Assembly: GCA_947494305.1 (NCBI GenBank)
Contig: CANLUL010000006.1
Location: 30,001-71,173, forward strand
Source of the DNA: an uncultured Sphingomonadaceae bacterium
Lineage (GTDB): Bacteria; Pseudomonadota; Alphaproteobacteria; Sphingomonadales; Sphingomonadaceae
Reading direction: 5' to 3'
DNA length: 41,173 nt
Each line of letters starts with the position of its first letter. Positions within the stretch are counted from its first letter, which is position 1. The translations under genes were made by a program, and so were the position numbers. Below the pieces are notes generated by a model. That model was not told the DNA's origin and made no database searches. It was given only the letters and a program-made list of their open reading frames with translations. This document shows, piece after piece, positions 1 to 41,173 of this stretch.

Positions 1-87
1 AGGCCGAATTGGCCGAACCAAAGCGCTTTTTTATGCAAGGAGCGTGGGAGGTTTGTTCCAATCTTGTTGTTGGTGGTGTGGATTCTC

Positions 88-2892
<2,805 letters not shown>

Positions 2893-3072
2893 CGCTTGTA
2901 GAATCCCGCCATCAACAACAATGTTGGAAAGCATCGTTGTCGATAAATGGACAATTAAGCTCGGCCCATGGTCAGCATGCACGGATGACATTCTTCAGAA
3001 TGTAAGAAAGTGCATGTCATAACCAACATCGATTAAAAGACCCGTGATTACAGCTTATGCGCTTGCTTCATT

Positions 3073-3190
3073 GCTTGGTGGCCATAGCATCTGTGCCCCA
3101 CCCGATCCCATCTCGAACTCGGCCGTGAAACCAGATTGCGCCGATGGTACTTTGTCTCAAGGCATGGAAGAGTAGGTCGTCGCCAGGCAT
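3073..3190 (+). rRNA. rrf: 5S ribosomal RNA
   Basis: It contains the canonical 5S core CCCGATCCCATCTCGAACTC, and the terminal stem pairs GCTTGGTGGCC-like sequence at the 5' end with CGCCAGGC at the 3' end. It follows the 23S gene by about 180 bp, the normal rrn order. Ends are accurate to a few bases. Confidence 0.95.
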
Positions 3191-3243
3191 TGCAGCAGGC
3201 GCATATAGAAGTAGTCACGAGGAATTAACCCATTCACTTTTTC

Positions 3244-3281
3244 AAAAGCGGCCGATCCGGCAACGGTCTGGCCGCTTTTTT
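3244..3281 (+). terminator. Hairpin terminator after 5S rRNA
   Basis: AAAAGCGGCC (3244-3253) pairs with GGCCGCTTTT, and the 3' arm runs into a T tract. This is a strong rho-independent terminator shape between the 5S gene and tRNA-fMet, so the tRNA may be only partly co-transcribed with the rRNAs or have its own promoter. Confidence 0.75.
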
Positions 3282-3320
3282 GATTTTCGAGCCGTTGAAA
3301 AACGTGCTTCGATTTGGTGG

Positions 3321-3397
<77 letters not shown>

Positions 3398-3415
3398 ACT
3401 AAAGATAAGTAATTC

Positions 3416-3448
3416 AAGGGCTTAGAGGAAACTCTAGGCCCTTATTTT
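3416..3448 (+). terminator. Hairpin terminator after tRNA-fMet
   Basis: AAGGGCTTAGAG (3416-3427), loop GAAA, then CTCTAGGCCCTT (3432-3443), followed by ATTTT. The stem has one mismatch. It closes the rrn/tRNA transcription unit just before the integrase. Confidence 0.7.
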
Positions 3449-3523
3449 GTGTGTAAACCGCACTATGATATACTACACACATGTTACACACTTTCACACA
3501 TTTCCAAAAGAAGTGAGCGATCG

Positions 3524-4738
3524 ATGTCGACTCACAAATTTCTAGGGGGAAAAGTAAACGTCTATAAGCGAGGCCGGAGCCGCTACTGGCAATGTTCAGC
3601 CTATGTCGCAGGAAAGAACCGTCGAACATCAACCAAGGAAGAGTCTTTGGCACTTGCCAAAGAGTTTGCCGAGGATTGGTATTTGGACTTACGCGGAAAG
3701 AAGCGTTCCGGTGAACTGGGTAATGAAAGATCTTTTGCTGAAGCCGCAAAGAAGTTCGAAGCGGAATATGAAGCGATCACACAAGGACAGCGCAGTCCGA
3801 AGTGGGTTCAGGGGCATAAAGACCGTATCAGATTGCACCTATTGCCCTTCTTTGGCGTAACTCCGGTATCATCGATTACGTCAGGAATGGCTCAAGAGTA
3901 TCGAGCTCATCGGATGACCAAACCGGAGGATTGGGAAGACGGTGCGAAAGAGTGGAAGCCACCGGCAAAGAAAACAATCCACAACGAAGTTGTCACTCTT
4001 AGTATGGTACTGAAGACTGCCCTTAGGCACGATTGGATAGATCATATCCCCAACCTATCTGATCCTTATCGTCGTAAAAGTAAGATAGAACATCGACCTT
4101 GGTTTACAGAGAAGGAATACAAACAGCTCTACAATGCGACCAGGGCGAACGCTGAAAAGCCTCTGAGACCAGCTCATGCATGGCATGCCGAACAATTGCA
4201 TGACTTCATTCTATTTGCGGTTAACACCGGGATGCGTCCTGACGAACTCAATCAAGTCGAGTTTCGGGACATAGAAATCGTAGATGACGATTATTCTGGA
4301 AATCAAATTCTGGAAATTGAAGTACGCGGAAAACGCGGCGTTGGTTATTGTAAGTCAATGCCGGGAGCGGTTCATACCTTCGAAAGGTCGCGTGATCGAC
4401 CCCGCAAAATATCATCAGAAGAGGGGAAAAGGCAGGGAAAGCCAGAGCCGACTGATCTTCTTTTCCCCAGCGAATTCAAATCAATGTTCAATCGCATATT
4501 AAAGGAGAACAATCTCAAATTTGATAGAAGCGGTAAGGCTAGAACGGCCTATAGCTTACGTCACAGTTACATCTGTTTTCGCCTGCTAGAAGGAGCAGAC
4601 ATATATCAAGTTGCCAAGAACTGCCGCACCAGTGTTGAAATGATCGAGAAACATTATGCGGCTCATTTGAAAGACATGATCGATACGTCCCTCGTCAATG
4701 TCCAACGGCGCAGAAAGCAGCACGACGATATTTATTAA
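3524..4738 (+). CDS. Tyrosine-type site-specific integrase
   Basis: 404-aa phage/island integrase that would recombine an attachment site, probably in the adjacent tRNA-fMet gene. The N-terminal 60 residues look like an Arm-DNA-binding region, followed by a SAM-like core-binding domain (about 65-180) and the catalytic domain. Visible catalytic elements are Arg238 in NTGMRPDEL, the YSLRH box with Arg346-His347 (the first His of the usual HxLRH is Tyr, a variant seen in this family), and the nucleophile Tyr378 in EKHYAAH. The start at 3524 is chosen over the upstream in-frame GTG at 3449 because AAGAAGTGAG lies just before it. The frame is intact and the residues present, so it may be active. 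I found no second copy of the tRNA 3' end in the window, so the island's far end is not located. Confidence 0.93.
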   Translation: MSTHKFLGGKVNVYKRGRSRYWQCSAYVAGKNRRTSTKEESLALAKEFAEDWYLDLRGKKRSGELGNERSFAEAAKKFEAEYEAITQGQRSPKWVQGHKDRIRLHLLPFFGVTPVSSITSGMAQEYRAHRMTKPEDWEDGAKEWKPPAKKTIHNEVVTLSMVLKTALRHDWIDHIPNLSDPYRRKSKIEHRPWFTEKEYKQLYNATRANAEKPLRPAHAWHAEQLHDFILFAVNTGMRPDELNQVEFRDIEIVDDDYSGNQILEIEVRGKRGVGYCKSMPGAVHTFERSRDRPRKISSEEGKRQGKPEPTDLLFPSEFKSMFNRILKENNLKFDRSGKARTAYSLRHSYICFRLLEGADIYQVAKNCRTSVEMIEKHYAAHLKDMIDTSLVNVQRRRKQHDDIY

Positions 4739-4748
4739 AGGCTCAAAA

Positions 4749-4769
4749 AGGTTGTCGAACGAACAACCT
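4749..4769. other. Hairpin downstream of the integrase
   Basis: AGGTTGT (4749-4755) and ACAACCT (4763-4769) form a perfect 7-bp stem 10 bp after the integrase stop. No T tract follows, so it is at best a weak terminator. Between here and 4943 I see no gene. Confidence 0.35.
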
Positions 4770-4943
4770 CAGGCTTGGATTCTCAGAACTGAAAGTGACA
4801 AGTCTGTAGCGCGAAGGTTTAACTGAACAGGTAAACCGGTGGCCATAAGAGAATTGAACAATTCTCGGGCATCGCTGAATAAATATCGATGTCTGCTGAA
4901 ACTCTTAAACGGACGCTATGATGGACTTTGATTAACGGCAACA

Positions 4944-5000
4944 AATGGGCCGATTGCAGACTGTCTGGTTCCGGTTGCTTTGGTCGCAAAAGCCGACATT
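4944..5000 (+). repeat. Intergenic repeat, copy A
   Basis: This stretch matches 14675-14730 over nearly its full length. Shared blocks include GGGCCG, TTGCAGACTG, CTGGTT, and GCTTTGG followed by CGCAAAA and GACAT. It sits between the integrase and the convergent tetR gene, with no coding potential of its own. It is one member of the dispersed family described under findings. Confidence 0.6.
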
Positions 5001-5009
5001 AGAATTCTG

Positions 5010-5588
5010 TCAATCTTTAGAGTTCGTGAGCATCTTCACAGCCTCGTAAGCGAAAGTCTCCAGTTTTTGATCGCCCAGCCTGCCTTCGAGCGTAGGACCG
5101 CTACTGAGGCTGGCGACACCGTGCATAAAGCACCAAACTGAGATCGCAGAGAAATGCGGGCTCTGTGGCGATCCATTGTCTGATTCATCTCCGACCTGGC
5201 GCTCAAGCATTTCAAAAACTGGTGCAGCGAAAGGGTGTAACTTCGCTTTGCTGTCTCCCGCAGTCACTTCCGGAGAAAACATCAACTGATAAAGTGCTGC
5301 ATGATCTTTGGCGAAAGATAGATACTCTTTTACCATTCCGATCAATCCGTCATCGCTGCGGGCATCCTCAAGCCGTTTCTCAAGCCGATGAAAGCCTCGC
5401 TGACACAGTGCAGTTACCAAACCTTCGCGGTCACCAAAATGATGGTAGGGAGCGCCAGAGGAAACTCCTGCCTGACGCGCAAGCTCCCGAATGGAAATAG
5501 ACCCGAGAGATTTGTCAGCCAATGCCTTTTCCGCTGCGTCGAGGATTGCTGTTTTCAGATCACCATGATGGTAGGGAGGTTTGGTCAT
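5010..5588 (-). CDS. TetR/AcrR-family repressor of the catabolic cluster
   Basis: 192-aa DNA-binding regulator. The N-terminal HTH spans about residues 7-55, with the recognition element ISIRELARQAGVSSGAPYHHF, the standard TetR signature. The C-terminal half resembles the WHG-type ligand/dimerisation domain (SVWCFMHGVASL near 150). The gene is divergent from the SDR/OYE pair. The start is supported by GAAGAAAG just upstream. The 86-bp divergent region holds two copies of a 15-bp near-palindrome that recurs at three more promoters in the cluster, which makes this protein the best candidate for the shared repressor, probably released by a pathway intermediate. That link rests on position and motif, not on an experiment. 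Confidence 0.93.
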   Translation of the reverse strand: MTKPPYHHGDLKTAILDAAEKALADKSLGSISIRELARQAGVSSGAPYHHFGDREGLVTALCQRGFHRLEKRLEDARSDDGLIGMVKEYLSFAKDHAALYQLMFSPEVTAGDSKAKLHPFAAPVFEMLERQVGDESDNGSPQSPHFSAISVWCFMHGVASLSSGPTLEGRLGDQKLETFAYEAVKMLTNSKD

Positions 5589-5611
5589 TTAATCACTTTC
5601 TTCAAGGTTCC

Positions 5612-5659
5612 TTGACTCATATCTCAACATCGCTTAGATAACAACTAATCAATGATTAG
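5612..5659 (+). promoter_or_regulatory. Promoter with tandem TetR-type operators (SDR/OYE)
   Basis: The -35 TTGACT (5612-5617) and -10 TTAGAT (5634-5639) are 16 bp apart. One 15-bp operator-like site, CTCAACATCGCTTAG (5623-5637), overlaps the -10. A second, CTAATCAATGATTAG (5645-5659), is a perfect 7+1+7 palindrome. The sites are 22 bp apart centre to centre, about two helical turns. The same arrangement occurs near 10370, 10540 and 13075. It lies between divergent tetR and the SDR gene and may control both. Confidence 0.72.
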
Positions 5660-5674
5660 ATTATAGGTGTCATT

Positions 5675-6541
5675 ATGTCAAAAGGGATATGCGTCATTAC
5701 AGGAGCGAGCGGCGGCATTGGTTCAGCGCTTGCCCATCAAGCGGCTGAACGCGGGTATGATTTAGTTCTACATGGTCGTTCCGAATCCAGTATCGCAAAT
5801 CTAGCGACGCAGGTAACTGCAGCATCACCCAAAACCAGAGTGACGGTGGTCGTTGGGGATCTTGGTTCAGCCCAAGGCGCGCGAGGCGTTGCTGAACAAA
5901 TCAGTGAGGTTGCAGGCAGCATCAGCATTTTGTTCAACAATGCAGGGGTCTTGCTGGATCGTCACACCAAATCACCGGACGGGCTTGAGATACATACGCA
6001 GGTCAATCTGATAGCACCCTTCATTCTGATGCATGTGCTAAAGGAGAACATAGCGCGCAGCAAAGGTACAATAATCAATGTCTCCTCGGGATCGATATTC
6101 CGGGCCCGTGATCTTGATATCGATCAACTGGTGAAACCCGATAAGTTTATCAAGCTCGCCGGTGCCTATTCGCGTTCCAAGCTAGCGATGGCTGCAGTTA
6201 CGAAGGCCTTGGGCAAACAGTTTGCCAATGATGGCGTGGTGATTGCCAGCGGTAATCCCGGCCCTAGCAAGACTGGAATGACGTCAAGTGGCGGCCTCCC
6301 GTTCATCGTTAAGCTTCTCAGTCCTCTAGTATACGGGACGGCAGAAAAGGGGGCTGCACGAATTTTTGCTGCCTTTGATGCTGCCACCACACAGACTAAT
6401 GCGGGCGGCTATTTCGATGGTACCGCAAGCAAAGAACTACCAAAGTTGAGCGGTATCCAGGGTCTCGACCGAGAGCTAGTTAAATTTTGCAAATCCTATG
6501 CGGACCTACCGCCAGAGTTTTACGCGCACGAAGGCAAATAG
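5675..6541 (+). CDS. SDR-family NAD(P)-dependent oxidoreductase
   Basis: 288-aa short-chain dehydrogenase/reductase. The Rossmann cofactor motif TGASGGIG lies at residues 9-16, NNAG at 88-91, the catalytic Ser region INVSSGS near 134-140, and the YxxxK pair at Tyr165/Lys169. It would interconvert a carbonyl and an alcohol; the substrate cannot be read from sequence. It is the first gene after the tandem-operator promoter and is followed 47 bp later by an Old Yellow Enzyme homologue, so the two are probably one transcript. The C-terminal extension past the Rossmann core is longer than in minimal 250-aa SDRs. Confidence 0.93.
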   Translation: MSKGICVITGASGGIGSALAHQAAERGYDLVLHGRSESSIANLATQVTAASPKTRVTVVVGDLGSAQGARGVAEQISEVAGSISILFNNAGVLLDRHTKSPDGLEIHTQVNLIAPFILMHVLKENIARSKGTIINVSSGSIFRARDLDIDQLVKPDKFIKLAGAYSRSKLAMAAVTKALGKQFANDGVVIASGNPGPSKTGMTSSGGLPFIVKLLSPLVYGTAEKGAARIFAAFDAATTQTNAGGYFDGTASKELPKLSGIQGLDRELVKFCKSYADLPPEFYAHEGK

Positions 6542-6588
6542 CGTTCTTGAAGCACACGCCAACCATCGAGAACGGAGCACGCCCAACT

Positions 6589-7839
6589 ATGAATGATGAA
6601 ACGCTATTTTCGCAACTGGAACTCCCCAACGGGATCATCCTTAAAAACCGGCTGTGTAAAGCGGCAATGGAAGAAAACCTCGCTGCGGAAGGCCAAGTGC
6701 CTGATGAAAGGCTTGAAAGGCTCTATCGCGGTTGGGCCGACGGCGGAGTGGGATTGATCCTAACCGGCAATGTTATGATTTCACCTTCTGCGGTTACAGG
6801 CCCGGGTGCAGTCATACTGGAAAGGGGTACTGATCTTACTCCATTTAGGAAGTGGGCAGCGGCCGGAAAAGCGAATGGCGCACAATTCTGGATGCAGATC
6901 AATCATCCTGGTCGTCAGCTATACGCCTCAATGGATGAACAAGCTGTAGCTCCTTCGGCCGTTGCCGTTGATGTAGGACGATTTTCCAACATGCTAGCTC
7001 AACCTCGCGAACTCTCGGAAGCAGAAATACGCGGTCTCATTGATCGCTTCGCCGAGACAGCAGCGCTTGCCGAAGAAGCAGGCTTTACCGGGGTGCAACT
7101 GCACGCAGCTCATGGCTATTTGATCAGTCAGTTTCTGTCGCCGCTTGTCAACAAGCGCACTGATCAATGGGGCGGCTCACTTGAAAACCGGGCTCGGTTC
7201 TTGTTCGAGGCGATCAAAGCCATACGCAGCGTTGTCTCGTCAGATTTTAGCGTGGCAGTCAAACTCAATTCAGCGGACTTTCAGAAGGGCGGATTCCAAG
7301 TTGAAGACGCTATGGAGGTCACCCGAGTTCTGAATGATCTGGGTCTGGATCTGCTTGAACTTTCTGGTGGCAGTTACGAAAGTCCCGCGATGTACGGTCA
7401 AGCATCAGAAACATCATCTTCCCGGCGGGAAGCTTTTTTTGTCGATTTCGCACGTCAGGTTGCTCATGTTGCCAGGATGCCAATAATGGTTACGGGGGGC
7501 ATATATCGGAAGAGCACTGCGATCGAAGCTCTAGAAAAGGACGAAGCTGGTTTTGGTGTGAGCGTCCTGGGCATTGCCAAAGCATTTACGCAGGTTCCTG
7601 ACCTTCCAAACCGCTGGCAGAACGGCAAAACACTGGATGTTGAAATGCCCATTTTGTCGTGGAAGAACAAGACATTGGCGGGACTCGCGGCTTCGGCTTC
7701 GGCTCGTAGGCGATTGGTTCGCTTAGGCTACGGAAAATCTGTCGAAAGGCGGTTGTCGCCACATTTCAGCCTCGTGTGGGATCGTTTGCGTATGCGGCGA
7801 TTGACGAAACGCTACCGCCGCTGGCGGGAATGTTCCTGA
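6589..7839 (+). CDS. NADH:flavin oxidoreductase (Old Yellow Enzyme family)
   Basis: 416-aa FMN-dependent TIM-barrel enzyme of the OYE/2,4-dienoyl-CoA-reductase-like group. Visible signatures are NGIILKNRLCKAAM at the N-terminus, QINHPGRQ, the substrate-binding segment LHAAHGYLISQFLSP, and GGSLENRARF. Family members reduce C=C bonds conjugated to carbonyls. No 4Fe-4S/FAD extension is present, so it is the short form. The start at 6589 is preferred over an in-frame upstream ATG at 6487 because that one lies inside the SDR gene, while GGAG precedes 6589. With the SDR it suggests reductive processing of an unsaturated cyclic or terpenoid-like ketone, which is inference. Confidence 0.92.
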   Translation: MNDETLFSQLELPNGIILKNRLCKAAMEENLAAEGQVPDERLERLYRGWADGGVGLILTGNVMISPSAVTGPGAVILERGTDLTPFRKWAAAGKANGAQFWMQINHPGRQLYASMDEQAVAPSAVAVDVGRFSNMLAQPRELSEAEIRGLIDRFAETAALAEEAGFTGVQLHAAHGYLISQFLSPLVNKRTDQWGGSLENRARFLFEAIKAIRSVVSSDFSVAVKLNSADFQKGGFQVEDAMEVTRVLNDLGLDLLELSGGSYESPAMYGQASETSSSRREAFFVDFARQVAHVARMPIMVTGGIYRKSTAIEALEKDEAGFGVSVLGIAKAFTQVPDLPNRWQNGKTLDVEMPILSWKNKTLAGLAASASARRRLVRLGYGKSVERRLSPHFSLVWDRLRMRRLTKRYRRWRECS

Positions 7840-7885
7840 TTCAGTTGAACTTCGGTAGGTATCTTTCAAACCGAATTGAAGTCGG

Positions 7886-8338
7886 TCACAGCTTGCCCGC
7901 GAGCAACTGACTCCATTCTTCAGCTGATTGCGGTTGTTCCGCAAACTGTTCGGTATCCTCTGGAATTTTTATCCAGGGCTGCCTGCTTTTTGTCCACAAA
8001 TGAGCGGTTGGGAATAGGCTGCTACTTTGGTCGAGCGTTCCCGCGCGTAGTGTTTTTATACCCGGCAATGCGTTGTTGGTAGCATAGATCCGCACCGCGC
8101 ATAGTTCACAAATAAAAATACTCCTGACTAGACCGCCGGGTTTCATGCTTTTCCCTTCTCGCAACGAGCCTGTGACAGAGATTGATGCTTGCTGTACCGG
8201 CATTTGAAGACCAAATGCGCTGCCAGATTGTGTCTGACAATCGGTACAATGACATGCATAGCAAATCGGAGCAACGTCGGTGTCGATTTCATAACGGATC
8301 GCCCCGCAAAGACACCCGCCTGTTATGGTGTTGTTCAT
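7886..8338 (-). CDS. GFA/CENP-V family zinc-binding protein
   Basis: 150-aa member of the glutathione-dependent formaldehyde-activating (GFA) family. Zinc-binding Cys motifs are visible: GGCLCGAIRY near the N-terminus, CHCTDCQ around residues 29-35, and a FICELC segment in place of the usual FCPxCG. Most GFA-like proteins have no proven formaldehyde activity, so the function is open. It is the last gene of a leftward series beginning with the BKACE enzyme at 10259, although a hairpin sits between it and the preceding gene. Confidence 0.88.
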   Translation of the reverse strand: MNNTITGGCLCGAIRYEIDTDVAPICYACHCTDCQTQSGSAFGLQMPVQQASISVTGSLREGKSMKPGGLVRSIFICELCAVRIYATNNALPGIKTLRAGTLDQSSSLFPTAHLWTKSRQPWIKIPEDTEQFAEQPQSAEEWSQLLAGKL

Positions 8339-8368
8339 ATTCTCTGAGCCTGCTTAAGCCGAAGAGAC

Positions 8369-8390
8369 AAGGCCGCGATATAGCGGCCTC
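8369..8390. other. GC-rich hairpin between two leftward genes
   Basis: AGGCCGC (8370-8376) and GCGGCCT (8383-8389) form a perfect 7-bp stem in the 75-bp gap between the PF10118 gene and the GFA gene. Neither strand has a good T tract directly after the 3' arm. It could attenuate transcription or stabilise mRNA. Confidence 0.4.
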
Positions 8391-8413
8391 AAAGCTCGGC
8401 TTGATTGATTTTT

Positions 8414-9319
8414 TTATGCAGTAACACCGTCTTTCGGCAGGATCGCATCCTGATATTCGCTCTCGGCCAGTCCGATCAAAGCTCGATCATCATGATTCCA
8501 GGGATGGAAACCGGGTAGGAAGAAGCTAATCCATGGCGTGATAATTTTGCGCGCCATTCCGGGTTGTCCGAATGCATACCACAGTATCCGCGCCCAAATA
8601 GCTGGCCCTTTAAAGCCATCTTGCTCAAGCAAATCGACCATATTCGAAAATCTTTTGGCCAGAAAGTTTTTCGTTATGTTCAACATAACCAATGACTTTA
8701 CCTTCCAGCGCTGCCACCTGCTCCAATCTTTCGTGGCATGCAGCCAGGTGTCATAAGCCACGCCCTTGTGCTCAATCTCTTCCATTGCATGCCAACGCCA
8801 CAAATGCACAGATTCGGCATCGGCGCCTTTGAGGTGACGGCGGTTTGCAATAAGTTGTTGTGCGATAATGGCAGTGAAGTGTTCCAAACACATCGTTGCA
8901 GCGAGATTCGCGATTTTTGGCCGATCTTTGGTAAGCTCCAGACCGTCTTTGACGCTTTGCTCAAGCGCCGCAATATCATATCCGGATTCTGTAACGCGGC
9001 GGTTGAAAGCAACATGTTCACGCGTATGCATAATCTCTTGCTTCACGAACGCCCGAATTTCCTTGGAAAGCCGCTCGGGTAGTTCATCTCGAAACGCTTT
9101 TACGCTTTCAATAAAAAACGCTTCCCCCCTTGGAAAGGTGACAGACAGTGAATTATAGAAAGCGGTGGCAATCGGATCATCATTTAACCACCACCGGCTT
9201 TGTGCCTTATCGCGACCAAAACGCCGGTCTCTCGGAGTGATCGTCAAATCCTCCGGCGTAGGCACGTTAAGTTGCGTGGAAGGGCTGCTGTCTCTTGCAT
9301 CCTTGGTTGCTGAGGTCAT
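8414..9319 (-). CDS. Ferritin-like metal-dependent hydrolase-family protein (PF10118)
   Basis: 301-aa protein of the family annotated as predicted metal-dependent hydrolase. It is largely helical, with ExxH-type metal-ligand motifs: EIMHTREH near residue 95, EHFTAII near 145, and HAMEEIEHKG near 175. The pattern of Glu and ExxH pairs on four helices suggests a ferritin-like di-metal site rather than a classical hydrolase, which is inference. The ATG at 9319 has GGAG upstream. It lies 76 bp downstream of the BKACE gene on the same strand, so it is probably in that operon and could act as an oxygenase-like step. Confidence 0.85.
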   Translation of the reverse strand: MTSATKDARDSSPSTQLNVPTPEDLTITPRDRRFGRDKAQSRWWLNDDPIATAFYNSLSVTFPRGEAFFIESVKAFRDELPERLSKEIRAFVKQEIMHTREHVAFNRRVTESGYDIAALEQSVKDGLELTKDRPKIANLAATMCLEHFTAIIAQQLIANRRHLKGADAESVHLWRWHAMEEIEHKGVAYDTWLHATKDWSRWQRWKVKSLVMLNITKNFLAKRFSNMVDLLEQDGFKGPAIWARILWYAFGQPGMARKIITPWISFFLPGFHPWNHDDRALIGLAESEYQDAILPKDGVTA

Positions 9320-9395
9320 GATATCTCCAATTCATTACTGGTTATTCGCAATAGTGTGGTTCACCATCTGGTCCCGGTGGCTCGGAAAGCGCTCG

Positions 9396-10259
9396 CTAGT
9401 TTCGGAACGGCATGTTCATGATCTTGCGAGTTTCTTCTATGGAAGCGACTTCCCGCCCCATGGTGCGCGCGAGCTGCACGCCGCAATCCACCAGTTCTCC
9501 ATTGGATTTGGCCATTTCGCCGTTGGGCAGGTAAAAATTATCTTCCAAACCAACCCTGAAATTTCCACCAAGCATGGACGCTAAAGCAGCTAGCCGCCAT
9601 TGCTGTCGATCTATCGAAACCATTTGCCAGACGGCATCAGCTGGAAGTTGTTTGACGAGGTGAATCAGGTTTTCAGTACTTGGCGGAATTCCGCCGAGTA
9701 CACCCATTACAAGACTATAGTAAGCGTTGTCCTTAATGACGCCCATATCCCTCATCGGGATGACATTATTGATGTGCGAAACATCGAAACATTCCATTTC
9801 CGGTGTCGTACCAACAGAATTGATCGCCTCAACCGCATAGATCATCGTGTCAAAACTGTTTTCGAAAACGTCATTCCAGATGAACTTTTTTTCTTCTTCT
9901 GAATAGATGGCGTAGTTCATTGATCCCATGTTGAACGTAGCAATATCCGGTTTCAGGGCCACGATATGCTGCACCCTTTCTTCCCTTGAAAGGCCGATTG
10001 CTCCCGTTGTGTAGTTCAAAATAACGTCCGGACATCTTTTGCGGACTTCTTCGTGAATCTCTTCATAAACCTCAGTCCGGAAACTGCCGCTACCGTCGTC
10101 TTCACGCCCATGAATGTGAATAATGCTGGCACCGGCATTCACCGCGCGCTGCGCTTCCTCTCCCATTTCAACAGGCGTATAGGGTATTGCAGGACAAGCA
10201 TCCTTTTTCTCAACAATGCCAGTGATAGCTGCCGTTAGTATGAGTTTTTCTTCGTTCAT
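9396..10259 (-). CDS. Beta-keto acid cleavage enzyme (BKACE, DUF849)
   Basis: 287-aa TIM-barrel enzyme related to 3-keto-5-aminohexanoate cleavage enzyme (Kce). The family condenses a beta-keto acid with acetyl-CoA to give acetoacetate and a new acyl-CoA, using Zn held by His residues. Visible are AGASIIHIHGR with the HxH metal pair near residue 45, NYTTGAIG near 85, and MECFDVSHI near 155. The start at 10259 has a strong AGGAG site 8 bp upstream; the in-frame ATG at 10289 has none. It is the first gene of a leftward operon under a tandem-operator promoter. BKACE substrates vary widely, so this one is not assignable. Confidence 0.92.
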   Translation of the reverse strand: MNEEKLILTAAITGIVEKKDACPAIPYTPVEMGEEAQRAVNAGASIIHIHGREDDGSGSFRTEVYEEIHEEVRKRCPDVILNYTTGAIGLSREERVQHIVALKPDIATFNMGSMNYAIYSEEEKKFIWNDVFENSFDTMIYAVEAINSVGTTPEMECFDVSHINNVIPMRDMGVIKDNAYYSLVMGVLGGIPPSTENLIHLVKQLPADAVWQMVSIDRQQWRLAALASMLGGNFRVGLEDNFYLPNGEMAKSNGELVDCGVQLARTMGREVASIEETRKIMNMPFRN

Positions 10260-10349
10260 TGTAATTCTCCTCGCCAAAATATCGATCACATCTGACGGTC
10301 ATCACACATGTCATCCGTCACCCGCTCGGATTTCGAATCAAACGTCGAA

Positions 10350-10395
10350 CTAAGCGATGATTAGATCATCTAAGCAATGCTTAATAAATTGTCAA
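10350..10395 (-). promoter_or_regulatory. Leftward promoter with tandem TetR-type operators (BKACE operon)
   Basis: Read on the minus strand: -35 TTGACA (10390-10395), 16-bp spacer, -10 TTAGAT (10368-10373). Two 15-bp sites, CTAAGCAATGCTTAA (10370-10384) and CTAAGCGATGATTAG (10350-10364), are 20 bp apart. Spacing and sequence match the sites at 5623-5659, 10530-10566 and 13062-13098. Confidence 0.72.
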
Positions 10396-10518
10396 TAGCT
10401 TTCCATATTCGGCGTCGAATTGTCGCCAAAAATGATTCAGAGACTTTGTCGTTCAAGTGGCAATTTTGACAAAAAACCGCGCCCTAAAGCGCCATAGCCA
10501 GACGTATCGACCCTCTCC

Positions 10519-10566
10519 TTGACAAACATCTAATCATTGCTTAGTTATCTATTAAGCGGTGATTAG
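10519..10566 (+). promoter_or_regulatory. Rightward promoter with tandem TetR-type operators (FAH/ThDP operon)
   Basis: -35 TTGACA (10519-10524), 16-bp spacer, -10 region TTAGTT (10541-10546). Sites CTAATCATTGCTTAG (10530-10544) and TTAAGCGGTGATTAG (10552-10566) are 22 bp apart. It faces the leftward promoter at 10368, so the 320-bp divergent region contains two complete operator pairs. Confidence 0.72.
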
Positions 10567-10582
10567 ATAAAGGAACTTCATC

Positions 10583-11413
10583 ATGCTACTTTTTAATACC
10601 AAACATGGGATCGGAAGAGCTTCAGCAGATTCCCAAGAGCGACTAGAAATTTTGATCGATGAAGCCAAAGATCTGGTTCCCTATTTATCACCGGAGAAGC
10701 TGGGCGAACTGAAAAGCACAACACCGATAAGGACAATCGAACTGTCGGCCTCGGAAATTTTACCTCCTGTATTGAAGCCAAGCCGCCTCATAATTGTCGG
10801 CCTCAACTACAAATCACATTGTGATGAACTTGGCTTTCCGCATCCCGATCAGGCAATGTTCTTTGAAGCACCGAGCGAGGCGATCTGCAATACCGGCAGT
10901 GACATTCCAATTCCGTCTGATGCTCCGGATCAAGTGGACTATGAAGCTGAAATTGCCATCGTTATCGGCGCGCTGGCTTCCAAAGTGTCTAAAGAAAATG
11001 CATGGTCGGTCATCGGCGGGTTGGCGCCTATCAATGATGTATCTGCAAGAGACGTCCAATCCGCAATGACGCTGGAAGCGCTTGCTCAAGCGAAAGGTTT
11101 TCCTCGGTTCAAACCATTTGGCCCCTGTCTGGCAACGGTAGACGAGTTCCCCGATCCCAACAATATCGGTATCACTACCCGTGTGAATGGTGAGCTACGC
11201 CAGAACGGCCGAACAAACGACATGCTGTTCTCAATCCCAGAAATTATCGAATCAGTTTCGGCAAATATAGATCTTCAACCGGGAGACGTCATTTGCACCG
11301 GCACGCCCAGCGGCGCTGCTGTCGAAGGCAAATATTCATATCTCAAAGCTGGTGATTCAATTGAATTGACCGTTGAAGGACTTCCGCCATTGATCAACAA
11401 GTTTGTTGGATGA
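10583..11413 (+). CDS. Fumarylacetoacetate hydrolase-family protein
   Basis: 276-aa FAH-superfamily enzyme, the 2-hydroxyhepta-diene-dioate isomerase/acylpyruvase-like type. Characteristic segments are GLNYKSHCDELG near residue 72, the metal-binding DYEAEIAIVIG near 118, and the C-terminal GDVICTGTPSGA. Family members cleave or isomerise acylpyruvates, oxaloacetate or ring-cleavage products with a divalent metal bound by one Asp and two Glu. It follows the tandem-operator promoter directly, and a ThDP enzyme follows 34 bp later, which suggests an operon handling a 2-keto acid. Confidence 0.92.
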   Translation: MLLFNTKHGIGRASADSQERLEILIDEAKDLVPYLSPEKLGELKSTTPIRTIELSASEILPPVLKPSRLIIVGLNYKSHCDELGFPHPDQAMFFEAPSEAICNTGSDIPIPSDAPDQVDYEAEIAIVIGALASKVSKENAWSVIGGLAPINDVSARDVQSAMTLEALAQAKGFPRFKPFGPCLATVDEFPDPNNIGITTRVNGELRQNGRTNDMLFSIPEIIESVSANIDLQPGDVICTGTPSGAAVEGKYSYLKAGDSIELTVEGLPPLINKFVG

Positions 11414-11447
11414 AAACTAAATAACAAACTCAATAGGAGAGATTTCG

Positions 11448-12992
11448 ATGAACGGTGCGGAAAGCCTGATTGGATCACTTGTTAGTTCCGGAGTTGATGT
11501 TTGCTTTACCAATCCGGGCACATCAGAAATGCACTTTGTTGCGGCCCTGGATAAAGTTCCGGAAATGAAGGCAGTGCTTGTCCTGTTTGAAGGTGTGGCA
11601 ACCGGCGCTGCTGATGGGTACGCGCGTATGGCCGACAAGCCTGCTGCTACTTTGCTGCATCTTGGACCAGGTCTCGCTAACGGCCTTGCCAATTTGCATA
11701 ATGCAAAAAAGGCGCACTCTCCAGTGGTCAACATCATTGGAGATCATGCAACCTATCATCAACCTTTTGAAACACCTCTTGCATCTGATGTAAAAGCAAT
11801 CGCAGCACCTGTTTCTCACTGGGTTCGATCCAGTCCAAACGGGGCTGCTGTGGGTCACGATACGGTTGAAGCTGTAAATGCCGCCATGTCAAATGGAGGG
11901 CAAATCGCCTCGCTCATCCTTCCAGCCGATACAGCATGGACCTCGGCAAGTGGTATCGGCACTTTCCGCTTGGCTCAAGCGCCTGCTTTGCCACCCGATG
12001 ATGCAATAAATACAGCAGCAAAAATGTTGAAAAGCGGCAAGAAAACAGCGATTCTGATGGGCGGAAAAGCAAATCGAGCCGAAGGGAAGGAAGCAGCTAG
12101 CCGGATTGCCGAAAAGTCAGATTGCTTGGTTTTTGCAGACACATTCAACGCGCGAATGGAAAATGGTGCTGGCCGCCATCATATCGCGCGAATGCCCTAT
12201 TTTGCTGAGCAAATTGTTGCATCTCTGGAGGGCGTTGAACAGATCATACTGGCGGGTTCTCAAACACCCGTATCCTTTTTCGCTTACCCGGACCTGCCCA
12301 ACTATCTGGTGCCCGAAGGGTGTTCAGTCCACGTCCTGGCTTCGCCGAATGAGGATGGTGTTGGAGCTCTGGAAGTCCTGGCTGATGCTATCGATGCGCC
12401 ACCGAGCATTGTTGAAATCAGCGAACTCAAACTCCCAGAACTTAAGTCAGGTGATGCAAATGCCTTGGCAGTTTGGGCTGCGATAGCCAACTTCATGCCG
12501 GAGAATGCCATCATTGTCGATGAAGCGGCAACCAGTGGCGCGCCTTCAGAAGCAATACTTGCCACTGCGCCTGCTCACGATCTTTTACAACTGACAGGCG
12601 GTTCGATTGGCATGGGATTACCTGTGTCATTGGGAGCCGCTATGGCTTGTCCGGATCGAAAGATTGTCTGCGCCCACGGGGATGGCGGGGCAATGTACAC
12701 AGCCCAGGCCTTATGGTCTCAGGCGCGCGAAGATTGCGATGTGGTCAATATCATTTTTAACAATCGCAAATATCAGATCCTTGAAATCGAGATCATGCGC
12801 GTTGGAGCCGCTGAGGTTGGACCCCAAGCTCTCGACATGTTTGACCTTTCGCGCCCGGAAATTGATTGGATCAAGCTCAGTGAAAGTATGGGCGTACAGG
12901 CTTTGCGAGCGCAATCGGCGGAAGAAATCAATCGAGCTGTCGAGCAGTGCATGCAAAGCAAAGGCCCTCACCTGATCGAAGTTATCATCTAA
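11448..12992 (+). CDS. Thiamine-diphosphate-dependent enzyme (acetolactate synthase/benzoylformate decarboxylase-like)
   Basis: 514-aa protein with the three-domain ThDP fold. The N-terminal PYR domain has the cofactor-activating Glu in VLFEGVATGAADGYARM near residue 48. A central domain follows. The C-terminal PP domain has GDGGAMYTAQALW and an NNRKY element for Mg-ThDP binding near 405-440. The length is closer to the IlvX/MdlC-like group (about 510-530 aa) than to true biosynthetic acetolactate synthases (about 560-600 aa), and no small subunit lies nearby. A catabolic 2-keto-acid decarboxylase or carboligase fits the neighbours. A clear AGGAG-type site precedes ATG 11448. Confidence 0.9.
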   Translation: MNGAESLIGSLVSSGVDVCFTNPGTSEMHFVAALDKVPEMKAVLVLFEGVATGAADGYARMADKPAATLLHLGPGLANGLANLHNAKKAHSPVVNIIGDHATYHQPFETPLASDVKAIAAPVSHWVRSSPNGAAVGHDTVEAVNAAMSNGGQIASLILPADTAWTSASGIGTFRLAQAPALPPDDAINTAAKMLKSGKKTAILMGGKANRAEGKEAASRIAEKSDCLVFADTFNARMENGAGRHHIARMPYFAEQIVASLEGVEQIILAGSQTPVSFFAYPDLPNYLVPEGCSVHVLASPNEDGVGALEVLADAIDAPPSIVEISELKLPELKSGDANALAVWAAIANFMPENAIIVDEAATSGAPSEAILATAPAHDLLQLTGGSIGMGLPVSLGAAMACPDRKIVCAHGDGGAMYTAQALWSQAREDCDVVNIIFNNRKYQILEIEIMRVGAAEVGPQALDMFDLSRPEIDWIKLSESMGVQALRAQSAEEINRAVEQCMQSKGPHLIEVII

Positions 12993-13049
12993 ATTGCAGG
13001 TAGATAGCGGCGAACGAAATGCAGAAAACAATCATCTTTGAAAAACTGG

Positions 13050-13098
13050 TTGACTCACCATCTAATCATCGCTTAGATGGTGTTTAAGCATCGATCAG
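13050..13098 (+). promoter_or_regulatory. Promoter with tandem TetR-type operators (DoxX/HxlR operon)
   Basis: -35 TTGACT (13050-13055), 17-bp spacer, -10 TTAGAT (13073-13078). Sites CTAATCATCGCTTAG (13062-13076) and TTAAGCATCGATCAG (13084-13098) are 22 bp apart. This is the fourth copy of the arrangement and brings the DoxX genes into the proposed regulon. Confidence 0.72.
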
Positions 13099-13158
13099 AT
13101 CGAACGCCATTTGGCGAAAGCAGATCGCAAACAGCCCTGAAAAGCATAGGAGGTTCAA

Positions 13159-13638
13159 TTGATAACATCATTTCTTACAGTGCTGCTTTTTAGCGTGCTG
13201 GCAAACCCAAAGGTTACCGCGAAGCTTGATCTGCTAGCTCGGATTTTTCTCGGCATTCTGTTTCTAATAGCAGGACTGGGAAAGTTAACAGCGCCGCAGC
13301 TAACGCAAGATCTCATGACCACAATCGGAATGTCAGACATCTTTTTCTATCCGACTGTTATATTTGAAATCATCGGCGGTCTGATGCTGATTGTAGGTTT
13401 CAAATCCCGTTTAGCTGCGGCGGCCCTTGCGGGGTTCACAATCGCCGCATCTATATTGTTTCACAATGATTTTGGTGACCGAGCACAGATTGGGATGTTT
13501 CTAAAGAATATCGCAGTTGCTGGCGGACTGGTCATGCTCGCCAAACACGGATCACAAAGTTTCAGTTTGGACGGTTTGTTTGGAAAAGAGGAAGCCGGTT
13601 CGTTGATGGAAGCGAATTCTCAGAATCCGGTTGAATAG
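13159..13638 (+). CDS. DoxX-family membrane protein
   Basis: 159-aa integral membrane protein. An extra N-terminal hydrophobic helix is followed by the DoxX core of four helices: LARIFLGILFLIAGLGKL, a helix around IFEIIGGLMLIVGF, AALAGFTIAASILF, and FLKNIAVAGGLVMLAK. DoxX proteins are small quinone- or redox-linked membrane proteins of mostly unknown role. The start appears to be TTG with an excellent AGGAGG site about 6 bp upstream. It is first in an operon under a tandem-operator promoter and is clearly paralogous to the DoxX gene at 14145. Confidence 0.87.
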   Translation: MITSFLTVLLFSVLANPKVTAKLDLLARIFLGILFLIAGLGKLTAPQLTQDLMTTIGMSDIFFYPTVIFEIIGGLMLIVGFKSRLAAAALAGFTIAASILFHNDFGDRAQIGMFLKNIAVAGGLVMLAKHGSQSFSLDGLFGKEEAGSLMEANSQNPVE

Positions 13639-13660
13639 ATCGAAGCCTAAAGAGGATCAT

Positions 13661-14152
13661 ATGACTCAAGAAAAAAGCCGGGCTTGTCCTGTCGCAGCTG
13701 CGCTTGATAACCTCGGCGACAAATGGACGCTGCTGATCGTTCGCGAAGCAATAAATGGCGTTACCCGATTTAACGATTTTTGGAAAAATACTGGCATCGC
13801 CAAGAATTTACTCTCAGATCGACTGGGGAAGATGATTGGAGCAGACATCCTGGAAACCAATGAAATTGCGGCTAACGGTACACGGCATGAATATCGTTTG
13901 ACGCCCAAAGGCCTTGGCCTCACCCCAATCCTCTTGGCACTTGGCGATTGGGCAAGTGAATGGGTGCACGAGGAAAGCAATAAGCCTGTTCGGCTGGCTG
14001 ACTTGAAGAATGCAAGGGCCAATAATCCGTCATTTCAGAAACGTTCTCGTAGTAGCGGAATGAGTTGGCGTGAGACAATTAAAGTAGCAAGTAGCGATAC
14101 AAATTTGGTGATGCGTGGCAGGTCTCAAATTGGAGTTGATAGAAATGTTTGA
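13661..14152 (+). CDS. HxlR-family transcriptional regulator
   Basis: 163-aa winged-helix regulator. The HxlR core spans about residues 8-105: CPVAAALDNLGDKWTLLIV, then GVTRFNDFWKNTGIAKNLLS with the recognition helix, then the wing with YRLTPKGLGL. The Cys near the N-terminus, common in HxlR proteins, is Cys9 and could be redox sensitive. The C-terminal 55 residues lie outside the core and are basic. ATG 13661 has AGAGG upstream. The gene overlaps the second DoxX gene by 8 bp, so translation is probably coupled. It may fine-tune the flanking DoxX genes. Confidence 0.9.
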   Translation: MTQEKSRACPVAAALDNLGDKWTLLIVREAINGVTRFNDFWKNTGIAKNLLSDRLGKMIGADILETNEIAANGTRHEYRLTPKGLGLTPILLALGDWASEWVHEESNKPVRLADLKNARANNPSFQKRSRSSGMSWRETIKVASSDTNLVMRGRSQIGVDRNV

Positions 14153-14525
14153 CGGTGTCGTTCGTTTTTTGATGGGATTGCTGTTTGTTCTAACTGGTGC
14201 CGGTAAAGCTGGCGCACCGGGACCGACATCTGAATATATGGCCAGCTTTGGCCTTTCCGAAATTCTACTTTGGCCAACGATTATCTTTGAAATAGCGGGA
14301 GGGGTTTTGTTGATAATCGGGTTCAAGACCCGATTAAATGCAGCGGTTCTCGCCGTTTTTACCATTGCTGCCAGTTTAGTTTTCCACACTGATTTTTCGG
14401 ACCAAAGTCAAATCATTCTGTTTCTTAAAAATATGGCAATTGTTGGCGGATTTCTGGTCGTGGCGAAGCACGGATCAGAGAATTGGAGTATTGACCGTCT
14501 CGTGAGTAAAAAAGACGATGCATAA
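14145..14525 (+). CDS. DoxX-family membrane protein, second copy
   Basis: 126-aa protein with four predicted transmembrane helices, the minimal DoxX form. It aligns without gaps to the core of the protein at 13159-13638: GxGK near residue 20, IFEIxGGxxLIxGFKxRL, AxFTIAASxxFHxDF, FLKNxAxxGGxxxxAKHGS. I chose ATG 14145 because GGAGTTG precedes it and it overlaps the HxlR stop; an upstream in-frame GTG at 14115 is the alternative. Two paralogues flanking one regulator suggest duplication within the operon. Confidence 0.87.
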   Translation: MFDGVVRFLMGLLFVLTGAGKAGAPGPTSEYMASFGLSEILLWPTIIFEIAGGVLLIIGFKTRLNAAVLAVFTIAASLVFHTDFSDQSQIILFLKNMAIVGGFLVVAKHGSENWSIDRLVSKKDDA

Positions 14526-14617
14526 ACACAAATTTGGCTTTGAGTGGTCGTAGAAATTTCTTTATCTACATACGCTAACAGACGCTGAGGTCGAGTCCAG
14601 AAACAGTCCGCTTTCGG

Positions 14618-14730
14618 GATATTGCGGAATCCAACTAGACGTCCGATATTGGGGCGCTTTGCCGATCGGCGGTAAGTGGGCCGTTGCAGACTGCCTGGTT
14701 CTGGATGCTTTGGGCGCAAAACGAGACATC
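14618..14730 (+). repeat. Intergenic repeat, copy B (longest)
   Basis: The left part, CCGCTTTCGGGATATTGCGG through GTCCGATATTGGGGCGC, resembles 20598-20664. The right part, 14675-14730, matches copy A at 4944-5000. This copy therefore joins the two halves of the family. It fills most of the 380-bp gap between the DoxX and gamma-CA-like genes. I see no gene in the rest of that gap. Confidence 0.6.
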
Positions 14731-14905
14731 AATTTTCCGCATCAATGGCTATGGCAAATTACCATTTCTAGCCCAACTTAGGTAAACCTGTTGTTGCTAA
14801 TCTTGCCGTACGCTTGATCAACAGGCTGGCTTCTACAAAAGGTACTCATGGTGATGAAATGCCAATAAAGGAGCTTACCTTTGATTTTGTTGAACTAGAG
14901 GCTTA

Positions 14906-15478
14906 GTGCTCGTCGGTATGAGTCACATTGGTCCCCAAGTAGATTTAGATGATCCAGCTTTTGTTCATGAGACCGCGCATCTTTATGGCAAGGTCTATAT
15001 TGGACCTGGTTCCTCCATATGGCCTAACGTAGTGATGCGCGCTGAAATGCATGAAATCAAAATCGGTGCTCGCACCAATATTCAGGACTTCGTAATGGTT
15101 CATGTCGGGAGTACCACGCCAACTATCGTTGGTGACGATTGCTCTATCACGCACCATGTCACTTTGCATGGATGCGAGATTGGCGACCAGTGCCTGATCG
15201 GAATAAACGCTACGATTATGGATGGTGCCAAAATAGGTGCCAACTCCATTGTTGCTGGGCATACTATCGTAAACGAGAATAAGGTCTTCCCAGAAAACTC
15301 AATCATTGCGGGGGTTCCGGGAAAAATCATAGGTGAACGTGACAATTCAGACCGCACTATTTTCAATGCCCGTTTCTATGAAACTATCGCCCGCAATTAT
15401 GCGAAGGGAGTAGAACGCCTAACTCCCGAACAGTTGGCAGCGCTGCAGAAAATGGCATCTTCGTCGGACGGCGAGTGA
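14906..15478 (+). CDS. Gamma-carbonic-anhydrase-like protein (left-handed beta-helix)
   Basis: About 190 aa of hexapeptide-repeat protein in the PaaY/YrdA/CaiE-like gamma-CA group. Regular I-G-x-x-x repeats build the left-handed beta-helix (YIGPGSSIWPNVVMRAEM, then IGARTNIQDFVMVHVG). Probable zinc-ligand His residues lie in VMVHVG and THHVTLHGCEIG, then a C-terminal helix around RFYETIARNYAKG. PaaY-type relatives act as thioesterases or repair enzymes beside CoA-based aromatic pathways, which would suit this neighbourhood. Start is GTG 14906 (AGAGG nearby) or ATG 14918. No copy of the 15-bp operator precedes it, so membership in the TetR regulon is unproven. Confidence 0.88.
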   Translation: MLVGMSHIGPQVDLDDPAFVHETAHLYGKVYIGPGSSIWPNVVMRAEMHEIKIGARTNIQDFVMVHVGSTTPTIVGDDCSITHHVTLHGCEIGDQCLIGINATIMDGAKIGANSIVAGHTIVNENKVFPENSIIAGVPGKIIGERDNSDRTIFNARFYETIARNYAKGVERLTPEQLAALQKMASSSDGE

Positions 15479-15495
15479 ACAAACACTGTAGTTGT

Positions 15496-15990
15496 TTAGA
15501 TCGCGTGCCCCGGAATTGGACAATCATTACAAGTCTGAACAGAACAGAGTCTGCATATGCGATGTTTGCCCATTTCAGTTTCCGGCAGATTCGTGAGAAC
15601 CTTGGAAAGCAAGTCGCCCAAAACAAGTCGCTCATCAACAGTAAACCCCTCCAGGGCCGCTTCTAGCGTATCAAGACGGCTGTCCATGAGCTGTTGACGT
15701 AGCTTGCTGCCTTTTCGCGTTAAGTGCAGCGCTACTGCCCGGCCATCTGTGGCCTTACGCCGCTCGACAAGACCATCTTCTTCCAATCGGTCAATCACAC
15801 GTACTGTGCCGGGATGTGAAAGCTCAAGAACCTGCCGAAGAATTTGAACGGACAGACCCGGCACATATCCAATAACGATAATTGCCGCAGCCGTTTCACC
15901 GGAGCGGTCAAGGATCTCTTTCATACCAGAGCTAATCCGGTCGGTAAGAGCAAGAGCAAGCGCTCCAAGCAGATTTGTCGTGCGGTCCAT
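15496..15990 (-). CDS. MarR-family regulator with C-terminal Cys cluster
   Basis: 164-aa winged-helix regulator (172 aa if the ATG at 16014 is used). The HTH and wing are at about residues 45-100: LSVQILRQVLELSHPGTVRV and DRLEEDGLVERRKATDGRA. The C-terminus carries ICRLCSVQTCNDCPIP, a C-x2-C-x4-C-x2-C arrangement that could bind metal or sense redox. I prefer ATG 15990 because the start at 16014 lies inside a perfect palindrome (16001-16015) that looks like its own operator; neither start has a good ribosome site. It is divergent from the CC_3452-like gene, and the same palindrome recurs near 20412, so it probably represses itself and both neighbours. Confidence 0.88.
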   Translation of the reverse strand: MDRTTNLLGALALALTDRISSGMKEILDRSGETAAAIIVIGYVPGLSVQILRQVLELSHPGTVRVIDRLEEDGLVERRKATDGRAVALHLTRKGSKLRQQLMDSRLDTLEAALEGFTVDERLVLGDLLSKVLTNLPETEMGKHRICRLCSVQTCNDCPIPGHAI

Positions 15991-16000
15991 GCCAGTAATG

Positions 16001-16015
16001 TATGCGCTCCGCATA
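16001..16015. promoter_or_regulatory. MarR-type operator 1
   Basis: TATGCGCTCCGCATA is a perfect inverted repeat, TATGCG-N3-CGCATA, directly upstream of or overlapping the marR start. Binding here would block marR expression. Confidence 0.65.
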
Positions 16016-16032
16016 AAAAATGCAATTGCAGA

Positions 16033-16062
16033 TTGACAGATATGTATGCGTTATGCATATAT
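16033..16062 (+). promoter_or_regulatory. Promoter with MarR-type operator 2
   Basis: -35 TTGACA (16033-16038) and a -10-like CATATA/TATATC about 17-19 bp downstream. TATGCGTTATGCATA (16045-16059), with one mismatch from the TATGCG-N3-CGCATA palindrome, fills the spacer and -10. It drives the CC_3452-like gene. Confidence 0.6.
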
Positions 16063-16102
16063 CTAATCAACCGATAACTATTTGCACTTGAGGAGAAAAC
16101 TT

Positions 16103-16423
16103 GTGATCCCACAATTTAGCAGCTACGCCACGGTTTCGATGATCGCCGCGCTTGGCATGTTAAGCCCTGTGCCAGCTGAAGCGAGAAACAAAGAACGGGA
16201 CTATCGAGCAACGGCAATCGAACCAATCAGTGATACGATAATCGTCAGGCAGACGGTCTGGCGCTGCGCTGATGGCGAATGCGTTGCAAAAAGGTCCAAT
16301 AGTTCGGCCCGATATATTTGCGTTCGTCTGGCACGTGAAATTGGAAAACTCAAAAGCTTCAGTCATCGCGGTAAGCCATTTGGCGCCGATGCTCTCGCGA
16401 ACTGCAACGGCAAAATCAGGTGA
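16103..16423 (+). CDS. Small exported Cys protein, CC_3452-like
   Basis: 106-aa secreted protein. A signal peptide (about residues 1-28, ending near PVPAEA) is followed by a short mature domain with RQTVWRCADGECVAKR, a CxxxxC pair, and later YICVRLAREIG and ANCNGK, giving four Cys in all. The pattern resembles the CC_3452 family of unknown function found in Caulobacter and sphingomonads. GTG 16103 has AGGAG 8 bp upstream and is preferred over TTG 16082. The gene is divergent from marR with an operator in its promoter. Probably periplasmic; role unknown. Confidence 0.78.
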   Translation: MIPQFSSYATVSMIAALGMLSPVPAEARNKERDYRATAIEPISDTIIVRQTVWRCADGECVAKRSNSSARYICVRLAREIGKLKSFSHRGKPFGADALANCNGKIR

Positions 16424-16471
16424 GCTTTATCAGGCCGCTCACAACTTTTTGGGAGTGAAAGAAACGCGCTA

Positions 16472-16615
16472 ATGAAGCCAGAAAGAATATATCAACTCGC
16501 CCATGGTTTGGGCATAGCAAAGAGCCGTCAGGATGTAGCTGCTCAGTACGGTGTTTCCATTTATGGCACGTGGAAGAATATCTTCAACACAGCACCACAT
16601 TCAACAGCGCTGTGA
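16472..16615 (+). pseudogene. Possible remnant of a SnoaL/NTF2-like gene
   Basis: A 47-codon frame opens with MKPERIYQLAHG and continues IAKSRQDVAAQYG, which resembles the first helix of SnoaL/NTF2-like proteins; it then stops early. No clear ribosome site precedes it. A complete SnoaL-like gene lies nearby at 19941-20339 in the same proposed MarR regulon, so a decayed relative is plausible. It could equally be a chance frame. Confidence 0.3.
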
Positions 16616-16662
16616 TGGCTTTGTGTGAGACGGTGATAGGTTCTCTATAGAAGATTATTATT

Positions 16663-17919
16663 TTGGCCAATGATTCCAAAATCGTACGAAAAGCCATTCC
16701 TATCTGGTTGATGTTGGCTGCGCTAACCACCGGCTTCGTCTTAAGTCATGCCTTTAGAACCACAATTGCCATCGCGTCAGATCCTCTGATTGCCGAACTT
16801 AGCGTATCGGCGCATGGTATCGGGGCGGTTGCTGGTGCCTTCAATATCGCTTTTGCTGTCGCACAACCAGTAGTCGGGGTTGCGCTTGATAGATACGGTC
16901 CGCGAAACACAGTCGCGGTTGCCTTCGTACTCGCAATTCTTGGCAGTGCGGTTTCGGCAAGTGCAAACAGTGCAGCCACGCTCATAGCCGGTCAATGGAT
17001 GATTGGTTTTGGCTGTGCACCCTCTCTGCTTGCTGCGATGGTATTCATTTCGCGGCGCTACCCTTCCAATCGTTTCGCACTATTGTCGGGCATTGTATTT
17101 TCGGTAGGTGGGGCCGGAATGCTCATTACAGGTACTCCGCTTGCTTGGATCGTTGAAACTTGGTCTTGGCGTGCAGGCTTCGTTGCGCTCGGGATCCTCG
17201 CAACCCTAAGTTGGATCGCAGTGTTATGGCTGGTAGAAAAAGAGCCAGCTCCATCTGGCACTGAGCACCAACCTATCAGCGATGCCATTCGTGATCTTCG
17301 ATCCATTGTGCGCCATCCTTATACGGCAGGAATTTGCTGTCTGGCCGCTACCAGCTATGCTGCGTTCCTCGCTCTGCGCGGATTATGGCTGGGTCCATTA
17401 TTTTCCGAGCGCCATTCATTCTCTTTAATCGAGGTTGGCCACGTTGCCTTTGTTGCCTCCATTGCTGCGATGCTCGGGCCGCTCGTCTTTGGTTGGCTTG
17501 ATCCAGGCAATCGTTTGCGGCGCAACGTCATCACAGGATGCAGTGCAGTCTACGCTGTATTCTTTGTGCTGCATGCCTTTGGTGCGAGCGCATTTCTTGA
17601 CGTAGTTCTGGTCATCTTGAGCTGTCTTTTGTCAGGATACATTACTTTGCAATATGCCGATTTGCGATCCGCATATCCCGCCGAGATGACCGGACGCGCA
17701 CTCAGCGTTTTTACGATGGCCATGTTTGCAGGCGTATCAGGGATGCAATGGGCGAGCGGCCTTGCAGCCTCAATAGCACCTGATCTGCATATCGACCCTG
17801 TACGCGCTGCATTGTTATTGATCTGCGCAGTGCTTGCCCTAGGCACCCTCGCATTTTGGCTTTTGCCCTGGCCACCAAATTTACGTCACTCTCTCAAAAA
17901 ACCCCCAACCCAGCATTAG
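16663..17919 (+). CDS. MFS transporter
   Basis: 418-aa major facilitator with about 12 hydrophobic segments. The loop 2-3 motif appears as ALDRYGPRN near residue 73, and helix 4 carries GQWMIGFGCAPSLLAAM. A central loop rich in charge (VEKEPAPSGTEHQP, near 198) separates the two six-helix halves. The substrate is unknown. The start seems to be TTG 16663 with only a weak ribosome site; no better start is visible before the first helix. It is followed 16 bp later by the PEP-mutase-like gene, so the two probably form an operon. Confidence 0.88.
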   Translation: MANDSKIVRKAIPIWLMLAALTTGFVLSHAFRTTIAIASDPLIAELSVSAHGIGAVAGAFNIAFAVAQPVVGVALDRYGPRNTVAVAFVLAILGSAVSASANSAATLIAGQWMIGFGCAPSLLAAMVFISRRYPSNRFALLSGIVFSVGGAGMLITGTPLAWIVETWSWRAGFVALGILATLSWIAVLWLVEKEPAPSGTEHQPISDAIRDLRSIVRHPYTAGICCLAATSYAAFLALRGLWLGPLFSERHSFSLIEVGHVAFVASIAAMLGPLVFGWLDPGNRLRRNVITGCSAVYAVFFVLHAFGASAFLDVVLVILSCLLSGYITLQYADLRSAYPAEMTGRALSVFTMAMFAGVSGMQWASGLAASIAPDLHIDPVRAALLLICAVLALGTLAFWLLPWPPNLRHSLKKPPTQH

Positions 17920-17935
17920 GTATGGAGATTTAATT

Positions 17936-18757
17936 ATGCCAATCAGTCAGTCAGAAAAAGCCAATGCCTTCGCTGCTTTGCATCAAGGGTCGGAAATTTT
18001 CGTCATCGCCAATGCTTTTGATGGTTGCTCGGCACGTATGTTGGATGCGCTTGGTTTCAATGCCATTGCTACATCGAGTTGGGTGCAAGCCGCTTTACTC
18101 GGCAAAGTGGATGGCAATACCACGCGAGAAGAGGCGCTTGCACACGCTGCGCCAATTGTGGGTGCAACAGACCTTCCAGTATCCGCCGATCTAGAAAAAG
18201 GTTTTGGTGATACACCAGAAGACGCAGCTGCAACGATACGGGAGGCGGGTGCCGTAGGTCTTGTTGGGGGCTCGATTGAGGATGCCACCGGCGATCCCTC
18301 TGCGCCTATCTATGATATCGTCCATGCGGCAGAAAGAGTGGAAGCTGCGGTTGAAGCAGCGCGTGAATTGCCGTTCAAATTCACCCTTACGGCGCGAGCT
18401 GAGAATTTTGTGCGCGGCGTCGATGATCTCAATGATACCATTGAGCGACTTCAAGCTTTCGAGAAAGCAGGTGCTGATGTGTTAATGTCGCCGGGATTGC
18501 CTAGTCTCGAGGCGGTGCGCCAAGTATGTTCCTGTGTGACAAAACCGGTAAACTTCATGGCGGGTATTCCAGGTCAGTCTTTTTCAATAGCCGATCTTGC
18601 CGCTGCAGGCGTTAAACGTATCAGCCTCGCAACGTCGCTTTACACCTATGCGATCACGGCAATGCATGAAGCCGCTAAGGAAATACAAGACAAAGGCACG
18701 TTCGACTATATTGACCGGACAACTACCGTAGACTTTAATACCATTCTTAAGGGTTGA
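17936..18757 (+). CDS. Isocitrate lyase/PEP mutase superfamily enzyme
   Basis: 273-aa TIM-barrel protein of the ICL/PEPM family, which forms or breaks C-C or P-C bonds next to a 2-keto acid with Mg2+. Visible are the N-terminal IANAFDGCSARMLDALGF, SADLEKGFGDTPE around residues 82-94 (the acidic metal site), GSIEDATGD near 117, and TARAENFVRG near 158. The catalytic Cys loop of true isocitrate lyases (KKCGH) is absent, placing it with the uncharacterised PEPM-like lyases. The TGA overlaps the next gene by 4 bp. Confidence 0.9.
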   Translation: MPISQSEKANAFAALHQGSEIFVIANAFDGCSARMLDALGFNAIATSSWVQAALLGKVDGNTTREEALAHAAPIVGATDLPVSADLEKGFGDTPEDAAATIREAGAVGLVGGSIEDATGDPSAPIYDIVHAAERVEAAVEAARELPFKFTLTARAENFVRGVDDLNDTIERLQAFEKAGADVLMSPGLPSLEAVRQVCSCVTKPVNFMAGIPGQSFSIADLAAAGVKRISLATSLYTYAITAMHEAAKEIQDKGTFDYIDRTTTVDFNTILKG

Positions 18758-19332
18758 TAGTTTTGGAAACAGTGCAGTTTACTCTATTCCCGACAGCGGT
18801 CGGCGACTGCGGTATCGCATGGCGTGGCGATACGGTCGTTGCCACCTTTTTGCCGGAGAAGACGCCCGCTGCGACAGAAGCCCGCCTATCTAAGCGAACA
18901 GGAGCGAAAAAGGGCAAGCCGGTAGCGGCTATAGAGCTTGCCATTCAATCAATCTCTGCGCTGCTTGAAGGTGAAAAAGCAGACTTATCATTTATCACCT
19001 GCGACTTTCATGGAATCGACCCATTCTCATTGGAGGTCTACTTGGTCACGCGGACAATTCCGGTTGGCGAGACGCTTACCTACGGAGATATTGCCTTGCA
19101 GCTCGGCGACAAACTGTACGCACAAAGGGTTGGTCAGGCTCTGGGACGTAACCCTTTCCCGATTATTGTACCTTGCCACCGTGTTTTTGGCGCAAACGGC
19201 AAGCTTATAGGTTTTTCAGCGCCCGGAGGAACTGAAACCAAACTCAAGATGCTCTCAATTGAAGGGGCACAAATTGCCGATCCACCGTCGTTGTTTGATG
19301 ATCTTCCACTCGCGACTAAGCCGCAGGATTGA
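18754..19332 (+). CDS. Methylated-DNA-[protein]-cysteine S-methyltransferase-like protein
   Basis: 192-aa alkyltransferase of the Ogt/MGMT family. The active-site motif is present in full: the nucleophile Cys in NPFPIIVPCHRVFGANG near residue 148, preceded by the HTH-like VGQALGRNP and followed by IGFSAPGG. It would remove O6-alkyl groups from guanine. An N-terminal ribonuclease-H-like domain precedes the active domain. The start is TTG 18754 (overlapping the previous stop) or TTG 18763, which has AAGGG at a better distance. Co-transcription with a lyase and a carrier is unusual for a repair protein and may signal an alkylating or electrophilic substrate. Confidence 0.9.
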   Translation: MIVLETVQFTLFPTAVGDCGIAWRGDTVVATFLPEKTPAATEARLSKRTGAKKGKPVAAIELAIQSISALLEGEKADLSFITCDFHGIDPFSLEVYLVTRTIPVGETLTYGDIALQLGDKLYAQRVGQALGRNPFPIIVPCHRVFGANGKLIGFSAPGGTETKLKMLSIEGAQIADPPSLFDDLPLATKPQD

Positions 19333-19349
19333 TTTTCAACAGCTTTTGA

Positions 19350-19916
19350 TCATGTGATGGTTTTTACCATCACCCATTTATGCTTTCCGATCTGTCTTGA
19401 TTTTTCGAAACCTTGTCGTTCGAACATATGTAAAGCACCATTGAACAGAAAGGCTGACGATGCCTTCCTACCCTCAATATCCTCCGGATAAGCCTCGACA
19501 ATTCCACCACCAAGCTTTCGAATTTCTTCGATTGCACCTTCAAGCGCAACCGACGCAACGCCGTTTCCACGATGTCCCTTACCAGAGAAAAAGCAGGTGA
19601 TCCGCCAGTCGGGTAATACCGAATCGGCCTTTTGATAGGCACGCTGGTTGTGGATTCGCGGGAGCTCATTTGGCGATCCAAATTGACACCACCCCACGCA
19701 ATCCCCGCCTTCATATACAAGCGCGGCATGCGCTCGGCCTTGGCGAACAAGACATTCTTTCGCCTTGCGCTTTTCAGCTGCATCGTCTGCACTTTCACCC
19801 TTTCCGTGATACCACATACACCAGCACCCACCCCAGACGCCGTTGTTCGCGTCAACTAGTCGCGCGAAGTCCGGCCAAGTGTTTTCGTTGAGCGGTTTGG
19901 TCTTAAAGTCGGTCAC
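19350..19916 (-). CDS. GNAT-family N-acetyltransferase
   Basis: 188-aa acetyltransferase. The acetyl-CoA-binding motif is visible as FFSGKGHRGNGVASVALEGA near residue 110, with the Q/RxxGxG/A-like core HRGNGVA. The N-terminal WGGCWCMWYHG segment, with two Cys and several Trp, marks a subgroup of GNAT proteins of unknown substrate. It seems to start with GTG 19916; the ribosome site is weak. It converges on the MGMT-like gene (17-bp gap) and is followed upstream by the SnoaL-like gene on the same strand. Confidence 0.85.
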   Translation of the reverse strand: MTDFKTKPLNENTWPDFARLVDANNGVWGGCWCMWYHGKGESADDAAEKRKAKECLVRQGRAHAALVYEGGDCVGWCQFGSPNELPRIHNQRAYQKADSVLPDWRITCFFSGKGHRGNGVASVALEGAIEEIRKLGGGIVEAYPEDIEGRKASSAFLFNGALHMFERQGFEKSRQIGKHKWVMVKTIT

Positions 19917-19940
19917 GAGTCGCTGCTAAGGAGTTGATTA

Positions 19941-20339
19941 TCACTGTTCAATACCGCCTCGCCCCTCAGGTGTGAGCACTGCTGAATCGAAGATCACATG
20001 CTCTTCTATCGCCATTCCATCTTTAAGGCGGAAACGGTCTACGCCCCGATAGGTACGCCGCTCCCCATGGATCAAGGCCGACGTTTCCCAAGCAATGTAT
20101 AACATCTCTCCATTCCCAGCGCAGTCGAGCGGAGTCACTGTCATGTCCTCCATCGTGGCCAATGTCTCGGTCATCCATTCTGCATAGGTGGTACCGGACA
20201 TTATTCCCGCGCCAGTGAAATGAATTTTCGCGTCAGGCGCAATCACTTCGGGTACTCGCGCACCTGAAGGTTCGGCCCAGAACGATTTGAAACGCTCATA
20301 GAAATCGTGCTGTTCAGGGGTGAGGTTTGTGTCGGTCAT
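19941..20339 (-). CDS. SnoaL/NTF2-like protein
   Basis: 132-aa alpha+beta-barrel protein of the SnoaL-like polyketide-cyclase/NTF2 superfamily. It has the usual N-terminal helices (LTPEQHDFYERFKSFWAEP) and the barrel with KIHFTGAGIMSG and WETSALIHGERRTYRGVDRF. Members act as isomerases, cyclases or binding proteins for small hydrophobic ligands. ATG 20339 is chosen over 20393 because GGAGAG lies 6 bp upstream and the longer frame would run into the promoter. The promoter carries two MarR-type operators, linking it to the MarR regulon that begins 4 kb away. Confidence 0.83.
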   Translation of the reverse strand: MTDTNLTPEQHDFYERFKSFWAEPSGARVPEVIAPDAKIHFTGAGIMSGTTYAEWMTETLATMEDMTVTPLDCAGNGEMLYIAWETSALIHGERRTYRGVDRFRLKDGMAIEEHVIFDSAVLTPEGRGGIEQ

Positions 20340-20379
20340 GTTGCTCTCCGCAGCGGTTGTTGATTGCCGCTTCAGTTTA

Positions 20380-20426
20380 TATGCGTCGCGCACATATAGT
20401 CAATTGGAAAATATGCGTGGCGCATA
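20380..20426 (-). promoter_or_regulatory. Promoter with two MarR-type operators (SnoaL-like gene)
   Basis: On the minus strand: -35 TTGACT (20398-20403), 16-bp spacer, -10 TATAAA. A perfect TATGCG-N3-CGCATA palindrome lies at 20412-20426, just upstream of the -35. An imperfect copy, TATGCGTCGCGCACATA (20380-20396), fills the spacer and -10. These are the same sequences as at 16001-16015 and 16045-16059. Confidence 0.68.
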
Positions 20427-20597
20427 TAAATATCGTATTTGTGGTCTCCGCAGCAGATTGCAGGATGGCATAAGAAGCAATTGGTTAGTGAATTTGAGAA
20501 CCTTGGTAGCTGAACCCGATGGCTGCTTCTCTGTTAAGGGTCTCTGTTTCGCTCCATTCCACAGAGTGCCCAATCACACTGATGAAATTTAGCCTTC

Positions 20598-20664
20598 TAA
20601 CGACCGCTTTTGGGATGAAGCGGTCTCGCTAGGAATGTCTGATATTGGGGCGCAAAGCGGACAT
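20598..20664 (+). repeat. Intergenic repeat, copy C
   Basis: GACCGCTTTTGGGATGAAGCGGTC is followed by ATGTCTGATATTGGGGCGC and AAAGCGGACAT. The first and middle blocks match the left part of copy B (14618-14660). The first block contains a short inverted repeat (GACCGCTT with AAGCGGTC) and can fold into a hairpin. The 20430-20597 stretch before it holds no gene that I can support. Confidence 0.55.
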
Positions 20665-20665
20665 G

Positions 20666-20830
20666 TTATTGGGAGAGCGCTAGATTAATGAGCGTGATTT
20701 TTGATCGAATTGATGCTTTTTCATGTTTCGATGAACAGGAATTAAACCGTGCGGTCAAATTGGCTTTTGCCGCCAATAATTCGGACCGCGTTAGATTTGC
20801 GAGTGCTTTTCCATTGAACTGTTCATGCAT
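20666..20830 (-). CDS. Small hypothetical protein
   Basis: 54-aa basic protein with no recognised domain. The reason to believe it is the GGGAGG site 8 bp before ATG 20830, one of the best ribosome sites in the window. The sequence is helical in character (ALANLTRSELLAAKANLTAR, then KASIRSKITLINLAL). It directly abuts repeat copy C at its 3' end. Function unknown. Confidence 0.5.
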   Translation of the reverse strand: MHEQFNGKALANLTRSELLAAKANLTARFNSCSSKHEKASIRSKITLINLALSQ

Positions 20831-21334
20831 AGATAACCTCCCTTGTTTGGAAGACCGCGACAATCGCAGTCTTTATGGAAGGCAGGTGAAAGTCATTGGG
20901 GCGAAGGTATCATCCGTTAGGAGTGCAACGATCAGAGTAACAGCGGGTCTCCCGCTTGATGTCAAAGATATCCTATGACTACAACGACCCATGAAAAGAC
21001 AAGATTGATGTGGTTTCGAACTTGTAGAGGTTTCAAGTCAGTGAACTGGTTTAGCCAAGTCTATACTCGAGTCTGATTTTGGCGTTAGTGTCGTTCGACA
21101 CCCCGTGCTCTCATGCAAGCAACGAGCCTTGCAGTCTCGGCCATTCGGTTTCGATCACTAACGCATCTTACTAAGGGTTCCACCCTCGCGCCTGCAAGGC
21201 ATCCAACCGTATCCACCTTCAAATCCACTCAGGCGGAAGCCTCGGCCGGAACCTCCTTGCAGTTGCTACCCCGCTTCTCGGCAAAGAGCCAGGTTTGCAT
21301 ATGCAAACGGCTTTAATTTGAAGGGATTAGAGAT
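20831..21334. other. Intergenic stretch without a supported gene
   Basis: About 500 bp upstream of the 21335 gene. A 67-codon frame at 21113-21316 has no ribosome site and no recognisable content. I see no RNA gene, hairpin of note or repeat here. The stretch marks the change from the metabolic region to the accessory region. Confidence 0.4.
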
Positions 21335-21751
21335 ATGGAACAAACACATGAAGGGTATAGTGCAGGGCATCCTTGGTACTATTATCTTGGAGGTCGTAGA
21401 CTAAGCCTAAAAGAAATCAGGCAAAGCTCAATTGATCGTGGGTATCGCGGCTATGATGCGGACACATTGGACATGCTCGGTAATATGAGCGAGCCGAAAC
21501 GTTCCGAACAGCTTCGCGCAAAAAGGGCTGAAATTGTAGCAGAATTAAAAGGTGATGTTGCTCGTTATCGTGAATTAGCAAAGGAACTAAGCGCTCGCAG
21601 AATGTGTGGCTTGGATGATGTCTTGGAAGCATCTTGCGCTGATATTCATACCAATATCAGTCTCAAGCATAATCACATTTACAACGACTTGGCACGGCTG
21701 CGTGTGGTTGATGGTTGTCTGAGCCAGCAACGAGACTTGTTCGAGCGTTGA
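21335..21751 (+). CDS. Hypothetical protein with predicted coiled coil
   Basis: 138 aa, no recognised family. The N-terminus is aromatic and polar (HPWYYYLGGRRLSLKEIRQ), followed by a charged helical section from about residue 50 to 90 (SEQLRAKRAEIVAELKGD) likely to form a coiled coil, and a His/Asn-rich segment SLKHNHIYNDLARL. No signal peptide or membrane segment. AGGGA and AGAG lie before the ATG. It sits 100 bp upstream of the subtilisin-like gene on the same strand and could belong to that module. Confidence 0.6.
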   Translation: MEQTHEGYSAGHPWYYYLGGRRLSLKEIRQSSIDRGYRGYDADTLDMLGNMSEPKRSEQLRAKRAEIVAELKGDVARYRELAKELSARRMCGLDDVLEASCADIHTNISLKHNHIYNDLARLRVVDGCLSQQRDLFER

Positions 21752-21853
21752 GCAAGATAGTTTCAGGTATTTCATTTCATTGGGATGTACTAGGTTGAAT
21801 ATTCTTATCAAAGGTGCTTGAAGCCCTAGTCAAAGTAGGGGCTTTACTTCACT

Positions 21854-23263
21854 ATGGCAATTTTAATAACTCTATCGAGCGAGGCTTTTGCCGAGGAAAA
21901 GCATGAGCTCAAAATCAACAGGGATGATCCTAGAACCTCGCTGATAAAGATTCACGGGCGCCAACAGTCAAAACGCATCAGAAAAATCAAACGAGGCTTC
22001 CGGGGTAAACAACATAATTGGCTATTATGGTGGGTTAACTCGCAATCAAATGAACAAGAGTTTGATGAATGGTTGGCTGGCCATTTTGCCCAAAAAGCTC
22101 ATCTGTTACCAGAGTCGTTATACCGCGTAGCGATGGAAAACTTCGTAGCCGAGAGTAATCAGCTTGGAAAAATTACTGGAGACCGCATTTTTCGCTGGGA
22201 TATCGATGAACAGCATTATATTGTTGCTATGCCAGAAGTTGGCTTGATTGCTTTTTTCGCGCCGTCAGGAAATCTTCGCAAGTGCCTCGATCCGCAACAA
22301 AAGGAAACCGAGTGGAACTGGAGTTTGTCGGGAATTCCTTTTGGGGAAAACCCTGATGGAGGAGGAGTGGGCGATGATTTAGTCGCCAAATCCGCCTACA
22401 TAGATGCTTTGCACAAGAAATTTGGAAAGGGAAAAGGCGCTGTATTGGGAATAATAGATACCGGCGTATGTCCTGAATCTAGCGAATTGGAAGGACGTGT
22501 GGTCGCAACTTGGGCAATCCGGACGGATGAGAAAAGAGTGCCTCGACCAGACTACATGATTAATAGTGATGAGATTGGGCACGGCACAGAGACCGCTACA
22601 ATCGCAGCCGGGAAAACACTCGGGATCGCCCCCGAAGCGAGAGTATTCTCAATAAAACTGCCAATGTGGAAAAATGGCGGTACCTATGCATATGATCTCT
22701 TGCATCTGGCAGCAGCCTTTAACACGTTGAGATCTGATGAATCTCAGATAGTCGAGGGACAAAGCGCTCTCTCGTTGATAGATACGTTGCTGCTCCCCAA
22801 CGGCCTCTATTTGTCTGAAAAACACAGGCGCAAGAATGCTGTTAAGAACATCGTCAAAGCCATTTCAGGGTTCAGCAATGATTGCGAGATTGTTGTGGTT
22901 GCTGCGATCGGGAACGAACCAAATCAAGTATCCTTTCCGGCAACAGAGGCAAATGTCTTGTCAGTTGGTGCAATTGACAGTGACGGGAATCGATGGGAGA
23001 AATCCGGATACGGGAACGATATAATCAGTAGCCCCATACCTATTGTTCATTTCCAAGGCTGCGATATTAGTTGCCAAACACTGAACGGTAAGTCAAAACA
23101 AAGTAGCGGAACATCAATGGCAGCGGCAGGAGTGGCGGGCCTAGTGACTATTCTCACCAAAACTGGAAAAACGAGTGTTAGTCGCTGGGGTCGTGTGCGC
23201 GACGGTATCACTGTTCAGCGGGATGCTGTCGGTGATTTACCAATTTTGTATTGGGACAAGTAA
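21854..23263 (+). CDS. Subtilisin-like serine protease (S8 family)
   Basis: 469-aa protease with a full catalytic triad: Asp202 in GIIDTGVCPE, His243 in IGHGTETATIA, and Ser421 in SSGTSMAAAG. The oxyanion Asn lies in AAIGNEPN. About 190 residues precede the catalytic domain; the region is charged and contains LLWWVN and WDIDEQHYIVAMPEVG, with no clear I9 propeptide and no convincing signal peptide, so it may act in the cytoplasm. The start at ATG 21854 lacks a good ribosome site. A small I9-like protein follows on the same strand and a Trypco1-type protein lies convergent beyond it. Trypco1 proteins typically occur beside proteases in conflict systems. Confidence 0.9.
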   Translation: MAILITLSSEAFAEEKHELKINRDDPRTSLIKIHGRQQSKRIRKIKRGFRGKQHNWLLWWVNSQSNEQEFDEWLAGHFAQKAHLLPESLYRVAMENFVAESNQLGKITGDRIFRWDIDEQHYIVAMPEVGLIAFFAPSGNLRKCLDPQQKETEWNWSLSGIPFGENPDGGGVGDDLVAKSAYIDALHKKFGKGKGAVLGIIDTGVCPESSELEGRVVATWAIRTDEKRVPRPDYMINSDEIGHGTETATIAAGKTLGIAPEARVFSIKLPMWKNGGTYAYDLLHLAAAFNTLRSDESQIVEGQSALSLIDTLLLPNGLYLSEKHRRKNAVKNIVKAISGFSNDCEIVVVAAIGNEPNQVSFPATEANVLSVGAIDSDGNRWEKSGYGNDIISSPIPIVHFQGCDISCQTLNGKSKQSSGTSMAAAGVAGLVTILTKTGKTSVSRWGRVRDGITVQRDAVGDLPILYWDK

Positions 23264-23303
23264 GATTTTGTGATTTAATGATATTTTGAATGTGAGGAAA
23301 TAT

Positions 23304-23600
23304 TTGAGATCAACACAAAACACTGCGGGCGGAACCGTTTTAGTCTGTGATCCATCTTTTTTGAGAGACAACGGACAAAATTGTGCGTCGGCCTTTCCGG
23401 TGGAACTTTTGAATAAGTTATCAAGCAGGTTTAATTTCCAAGTACTTGAAACACTTGATACGATGCCAATGGTATTTATCGAGGCTAGCGGTCGCGAGCT
23501 TGGTGCAATGGATGTTTATTTGGCCCAAAACTATGGGAGCAAAGTTTCAGTCGAGGGATCGAACATTATACAAACAGATATTACTTCTTCGCCCACTTAG
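23304..23600 (+). CDS. Small protein, possible I9-like protease inhibitor/chaperone
   Basis: 98 aa from TTG 23304, which has GAGG 6 bp upstream; TTG 23286 or GTG 23292 are alternatives. The C-terminal half (LLNKLSSRFNFQVLETL, then MPMVFIEASGRELGAMDVYL and an end strand KVSVEGSNII) follows the order of I9 propeptide/inhibitor domains: helix, strand with small hydrophobics, helix, strand. It begins about 40 bp after the protease stop. If correct, the inhibitor or folding domain is supplied in trans to a protease that lacks its own. Its last 20 bp overlap the convergent Trypco1-type gene. The fold assignment is my inference. Confidence 0.62.
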   Translation: MRSTQNTAGGTVLVCDPSFLRDNGQNCASAFPVELLNKLSSRFNFQVLETLDTMPMVFIEASGRELGAMDVYLAQNYGSKVSVEGSNIIQTDITSSPT

Positions 23601-23874
23601 CTTTTAAATTTATAGTGGCTTTGCTGTGTACCTTGGCCAGCCCGAAAAAACCTCCCTCGCCGCCAGCTTCAATTCCAAAATCAATCTCGAGCTCATCAGG
23701 ACTGCCGATACTCTTAAACTGTTCCATTGCTTCGTTAGCGAACCTTGTAATACGAGAGAGTGATTCTTTTGCGGGCAATTTTAGTTCATCGTCGTCGGAG
23801 AATGTGCGGCCTGCAGGGATGTCAGAATTATCTATGATTTCAATTTCTGTTTCATCGTCCAATATAAGCTTCAT
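23581..23874 (-). CDS. Trypco1-type (CU044_2847-like) protein
   Basis: 97-aa protein resembling the trypsin-co-occurring domain 1 family. It has an N-terminal strand pair (MKLILDDETEIEIID), a central helix (SLSRITRFANEAMEQFKSI), then the diagnostic run DELEIDFGIEAGGEGG and a closing strand ATINLKAKW, close to the family's EVEFGVKL...TLTW ending. Trypco domains accompany peptidases in predicted NTP-dependent conflict systems (work by Aravind and colleagues). The AGGAG site 7 bp before ATG 23874 is strong. Here the neighbour is a subtilisin-like, not trypsin-like, protease. Function inferred from association only. Confidence 0.78.
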   Translation of the reverse strand: MKLILDDETEIEIIDNSDIPAGRTFSDDDELKLPAKESLSRITRFANEAMEQFKSIGSPDELEIDFGIEAGGEGGFFGLAKVHSKATINLKAKWAKK

Positions 23875-23950
23875 TTGAATCTCCTAAGCAAGAAACTTTA
23901 CGCTTCACCTATTTAGTGCAACTAAATTTGAATATGTCAATATGATTGCA

Positions 23951-24502
23951 CTATCGATCATTTATTGCTCGAGATATTGTACTTGGATGAACCTTATGTG
24001 CATGCGCAATCGAAGCAATTGTATCCCCTGAGGATTTACGCTTCTTGGCATGTTGGACTTGCTTTCGTGACAATTTACGCGGTCGACCACAGTGGATACC
24101 CCGTTTTTTTGCGGCAGCCATTCCAGCTATGGTACGTTCTTTGATGAGATTTAGTTCAAGCTCTGCAAAAGCGGAGCGTATTTGATAGATGCAACGACCA
24201 AAGGGTGTTTTCGTATCAATACCCTCGGTAATATCCATAAACTCAGCGCCTAGCTTCTCGATATGGTCCAACACTGTGAGGGCATGAGACAGGCTACGAA
24301 AAGGCCGATCGAGTTTCCAAATTACAAATTGATCGCCTTTGGTAAGCGCGGCAAGTGCCGCTTCTAATCCAGGACGTTTCTTCTGTGTGGCTGATACTCC
24401 TTGATCGAAATACACCTTATCGACACCGACCATTTCAAATGCGTCGAGTTGCAGATGAAGATTCTGCTCATCTTCCGAGCATCTTGCATAGGCTATTTTC
24501 AT
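23951..24502 (-). CDS. Serine recombinase (resolvase/invertase family)
   Basis: 183-aa recombinase of resolvase/DNA-invertase size. The N-terminal catalytic domain begins MKIAYARCSEDEQN with the nucleophile Ser9. It continues with DQGVSATQKKRPGLEAAL and IWKLDRPFRSLSH (conserved Arg residues), the long E helix from about 100, and a C-terminal HTH, SRKQVQHAKKR to IAHAHKVHPSTISRA. I start it at 24502 because the family consensus begins there; the in-frame extension to 24550 runs into a recombination-site-like dyad. Two inverted 26-bp dyads lie just upstream (24544-24569 and 24701-24726), as expected for an invertase acting next to its own gene. Confidence 0.92.
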   Translation of the reverse strand: MKIAYARCSEDEQNLHLQLDAFEMVGVDKVYFDQGVSATQKKRPGLEAALAALTKGDQFVIWKLDRPFRSLSHALTVLDHIEKLGAEFMDITEGIDTKTPFGRCIYQIRSAFAELELNLIKERTIAGMAAAKKRGIHCGRPRKLSRKQVQHAKKRKSSGDTIASIAHAHKVHPSTISRAINDR

Positions 24503-24543
24503 CACAAAACGCGGGTTTTCTGAGTTTGGCAGAGTATCGGCAA

Positions 24544-24569
24544 TAAGCAAAAGGGTTCCCTTTTGATTG
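24544..24569 (+). repeat. hix-like recombination site, left
   Basis: Two 12-bp half sites around a central TT: core AAAAGGGTTCCCTTTT at 24549-24564. The half sites agree at 10 of 12 positions. The core plus one base (17 bp) is identical to the reverse complement of the core of the site at 24701-24726. The size and 2-bp centre match sites used by serine invertases such as Hin and Gin. Confidence 0.6.
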
Positions 24570-24700
24570 ACCCCTTTTTCTGCCTAATTCACGCCCTTTA
24601 TTCGGTAGGTCTATCCTACACCGCGTGAGCGTTATCTTACTGCAATCACTCAAAAAACTCAAGAGAAACTACCTGTTGCGTAGTGAAAGCCTTTTACCGG
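24570..24700. promoter_or_regulatory. Candidate invertible segment between the two dyads
   Basis: About 130 bp of AT-rich DNA between the two inverted sites, upstream of both the recombinase (leftward) and the exported-protein gene (rightward). It contains promoter-like hexamers, for example TTGACC at 24566 rightward and TTGAGT read leftward near 24650, and a small hairpin GTAGG-N5-CCTAC near 24605. No coding sequence is evident. Inversion would redirect any promoter inside it. Confidence 0.4.
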
Positions 24701-24726
24701 CTTGCAAAAGGGAACCCTTTTACAAG
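24701..24726 (-). repeat. hix-like recombination site, right (inverted)
   Basis: Core AAAAGGGAACCCTTTT at 24706-24721 around a central AA; half sites agree at 11 of 12 positions, and the symmetry extends to 14 bp per side. Its reverse complement has TT at the centre, so relative to 24544-24569 the sites are inverted. Recombination between them would invert about 157 bp (centre to centre). Confidence 0.6.
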
Positions 24727-24751
24727 CCTAAGAAACAAAGGCATAAACGGC

Positions 24752-25258
24752 ATGAAAAACGCAATTAAAACAGTATTTGGGATGATAGCATCAGCAGCAC
24801 TTGCACTTACGCCAATGCAGGCATTTGCGGAAGAAGCAGCCGATGCAAATACGCCTGTTGCTACAGCACCTGTTACCGCTGTTGCAGCTCAGTCAGTTCA
24901 ATATGTTGATGCAACTGGAGAAACTATGAATGGCGCGAGACGGTTTGCAGCGGCGGCGTCAAATGACAAAATAGCTATTGTCGTTTGGGGCGGAAATCGG
25001 GCAATCCAGCAGGAAGCATATAACGCTGCCCGCGACCTAGCCGGTATAGGTATTCCAACGGCATTCGTGCTTGCGCCAGATCACAATGATTTGGACGGAG
25101 ACGCAGTTATGCAGGTCTATGCTGCATCGACTCCGCGCAGTGATAGTCATTGGGGAAGAAACTATGCTGACCAAGTTCGCGCAGATATGCGCGATGCAGG
25201 TTTGGCAGCTTATCGTGAAGCATTTCCACAGCGCATTAGCGCACTTTCATTAAATTAG
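24752..25258 (+). CDS. Exported hypothetical protein
   Basis: 168 aa with a clear Sec signal peptide: basic MKNAIK start, hydrophobic core, and probable cleavage after TPMQAFA. The mature part has an Ala/Pro/Thr linker, then a compact domain with DKIAIVVWGGNRAIQQEAYN, then IPTAFVLAPDHND and a Trp/Arg region HWGRNYADQV. No family recognised. ATG 24752 is chosen because the signal peptide begins there; the longer frame from 24683 crosses the recombination site. It is the first gene beyond the candidate invertible segment, so it is the one whose expression would switch. The stop overlaps the convergent next gene by 4 bp. Confidence 0.75.
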   Translation: MKNAIKTVFGMIASAALALTPMQAFAEEAADANTPVATAPVTAVAAQSVQYVDATGETMNGARRFAAAASNDKIAIVVWGGNRAIQQEAYNAARDLAGIGIPTAFVLAPDHNDLDGDAVMQVYAASTPRSDSHWGRNYADQVRADMRDAGLAAYREAFPQRISALSLN

Positions 25259-26148
25259 GATAGGGCAAGCGCATTTATGCTTGGTGCAGGTAGCGCCCTA
25301 GTAGCATCTGCTAGCTGGACGCCAACGGCTTGAGCATTAAATTCTACGCTCGGGCTATAGTCCGACTCAAATGGATTTCCTGAACTTGATACGCCCTCTC
25401 GAATTTGAACAGTCTCTCTTGCATTTGTCTCAGCAGCATTGGCACTATATCCCTCTGAAAGCGCAGCCTGCTCTTGGACAGTCTGATAATCGACAGGAGC
25501 CTCAATTTGTTCAGCCTGCAAATTTTGCGTTTCGTCGTTAGTAAGATCATTCTGATTGCGAGCTTCACGCTTTGAATTGGCATCGTCTGCCATTTCACGC
25601 GCGATTTCAGGTTGCTTGTCTGCGATCTCGGATAGAATTTCGGCCTTTTCTTCCGGCGTGTCTGCGTTTTGATACGCAATGAGCATTGTTGCCAGTTCGG
25701 CTTTTTGCTGTGCGTCGATGCCGTGACGAGCTGCAATGTCATCGATGTTTTCCAATGTGTCATTAACCGCAGCATCCGTATCCTCTTCGTCAATATCCAT
25801 ACCAAACATATGAAATTGACCATTTGAGTAAAAGACAGCTTGCATGGCTTCGCGTTGTCGTTCTGCAAGCTCGGTAATCATGCTAGCATCGCTAGCCGGA
25901 TCATCTTTCTTGCGTTGCTCTTCTTCCAATTTGAGAACATTATTTATTGCAATATCGGCAACAGCTTCCCCAACCCCTGAAACGGAACCACCATCAACAT
26001 TACCATATGCGGCATCCCACATGGTCGCACCAAAGTTGAAATCTTGAAAATATACAGAAGGTGAGGGAAGCTTTGTGGGGCTTGCAGCTAAATGTGCTGC
26101 AATTCCTGCATCCCGTAGATTGATTGCTGTGACCTGGCTAATTGCCAT
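25255..26148 (-). CDS. Acidic hypothetical protein
   Basis: 297 aa, strongly acidic, with no signal peptide or membrane helix and no recognised domain. The N-terminal region (about 1-70) is rich in Ala and Gly (SVSGVGEAVADIAINNVL), the middle is helical and charged (TPEEKAEILSEIADKQPEIAREMADD), and the C-terminal 80 residues are low complexity and probably disordered. AAGG precedes ATG 26148. Composition suggests a structural, scaffold or mobile-element protein, but nothing in the sequence decides it. It overlaps the next gene's 3' end by 61 bp. Confidence 0.65.
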   Translation of the reverse strand: MAISQVTAINLRDAGIAAHLAASPTKLPSPSVYFQDFNFGATMWDAAYGNVDGGSVSGVGEAVADIAINNVLKLEEEQRKKDDPASDASMITELAERQREAMQAVFYSNGQFHMFGMDIDEEDTDAAVNDTLENIDDIAARHGIDAQQKAELATMLIAYQNADTPEEKAEILSEIADKQPEIAREMADDANSKREARNQNDLTNDETQNLQAEQIEAPVDYQTVQEQAALSEGYSANAAETNARETVQIREGVSSSGNPFESDYSPSVEFNAQAVGVQLADATRALPAPSINALALS

Positions 26149-26732
26149 TTTCCCATCCTTATTTTTTTGTTCTCGCGGATGAGTTGATTATGCGTTATGA
26201 AAATTAACCAGCTGTAAATTATACATAAAATTTGAACTAATTTGGGTGACGCAATCTGTTTTCGAGTGGAGATAGCTGCGTAGAGCTTCATCACAAACTC
26301 CCAATGTTCAGTTTTTGCTGACTTTGAGCTGCGATCAATCCAGCTTTGCACCTTTTGGTGATTTAGGCCCTCTGGTAGATTGCTTAGAGCATGGCGCAAT
26401 ATTCGAACTGCTCCCAGCCTAGTTCTCTCACATTCGTTCATCAAAACCTGATGTTGTTCATCACCGATCTTAATTCTCGATGTAGTTCCTTGTTGCCTTG
26501 ATGTCCCAAAATCCCTGTATGCGTTAAATACCCATTCTATATGAGCTTGTTCAGCAGTTTTGGATTTACCATTTAGCCAGTTATGGACGATGGATGATGA
26601 TGTAAGTCCTTTGGGACGAGTTGCATTTGTTCCACGAAACAGCTTTTGAACGCCCACGCCGGTGCGAACCTTTTCAGATTGTAAGTGATCTATTATATTG
26701 GCGGTGATGGGAACGCGATTTGTTTTGACCAT
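26088..26732 (-). CDS. Protein with duplicated HTH-like module
   Basis: 214 aa made of two homologous modules of about 60 residues (15-74 and 95-153). They share the pattern LG/VGVxKLFR, then P-K/E-GL, then a helix with VxxWL/I, S-K-S/T-A, and EHWEFVxxxY. The GLxxxxVxxWLNG part looks like an XRE-type HTH. No third copy is present. The last 50 residues are hydrophobic and basic and run through the ribosome site and start of the next gene, so the natural stop may have been lost by a frameshift near 26250. The gene is divergent from the AbiE pair, with a perfect 47-bp palindrome in between. A DNA-binding regulator is likely. Confidence 0.68.
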   Translation of the reverse strand: MVKTNRVPITANIIDHLQSEKVRTGVGVQKLFRGTNATRPKGLTSSSIVHNWLNGKSKTAEQAHIEWVFNAYRDFGTSRQQGTTSRIKIGDEQHQVLMNECERTRLGAVRILRHALSNLPEGLNHQKVQSWIDRSSKSAKTEHWEFVMKLYAAISTRKQIASPKLVQILCIIYSWLIFITHNQLIRENKKIRMGKWQLARSQQSIYGMQELQHI

Positions 26733-26780
26733 TGCCTACAAAATAGCACAAAATTGATAACGTGCAAAAAGCAGTTAAGA

Positions 26781-26827
26781 CAGTACACTGAAATATGTGT
26801 CCTAAGGACACATATTTCAGTGTACTG
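26781..26827. promoter_or_regulatory. Perfect 47-bp palindrome between divergent genes
   Basis: Two 23-nt arms (26781-26803 and 26805-26827) are exact reverse complements around a single A at 26804; the centre reads TGTGTCCTAAGGACACA. It lies 48 bp upstream of the duplicated-HTH gene and 69 bp upstream of the AbiEi-like gene. It could be an operator for two protein dimers, a cruciform, or a terminator-like hairpin, though no T tract follows. Confidence 0.8.
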
Positions 26828-26841
26828 CTTTGAATGGAAAA

Positions 26842-26870
26842 TGTCAAGCTTGATCTGAAGGCGCTTGACA
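26842..26870. promoter_or_regulatory. 8-bp inverted repeat in the AbiE promoter region
   Basis: TGTCAAGC (26842-26849) and GCTTGACA (26863-26870) are exact inverted repeats separated by 13 bp. The right arm includes a TTGACA -35-like hexamer for the AbiE operon. Characterised AbiEi antitoxins repress their operon by binding inverted repeats at the promoter, so this is a candidate site. Confidence 0.5.
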
Positions 26871-26896
26871 TATTATGTAGGCATTAAGGTTAAAGA

Positions 26897-27802
26897 ATGG
26901 AATCCACACGCTTAAAATCGCAGAAATTGCCAAAATTTGCGCAAGCGGTCGCTGCTGAATTGGATATGCAGCCAAAGCCTATATTAACACATGCCGCTCT
27001 GTTTGAAATCATGTGGCTATGTTTTGAAAACGGTGGAAGCCAATTTCTTCGCAGTCCCTATTTCAACAAAAGCAGTTACCGGCGCGCGCGTACCCAGTTG
27101 CGGCGCGCTGGGTATATCAGGCAGGATTCAGATTATTCCGCTTGCTGGCGTGTTATGACCAAGGGCGATGTGCCGGCGGAGGACATTATCTGTTCAATCG
27201 ATCCGCATTGTTATGTGTCGCATATGTCAGCAATGCAAAGATATGGACTGACAAATCGCAGACCGAAAGACCTGCATATGACGCGCCCAACGGACATCAT
27301 GAGGCGCGCATGGTTGAAGGAACATATGCACGAATTTTACGGACCATATTTTTCAGAACATGGTGAGGAAATTGAAAGGGCGCGTGCAGTTATTCATCGC
27401 AGCCGTGTTCGTGGGCGAGCTGTCCATTTCACAGTGACTAAGCATTATGCCGACCATCTTGATATCAAAGGATCACTATCTCGCATAGCAACTGTCGGGC
27501 AGACCTTCCTAGACATGCTCGATGAACCAGATGCCTGCGGCGGCATGGCGCATGTTCTGGATGTTTGGGCAGAGCATGCCAGAACCTATCTTGATGAAAT
27601 TATCTCTCATGTGGATAGAGCAGAACGTCCTATTCTCAAAGTTCGTGCTGGCTATATACTCGATGAAGGCATGGGTATTGAAAATGAAAGAATCGAAGGC
27701 TGGACGCGCTTTGCCCAGCGTGGGTCAAGCCGTGTTCTAGTGGCTGGCAAGCCTTTTGTATCTGACCATTCAGAGAAGTGGATGCTTTCAATCAATGCCT
27801 GA
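26897..27802 (+). CDS. AbiEi-like antitoxin (type IV toxin-antitoxin)
   Basis: 301-aa antitoxin of the AbiEi family. The N-terminal winged-helix-like part (about 30-95) has LTHAALFEIMWLCFENGG and YRRARTQLRRAGYI. The family hallmark follows: SIDPHCYVSHMSAMQRYGLT near residue 105, with the usual HMTRPTD strand. The C-terminal domain carries VGQTFLDMLDEPDACGG. AAGG lies 8 bp before ATG 26897. It overlaps the toxin gene by 8 bp, the usual translational coupling. AbiEi proteins neutralise the nucleotidyltransferase toxin and repress their own operon. Confidence 0.88.
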   Translation: MESTRLKSQKLPKFAQAVAAELDMQPKPILTHAALFEIMWLCFENGGSQFLRSPYFNKSSYRRARTQLRRAGYIRQDSDYSACWRVMTKGDVPAEDIICSIDPHCYVSHMSAMQRYGLTNRRPKDLHMTRPTDIMRRAWLKEHMHEFYGPYFSEHGEEIERARAVIHRSRVRGRAVHFTVTKHYADHLDIKGSLSRIATVGQTFLDMLDEPDACGGMAHVLDVWAEHARTYLDEIISHVDRAERPILKVRAGYILDEGMGIENERIEGWTRFAQRGSSRVLVAGKPFVSDHSEKWMLSINA

Positions 27803-28421
27803 TGAATCTCTTGTTCCCGAAAAAATATCCGTCGAAATCGCCGAGTGGATAGACAAAGCCAAGGCTGACCCCAAGGCCTATTTGGAGCGTCAGGCAACAG
27901 AGGTGTTTCTTACCGCATTAGGTATGACCAAGCCCTATGCGCATGAGTTCTACCTCAAAGGCGGCGTGTTGATGGGCGTCGTCTACGACAGTCCGCGTCA
28001 AACAGGCGACATTGATTTTACTGCCATGAGTGATCCCAACCCCGGGATCGCTGATGAGATTAAGGAAATGATCAATGCGAACCTACCTCGAGCTTCTGCC
28101 GAACTTGGTTATCCTGATCTTATGTGCGCGATACAATCATCGCGCTATTACCCTTCAACAAAGATGTTTCCCAAAGCCAGCGGACCTGCGCTCAAAATTC
28201 ATGCCGGATATGCGAAACGTGATTCACCACAGCAGAAAGGATTCGAAAGGGGTAAAGCTAGCGACATTCTCGAAATCGACATTAGCTTTCGGGAACCCGT
28301 CAACGCCATCCAATTGGTGAGCCTTGGTGACAAAAGCGGTGAGATCCACGCCTATTCGCTTGGTGACTTAATTGCTGAGAAGTTGCGGGCACTTCAGCTT
28401 CTTCAAGTCACGCATCATTAG
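27795..28421 (+). CDS. AbiEii-like nucleotidyltransferase toxin, C-terminally truncated
   Basis: 208 aa of an AbiEii/AbiGii toxin, a DNA-polymerase-beta-like nucleotidyltransferase that blocks growth, in some members by adding nucleotides to tRNA 3' ends. Present are the LKGGVLM motif (residues 54-60), the metal-binding pair Asp72/Asp74 in QTGDIDF, the third acidic motif ILEIDISF near 155, and YSLGDLIAEKLRALQ near 190. The protein ends just after that last motif, whereas typical members run to about 270-300 aa, so the C-terminal helical part is missing. The break near 28395 is where the sequence becomes part of the opposite-strand gene. Activity is doubtful. Confidence 0.82.
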   Translation: MPDESLVPEKISVEIAEWIDKAKADPKAYLERQATEVFLTALGMTKPYAHEFYLKGGVLMGVVYDSPRQTGDIDFTAMSDPNPGIADEIKEMINANLPRASAELGYPDLMCAIQSSRYYPSTKMFPKASGPALKIHAGYAKRDSPQQKGFERGKASDILEIDISFREPVNAIQLVSLGDKSGEIHAYSLGDLIAEKLRALQLLQVTHH

Positions 28422-28670
28422 CCCCCGTCTGGCCGATCTTTTCAGTTCGCGAGAAGGTATGGCTTTGTAAGGTAATTTGACGGGCTTTACCTTTTTTGCG
28501 GCGGTGGGCCGTGCTGCCCGCTTGAAAGCCGGTTTCGTGCTGTTCCTAGTCATTGGTTTGCTCACCGTAGATTTTGCAGCCGACATTGCTTTTCCGCCAG
28601 CCAAGGCCTGGCCGGGAAGTGTCATTCCAGTCACAGTTGCGAATAGGACGATATTGAATATATTGTTCAT
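28368..28670 (-). CDS. Small exported basic protein
   Basis: 100 aa: a signal peptide (NIVLFATVTGMTLPGQALA) followed by a very basic Lys/Arg/Ala/Pro mature region (SKPMTRNSTKPAFKRAARPT, then AAKKVKPVKLP). The AGAGG site 6 bp before ATG 28670 is strong. The mature protein has no Cys and no recognised domain. Its last 15 or so residues are encoded on the strand opposite the end of the truncated AbiEii gene, so its original C-terminus was probably different and both genes were joined at a recombination point near 28395. Confidence 0.55.
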   Translation of the reverse strand: MNNIFNIVLFATVTGMTLPGQALAGGKAMSAAKSTVSKPMTRNSTKPAFKRAARPTAAKKVKPVKLPYKAIPSRELKRSARRGLMMRDLKKLKCPQLLSN

Positions 28671-28863
28671 TCTAACCTCTTCTCTTTATGGGTGAGCTAC
28701 GCTCGCGCTTCACACCCGTGGTATGTTCATATTACCGCCGCGGCCGCGTGCATTGCCCGTGCTGACGCACTGGCCCAAAGATCTAGCTTGAAGGCCTTCA
28801 TGCCCTTCTCATGGGGGGTCCAAAGATTGAAACGTGTGCTATGCTCTCGAATCTGCTCCGACG

Positions 28864-29091
28864 CCTGAACGGCCTGTTCAATGGGTGCCATTAGAGGCGA
28901 TTGGTTTGCGACCTGAGGAATACAGCACGCATTCACTTCGCCGAACCAAGGCTTCTATCATCTAAAAGGCAAATGGAAATCTCAGAGCAATTCAGATCCT
29001 GCTTGGCCACTCCAAGCTAGAGAACACCGTTCGCTATCTCGGCGTCGATATTGAAGATGCACTAACCTTAGCTGAGAAGACGGAATTCTGA
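28864..29091 (+). pseudogene. Tyrosine recombinase, decayed C-terminal fragment
   Basis: One frame reads through the C-terminal end of an integrase: LEAIGLRPEEYSTHSLRRTK with the HxLRR box (His at 28930-28932), then KASII, a TAA stop (28963-28965) where relatives have Tyr, then GNLRAIQILLGHSKLENTVR and YLGVDIEDALTLAEKTEF with the nucleophile Tyr. No N-terminal part is visible upstream. The gene is therefore truncated and carries a nonsense codon. Relatives are small mobile-element recombinases. It lies just beyond the truncated toxin and marks an old element boundary. Confidence 0.78.
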
Positions 29092-29194
29092 CTATCGGTG
29101 GGCACCAGTTGGCGCGTCCACTATAGAGGGTGGAAGCAGCTCTGTACGATCTCTCTGTGCAATAATCGCCAGGAATCTCGAGAACGCACGCACC

Positions 29195-30463
29195 TTATCG
29201 TGCGATTTCACTCGTTGATTGACTCTTGCTAAAAACCAATATTGCAATTGTCAGGGCTGCTAAAACGGCAGACAGCAAAAATGGAATACCGACAAACTGG
29301 ACAGGTGCCGCTGCGCCGGTGAAGTAGGATAGACTGCTATTGTATATCAAAGGAGCCAACAATGCCGCTAAGGCGGTGGCGCTTGAGAAAAAGCCTTGCA
29401 ATTCGCCTTGCGTTTCTTCGCTCAGGCGCCTGGACATCATTCCAATGACACTGGGAACAGCCATCGCCTGTAAGCCAACAAGTACACACAGGGCCAGCGC
29501 AATTTCACTGATGTCTATCATGATGAACCCCGCGCTGGTTAAGATAGCAACCAATATGGCGAAACAGGCAGTTCTTCTTTCGCCCAGCTTTTTCACTAAT
29601 CTTCCCATTAGCAATCCCTGCACGATCACTATGGAGATACCAATGATCGCCAGCGACAAGCCTATTGTGCCGCTGTCCCAGCCATATTTGATCGACGAGA
29701 AGAACAGCCAGGTGGTCTGATAGATTGCAAAGCTCAATTGCCAGAATATCAACACAAAGCACAGACTCAACAGTCCGGGTGTCGATGACAGGCTGGTGAT
29801 TGAACCCAGGGGATTGGCACGTTTGATCTCAAATGGCCGCCTGGATTGTAGATCGAGAGTTTCCGGTATCCGCCACCAGGCGATCAGCAGATTAACGACC
29901 ATGATCGCTGCACCCACCAAAAACGGAATGCGCACCCCGAGGTCGCCAAGCAACCCGCCCAGTGCCGGACCGAATATCAAACCAACACCGAAGGCTGCTC
30001 CCGTCAGGCCAAAACTCTTCGTTCGCGATTCTGCGGGAGTGATATCGGCCATGATTGCATTGGCGGGACCGAAAATCATGCCGAATCCGCCCGCCAACGA
30101 TCGCCCGATGAACAACCAGAAAATTGAAGGTGCAAACCCCATGATGAACAAATCAAGTGCGAAACCTGCAATGCATGCCAGGAAAATGGGGCGCCGGCCG
30201 AAACAATCACTCAAATTGCCCATTAGAGGCCCAAGCAGGAACTGAAAGAATGCATAGGATGCGGCGACATATCCACCTAACAGCGTCGCTTCTGACAGGC
30301 TGACATCTTCTATTGCCAATATCAGCGCTGGCAAGGCTGGCATCATCATACCGAAGCCCACCGCAAACAGGAACACCGAGAACAGAACGGATTTGGCAGT
30401 GTTACTCGATCCGGAACGAACCGTGTCGCCATTTGTCGGTTGACTGGGCGAGATGTCGGTCAA
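29195..30463 (-). CDS. MFS efflux transporter (TetA-like)
   Basis: 422-aa major facilitator with 12 predicted helices. The drug:H+ antiporter motif A appears as GNLSDCFGRRPIF near residue 82. Helix 4 has GRSLAGGFGMIFGPANAIMAD, and motif C-like Gly/Pro spacing follows in GVGLIFGPALGGLLGD. The order and length resemble the TetA/Bcr 12-helix group. It is third in the leftward operon after an FAD monooxygenase and a TetR regulator, with only 6 bp after tetR, so it probably exports or imports the monooxygenase substrate or product. The substrate is not readable from sequence. Confidence 0.9.
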   Translation of the reverse strand: MTDISPSQPTNGDTVRSGSSNTAKSVLFSVFLFAVGFGMMMPALPALILAIEDVSLSEATLLGGYVAASYAFFQFLLGPLMGNLSDCFGRRPIFLACIAGFALDLFIMGFAPSIFWLFIGRSLAGGFGMIFGPANAIMADITPAESRTKSFGLTGAAFGVGLIFGPALGGLLGDLGVRIPFLVGAAIMVVNLLIAWWRIPETLDLQSRRPFEIKRANPLGSITSLSSTPGLLSLCFVLIFWQLSFAIYQTTWLFFSSIKYGWDSGTIGLSLAIIGISIVIVQGLLMGRLVKKLGERRTACFAILVAILTSAGFIMIDISEIALALCVLVGLQAMAVPSVIGMMSRRLSEETQGELQGFFSSATALAALLAPLIYNSSLSYFTGAAAPVQFVGIPFLLSAVLAALTIAILVFSKSQSTSEIAR

Positions 30464-30469
30464 AACGGA

Positions 30470-31099
30470 CTATCCATGTTTCGAAAAAGTGGACTGGATC
30501 AATTCTGCTGCCCGCTCTGGATCAATACCCAGTAACTTCAAGATCGCTACATGTGTTTCCAAGCGGATTTTGGTTTTGTCTCCCTGACGGATGAGCGTCG
30601 CAACGCCGAGCAGGATAACGGTGACGATCTGATCTTCCAGGAGCCGCGTCACTTTTACCGGCACCAATTTCTGCCGTTTGGCCTTGCGTAAGTCGGCTTG
30701 CAGAAACCGGATCGCATCTTGGCTATGCTCTGGAAAATTATGCCATGCGCCGACAAATATCGTGCCCCACTCCGGTTCAGCGACCAGTTTCTGGATAGCT
30801 TTCTCGGTGGACAGGATCATCCGTTCGAGGCCGTTGTTGATGCCCGTGATCGAGATGGCAATATCTTCAACAATTTCCCGAGCGACGGCAGCCACCGCCT
30901 GTTTGATCAGCTCATCAAGTGTGTCGAAGTGGTTGTAGAATGTTCCGTTGGCGAGCCCGGCGGATTGAGCCACCTCTTTGATGGAGAGGTTGTTGAATCC
31001 ATTGACTGCAATTTCGGAAATCGCACTGTCGATCAGGGCCGAACGTGTCCGTTCCCGTTTCTTGCTCTTCAGCGTCTTGTTTCGAAAATAATAACTCAT
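30470..31099 (-). CDS. TetR/AcrR-family regulator
   Basis: 209-aa repressor. The N-terminal HTH (about residues 18-65) includes ALIDSAISEIAVNGFNNLS and SIKEVAQSAGLANGTFYNHF, the TetR signature. The C-terminal part forms a helical ligand pocket with no obvious family. It lies between the FAD monooxygenase and the MFS gene and is 25 bp from the former. The divergent region at 32446-32459 has a TGAGA-TTAG-TCTCA palindrome that may be its operator, which would let it control both the leftward operon and the rightward sulfatase operon. Confidence 0.9.
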   Translation of the reverse strand: MSYYFRNKTLKSKKRERTRSALIDSAISEIAVNGFNNLSIKEVAQSAGLANGTFYNHFDTLDELIKQAVAAVAREIVEDIAISITGINNGLERMILSTEKAIQKLVAEPEWGTIFVGAWHNFPEHSQDAIRFLQADLRKAKRQKLVPVKVTRLLEDQIVTVILLGVATLIRQGDKTKIRLETHVAILKLLGIDPERAAELIQSTFSKHG

Positions 31100-31124
31100 C
31101 GGATCATGCCTTGTTGATGTTCAA

Positions 31125-32357
31125 TCAGGATATCGCCCACAGCGGCCAGACGTATTTGGCACGCTTGCGAACTTCCGAATAGCTACTTCTCGAACTTTTG
31201 GTCTCTTCCACAACATTGCAATTCAGCAATCCGGCGATTTGCACCCTCAGCACATGCCATTTGTTGGTGAACTTGAATTTGTTTGCCGCCCAGGAAACGG
31301 ATCGCGCTTCGTCACGCCAACGGGTATCGAAATGCTTCGCCAATTCCGCCATGTTTTCACCAATGGCCGCTCCATCCGGACAAATGGCAGCAACGCTCTG
31401 GTCCAGCACCATCGCTGATTCCATTGCCGCATTGGCGCCTTGCCCAATGGGTGGGTAAGAGGCGCAGGCGTCACCAATGAATATCACTTTGCCTGCATAG
31501 CATTGTGACGTCATGGTCGAGCGACCGATATTCTGCGATTCACATTTGCTGAACGTTTCAATCGCCTGTTCGGATGCAAGATCCAAAATTCTGGGGCTTT
31601 TCTTCGCCAGAAACGATCGCGCCTCGTCCATATCACGAAACGACTTATTCGAAGAGAAGGGCACCTGGCAGAACCAGATCGGATCGTCTTTGCCATCTGG
31701 GCCATTAATTGCTCCCGCCACACAAGGATAGCGCAGCGTCAGCACGTGAAGTAGCGTCTCGTCCAGCTCGCCCACAGCCTGATCAAGCGCGATCATTTTA
31801 CAATAGTAGGAAGCGTCTCTGTGGGAGAGCGTGAACCCCGTTACATCTTGCTCAGCTTGCTTTCTGATGATCGAACCGCCGCCATCCGCCGCTATGATGA
31901 GGTCGTATATTTCCGTAATCTCCCGCCCTTCGTCCTTGTCCTCACAAGTCAGCGAGCCGGTTTCAAAATCGATGGCGGTGACGGGACAGTTAAACCTGAA
32001 AGATACGGTATCCGCATGTTTTTCAGTGGCTATCTTCATCAGCACCCGCATGATGTCTCCGCGTGAGCCGATCCAGCCGGGTTCGTCCCAAGGATGAATT
32101 CCACCCTTGCCCGCATCAATGCCCTTGAACGGAATGAGCTCGCGGTCGAAATCATCCACAGCATCGATATGGGAAATAGCATTCAGGCCATGACCCGTCA
32201 CATCAATCGCATAGGATCGGTCCGGATTGTAACTTGGCGCCGTTGAAGGATCGTCACTGGCCTCGATCACAACCGTTGCAACACCACGCCGGGCAAAATT
32301 TATGGCGCTCATGATCCCTGCGGGCCCGCATCCAATGATCGCAATTCGGTCTGTCAT
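31125..32357 (-). CDS. FAD-dependent monooxygenase
   Basis: 410-aa flavoprotein of the para-hydroxybenzoate-hydroxylase-like superfamily. It has the N-terminal Rossmann motif IIGCGPAGIMSAINFARRG (residues 7-25), the middle DLIIAADGGGSIIRK near 152 (the DG fingerprint), and the third fingerprint GDACASYPPIGQGANAAMES near 294. Such enzymes hydroxylate or epoxidise aromatic and other lipophilic substrates with NAD(P)H and O2. It is the first gene of the leftward operon and divergent from the sulfatase operon. No signal peptide; cytoplasmic. Substrate unknown. Confidence 0.9.
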   Translation of the reverse strand: MTDRIAIIGCGPAGIMSAINFARRGVATVVIEASDDPSTAPSYNPDRSYAIDVTGHGLNAISHIDAVDDFDRELIPFKGIDAGKGGIHPWDEPGWIGSRGDIMRVLMKIATEKHADTVSFRFNCPVTAIDFETGSLTCEDKDEGREITEIYDLIIAADGGGSIIRKQAEQDVTGFTLSHRDASYYCKMIALDQAVGELDETLLHVLTLRYPCVAGAINGPDGKDDPIWFCQVPFSSNKSFRDMDEARSFLAKKSPRILDLASEQAIETFSKCESQNIGRSTMTSQCYAGKVIFIGDACASYPPIGQGANAAMESAMVLDQSVAAICPDGAAIGENMAELAKHFDTRWRDEARSVSWAANKFKFTNKWHVLRVQIAGLLNCNVVEETKSSRSSYSEVRKRAKYVWPLWAIS

Positions 32358-32445
32358 ATTCCCTGCTTTTCTTCGGACGCAAGTCCGATTCGTTTTCCAG
32401 TTAACGAGACCCTTCTACATCAATATGTGACGGTTGCAATATAAA

Positions 32446-32490
32446 TGAGATTAGTCTCAATATTGACTATCTACATCGATTATGTATATC
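32446..32490. promoter_or_regulatory. Divergent promoter region with TetR-like operator
   Basis: TGAGATTAGTCTCA (32446-32459) is an inverted repeat TGAGA-N4-TCTCA. It is followed rightward by -35 TTGACT (32463-32468) and -10 TATATC (32485-32490), spacer 16 bp, which would drive the sulfatase operon. Because it lies between the operons it could serve both. Candidate site for the TetR at 30470. Confidence 0.5.
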
Positions 32491-32517
32491 AACGCATCTC
32501 ATCGGGAAGGAAAAATC

Positions 32518-34197
32518 ATGAAAAAGATCGTTTCAATATGTGTTCTGGCCAGCCTGCTAGCTGGGTGCGGCTCGAATTCTTCCGAGGAAGCAAATACGAT
32601 CCTCACCGGACAGGTTACCGATTCGAATGGCAGCCCGGTGAACGGTGTGATGGTTCGCATCAAGAATAGTGAAACTGGTCTTTCCGAGACGGTTTATAGT
32701 GACAAAAACGGTGACTATCGTTTGCCCACGAACTTGGCTGGCTCGCTAAACATCAAGACCAGAGCACCTTATTTCAGGGACGTTAGTTCCGACATTACGA
32801 TCGAGAAAGGCGGCGATGCTACCCGTGACTTCAAACTGGAGAAGCTGACAAAGGCAAAGGATATTTCAGACAGTCTACCCGGCGTATTCCATTTTGGGGA
32901 GATCAAGTTCGATGCTGATCCATCTTCGCCCTTTTCCAAGGCGTCCTTTCAGCGGGATTGTGCCGGATGCCACCAGTTTGGCAATGAATTTACACGGCAA
33001 CCCCGGCCAGTGGAATTCTGGTCCCCGACAGTAGCACGCATGCACGGTTATATAGGAAACACCGATCCCAATGCCATCGAGAAACGCGCGAACATGATCG
33101 TTGAGGCCTTCCAGGGAGAGGCGCTTACGATCAAACCAGAGTTCCCGGTTGATGCGGAAATACATAATGCCAAAATCTATGAATATGAGTGGGAAGGAAT
33201 CTTGTTCCCGCATGATGCGGATGTAAGCGTTGATGACGGTCTGGTCTACGCCGTGGATCGGCACGGCTACAAGATGATCGTTACCGATCTGTCCACCGGC
33301 AAGTCGGACTATATCGACCAGCCTCCTTCGGATCGGCCATCGGAGGCAGGCGGCAATGGCTATACGTCTCGCAGTGGGCAGCCCGGGCCACATTCTCTGG
33401 CACTTGGGAAAAATGGTCTTTGGTACACGACCAACGCAACCGATGACACGATCGGGGTCTTTGATGCAAAGACACGCGAGTGGAAAAAGTCATACATATT
33501 GCCCGAACCGGCGCGCTATCCCCACACTGTCCGTATCGATAAAAATAACATGGTCTGGTTCACCCTGGCTGTGTCCGACCAGTTGGGGCGGGTTGATCCC
33601 GCTACCGGAAAGATGGATCTCATAAACCTGCCCAAGGCCAAACCGATCGGGCTTGCTGGAGGGACGTCGCCTTATGGTATCGATGTCAGTCCGATTGACG
33701 GGAAAATCTGGTACGCTCGACTTTACGGTGACAAGATTGGATATGTTAACCCCGAAACGCTGGAAGTCACCGAATATGACTCGCCTGTTCGTGGCCCGCG
33801 CAGATTGCGGTTCGATGCCGACGGAACCATCTGGCTGACCGGTTATACTGAAGGAATGATCGCCCGGATCAAGCCGGATGATATGGATATCAAGGTTTAC
33901 AAGATGCCAGAGTATATGGACGGCTATAGACCGGCACCCTACGCGCTGGCGGTCAATCCGGACACGCAGGAAATCTGGATCAACGAAACCATGACCGACC
34001 GCGTTTATCGCTTTCTGCCCGATGAGGAACGGTTCATCATATACCCAATGCCATTGCGCGGTACCTACACCCGTGACTTTGCGTTTACGAAAGACGGCTG
34101 GGCCTGCACCGCCAACAGCCCGATCATCAATGCGGCGCTGGAGGATGGTATTGCCGGGCTGATCTGTATTGACCCGGACGGAAGCGGTCGAAGCTGA
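32518..34197 (+). CDS. Lipoprotein with heme c motif and streptogramin-lyase-like propeller
   Basis: 559-aa envelope protein. It is a lipoprotein by its lipobox LLAGC (Cys17). Residues about 27-108 form a carboxypeptidase-regulatory-like beta domain (GQVTDSNGSPVNGVMVRIKN). A single heme c motif CAGCH sits at 148-152. From about 210 onward the chain is a six-bladed propeller of the virginiamycin B lyase (Vgb/NHL) type, with repeats such as GLWYTTNATDDTIGVFD, KIWYARLYGDKIGYVNPET and TIWLTGYTEGMIARIKPDD. ATG 32518 follows GGAAGG. Heme plus propeller suggests an electron-transfer or quinoprotein-like oxidoreductase; a Vgb-type lyase is less likely. It overlaps the next gene by 1 bp. Confidence 0.85.
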   Translation: MKKIVSICVLASLLAGCGSNSSEEANTILTGQVTDSNGSPVNGVMVRIKNSETGLSETVYSDKNGDYRLPTNLAGSLNIKTRAPYFRDVSSDITIEKGGDATRDFKLEKLTKAKDISDSLPGVFHFGEIKFDADPSSPFSKASFQRDCAGCHQFGNEFTRQPRPVEFWSPTVARMHGYIGNTDPNAIEKRANMIVEAFQGEALTIKPEFPVDAEIHNAKIYEYEWEGILFPHDADVSVDDGLVYAVDRHGYKMIVTDLSTGKSDYIDQPPSDRPSEAGGNGYTSRSGQPGPHSLALGKNGLWYTTNATDDTIGVFDAKTREWKKSYILPEPARYPHTVRIDKNNMVWFTLAVSDQLGRVDPATGKMDLINLPKAKPIGLAGGTSPYGIDVSPIDGKIWYARLYGDKIGYVNPETLEVTEYDSPVRGPRRLRFDADGTIWLTGYTEGMIARIKPDDMDIKVYKMPEYMDGYRPAPYALAVNPDTQEIWINETMTDRVYRFLPDEERFIIYPMPLRGTYTRDFAFTKDGWACTANSPIINAALEDGIAGLICIDPDGSGRS

Positions 34198-34829
34198 TGG
34201 ATGTTCTGTTCAACGTCGAATACTATTCGACCTTCAGTGTAATCGGGTTGTTCTGGTCGCTGCTGACATATTGGCTGATGTTTTCCAAGCGTGGCCAAGG
34301 CCTGCTTTCGAATCCTTGGTCTATCGTGGTCACTGCCTGCGCGATGATACCGAGCATCTGGTACGTGACGGAGCAAGTTGGCATGTTGACCAAATTGTCC
34401 GGTGGTATTCCTCCGCTGGACGTTCAATTCGGCTATGGAAAATCGGAAATTTACACCTTTGCAGATGCACTAGGAGCCGAAGGAAGAATGACCTATGCGG
34501 TTTTCCAATTGGGCGCGGACGCGCTCGCTCCACCGGCATTTGTCTGTTTCTTGATGAGCGTGTTTCGATCAACGGTCAAACGGCAAATCCCTTTGAGGAT
34601 ATGTGCGATATTGGCATTTATCTATTTCACGTCCGTTCTGTTGGCCAATACATTGATGCCCGTGATAATCATGCATTATCCAGAGGACAGCGGCCCATTG
34701 CTAACTGCCCTTTACAGTTCTGTTCCCGTGATGGACTGGCTTAAATACTCCGCTCACGCGCTAACATGGATTGTCATTTTTCTGACCTGGATTGTGCAGG
34801 GCGCTGGTTGGTTGAAATCGCGTGCCTAG
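34197..34829 (+). CDS. Integral membrane protein of unknown function
   Basis: 210 aa with about five hydrophobic segments: FSVIGLFWSLLTYWLMF, WSIVVTACAMIPSIWYV, LAPPAFVCFLMSVF, ICAILAFIYFTSVLLANTLM, and LTWIVIFLTWIVQGAGW. Short polar loops separate them. No family recognised. The ATG overlaps the stop of the heme/propeller gene, implying coupled translation. Membrane partners of periplasmic heme proteins often carry electrons to quinones; that is a guess here, as no heme-ligand pattern is evident. Confidence 0.75.
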   Translation: MDVLFNVEYYSTFSVIGLFWSLLTYWLMFSKRGQGLLSNPWSIVVTACAMIPSIWYVTEQVGMLTKLSGGIPPLDVQFGYGKSEIYTFADALGAEGRMTYAVFQLGADALAPPAFVCFLMSVFRSTVKRQIPLRICAILAFIYFTSVLLANTLMPVIIMHYPEDSGPLLTALYSSVPVMDWLKYSAHALTWIVIFLTWIVQGAGWLKSRA

Positions 34830-34882
34830 CTGTCTTCGAAAAAGCTATTATTGGGACGGTATCCATGGATGAAGGAAATACC

Positions 34883-35356
34883 ATGCGACGCGCGTTGCTG
34901 TTGACCATCGCTGTGCTGTTGTGGGGAGTTTTTGCTGCGACGACAAATGTGCACTCATCAATGGCACTGGATGACTGGAATATGGATGCGCGAAATGCGC
35001 TGCCAACCTATATCAAGATTTGGCTCGCTTCGATGCTTGTCGCCCATCTTTCCAGTGTCTTTTTTGTCCGCAAACATAAGCCGGCGCGTTGGGTGCTGGG
35101 CGGTTTTTTGTTAAGTCATCTATGGGTTGCCTATGCGGAATATTCTGATGCGATCGACCTAAAAGCGGGCTTGGTTTCTTTTGGCCATATAGTGTTTTGG
35201 CTTCCCGCCATTATTTCCTTCTATCGAAACCGGGCAGACATCAAGCTATCCTCAGCCTATGGTATATGGGCTTGCATCATGTTTTTCTATTATGCAGTTT
35301 CGTTGACCATTGATGTGCGGGAAGCGACAATATATTTCCGCCACGTAACCGGTTAG
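34883..35356 (+). CDS. Small integral membrane protein
   Basis: 157 aa with four predicted helices (ALLLTIAVLLWGVFAA, KIWLASMLVAHLSSVFFV, VLGGFLLSHLWVAYAEY, HIVFWLPAIISFY, the last region continuing into GIWACIMFFYYAVSL). ATG 34883 is chosen because AAGGA lies 6 bp upstream; earlier in-frame starts at 34766 and 34865 lie in the end of the previous gene or lack a site. No family recognised. Its place between the other membrane gene and the sulfatase suggests a shared complex. Confidence 0.72.
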   Translation: MRRALLLTIAVLLWGVFAATTNVHSSMALDDWNMDARNALPTYIKIWLASMLVAHLSSVFFVRKHKPARWVLGGFLLSHLWVAYAEYSDAIDLKAGLVSFGHIVFWLPAIISFYRNRADIKLSSAYGIWACIMFFYYAVSLTIDVREATIYFRHVTG

Positions 35357-35380
35357 CGTAGTGCCGGGAGAGGTTACTAC

Positions 35381-36985
35381 ATGAATCATTTGTTTCAATT
35401 GCGGCTGTTGGGGATATTCTTCCTGTTTTCTGTAACCAATGGCTGCAGCGATGTCGTCCATGTCTCTGACGTTCCATTGGAGTTCGGTTCAGGCGCAGCT
35501 GACAAACCCGGATCTGGTGCATTGGATGGATCGCCTCCCGATTTGAAAGAGGCCCCAAATATTGTGATCATCATGGCAGATGATCTGGGGTGGAAGGATG
35601 TTGGCTATAATGGCAGTGAGATCAGGACCCCTCATCTTGACCGGCTAGCCACCAATGGTGTGGAACTGAACCGCTTCTATGCACATCCCACATGCTCACC
35701 GACCCGTGCTTCTCTTATGACAGGAAAATCTCCGCTGCGGCTTGGTATCTTCGCACCGCTTTCCAAAAACAATCCAACGGGTTTGCCCCTTGCGGAATCA
35801 ACACTTGCCGATCAGTTAAAACAGCGAGGCTATCAGACCGCACTCACAGGAAAATGGCATCTCGGAGCACGGAATAAAGCCTATTTGCCCAATGCCCGCG
35901 GCTTTGAACATTTTTACGGTCATACAACTGGCGGCGTAGGATATTGGGATAAAGTTCATGGCGGTGGTTATGACCTACAGCGAAATGGAAAGACGGTTCG
36001 GGAAGAAGGGTATCTGACCCATCTGATTGCACAAGAGGCGGTCGATGTTATTGGAAACCGGGATCGTTCCCGACCACTCTTTCTGTTCGCTTCTTTCAAT
36101 GCACCGCATCTTCCCAATGAAGCACCAAAGCAGACAGTCGAAGAATATGACGAGATCGAAAACCCGTATCGCCGCAAACACGCGGCTATGGTGACCGAGT
36201 TTGACACAGCCGTGGGCCGGATTTTTCAAAAGCTGCAAGACGAAAATATGCTCGAGAATACCATTATCTGGTTTATGAGTGACAATGGAGGCCTAATGGC
36301 CAAACCACCGCCCGAATGGCTTCCAGACTGGGCTTTCGAAGCCGCTGTCGAATGGACTTTTGATATCGAGTCTACGCCGCGAATGATGGAATTTATTCGC
36401 ATCAATTTGACCGAAGGCGGATCGGATAATTCTCCTTTGCGGGACGGCAAGGGATCACTCTGGGAGGGTGGCATCCGGGTGCCTTCGTTCGTCTATTGGA
36501 AGGGTAAGCTAGCGCCTTCCAAAAGCAATCAGATGATCGCCATGCAAGATGTGTTGCCCACATTGCTGTCGCTAAGCGGTGAAATCGCTGATCCGGAAGC
36601 ATTGGATGGTCGGTCGGTTTGGTCAGCCTTGATGGATAATGCCAAGCTTTCCAATAATCCTGTCGTCACACAAATGGGACCAGCGCCCGCCGATCTGGCG
36701 GTCTTTGTATTTCCATGGAAATTGATTCTGGACAGTGATGGGGATGCGATGTTGTACAATGTCGAGAGAGATCCATCTGAAACAAATGAAATTTCGGGAC
36801 GCTATCCCATAATAACGGAGCAACTGAAAACCGTGCTGCAAGAGTTTCCAAAGGGAAAGAATGTTGCGCTGCCTTTGCAGGCTATCGCGGATGACCCCGA
36901 TTTCTTTGGTGGTGAAGAAGATCGAAAGCCTTGGGCGGACACAGTGGCAGTCTCCCAATTGAGACCTAAGGAGAAAATGAGATGA
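35381..36985 (+). CDS. Sulfatase (arylsulfatase-type) lipoprotein
   Basis: 534-aa type I sulfatase. Metal-binding Asp67-Asp68 appear in IMADDLGWKDVGYNG. The formylglycine motif CSPTRASLMTGKSP starts at Cys105 (C-x-P-x-R, the form matured by an aerobic FGly-generating enzyme). GKWHLG near 159 and SDNGG near 300 complete the active site. Its signal ends in SVTNGC (Cys22), a plausible lipobox, so it would act on the envelope or periplasmic side. The closest general resemblance is to arylsulfatases; the substrate is unknown. No FGE or anSME gene is in the window. The stop overlaps the next start by 4 bp. Confidence 0.93.
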   Translation: MNHLFQLRLLGIFFLFSVTNGCSDVVHVSDVPLEFGSGAADKPGSGALDGSPPDLKEAPNIVIIMADDLGWKDVGYNGSEIRTPHLDRLATNGVELNRFYAHPTCSPTRASLMTGKSPLRLGIFAPLSKNNPTGLPLAESTLADQLKQRGYQTALTGKWHLGARNKAYLPNARGFEHFYGHTTGGVGYWDKVHGGGYDLQRNGKTVREEGYLTHLIAQEAVDVIGNRDRSRPLFLFASFNAPHLPNEAPKQTVEEYDEIENPYRRKHAAMVTEFDTAVGRIFQKLQDENMLENTIIWFMSDNGGLMAKPPPEWLPDWAFEAAVEWTFDIESTPRMMEFIRINLTEGGSDNSPLRDGKGSLWEGGIRVPSFVYWKGKLAPSKSNQMIAMQDVLPTLLSLSGEIADPEALDGRSVWSALMDNAKLSNNPVVTQMGPAPADLAVFVFPWKLILDSDGDAMLYNVERDPSETNEISGRYPIITEQLKTVLQEFPKGKNVALPLQAIADDPDFFGGEEDRKPWADTVAVSQLRPKEKMR

Positions 36986-38178
36986 TCTGGACGGTTACAA
37001 AATATCTGGCTGTGGTCATGGCGCTGCTTGCGGTTGTTCTAGGGCTCGCCTGGACAACCTCTCCCGATCCGAAGTTGAACCCGGCAAGTTTTGAGAAGGA
37101 ACCGGTGGCGGAACGAATTGCTCCCCTGAATGAAGCCGCGACGCTGGCTCAGTATCAGGATGAAGATGGTGTGGTTCGCACTTTGCAGGTTTTGCGCTTT
37201 TCCAATGATACGGTTACGGGCATCGACTTGGTGGAATTGGGCGGATCTCGTTTCGACGATCCGTTTGCGGCGCTGTCCTCAGTATCAGAGACTAATCTTA
37301 CTACAGAGTCAGTTGCCAATTATCCTACCGTAGACGTTGCGTTTTCGGCTTTGTTGCCAGCAGGGCCATCAGGTTCCAGACATATTGGTACAGGCACAAA
37401 TTTCCCCGAACATGCCGAAGAAGCGAACAGTCAGTCGGTGTTCCAGTTTCCCAAATTTGGTTCCGCGACGCCGGCCCGAACACAGATACGGGCCGTGGAT
37501 GGGATTTTGCTCGATTACGAGGTCGAACTGTGCATGCGTTTCGATCGAGATATCAAGTCCGCAACAGATTTCGAACAATCAGTAAAGGGCGTTTTCCTGT
37601 GTGGTGATTTCACCAACCGGAATGCGCTGGTCGAACTGGCTGTCCCTGATAATCTAGACTCTGGCTATGGCTTTAGTGATGCCAAAAGCGGTCCAGACTC
37701 TTTCCCAACTGGCCCTTTTCTTGTCATCCCAAGTGACTGGGAAAGCTTTGTTGCTGATGTGCGTATGACGACGGCGGTCAATGGCCAACCACGCCAGGAT
37801 GCGAGGGGAAAGGAAATGACCCTCAATTTCCGAAAATTGGCGGAAAAAGCGCTTGGTGACATGGAAAAACCCAGATTCCTCTATCAAGATGGGTTTTTTT
37901 GGCTGGCGGAAGATAAAAAAATACCGGCCAATGCTACCCTGATGTCTGGAACATCCGAAGGCGTCATATTTACCTCTCCCACCAGAGGAGACATAATTGA
38001 AGGCGTCTGGCGATATTTGACAATTGGTGGGCCGTTTTCCGAAACAACCATGCTTGATGCGGCCAGAGCTAAGTTCATCGAAAACGAACACCGATCAGGC
38101 CATTTCCTACAAACAGGCGACAAAGTCCGGCATGGTTCAAATTTCCTCGGGAATATTGAAGTTTCGATTGCTGGATAG
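36982..38178 (+). CDS. FAH-family protein with N-terminal membrane anchor
   Basis: 398 aa. Residues about 6-24 form a hydrophobic anchor or uncleaved signal (YLAVVMALLAVVLGLAW), followed by an FAH-superfamily domain with GTGTNFPEHAEEAN near 137, the metal-site segment LLDYEVELCMRF near 175, VFLCGDFTNRNALVEL, and a GTSEGVIFTSP end motif. Ordinary FAH proteins are cytoplasmic; here both the anchor and the sulfatase neighbour suggest a periplasmic location. It is translationally coupled to the sulfatase (ATGA overlap). It may cleave a keto- or acylpyruvate-like product released by its partners, which is inference. Confidence 0.8.
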   Translation: MIWTVTKYLAVVMALLAVVLGLAWTTSPDPKLNPASFEKEPVAERIAPLNEAATLAQYQDEDGVVRTLQVLRFSNDTVTGIDLVELGGSRFDDPFAALSSVSETNLTTESVANYPTVDVAFSALLPAGPSGSRHIGTGTNFPEHAEEANSQSVFQFPKFGSATPARTQIRAVDGILLDYEVELCMRFDRDIKSATDFEQSVKGVFLCGDFTNRNALVELAVPDNLDSGYGFSDAKSGPDSFPTGPFLVIPSDWESFVADVRMTTAVNGQPRQDARGKEMTLNFRKLAEKALGDMEKPRFLYQDGFFWLAEDKKIPANATLMSGTSEGVIFTSPTRGDIIEGVWRYLTIGGPFSETTMLDAARAKFIENEHRSGHFLQTGDKVRHGSNFLGNIEVSIAG

Positions 38179-38479
38179 CCGATCAAGACCGAACAGGTGT
38201 TTGTCAAAAAACGGTTGATCCAAACGGGCTTTTTTGGGTGTAGAAGGTCTTTCAAGTGATATTCGCTTTTGTACCTAAGCAGCTAAAATTAGACATTCTG
38301 CAATCGGGACATAGCAGGCATCGGATTTTCCGTTAGCCCGGCGAAACCGGGTCAGTTTTGCGCATCATTCGGGTTAATCCTTGGGACGCCCTGCAAACTT
38401 GCCACAGGCTCGCCATGACCGCACAATTACTGTTCAACTTCCTCTGGCTCAGATAGCAATTGATCATTGCTGCATCTGG
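38179..38479. other. Intergenic stretch, left part
   Basis: No supported gene. An A/T-rich stretch just after the FAH gene (38205-38236) looks terminator-like at first, but its arms do not pair. The part from about 38340 to 38470 may be further decayed oxidase sequence (minus strand, with a GHGEPVASLQ-like run), too degraded to call. Confidence 0.35.
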
Positions 38480-38661
38480 CAAACATATAGATCACACTGC
38501 CCGGCTGGCGGCTGATATAGCTGTAGTTTATTTCCGGCTACGGTTTCAGCAGCGTCAACTGACCGCGAATGGGGTACATATTCTCGTCACCAAATAAAAC
38601 ACCCGCTCCCAATCCAGAGCAATTGATAAGAGCTGCATACCCATCAAGGACATTGCGACAA
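38480..38661 (-). pseudogene. FAD-dependent amino-acid oxidase (DAO-like) remnant
   Basis: On the minus strand one frame reads LDGYAALINCSGLGAGVLFG and DENMYPIRGQLTLLKP, then a TAG stop (38538-38540), then PEINYSYISRQPGSVIYM. This follows the middle of D-amino-acid-oxidase-like proteins (NCSGLGA, YPIRGQL, PEINYxY). No start, FAD-binding N-terminus or intact C-terminus is visible, so it is a fragment with a nonsense codon. It lies in the otherwise noncoding 750 bp between the FAH and M1 genes. Confidence 0.65.
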
Positions 38662-38824
38662 GCAGACCGAGTGAAGAATCCGATATCGCTGCCAAAGCAT
38701 AGGAACCGGCAGGTCATGCAATTTTACCGAAAACCAGCGGAATGACGTTGTTAATCAATATGGCGATCATCATACAGAAGACAAATAGTGGCAGCTTCAA
38801 ACCAGTTTAAGACGTTGCAAAAGT

Positions 38825-38847
38825 TTCCGCAGTATCCCGAAAGCGGG
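38825..38847 (-). repeat. Intergenic repeat, partial copy E
   Basis: Reverse complement CCCGCTTTCGGGATACTGCGG matches the start of copy B (CCGCTTTCGGGATATTGCGG) with one difference in the shared part. Only the left block of the family is recognisable here. The surrounding 38662-38936 holds no supported gene. Confidence 0.45.
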
Positions 38848-38936
38848 CATTTGGGCATGAATTCAACCTGTCCCAGTTGCCCAGTATTCACCAAAGTACG
38901 TTTAGTCTGACAAGACCAATCAGGGACAAGTTGTGG

Positions 38937-40916
38937 TTAGTTTGACAGCACCGTTCCCGCAGATATTTCATATTGAAGCGTCTCATCCACATTGCCGCGC
39001 GTATAGGCGTGATAGCTGTTACGTGTTTTCGAATAGATACGCTGAGCGATCGGCTTGCCCCAATCAGTTTCGTTGAGTGCGGTGAACAATGGGTTGACAA
39101 ACTTGTTGCGTCCCACTTTCGCCAAAAAGCGCTCGGTCTGCTGAACGGCCGGATCGTATTCATTGCGTAGCGCCGCCTCCAGCCACAGAAACAACACTTC
39201 ATTGTTGCCAGTTTGCGAAAGCTCCAAGGTTGTGTCTAGTGCTGCCAGTTGCTTGTTAGACAAATCCTTAGGGAGTTCCTCAAGGAAACGCCGCTGTTCC
39301 GCCGCCGTCCAGACGCGCCATATATCGACATCGGGTAGCGTTCCCTTGTTCGCATAAGCTGCAACCGCGCTGTCCACTGCGGCAAAAGCTTGACTATCGG
39401 GCTTCCAGGCGTTTTCCGGCAAGCCTGTGCCATAGACCCATTCGTCCAGCATCAATCGTTTTTCGAGGTCCGCATCGCCGTCAATCAGCTTCTCGCGCAT
39501 ATCTACCAGGAACATTTCGGATGTCACTGGCTCGAATGCGTGACTGTCAAACCATTGGGTCAGCCAGGCATCAAACTTTTCCCGGCCAATGATATTTTCC
39601 ACCGTGCGCAGGAACACGGTTCCCTTGTCGTAAATCGCGACACCCTTCGTATCGAAAGGGCTTATTGCATCGGGTGTGCGCATGGCCGTGGCGGGATTGT
39701 CTGCACCGGCCTCTTTGATACCATCGACCAGACTGGCATAGCCGAGCGCATATTCTTGCTCAGCGCGTTCCTTGCCATAGACGGCCTCGACGATGCGGTT
39801 CTCGAAATAGGAGGTAACCCCTTCGTTCAACCACCCATCGCGCCAGCTTGAATAGGTGGTCAGATTTCCTGACCAGCTATGCGCCAGTTCATGAGCAACC
39901 AGCCCGTTGTTGGAGCGATCACCCGCAATGAATGTTGGAGTGAGAAAGGTCATCACCGGATTTTCCATACCGCCATAGGGGAAGGCTGGCGGCAGGATGA
40001 TCATATCATAACGGCCCCAGCGATAGTCGCCGAATAATGCAATCCCGGCGTCGATCATCTCTTCTGTATCGCCGACTTCCTGCGCAGCAGCCTCGATGAC
40101 TTCGGGTTCTGCCCATACGCCTGAACGCGAACCCAACTCGCGAAATCCGATATTACCCGCGGCAATGGCGATCAGATAGGGAGGGACGGGGTTGTTCATC
40201 ACGAAGCGAAAGTCACGGCGATCCTCGCCCTTTGGTTCGGGATCGCCCTGAATCACACCGCTCATGACGACATTCAGAGGCTCGGGCGCCGAGATGGTCG
40301 CTTGCCATGTCTGACGGATTCCGGGGCTGTCCTGAGTGGGAATCCAGGTACGGTTGTTGATGGCCTGCCCTTGACTGAAGACAAAGGGATGCGCGCCGCC
40401 AGCTGTCTGCTCCGGACTTAACCACTGCAAGGCCTCGGCCCCAGGAGCAGACACATATTCGATCACGATCCGGTGTGTTGCAGCAAGTTCGCCCTCTGCC
40501 AGTTCAGCGCTTCGCTCCAGTTTCTGAGCCGGGAGTTGGACGGTCAAGGGTTCGCCCTTGTCTTCGACCGTCTCGCCAAGATCAAACTCCAGAGTATTGC
40601 CAGCCTCATCGGTGACCGCAGAGACGCGAAGGCCGTTGGAGTCGAGTATAATCTCGCTTGCCTCGTCCGCCGCCAGCACATCCAGCGTGGCCGTTCCTCC
40701 GATAGTCTTCGCATCAAAATCCATAGCCAAATCCAGGTCGATATGCGTCACCCGTGCCTCTTGAGGCTTCGCAAAAGTCTGATCATCAAACGCTTCTTCG
40801 CTGGACAAAATAGGCGCGATTTCACCCCGCCCAGCTGTGTCCTGCGAAACCAGGCCATCGCAGCCAGCAAGGAGAATCAGAAACGGAACAAAAAGAAATG
40901 AGACGTAAATGCGCAT
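38937..40916 (-). CDS. M1-family metallopeptidase, lipoprotein
   Basis: 659-aa zinc aminopeptidase of the leukotriene-A4-hydrolase-like M1 group. The signal ends in LILLAGCDG, a lipobox. The N-terminal beta domain leads to the exopeptidase signature YGGMENPVM near 316. The zinc site is His342-Glu343-x2-His346 with Glu365 eighteen residues further on (HELAHSWSGN, then WLNEGVTSYFE). A C-terminal helical repeat domain follows (about 500-640). It would trim N-terminal residues from peptides in the periplasm or at the outer membrane. All catalytic elements are intact. It has no evident operon partner. Confidence 0.93.
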   Translation of the reverse strand: MRIYVSFLFVPFLILLAGCDGLVSQDTAGRGEIAPILSSEEAFDDQTFAKPQEARVTHIDLDLAMDFDAKTIGGTATLDVLAADEASEIILDSNGLRVSAVTDEAGNTLEFDLGETVEDKGEPLTVQLPAQKLERSAELAEGELAATHRIVIEYVSAPGAEALQWLSPEQTAGGAHPFVFSQGQAINNRTWIPTQDSPGIRQTWQATISAPEPLNVVMSGVIQGDPEPKGEDRRDFRFVMNNPVPPYLIAIAAGNIGFRELGSRSGVWAEPEVIEAAAQEVGDTEEMIDAGIALFGDYRWGRYDMIILPPAFPYGGMENPVMTFLTPTFIAGDRSNNGLVAHELAHSWSGNLTTYSSWRDGWLNEGVTSYFENRIVEAVYGKERAEQEYALGYASLVDGIKEAGADNPATAMRTPDAISPFDTKGVAIYDKGTVFLRTVENIIGREKFDAWLTQWFDSHAFEPVTSEMFLVDMREKLIDGDADLEKRLMLDEWVYGTGLPENAWKPDSQAFAAVDSAVAAYANKGTLPDVDIWRVWTAAEQRRFLEELPKDLSNKQLAALDTTLELSQTGNNEVLFLWLEAALRNEYDPAVQQTERFLAKVGRNKFVNPLFTALNETDWGKPIAQRIYSKTRNSYHAYTRGNVDETLQYEISAGTVLSN

Positions 40917-41173
40917 TGGGAGATCCTGATCAGAGAGAATGTTCGGGTGATTTACATGATACGGAGCAGCTTGCCAGCCCCTGATCTAATAAACTGTTCC
41001 CGTCGACATTCGATAGGCGGGTGAAATGGAGGTATATCTTTAGAGTTCGCGTTGCGCCCCAATAGCGGCCATCCGAAGAACGCAAAGCTAATATCTGCTT
41101 CTCTAATTGGGCCTTCTAGTCAAGTTCGCTGTTATACCATTGGTTGTCATTCATCTGGGTCACGCTTCTCTCC
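40917..41173. other. Upstream region of the M1 gene, window end
   Basis: No gene visible. A GCGCCCCAATAGCGGCCAT stretch near 41053 (minus strand ATGGCCGCTATTGGGGCGC) resembles the middle block of the repeat family. The M1 promoter should lie here, but I cannot place its boxes with confidence. Confidence 0.35.

Follow-up and report, generated by a model that had tools for sequence, protein, structure and literature searches.

A small serine recombinase gene and a divergent gene for a putative exported protein are separated, in the genome of an uncultured Sphingomonadaceae bacterium, by a short intergenic region with two similar palindromic sequences. This arrangement raises the question of whether the region is an invertible DNA switch and, if so, which of the two genes it would control. 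Here, we analysed the surrounding stretch of 41,173 nucleotides (hereafter the window; its features are collected in Table 1), the whole 3.35-Mb genome, and related loci in other genomes and plasmids. From the comparison of these sequences, we consider it highly likely that positions 24544-24726 form a site-specific inversion switch, in which the recombinase would flip a 155-bp promoter segment so that it serves either the recombinase gene or the exported protein gene.

Table 1. Features of the switch locus and its neighbours (positions in the window)
Feature	Position	Strand	Remarks
Small serine recombinase, 183 aa	23951-24502	-	ATG at 24502; the open frame continues to a TTG at 24550
Recombinase-side dyad (site 1)	24544-24569		Core TT at 24556-24557; equivalent sites beside relatives
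Predicted invertible segment	24558-24712		155 bp between cores; homologous segment inverted between relatives
Promoter-like element	24634-24662	-	TTGAGT (24657-24662), 17-bp spacer, TAAGAT (24634-24639); points at the recombinase; conserved
Distal dyad (site 2)	24701-24726		Core AA at 24713-24714; direct reading and measurement
Exported protein, 168 aa	24752-25258	+	Signal-peptide-like start (by eye); predicted output of the switch after inversion
Convergent neighbour, 297 aa	25255-26148	-	Homologue at this place in 8/8 modules inspected

Two inverted dyads between the recombinase and exported protein genes

The original prediction described two 26-bp dyads with TT and AA centres that share an identical 17-bp core in inverted orientation, and direct reading and measurement of the sequence bear this out. 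Site 1 reads TAAGCAAAAGGG TT CCCTTTTGATTG, its arms being complementary in 10/12 pairs with the first 8 unbroken, and site 2 reads CTTGCAAAAGGG AA CCCTTTTACAAG, with 11/12 complementary pairs and the first 7 unbroken. The two sites are inverted relative to each other and lie 157 bp apart from core to core, in the interval between the two divergent genes. When site 1 is compared with the reverse complement of site 2, 19/26 bases are the same, including the 17-bp identical core.

Single dyads of this kind are present elsewhere in the window, where seven have a non-palindromic 2-bp centre and arms of at least 7, sites 1 and 2 being two of these. The motif AAAAGGGWWCCCTTTT, allowing up to 3 mismatches, has three matches in the window versus 0.58 expected, and the two perfect ones are sites 1 and 2. 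Across the whole genome, CAAAAGGGWWCCCTTTT with up to 2 mismatches is found at sites 1 and 2 and at two other places (2 mismatches each), and no dyad site was found elsewhere in the 3.35 Mb at 0-1 mismatches. Markov simulations of the 249-bp intergenic region contained at least one dyad with arms of at least 7 in 556 of 20,000 cases and a qualifying inverted pair in 0/20,000.

The recombinase

The dyads were predicted to lie between a leftward recombinase and a rightward exported protein, and both assignments hold, the former through a match to the Pfam Resolvase domain (PF00239, 1.5e-37) and the latter through a signal-peptide-like start recognized by eye. The recombinase also matches the DNA invertase family of PHROGs (4.1e-53), with a PF02796 match of 22.8 bits that is slightly below the cut-off of 23.8, and belongs to the small serine recombinases (resolvase/invertase group), enzymes of about 180-200 aa in which an N-terminal resolvase domain with its catalytic serine and arginines is followed by a C-terminal helix-turn-helix. 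Residues Ser9, Arg7, Arg43, Asp65, Arg66 and Arg69, which we take to be the catalytic positions, are invariant among its 11 relatives that carry a site pair. Among solved structures, the nearest is the DNA invertase 4m6f, presumably Gin of phage Mu, with 123.5 bits versus 65.7 bits for Tn3 resolvase. The genome has five Resolvase-domain matches, of which one, on contig C7, is 55% identical to the window recombinase. For Fis, the protein that binds the recombinational enhancer of Hin/Gin-type systems, a search of the genome at the curated cut-off of 99 gave no protein above it, the best match to the Fis model (69.7 bits) being a 491-aa frame.

A viral origin of the module was considered and set aside: neither the recombinase nor the exported protein had a confirmed relative among viral contigs, and the exact 18-bp palindrome matched nothing there. 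As to plasmid relatives of the window, megablast gave no match over 25 kb, and a search with the exported protein likewise gave none. As a separate observation, several loci (for example L018, L024, L025, L029 and L117) share a short AACCTGCGC-like motif some 10-35 bp ahead of the recombinase start codon, and this motif is not a classical ribosome-binding site.

Site pairs beside related recombinases

We scored 48 recombinase loci (7 from named genome contigs, 31 from this genome and others of the family, and 10 from plasmids) for two dyads that lie up to 420 bp upstream, 90-260 bp apart, and are alike in inverted orientation. By score, 16/48 loci carry a pair (20.5 to 28.0, the cut-off of 20.5 having been chosen after the list was seen), each with 0/30 shuffles as good. 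One more locus, L027 (AC/GT), whose second dyad is below the dyad cut-off, was added by eye, bringing the count to 17/48. Three others (L015, with a score of 20.0, L034 and L031) also had 0/30 shuffles as good, yet they were left out of the count, as were the pairs at L034 and L119 that look degenerate by eye. The 16 scored pairs have spacings of 116 to 169 bp, and their cores are complementary in 16/16 (AA/TT, AC/GT or TC/GA). L052, which was scored later, has no pair. The loci left unscored were partial matches (L016, L017), longer recombinases (L019, L020), copies of loci already used (L021, L086, L116), a partial gene (L120) and a locus whose upstream region was too short (L102).

Since core agreement was part of this first score, scoring was repeated without the core columns. 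In the core-blind version, which covered 80 loci, matching cores were found in 20 of the 21 best loci (scores of at least 20.0), the exception being L111, and the next six loci, down to 18.5, were without matching cores save L085 (18.5).

In a maximum-likelihood tree of 50 rows, the clade of the window recombinase has ten members (support 99/98) and the inverted pair is present in 10/10, L027 by eye; dyads are therefore not absent beside homologous recombinases, the finding that the original prediction had named as counting against it. Over the tree, the pair label changes 4 times, versus 14.3 with shuffled labels. A search of the whole class found recombinases of this kind in 32/385 genomes, with loci fetched from 30, and among 32 further loci (28 from the class and 4 from one genus) the pair is present in 5, two of which (L092 and L093) have a palindromic AT core that cannot alone separate inverted from direct orientation. 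We make no claim from the helical phasing of the site spacing (R 0.51, p ~0.08 at 10.5 bp/turn, from ten non-independent values).

Several of these loci have features of their own. L010, L011 and L118 have one good dyad and no partner. In L118, the dyad (CTCAAAAACGACCGTTTTTGAG) has 10/10 complementary pairs and is located about 83 bp ahead of the recombinase. No second dyad was found upstream of it, and it may represent an operator or resolvase form, or a switch that has been lost. On the Ochrobactrum sp. plasmid CP061774 (L085:1-3561), an inverted site pair separates the recombinase from a divergent gene with an EAL domain, behind which lies a gene for an autotransporter. This suggests a switch acting on signalling or adhesion. 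Finally, the Roseobacter segments of L076, L077, L078 and L014 contain TTTTCCACAG, which resembles a DnaA box and is a possible host-factor site.

The segment is inverted between relatives

The central idea of the original prediction, a candidate invertible switch, is supported by relatives that carry the segment in both orientations, with breakpoints at the cores. Two genomes of different genera in the same family, G202 and G188, have a common island whose flanks are collinear (93.6% identity over 5,104 bp and 96.2% over 3,308 bp). The 153 bp between their cores match as reverse complements in 153/153 positions and directly in 54/153, and the breakpoints of this inversion are the cores of both dyads. 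A second, separate case was found on plasmids, where the segment of Roseivivax marinus (L077) is inverted with respect to those of Phaeobacter piscinae (L076) and Sulfitobacter pontiacus (L078): the reverse complement matches in 102/121 and 99/121 aligned columns, respectively, versus 80/135 and 78/137 for the direct comparison. The 90 bp next to the segment on the recombinase side, in contrast, align in the direct orientation (81/91 and 80/91).

Pairwise alignment of the sphingomonad segments distributes ten modules over two opposite orientations, 7 vs 3. Those of the window, the C7 copy, G188, G139, G152, G175 and G004 face the recombinase, and those of G202, G233 and G1005 face the exported gene. 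The region has one of the two hallmarks of an inverton, an intergenic segment between inverted repeats that is found in both orientations (here, across related genomes and plasmids); for the other, an active promoter whose orientation controls a neighbouring gene, the candidate is the conserved promoter-like block described below. The region shares with Hin and Gin systems both the two inverted dyad crossover sites with matching 2-bp cores and the inversion of the DNA between them, seen between relatives. A hunt for more flips covered the genus of G202 (1/3 genomes, namely G202 itself) and that of G233 (4/45, L117 adding a module), and an order-wide search with the exported protein of G188 returned 5/396 genomes, all known already.

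Promoter-like elements in and around the segment

The segment had been described as about 130 bp long, enough for a promoter. By our measurement, 155 bp lie between the cores, and the segment has a promoter-like block that is conserved among relatives. Nine segments were aligned in a common orientation (eight distinct ones, G202 and G188 being identical once turned), and the block TTGnnn-N17-TAnnnT is present in 9/9, followed soon after by GCGCAGTGC in 5/9. The spacing of this block is that of the housekeeping promoter. The match in the window is not significant when taken alone, with 37/300 shuffles as good, so the argument for a promoter-like block is its conservation. In L026, the conserved block scores only 7/12 and is absent from the listed promoter-like matches.

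The opposite orientation brings out another element. The cargo-facing state, which was made computationally for 7/9 modules, places a TTGACC of the segment 17 bp from a TATTGT of the fixed flank in 6/9 modules. With one half in the segment and the other in the flank, the crossover site falls in the spacer, and this split promoter-like sequence would exist solely in the cargo-facing state. The C7 copy has a weaker form of it, and the window and G004 have none. Moreover, promoter-like matches with scores of 8 to 8.5 lie on the opposite strand in L018, L024, L025 and L030, and in the window the exported gene is immediately preceded by a fixed TTTACA-17-CATAAA, independent of orientation. Because of these matches, expression may not be a clean either/or.

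The exported protein gene and its neighbours

The exported protein has no family match in Pfam, NCBIfam, PHROGs or PADLOC. It has 74 database matches including itself, and the few names listed are 'hypothetical' or 'uncharacterized', from Sphingopyxis, Altererythrobacter, Erythrobacter and an unclassified pseudomonadote. Its gene is present in 7/397 genomes of the family, and in all seven it is divergent from and adjoining the recombinase. The nine genus-mates listed are without it, which indicates that the module is accessory. Across the wider set, a divergent gene with an N-terminal hydrophobic stretch was found at 11/22 pair loci vs 12/59 others with the scripted threshold, and at 18/22 vs 17/59 with a softer threshold of 1.65 that was read off afterwards. 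The automatic choice of the divergent gene was crude (by eye, it was mistaken at L009 and L093), and a bias of the divergent genes at pair loci to exported proteins is only suggestive.

On the far side of the exported gene lies the convergent 297-aa gene, which overlaps or abuts it within a few bases. The protein has 34 database matches including itself, and in the comparison of modules the copy of G152 is cut off by a contig end. Apparently this gene is part of the module and is not driven by the switch. Its family aligns as a mosaic, with several interchangeable versions of the N-terminal, the central and the C-terminal part. Judging from the alignment of G202 and G188, the cargo diverges faster than its surroundings: identity falls to 81.5% over a 400-bp stretch that includes the distal dyad and the greater part of the exported gene, compared with 94-96% in the flanks, and the following 700 bp or so do not align. 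Upstream of the 297-aa gene, positions 26250-26732 encode a protein made of two halves that resemble each other (RTGxGxxxLxRG ... W motifs), and relatives are present at the same place in four of the other modules read. The longer open frame (26088-26732) has no match in Pfam and a weak PHROGs match of unknown function.

A proposed model for the switch

The locus is probably a compact invertible-promoter switch that toggles between its own recombinase and the exported protein. In the model that we propose, the recombinase would bind both 26-bp dyads, cut at their 2-bp cores (TT/AA) and invert the segment between them. In the state found in the window, the segment promoter faces leftward and is expected to drive the recombinase; inversion would turn it rightward, so that it would drive the exported protein instead. 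Along these lines, we infer that the recombinase itself does the flipping, that TTGnnn-N17-TAnnnT is active, that the exported gene is phase variable and that this copy still flips. Should the flipping promoter be the one on which the recombinase relies, the cargo-on state would act as a latch. The 7-to-3 excess of recombinase-facing copies is not expected of a fast self-driven flip out of that state, and we could speculate that modules leave it slowly, that selection acts against leaving it, or that the promoter of the recombinase is repressed by the enzyme itself.

It is also tempting to extend this model to a widespread class of self-wired switches in Alphaproteobacteria and plasmids, a generalization about which we are slightly more doubtful than convinced. 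Members of this class would have a segment of 116-169 bp with one promoter serving either the recombinase or a divergent cargo, often exported or membrane-bound, so that the flip that turns on the cargo would silence the recombinase, an inherent latch. For the majority of sphingomonad copies, the distal crossover site would in addition fall within the spacer of a second, split promoter, complete only while the cargo is on, and the core dinucleotide proper to each copy would keep two switches in one genome (TT/AA in the window, GT/AC in C7) from crossing.

Alternative explanations

Dyads near genes for DNA-binding proteins are often operators, and with the promoter as found, the recombinase-side dyad would fall in a 5' leader. 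One could thus see the two dyads as operators, or as a chance palindrome pair, and attribute the inversions to ordinary homologous recombination or rearrangement. This explanation is very improbable indeed, since the inversion is perfect (153/153) and breaks at the cores, it recurs in two separate groups, the 2-bp centres match those of their partners, and the simulations yielded no pair. Another alternative is a resolvase system, which has one crossover site with accessory sites and acts on directly repeated copies. Crossover would then take place at only one of the dyads, the other serving as accessory or operator site, and the enzyme would resolve plasmid or cointegrate dimers, with inversion as a rare side reaction. 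Plasmids with related enzymes are numerous (at least 5,000 records), and in three cases from Roseobacter the enzyme has mobilization genes, or genes at the same place, close by; the partnerless dyads of L010, L011 and L118 are what a resolvase or operator might have; and inversion by a resolvase between two transposon copies is recorded for Paracoccus (PMC3925955). Nevertheless, the inverted relatives break at both dyads, the cores of the two agree in inverted orientation also under core-blind scoring, which an accessory site would not need, and the enzyme is nearer to the DNA invertase than to Tn3 resolvase in bits. We therefore regard a resolvase system as quite unlikely.

A different kind of alternative accepts that the inversion switch is real and proposes that it regulates the recombinase, or antisense transcription into the 297-aa gene, and not the exported protein. 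The predominance of recombinase-facing modules (7/10), the orientation-independent TTTACA-17-CATAAA before the exported gene of the window and the conservation of the convergent 297-aa gene in the modules inspected would all agree with it. Against it, 6/9 modules assemble TTGACC-17-TATTGT towards the exported gene when cargo-facing, and the exported gene is linked to the recombinase in every family genome that has it (7/7), which makes this version unlikely.

Relation to known inversion systems

The locus resembles Hin/hix of Salmonella and Gin/gix of phage Mu in its inversion and in its small serine recombinase, which among solved structures matches a DNA invertase best. The hix and gix sites are 26-bp dyads with a 2-bp centre in inverted orientation, as are those of the window. 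Unlike in these systems, the 155-bp segment has no gene, the recombinase lies outside it, and the promoter appears to face either the recombinase or the cargo. In our tree, Gin falls with 19 rows that have no pair, apart from the ten-row clade of the window, although it sits on a long branch and its place is thus unsure. Of the Hin/Gin-type layout in the original prediction, the inverted dyads, the matching cores and the inversion among relatives stand; the position of the recombinase outside the segment and the apparently separate clade of Gin do not fit it, and no Fis above the cut-off was found in the genome. For these reasons, and because the segment is too short for a gene, we do not class the system as Hin/Gin-type.

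A small promoter segment controlling a surface product is also known from fimS, the type 1 fimbrial switch of E. coli, which uses the tyrosine recombinases FimB and FimE. The fimS segment is 296 bp long (PMC5903667). The same paper describes the Mpi invertible promoters of Bacteroides fragilis, which, as here, combine a serine recombinase with small intergenic promoter segments, and presents Mpi as a master enzyme for at least 13 regions (PMC5903667). Unlike the sites of Mpi, those of the window recur nowhere else in the genome at 0-1 mismatches, and the window recombinase reaches 32.6 bits with the Mpi model NF009949, versus a cut-off of 272; it is not a master invertase of the Mpi kind. Gut invertons are likewise short intergenic promoter inversions near cell-surface genes with an invertase nearby; according to PMC11892184, these invertases are generally not placed to be driven by the inverton promoter, with one potential exception of the tyrosine type. 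In contrast, the 5' end of the recombinase gene in the window lies directly next to the segment.

Most known cases of promoter inversion come from gut bacteria and pathogens, and our searches of the open-access literature listed no report of a switch of this kind for sphingomonads or other Alphaproteobacteria. Inversion signatures are given for 0/4 Alphaproteobacteria samples in PMC5903667, and the nearest case found was the inversion in Paracoccus mentioned above, which spans 15 kb between the two transposon copies (PMC3925955). A switch of about 180 bp with a single 183-aa enzyme, whose promoter is apparently wired to that enzyme, raises the question of whether orientation-coupled expression of the recombinase makes a one-shot latch. 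The exported proteins, in turn, would be a fast-diverging family of uncharacterized members that environmental bacteria find worth switching.

Second module and other features of the genome

The same genome carries a second complete module on contig C7 (L067:6123-8163), where the recombinase with 55% identity is accompanied by inverted dyads whose cores are GT/AC, by an exported protein other than that of the window and by a gene related to the 297-aa one. As its cores differ from the TT/AA of the window, the two switches should stay apart. Elsewhere in the window, a tRNA-Met lies beside a weak phage-integrase match (3321-4738), as at the edge of a genomic island, and no second copy of the tRNA-Met end was found in the window. 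Beyond the module, positions 26897-28421 encode an AbiEi/AbiEii toxin-antitoxin (abortive infection) pair according to PADLOC models; Pfam gives no support for the first gene and supports AbiEii for the second. On the other side, next to the recombinase, a subtilase-family peptidase is convergent with a trypsin-co-occurring domain 1 protein (21854-23874), and the peptidase has a weak subtilase match in PADLOC.
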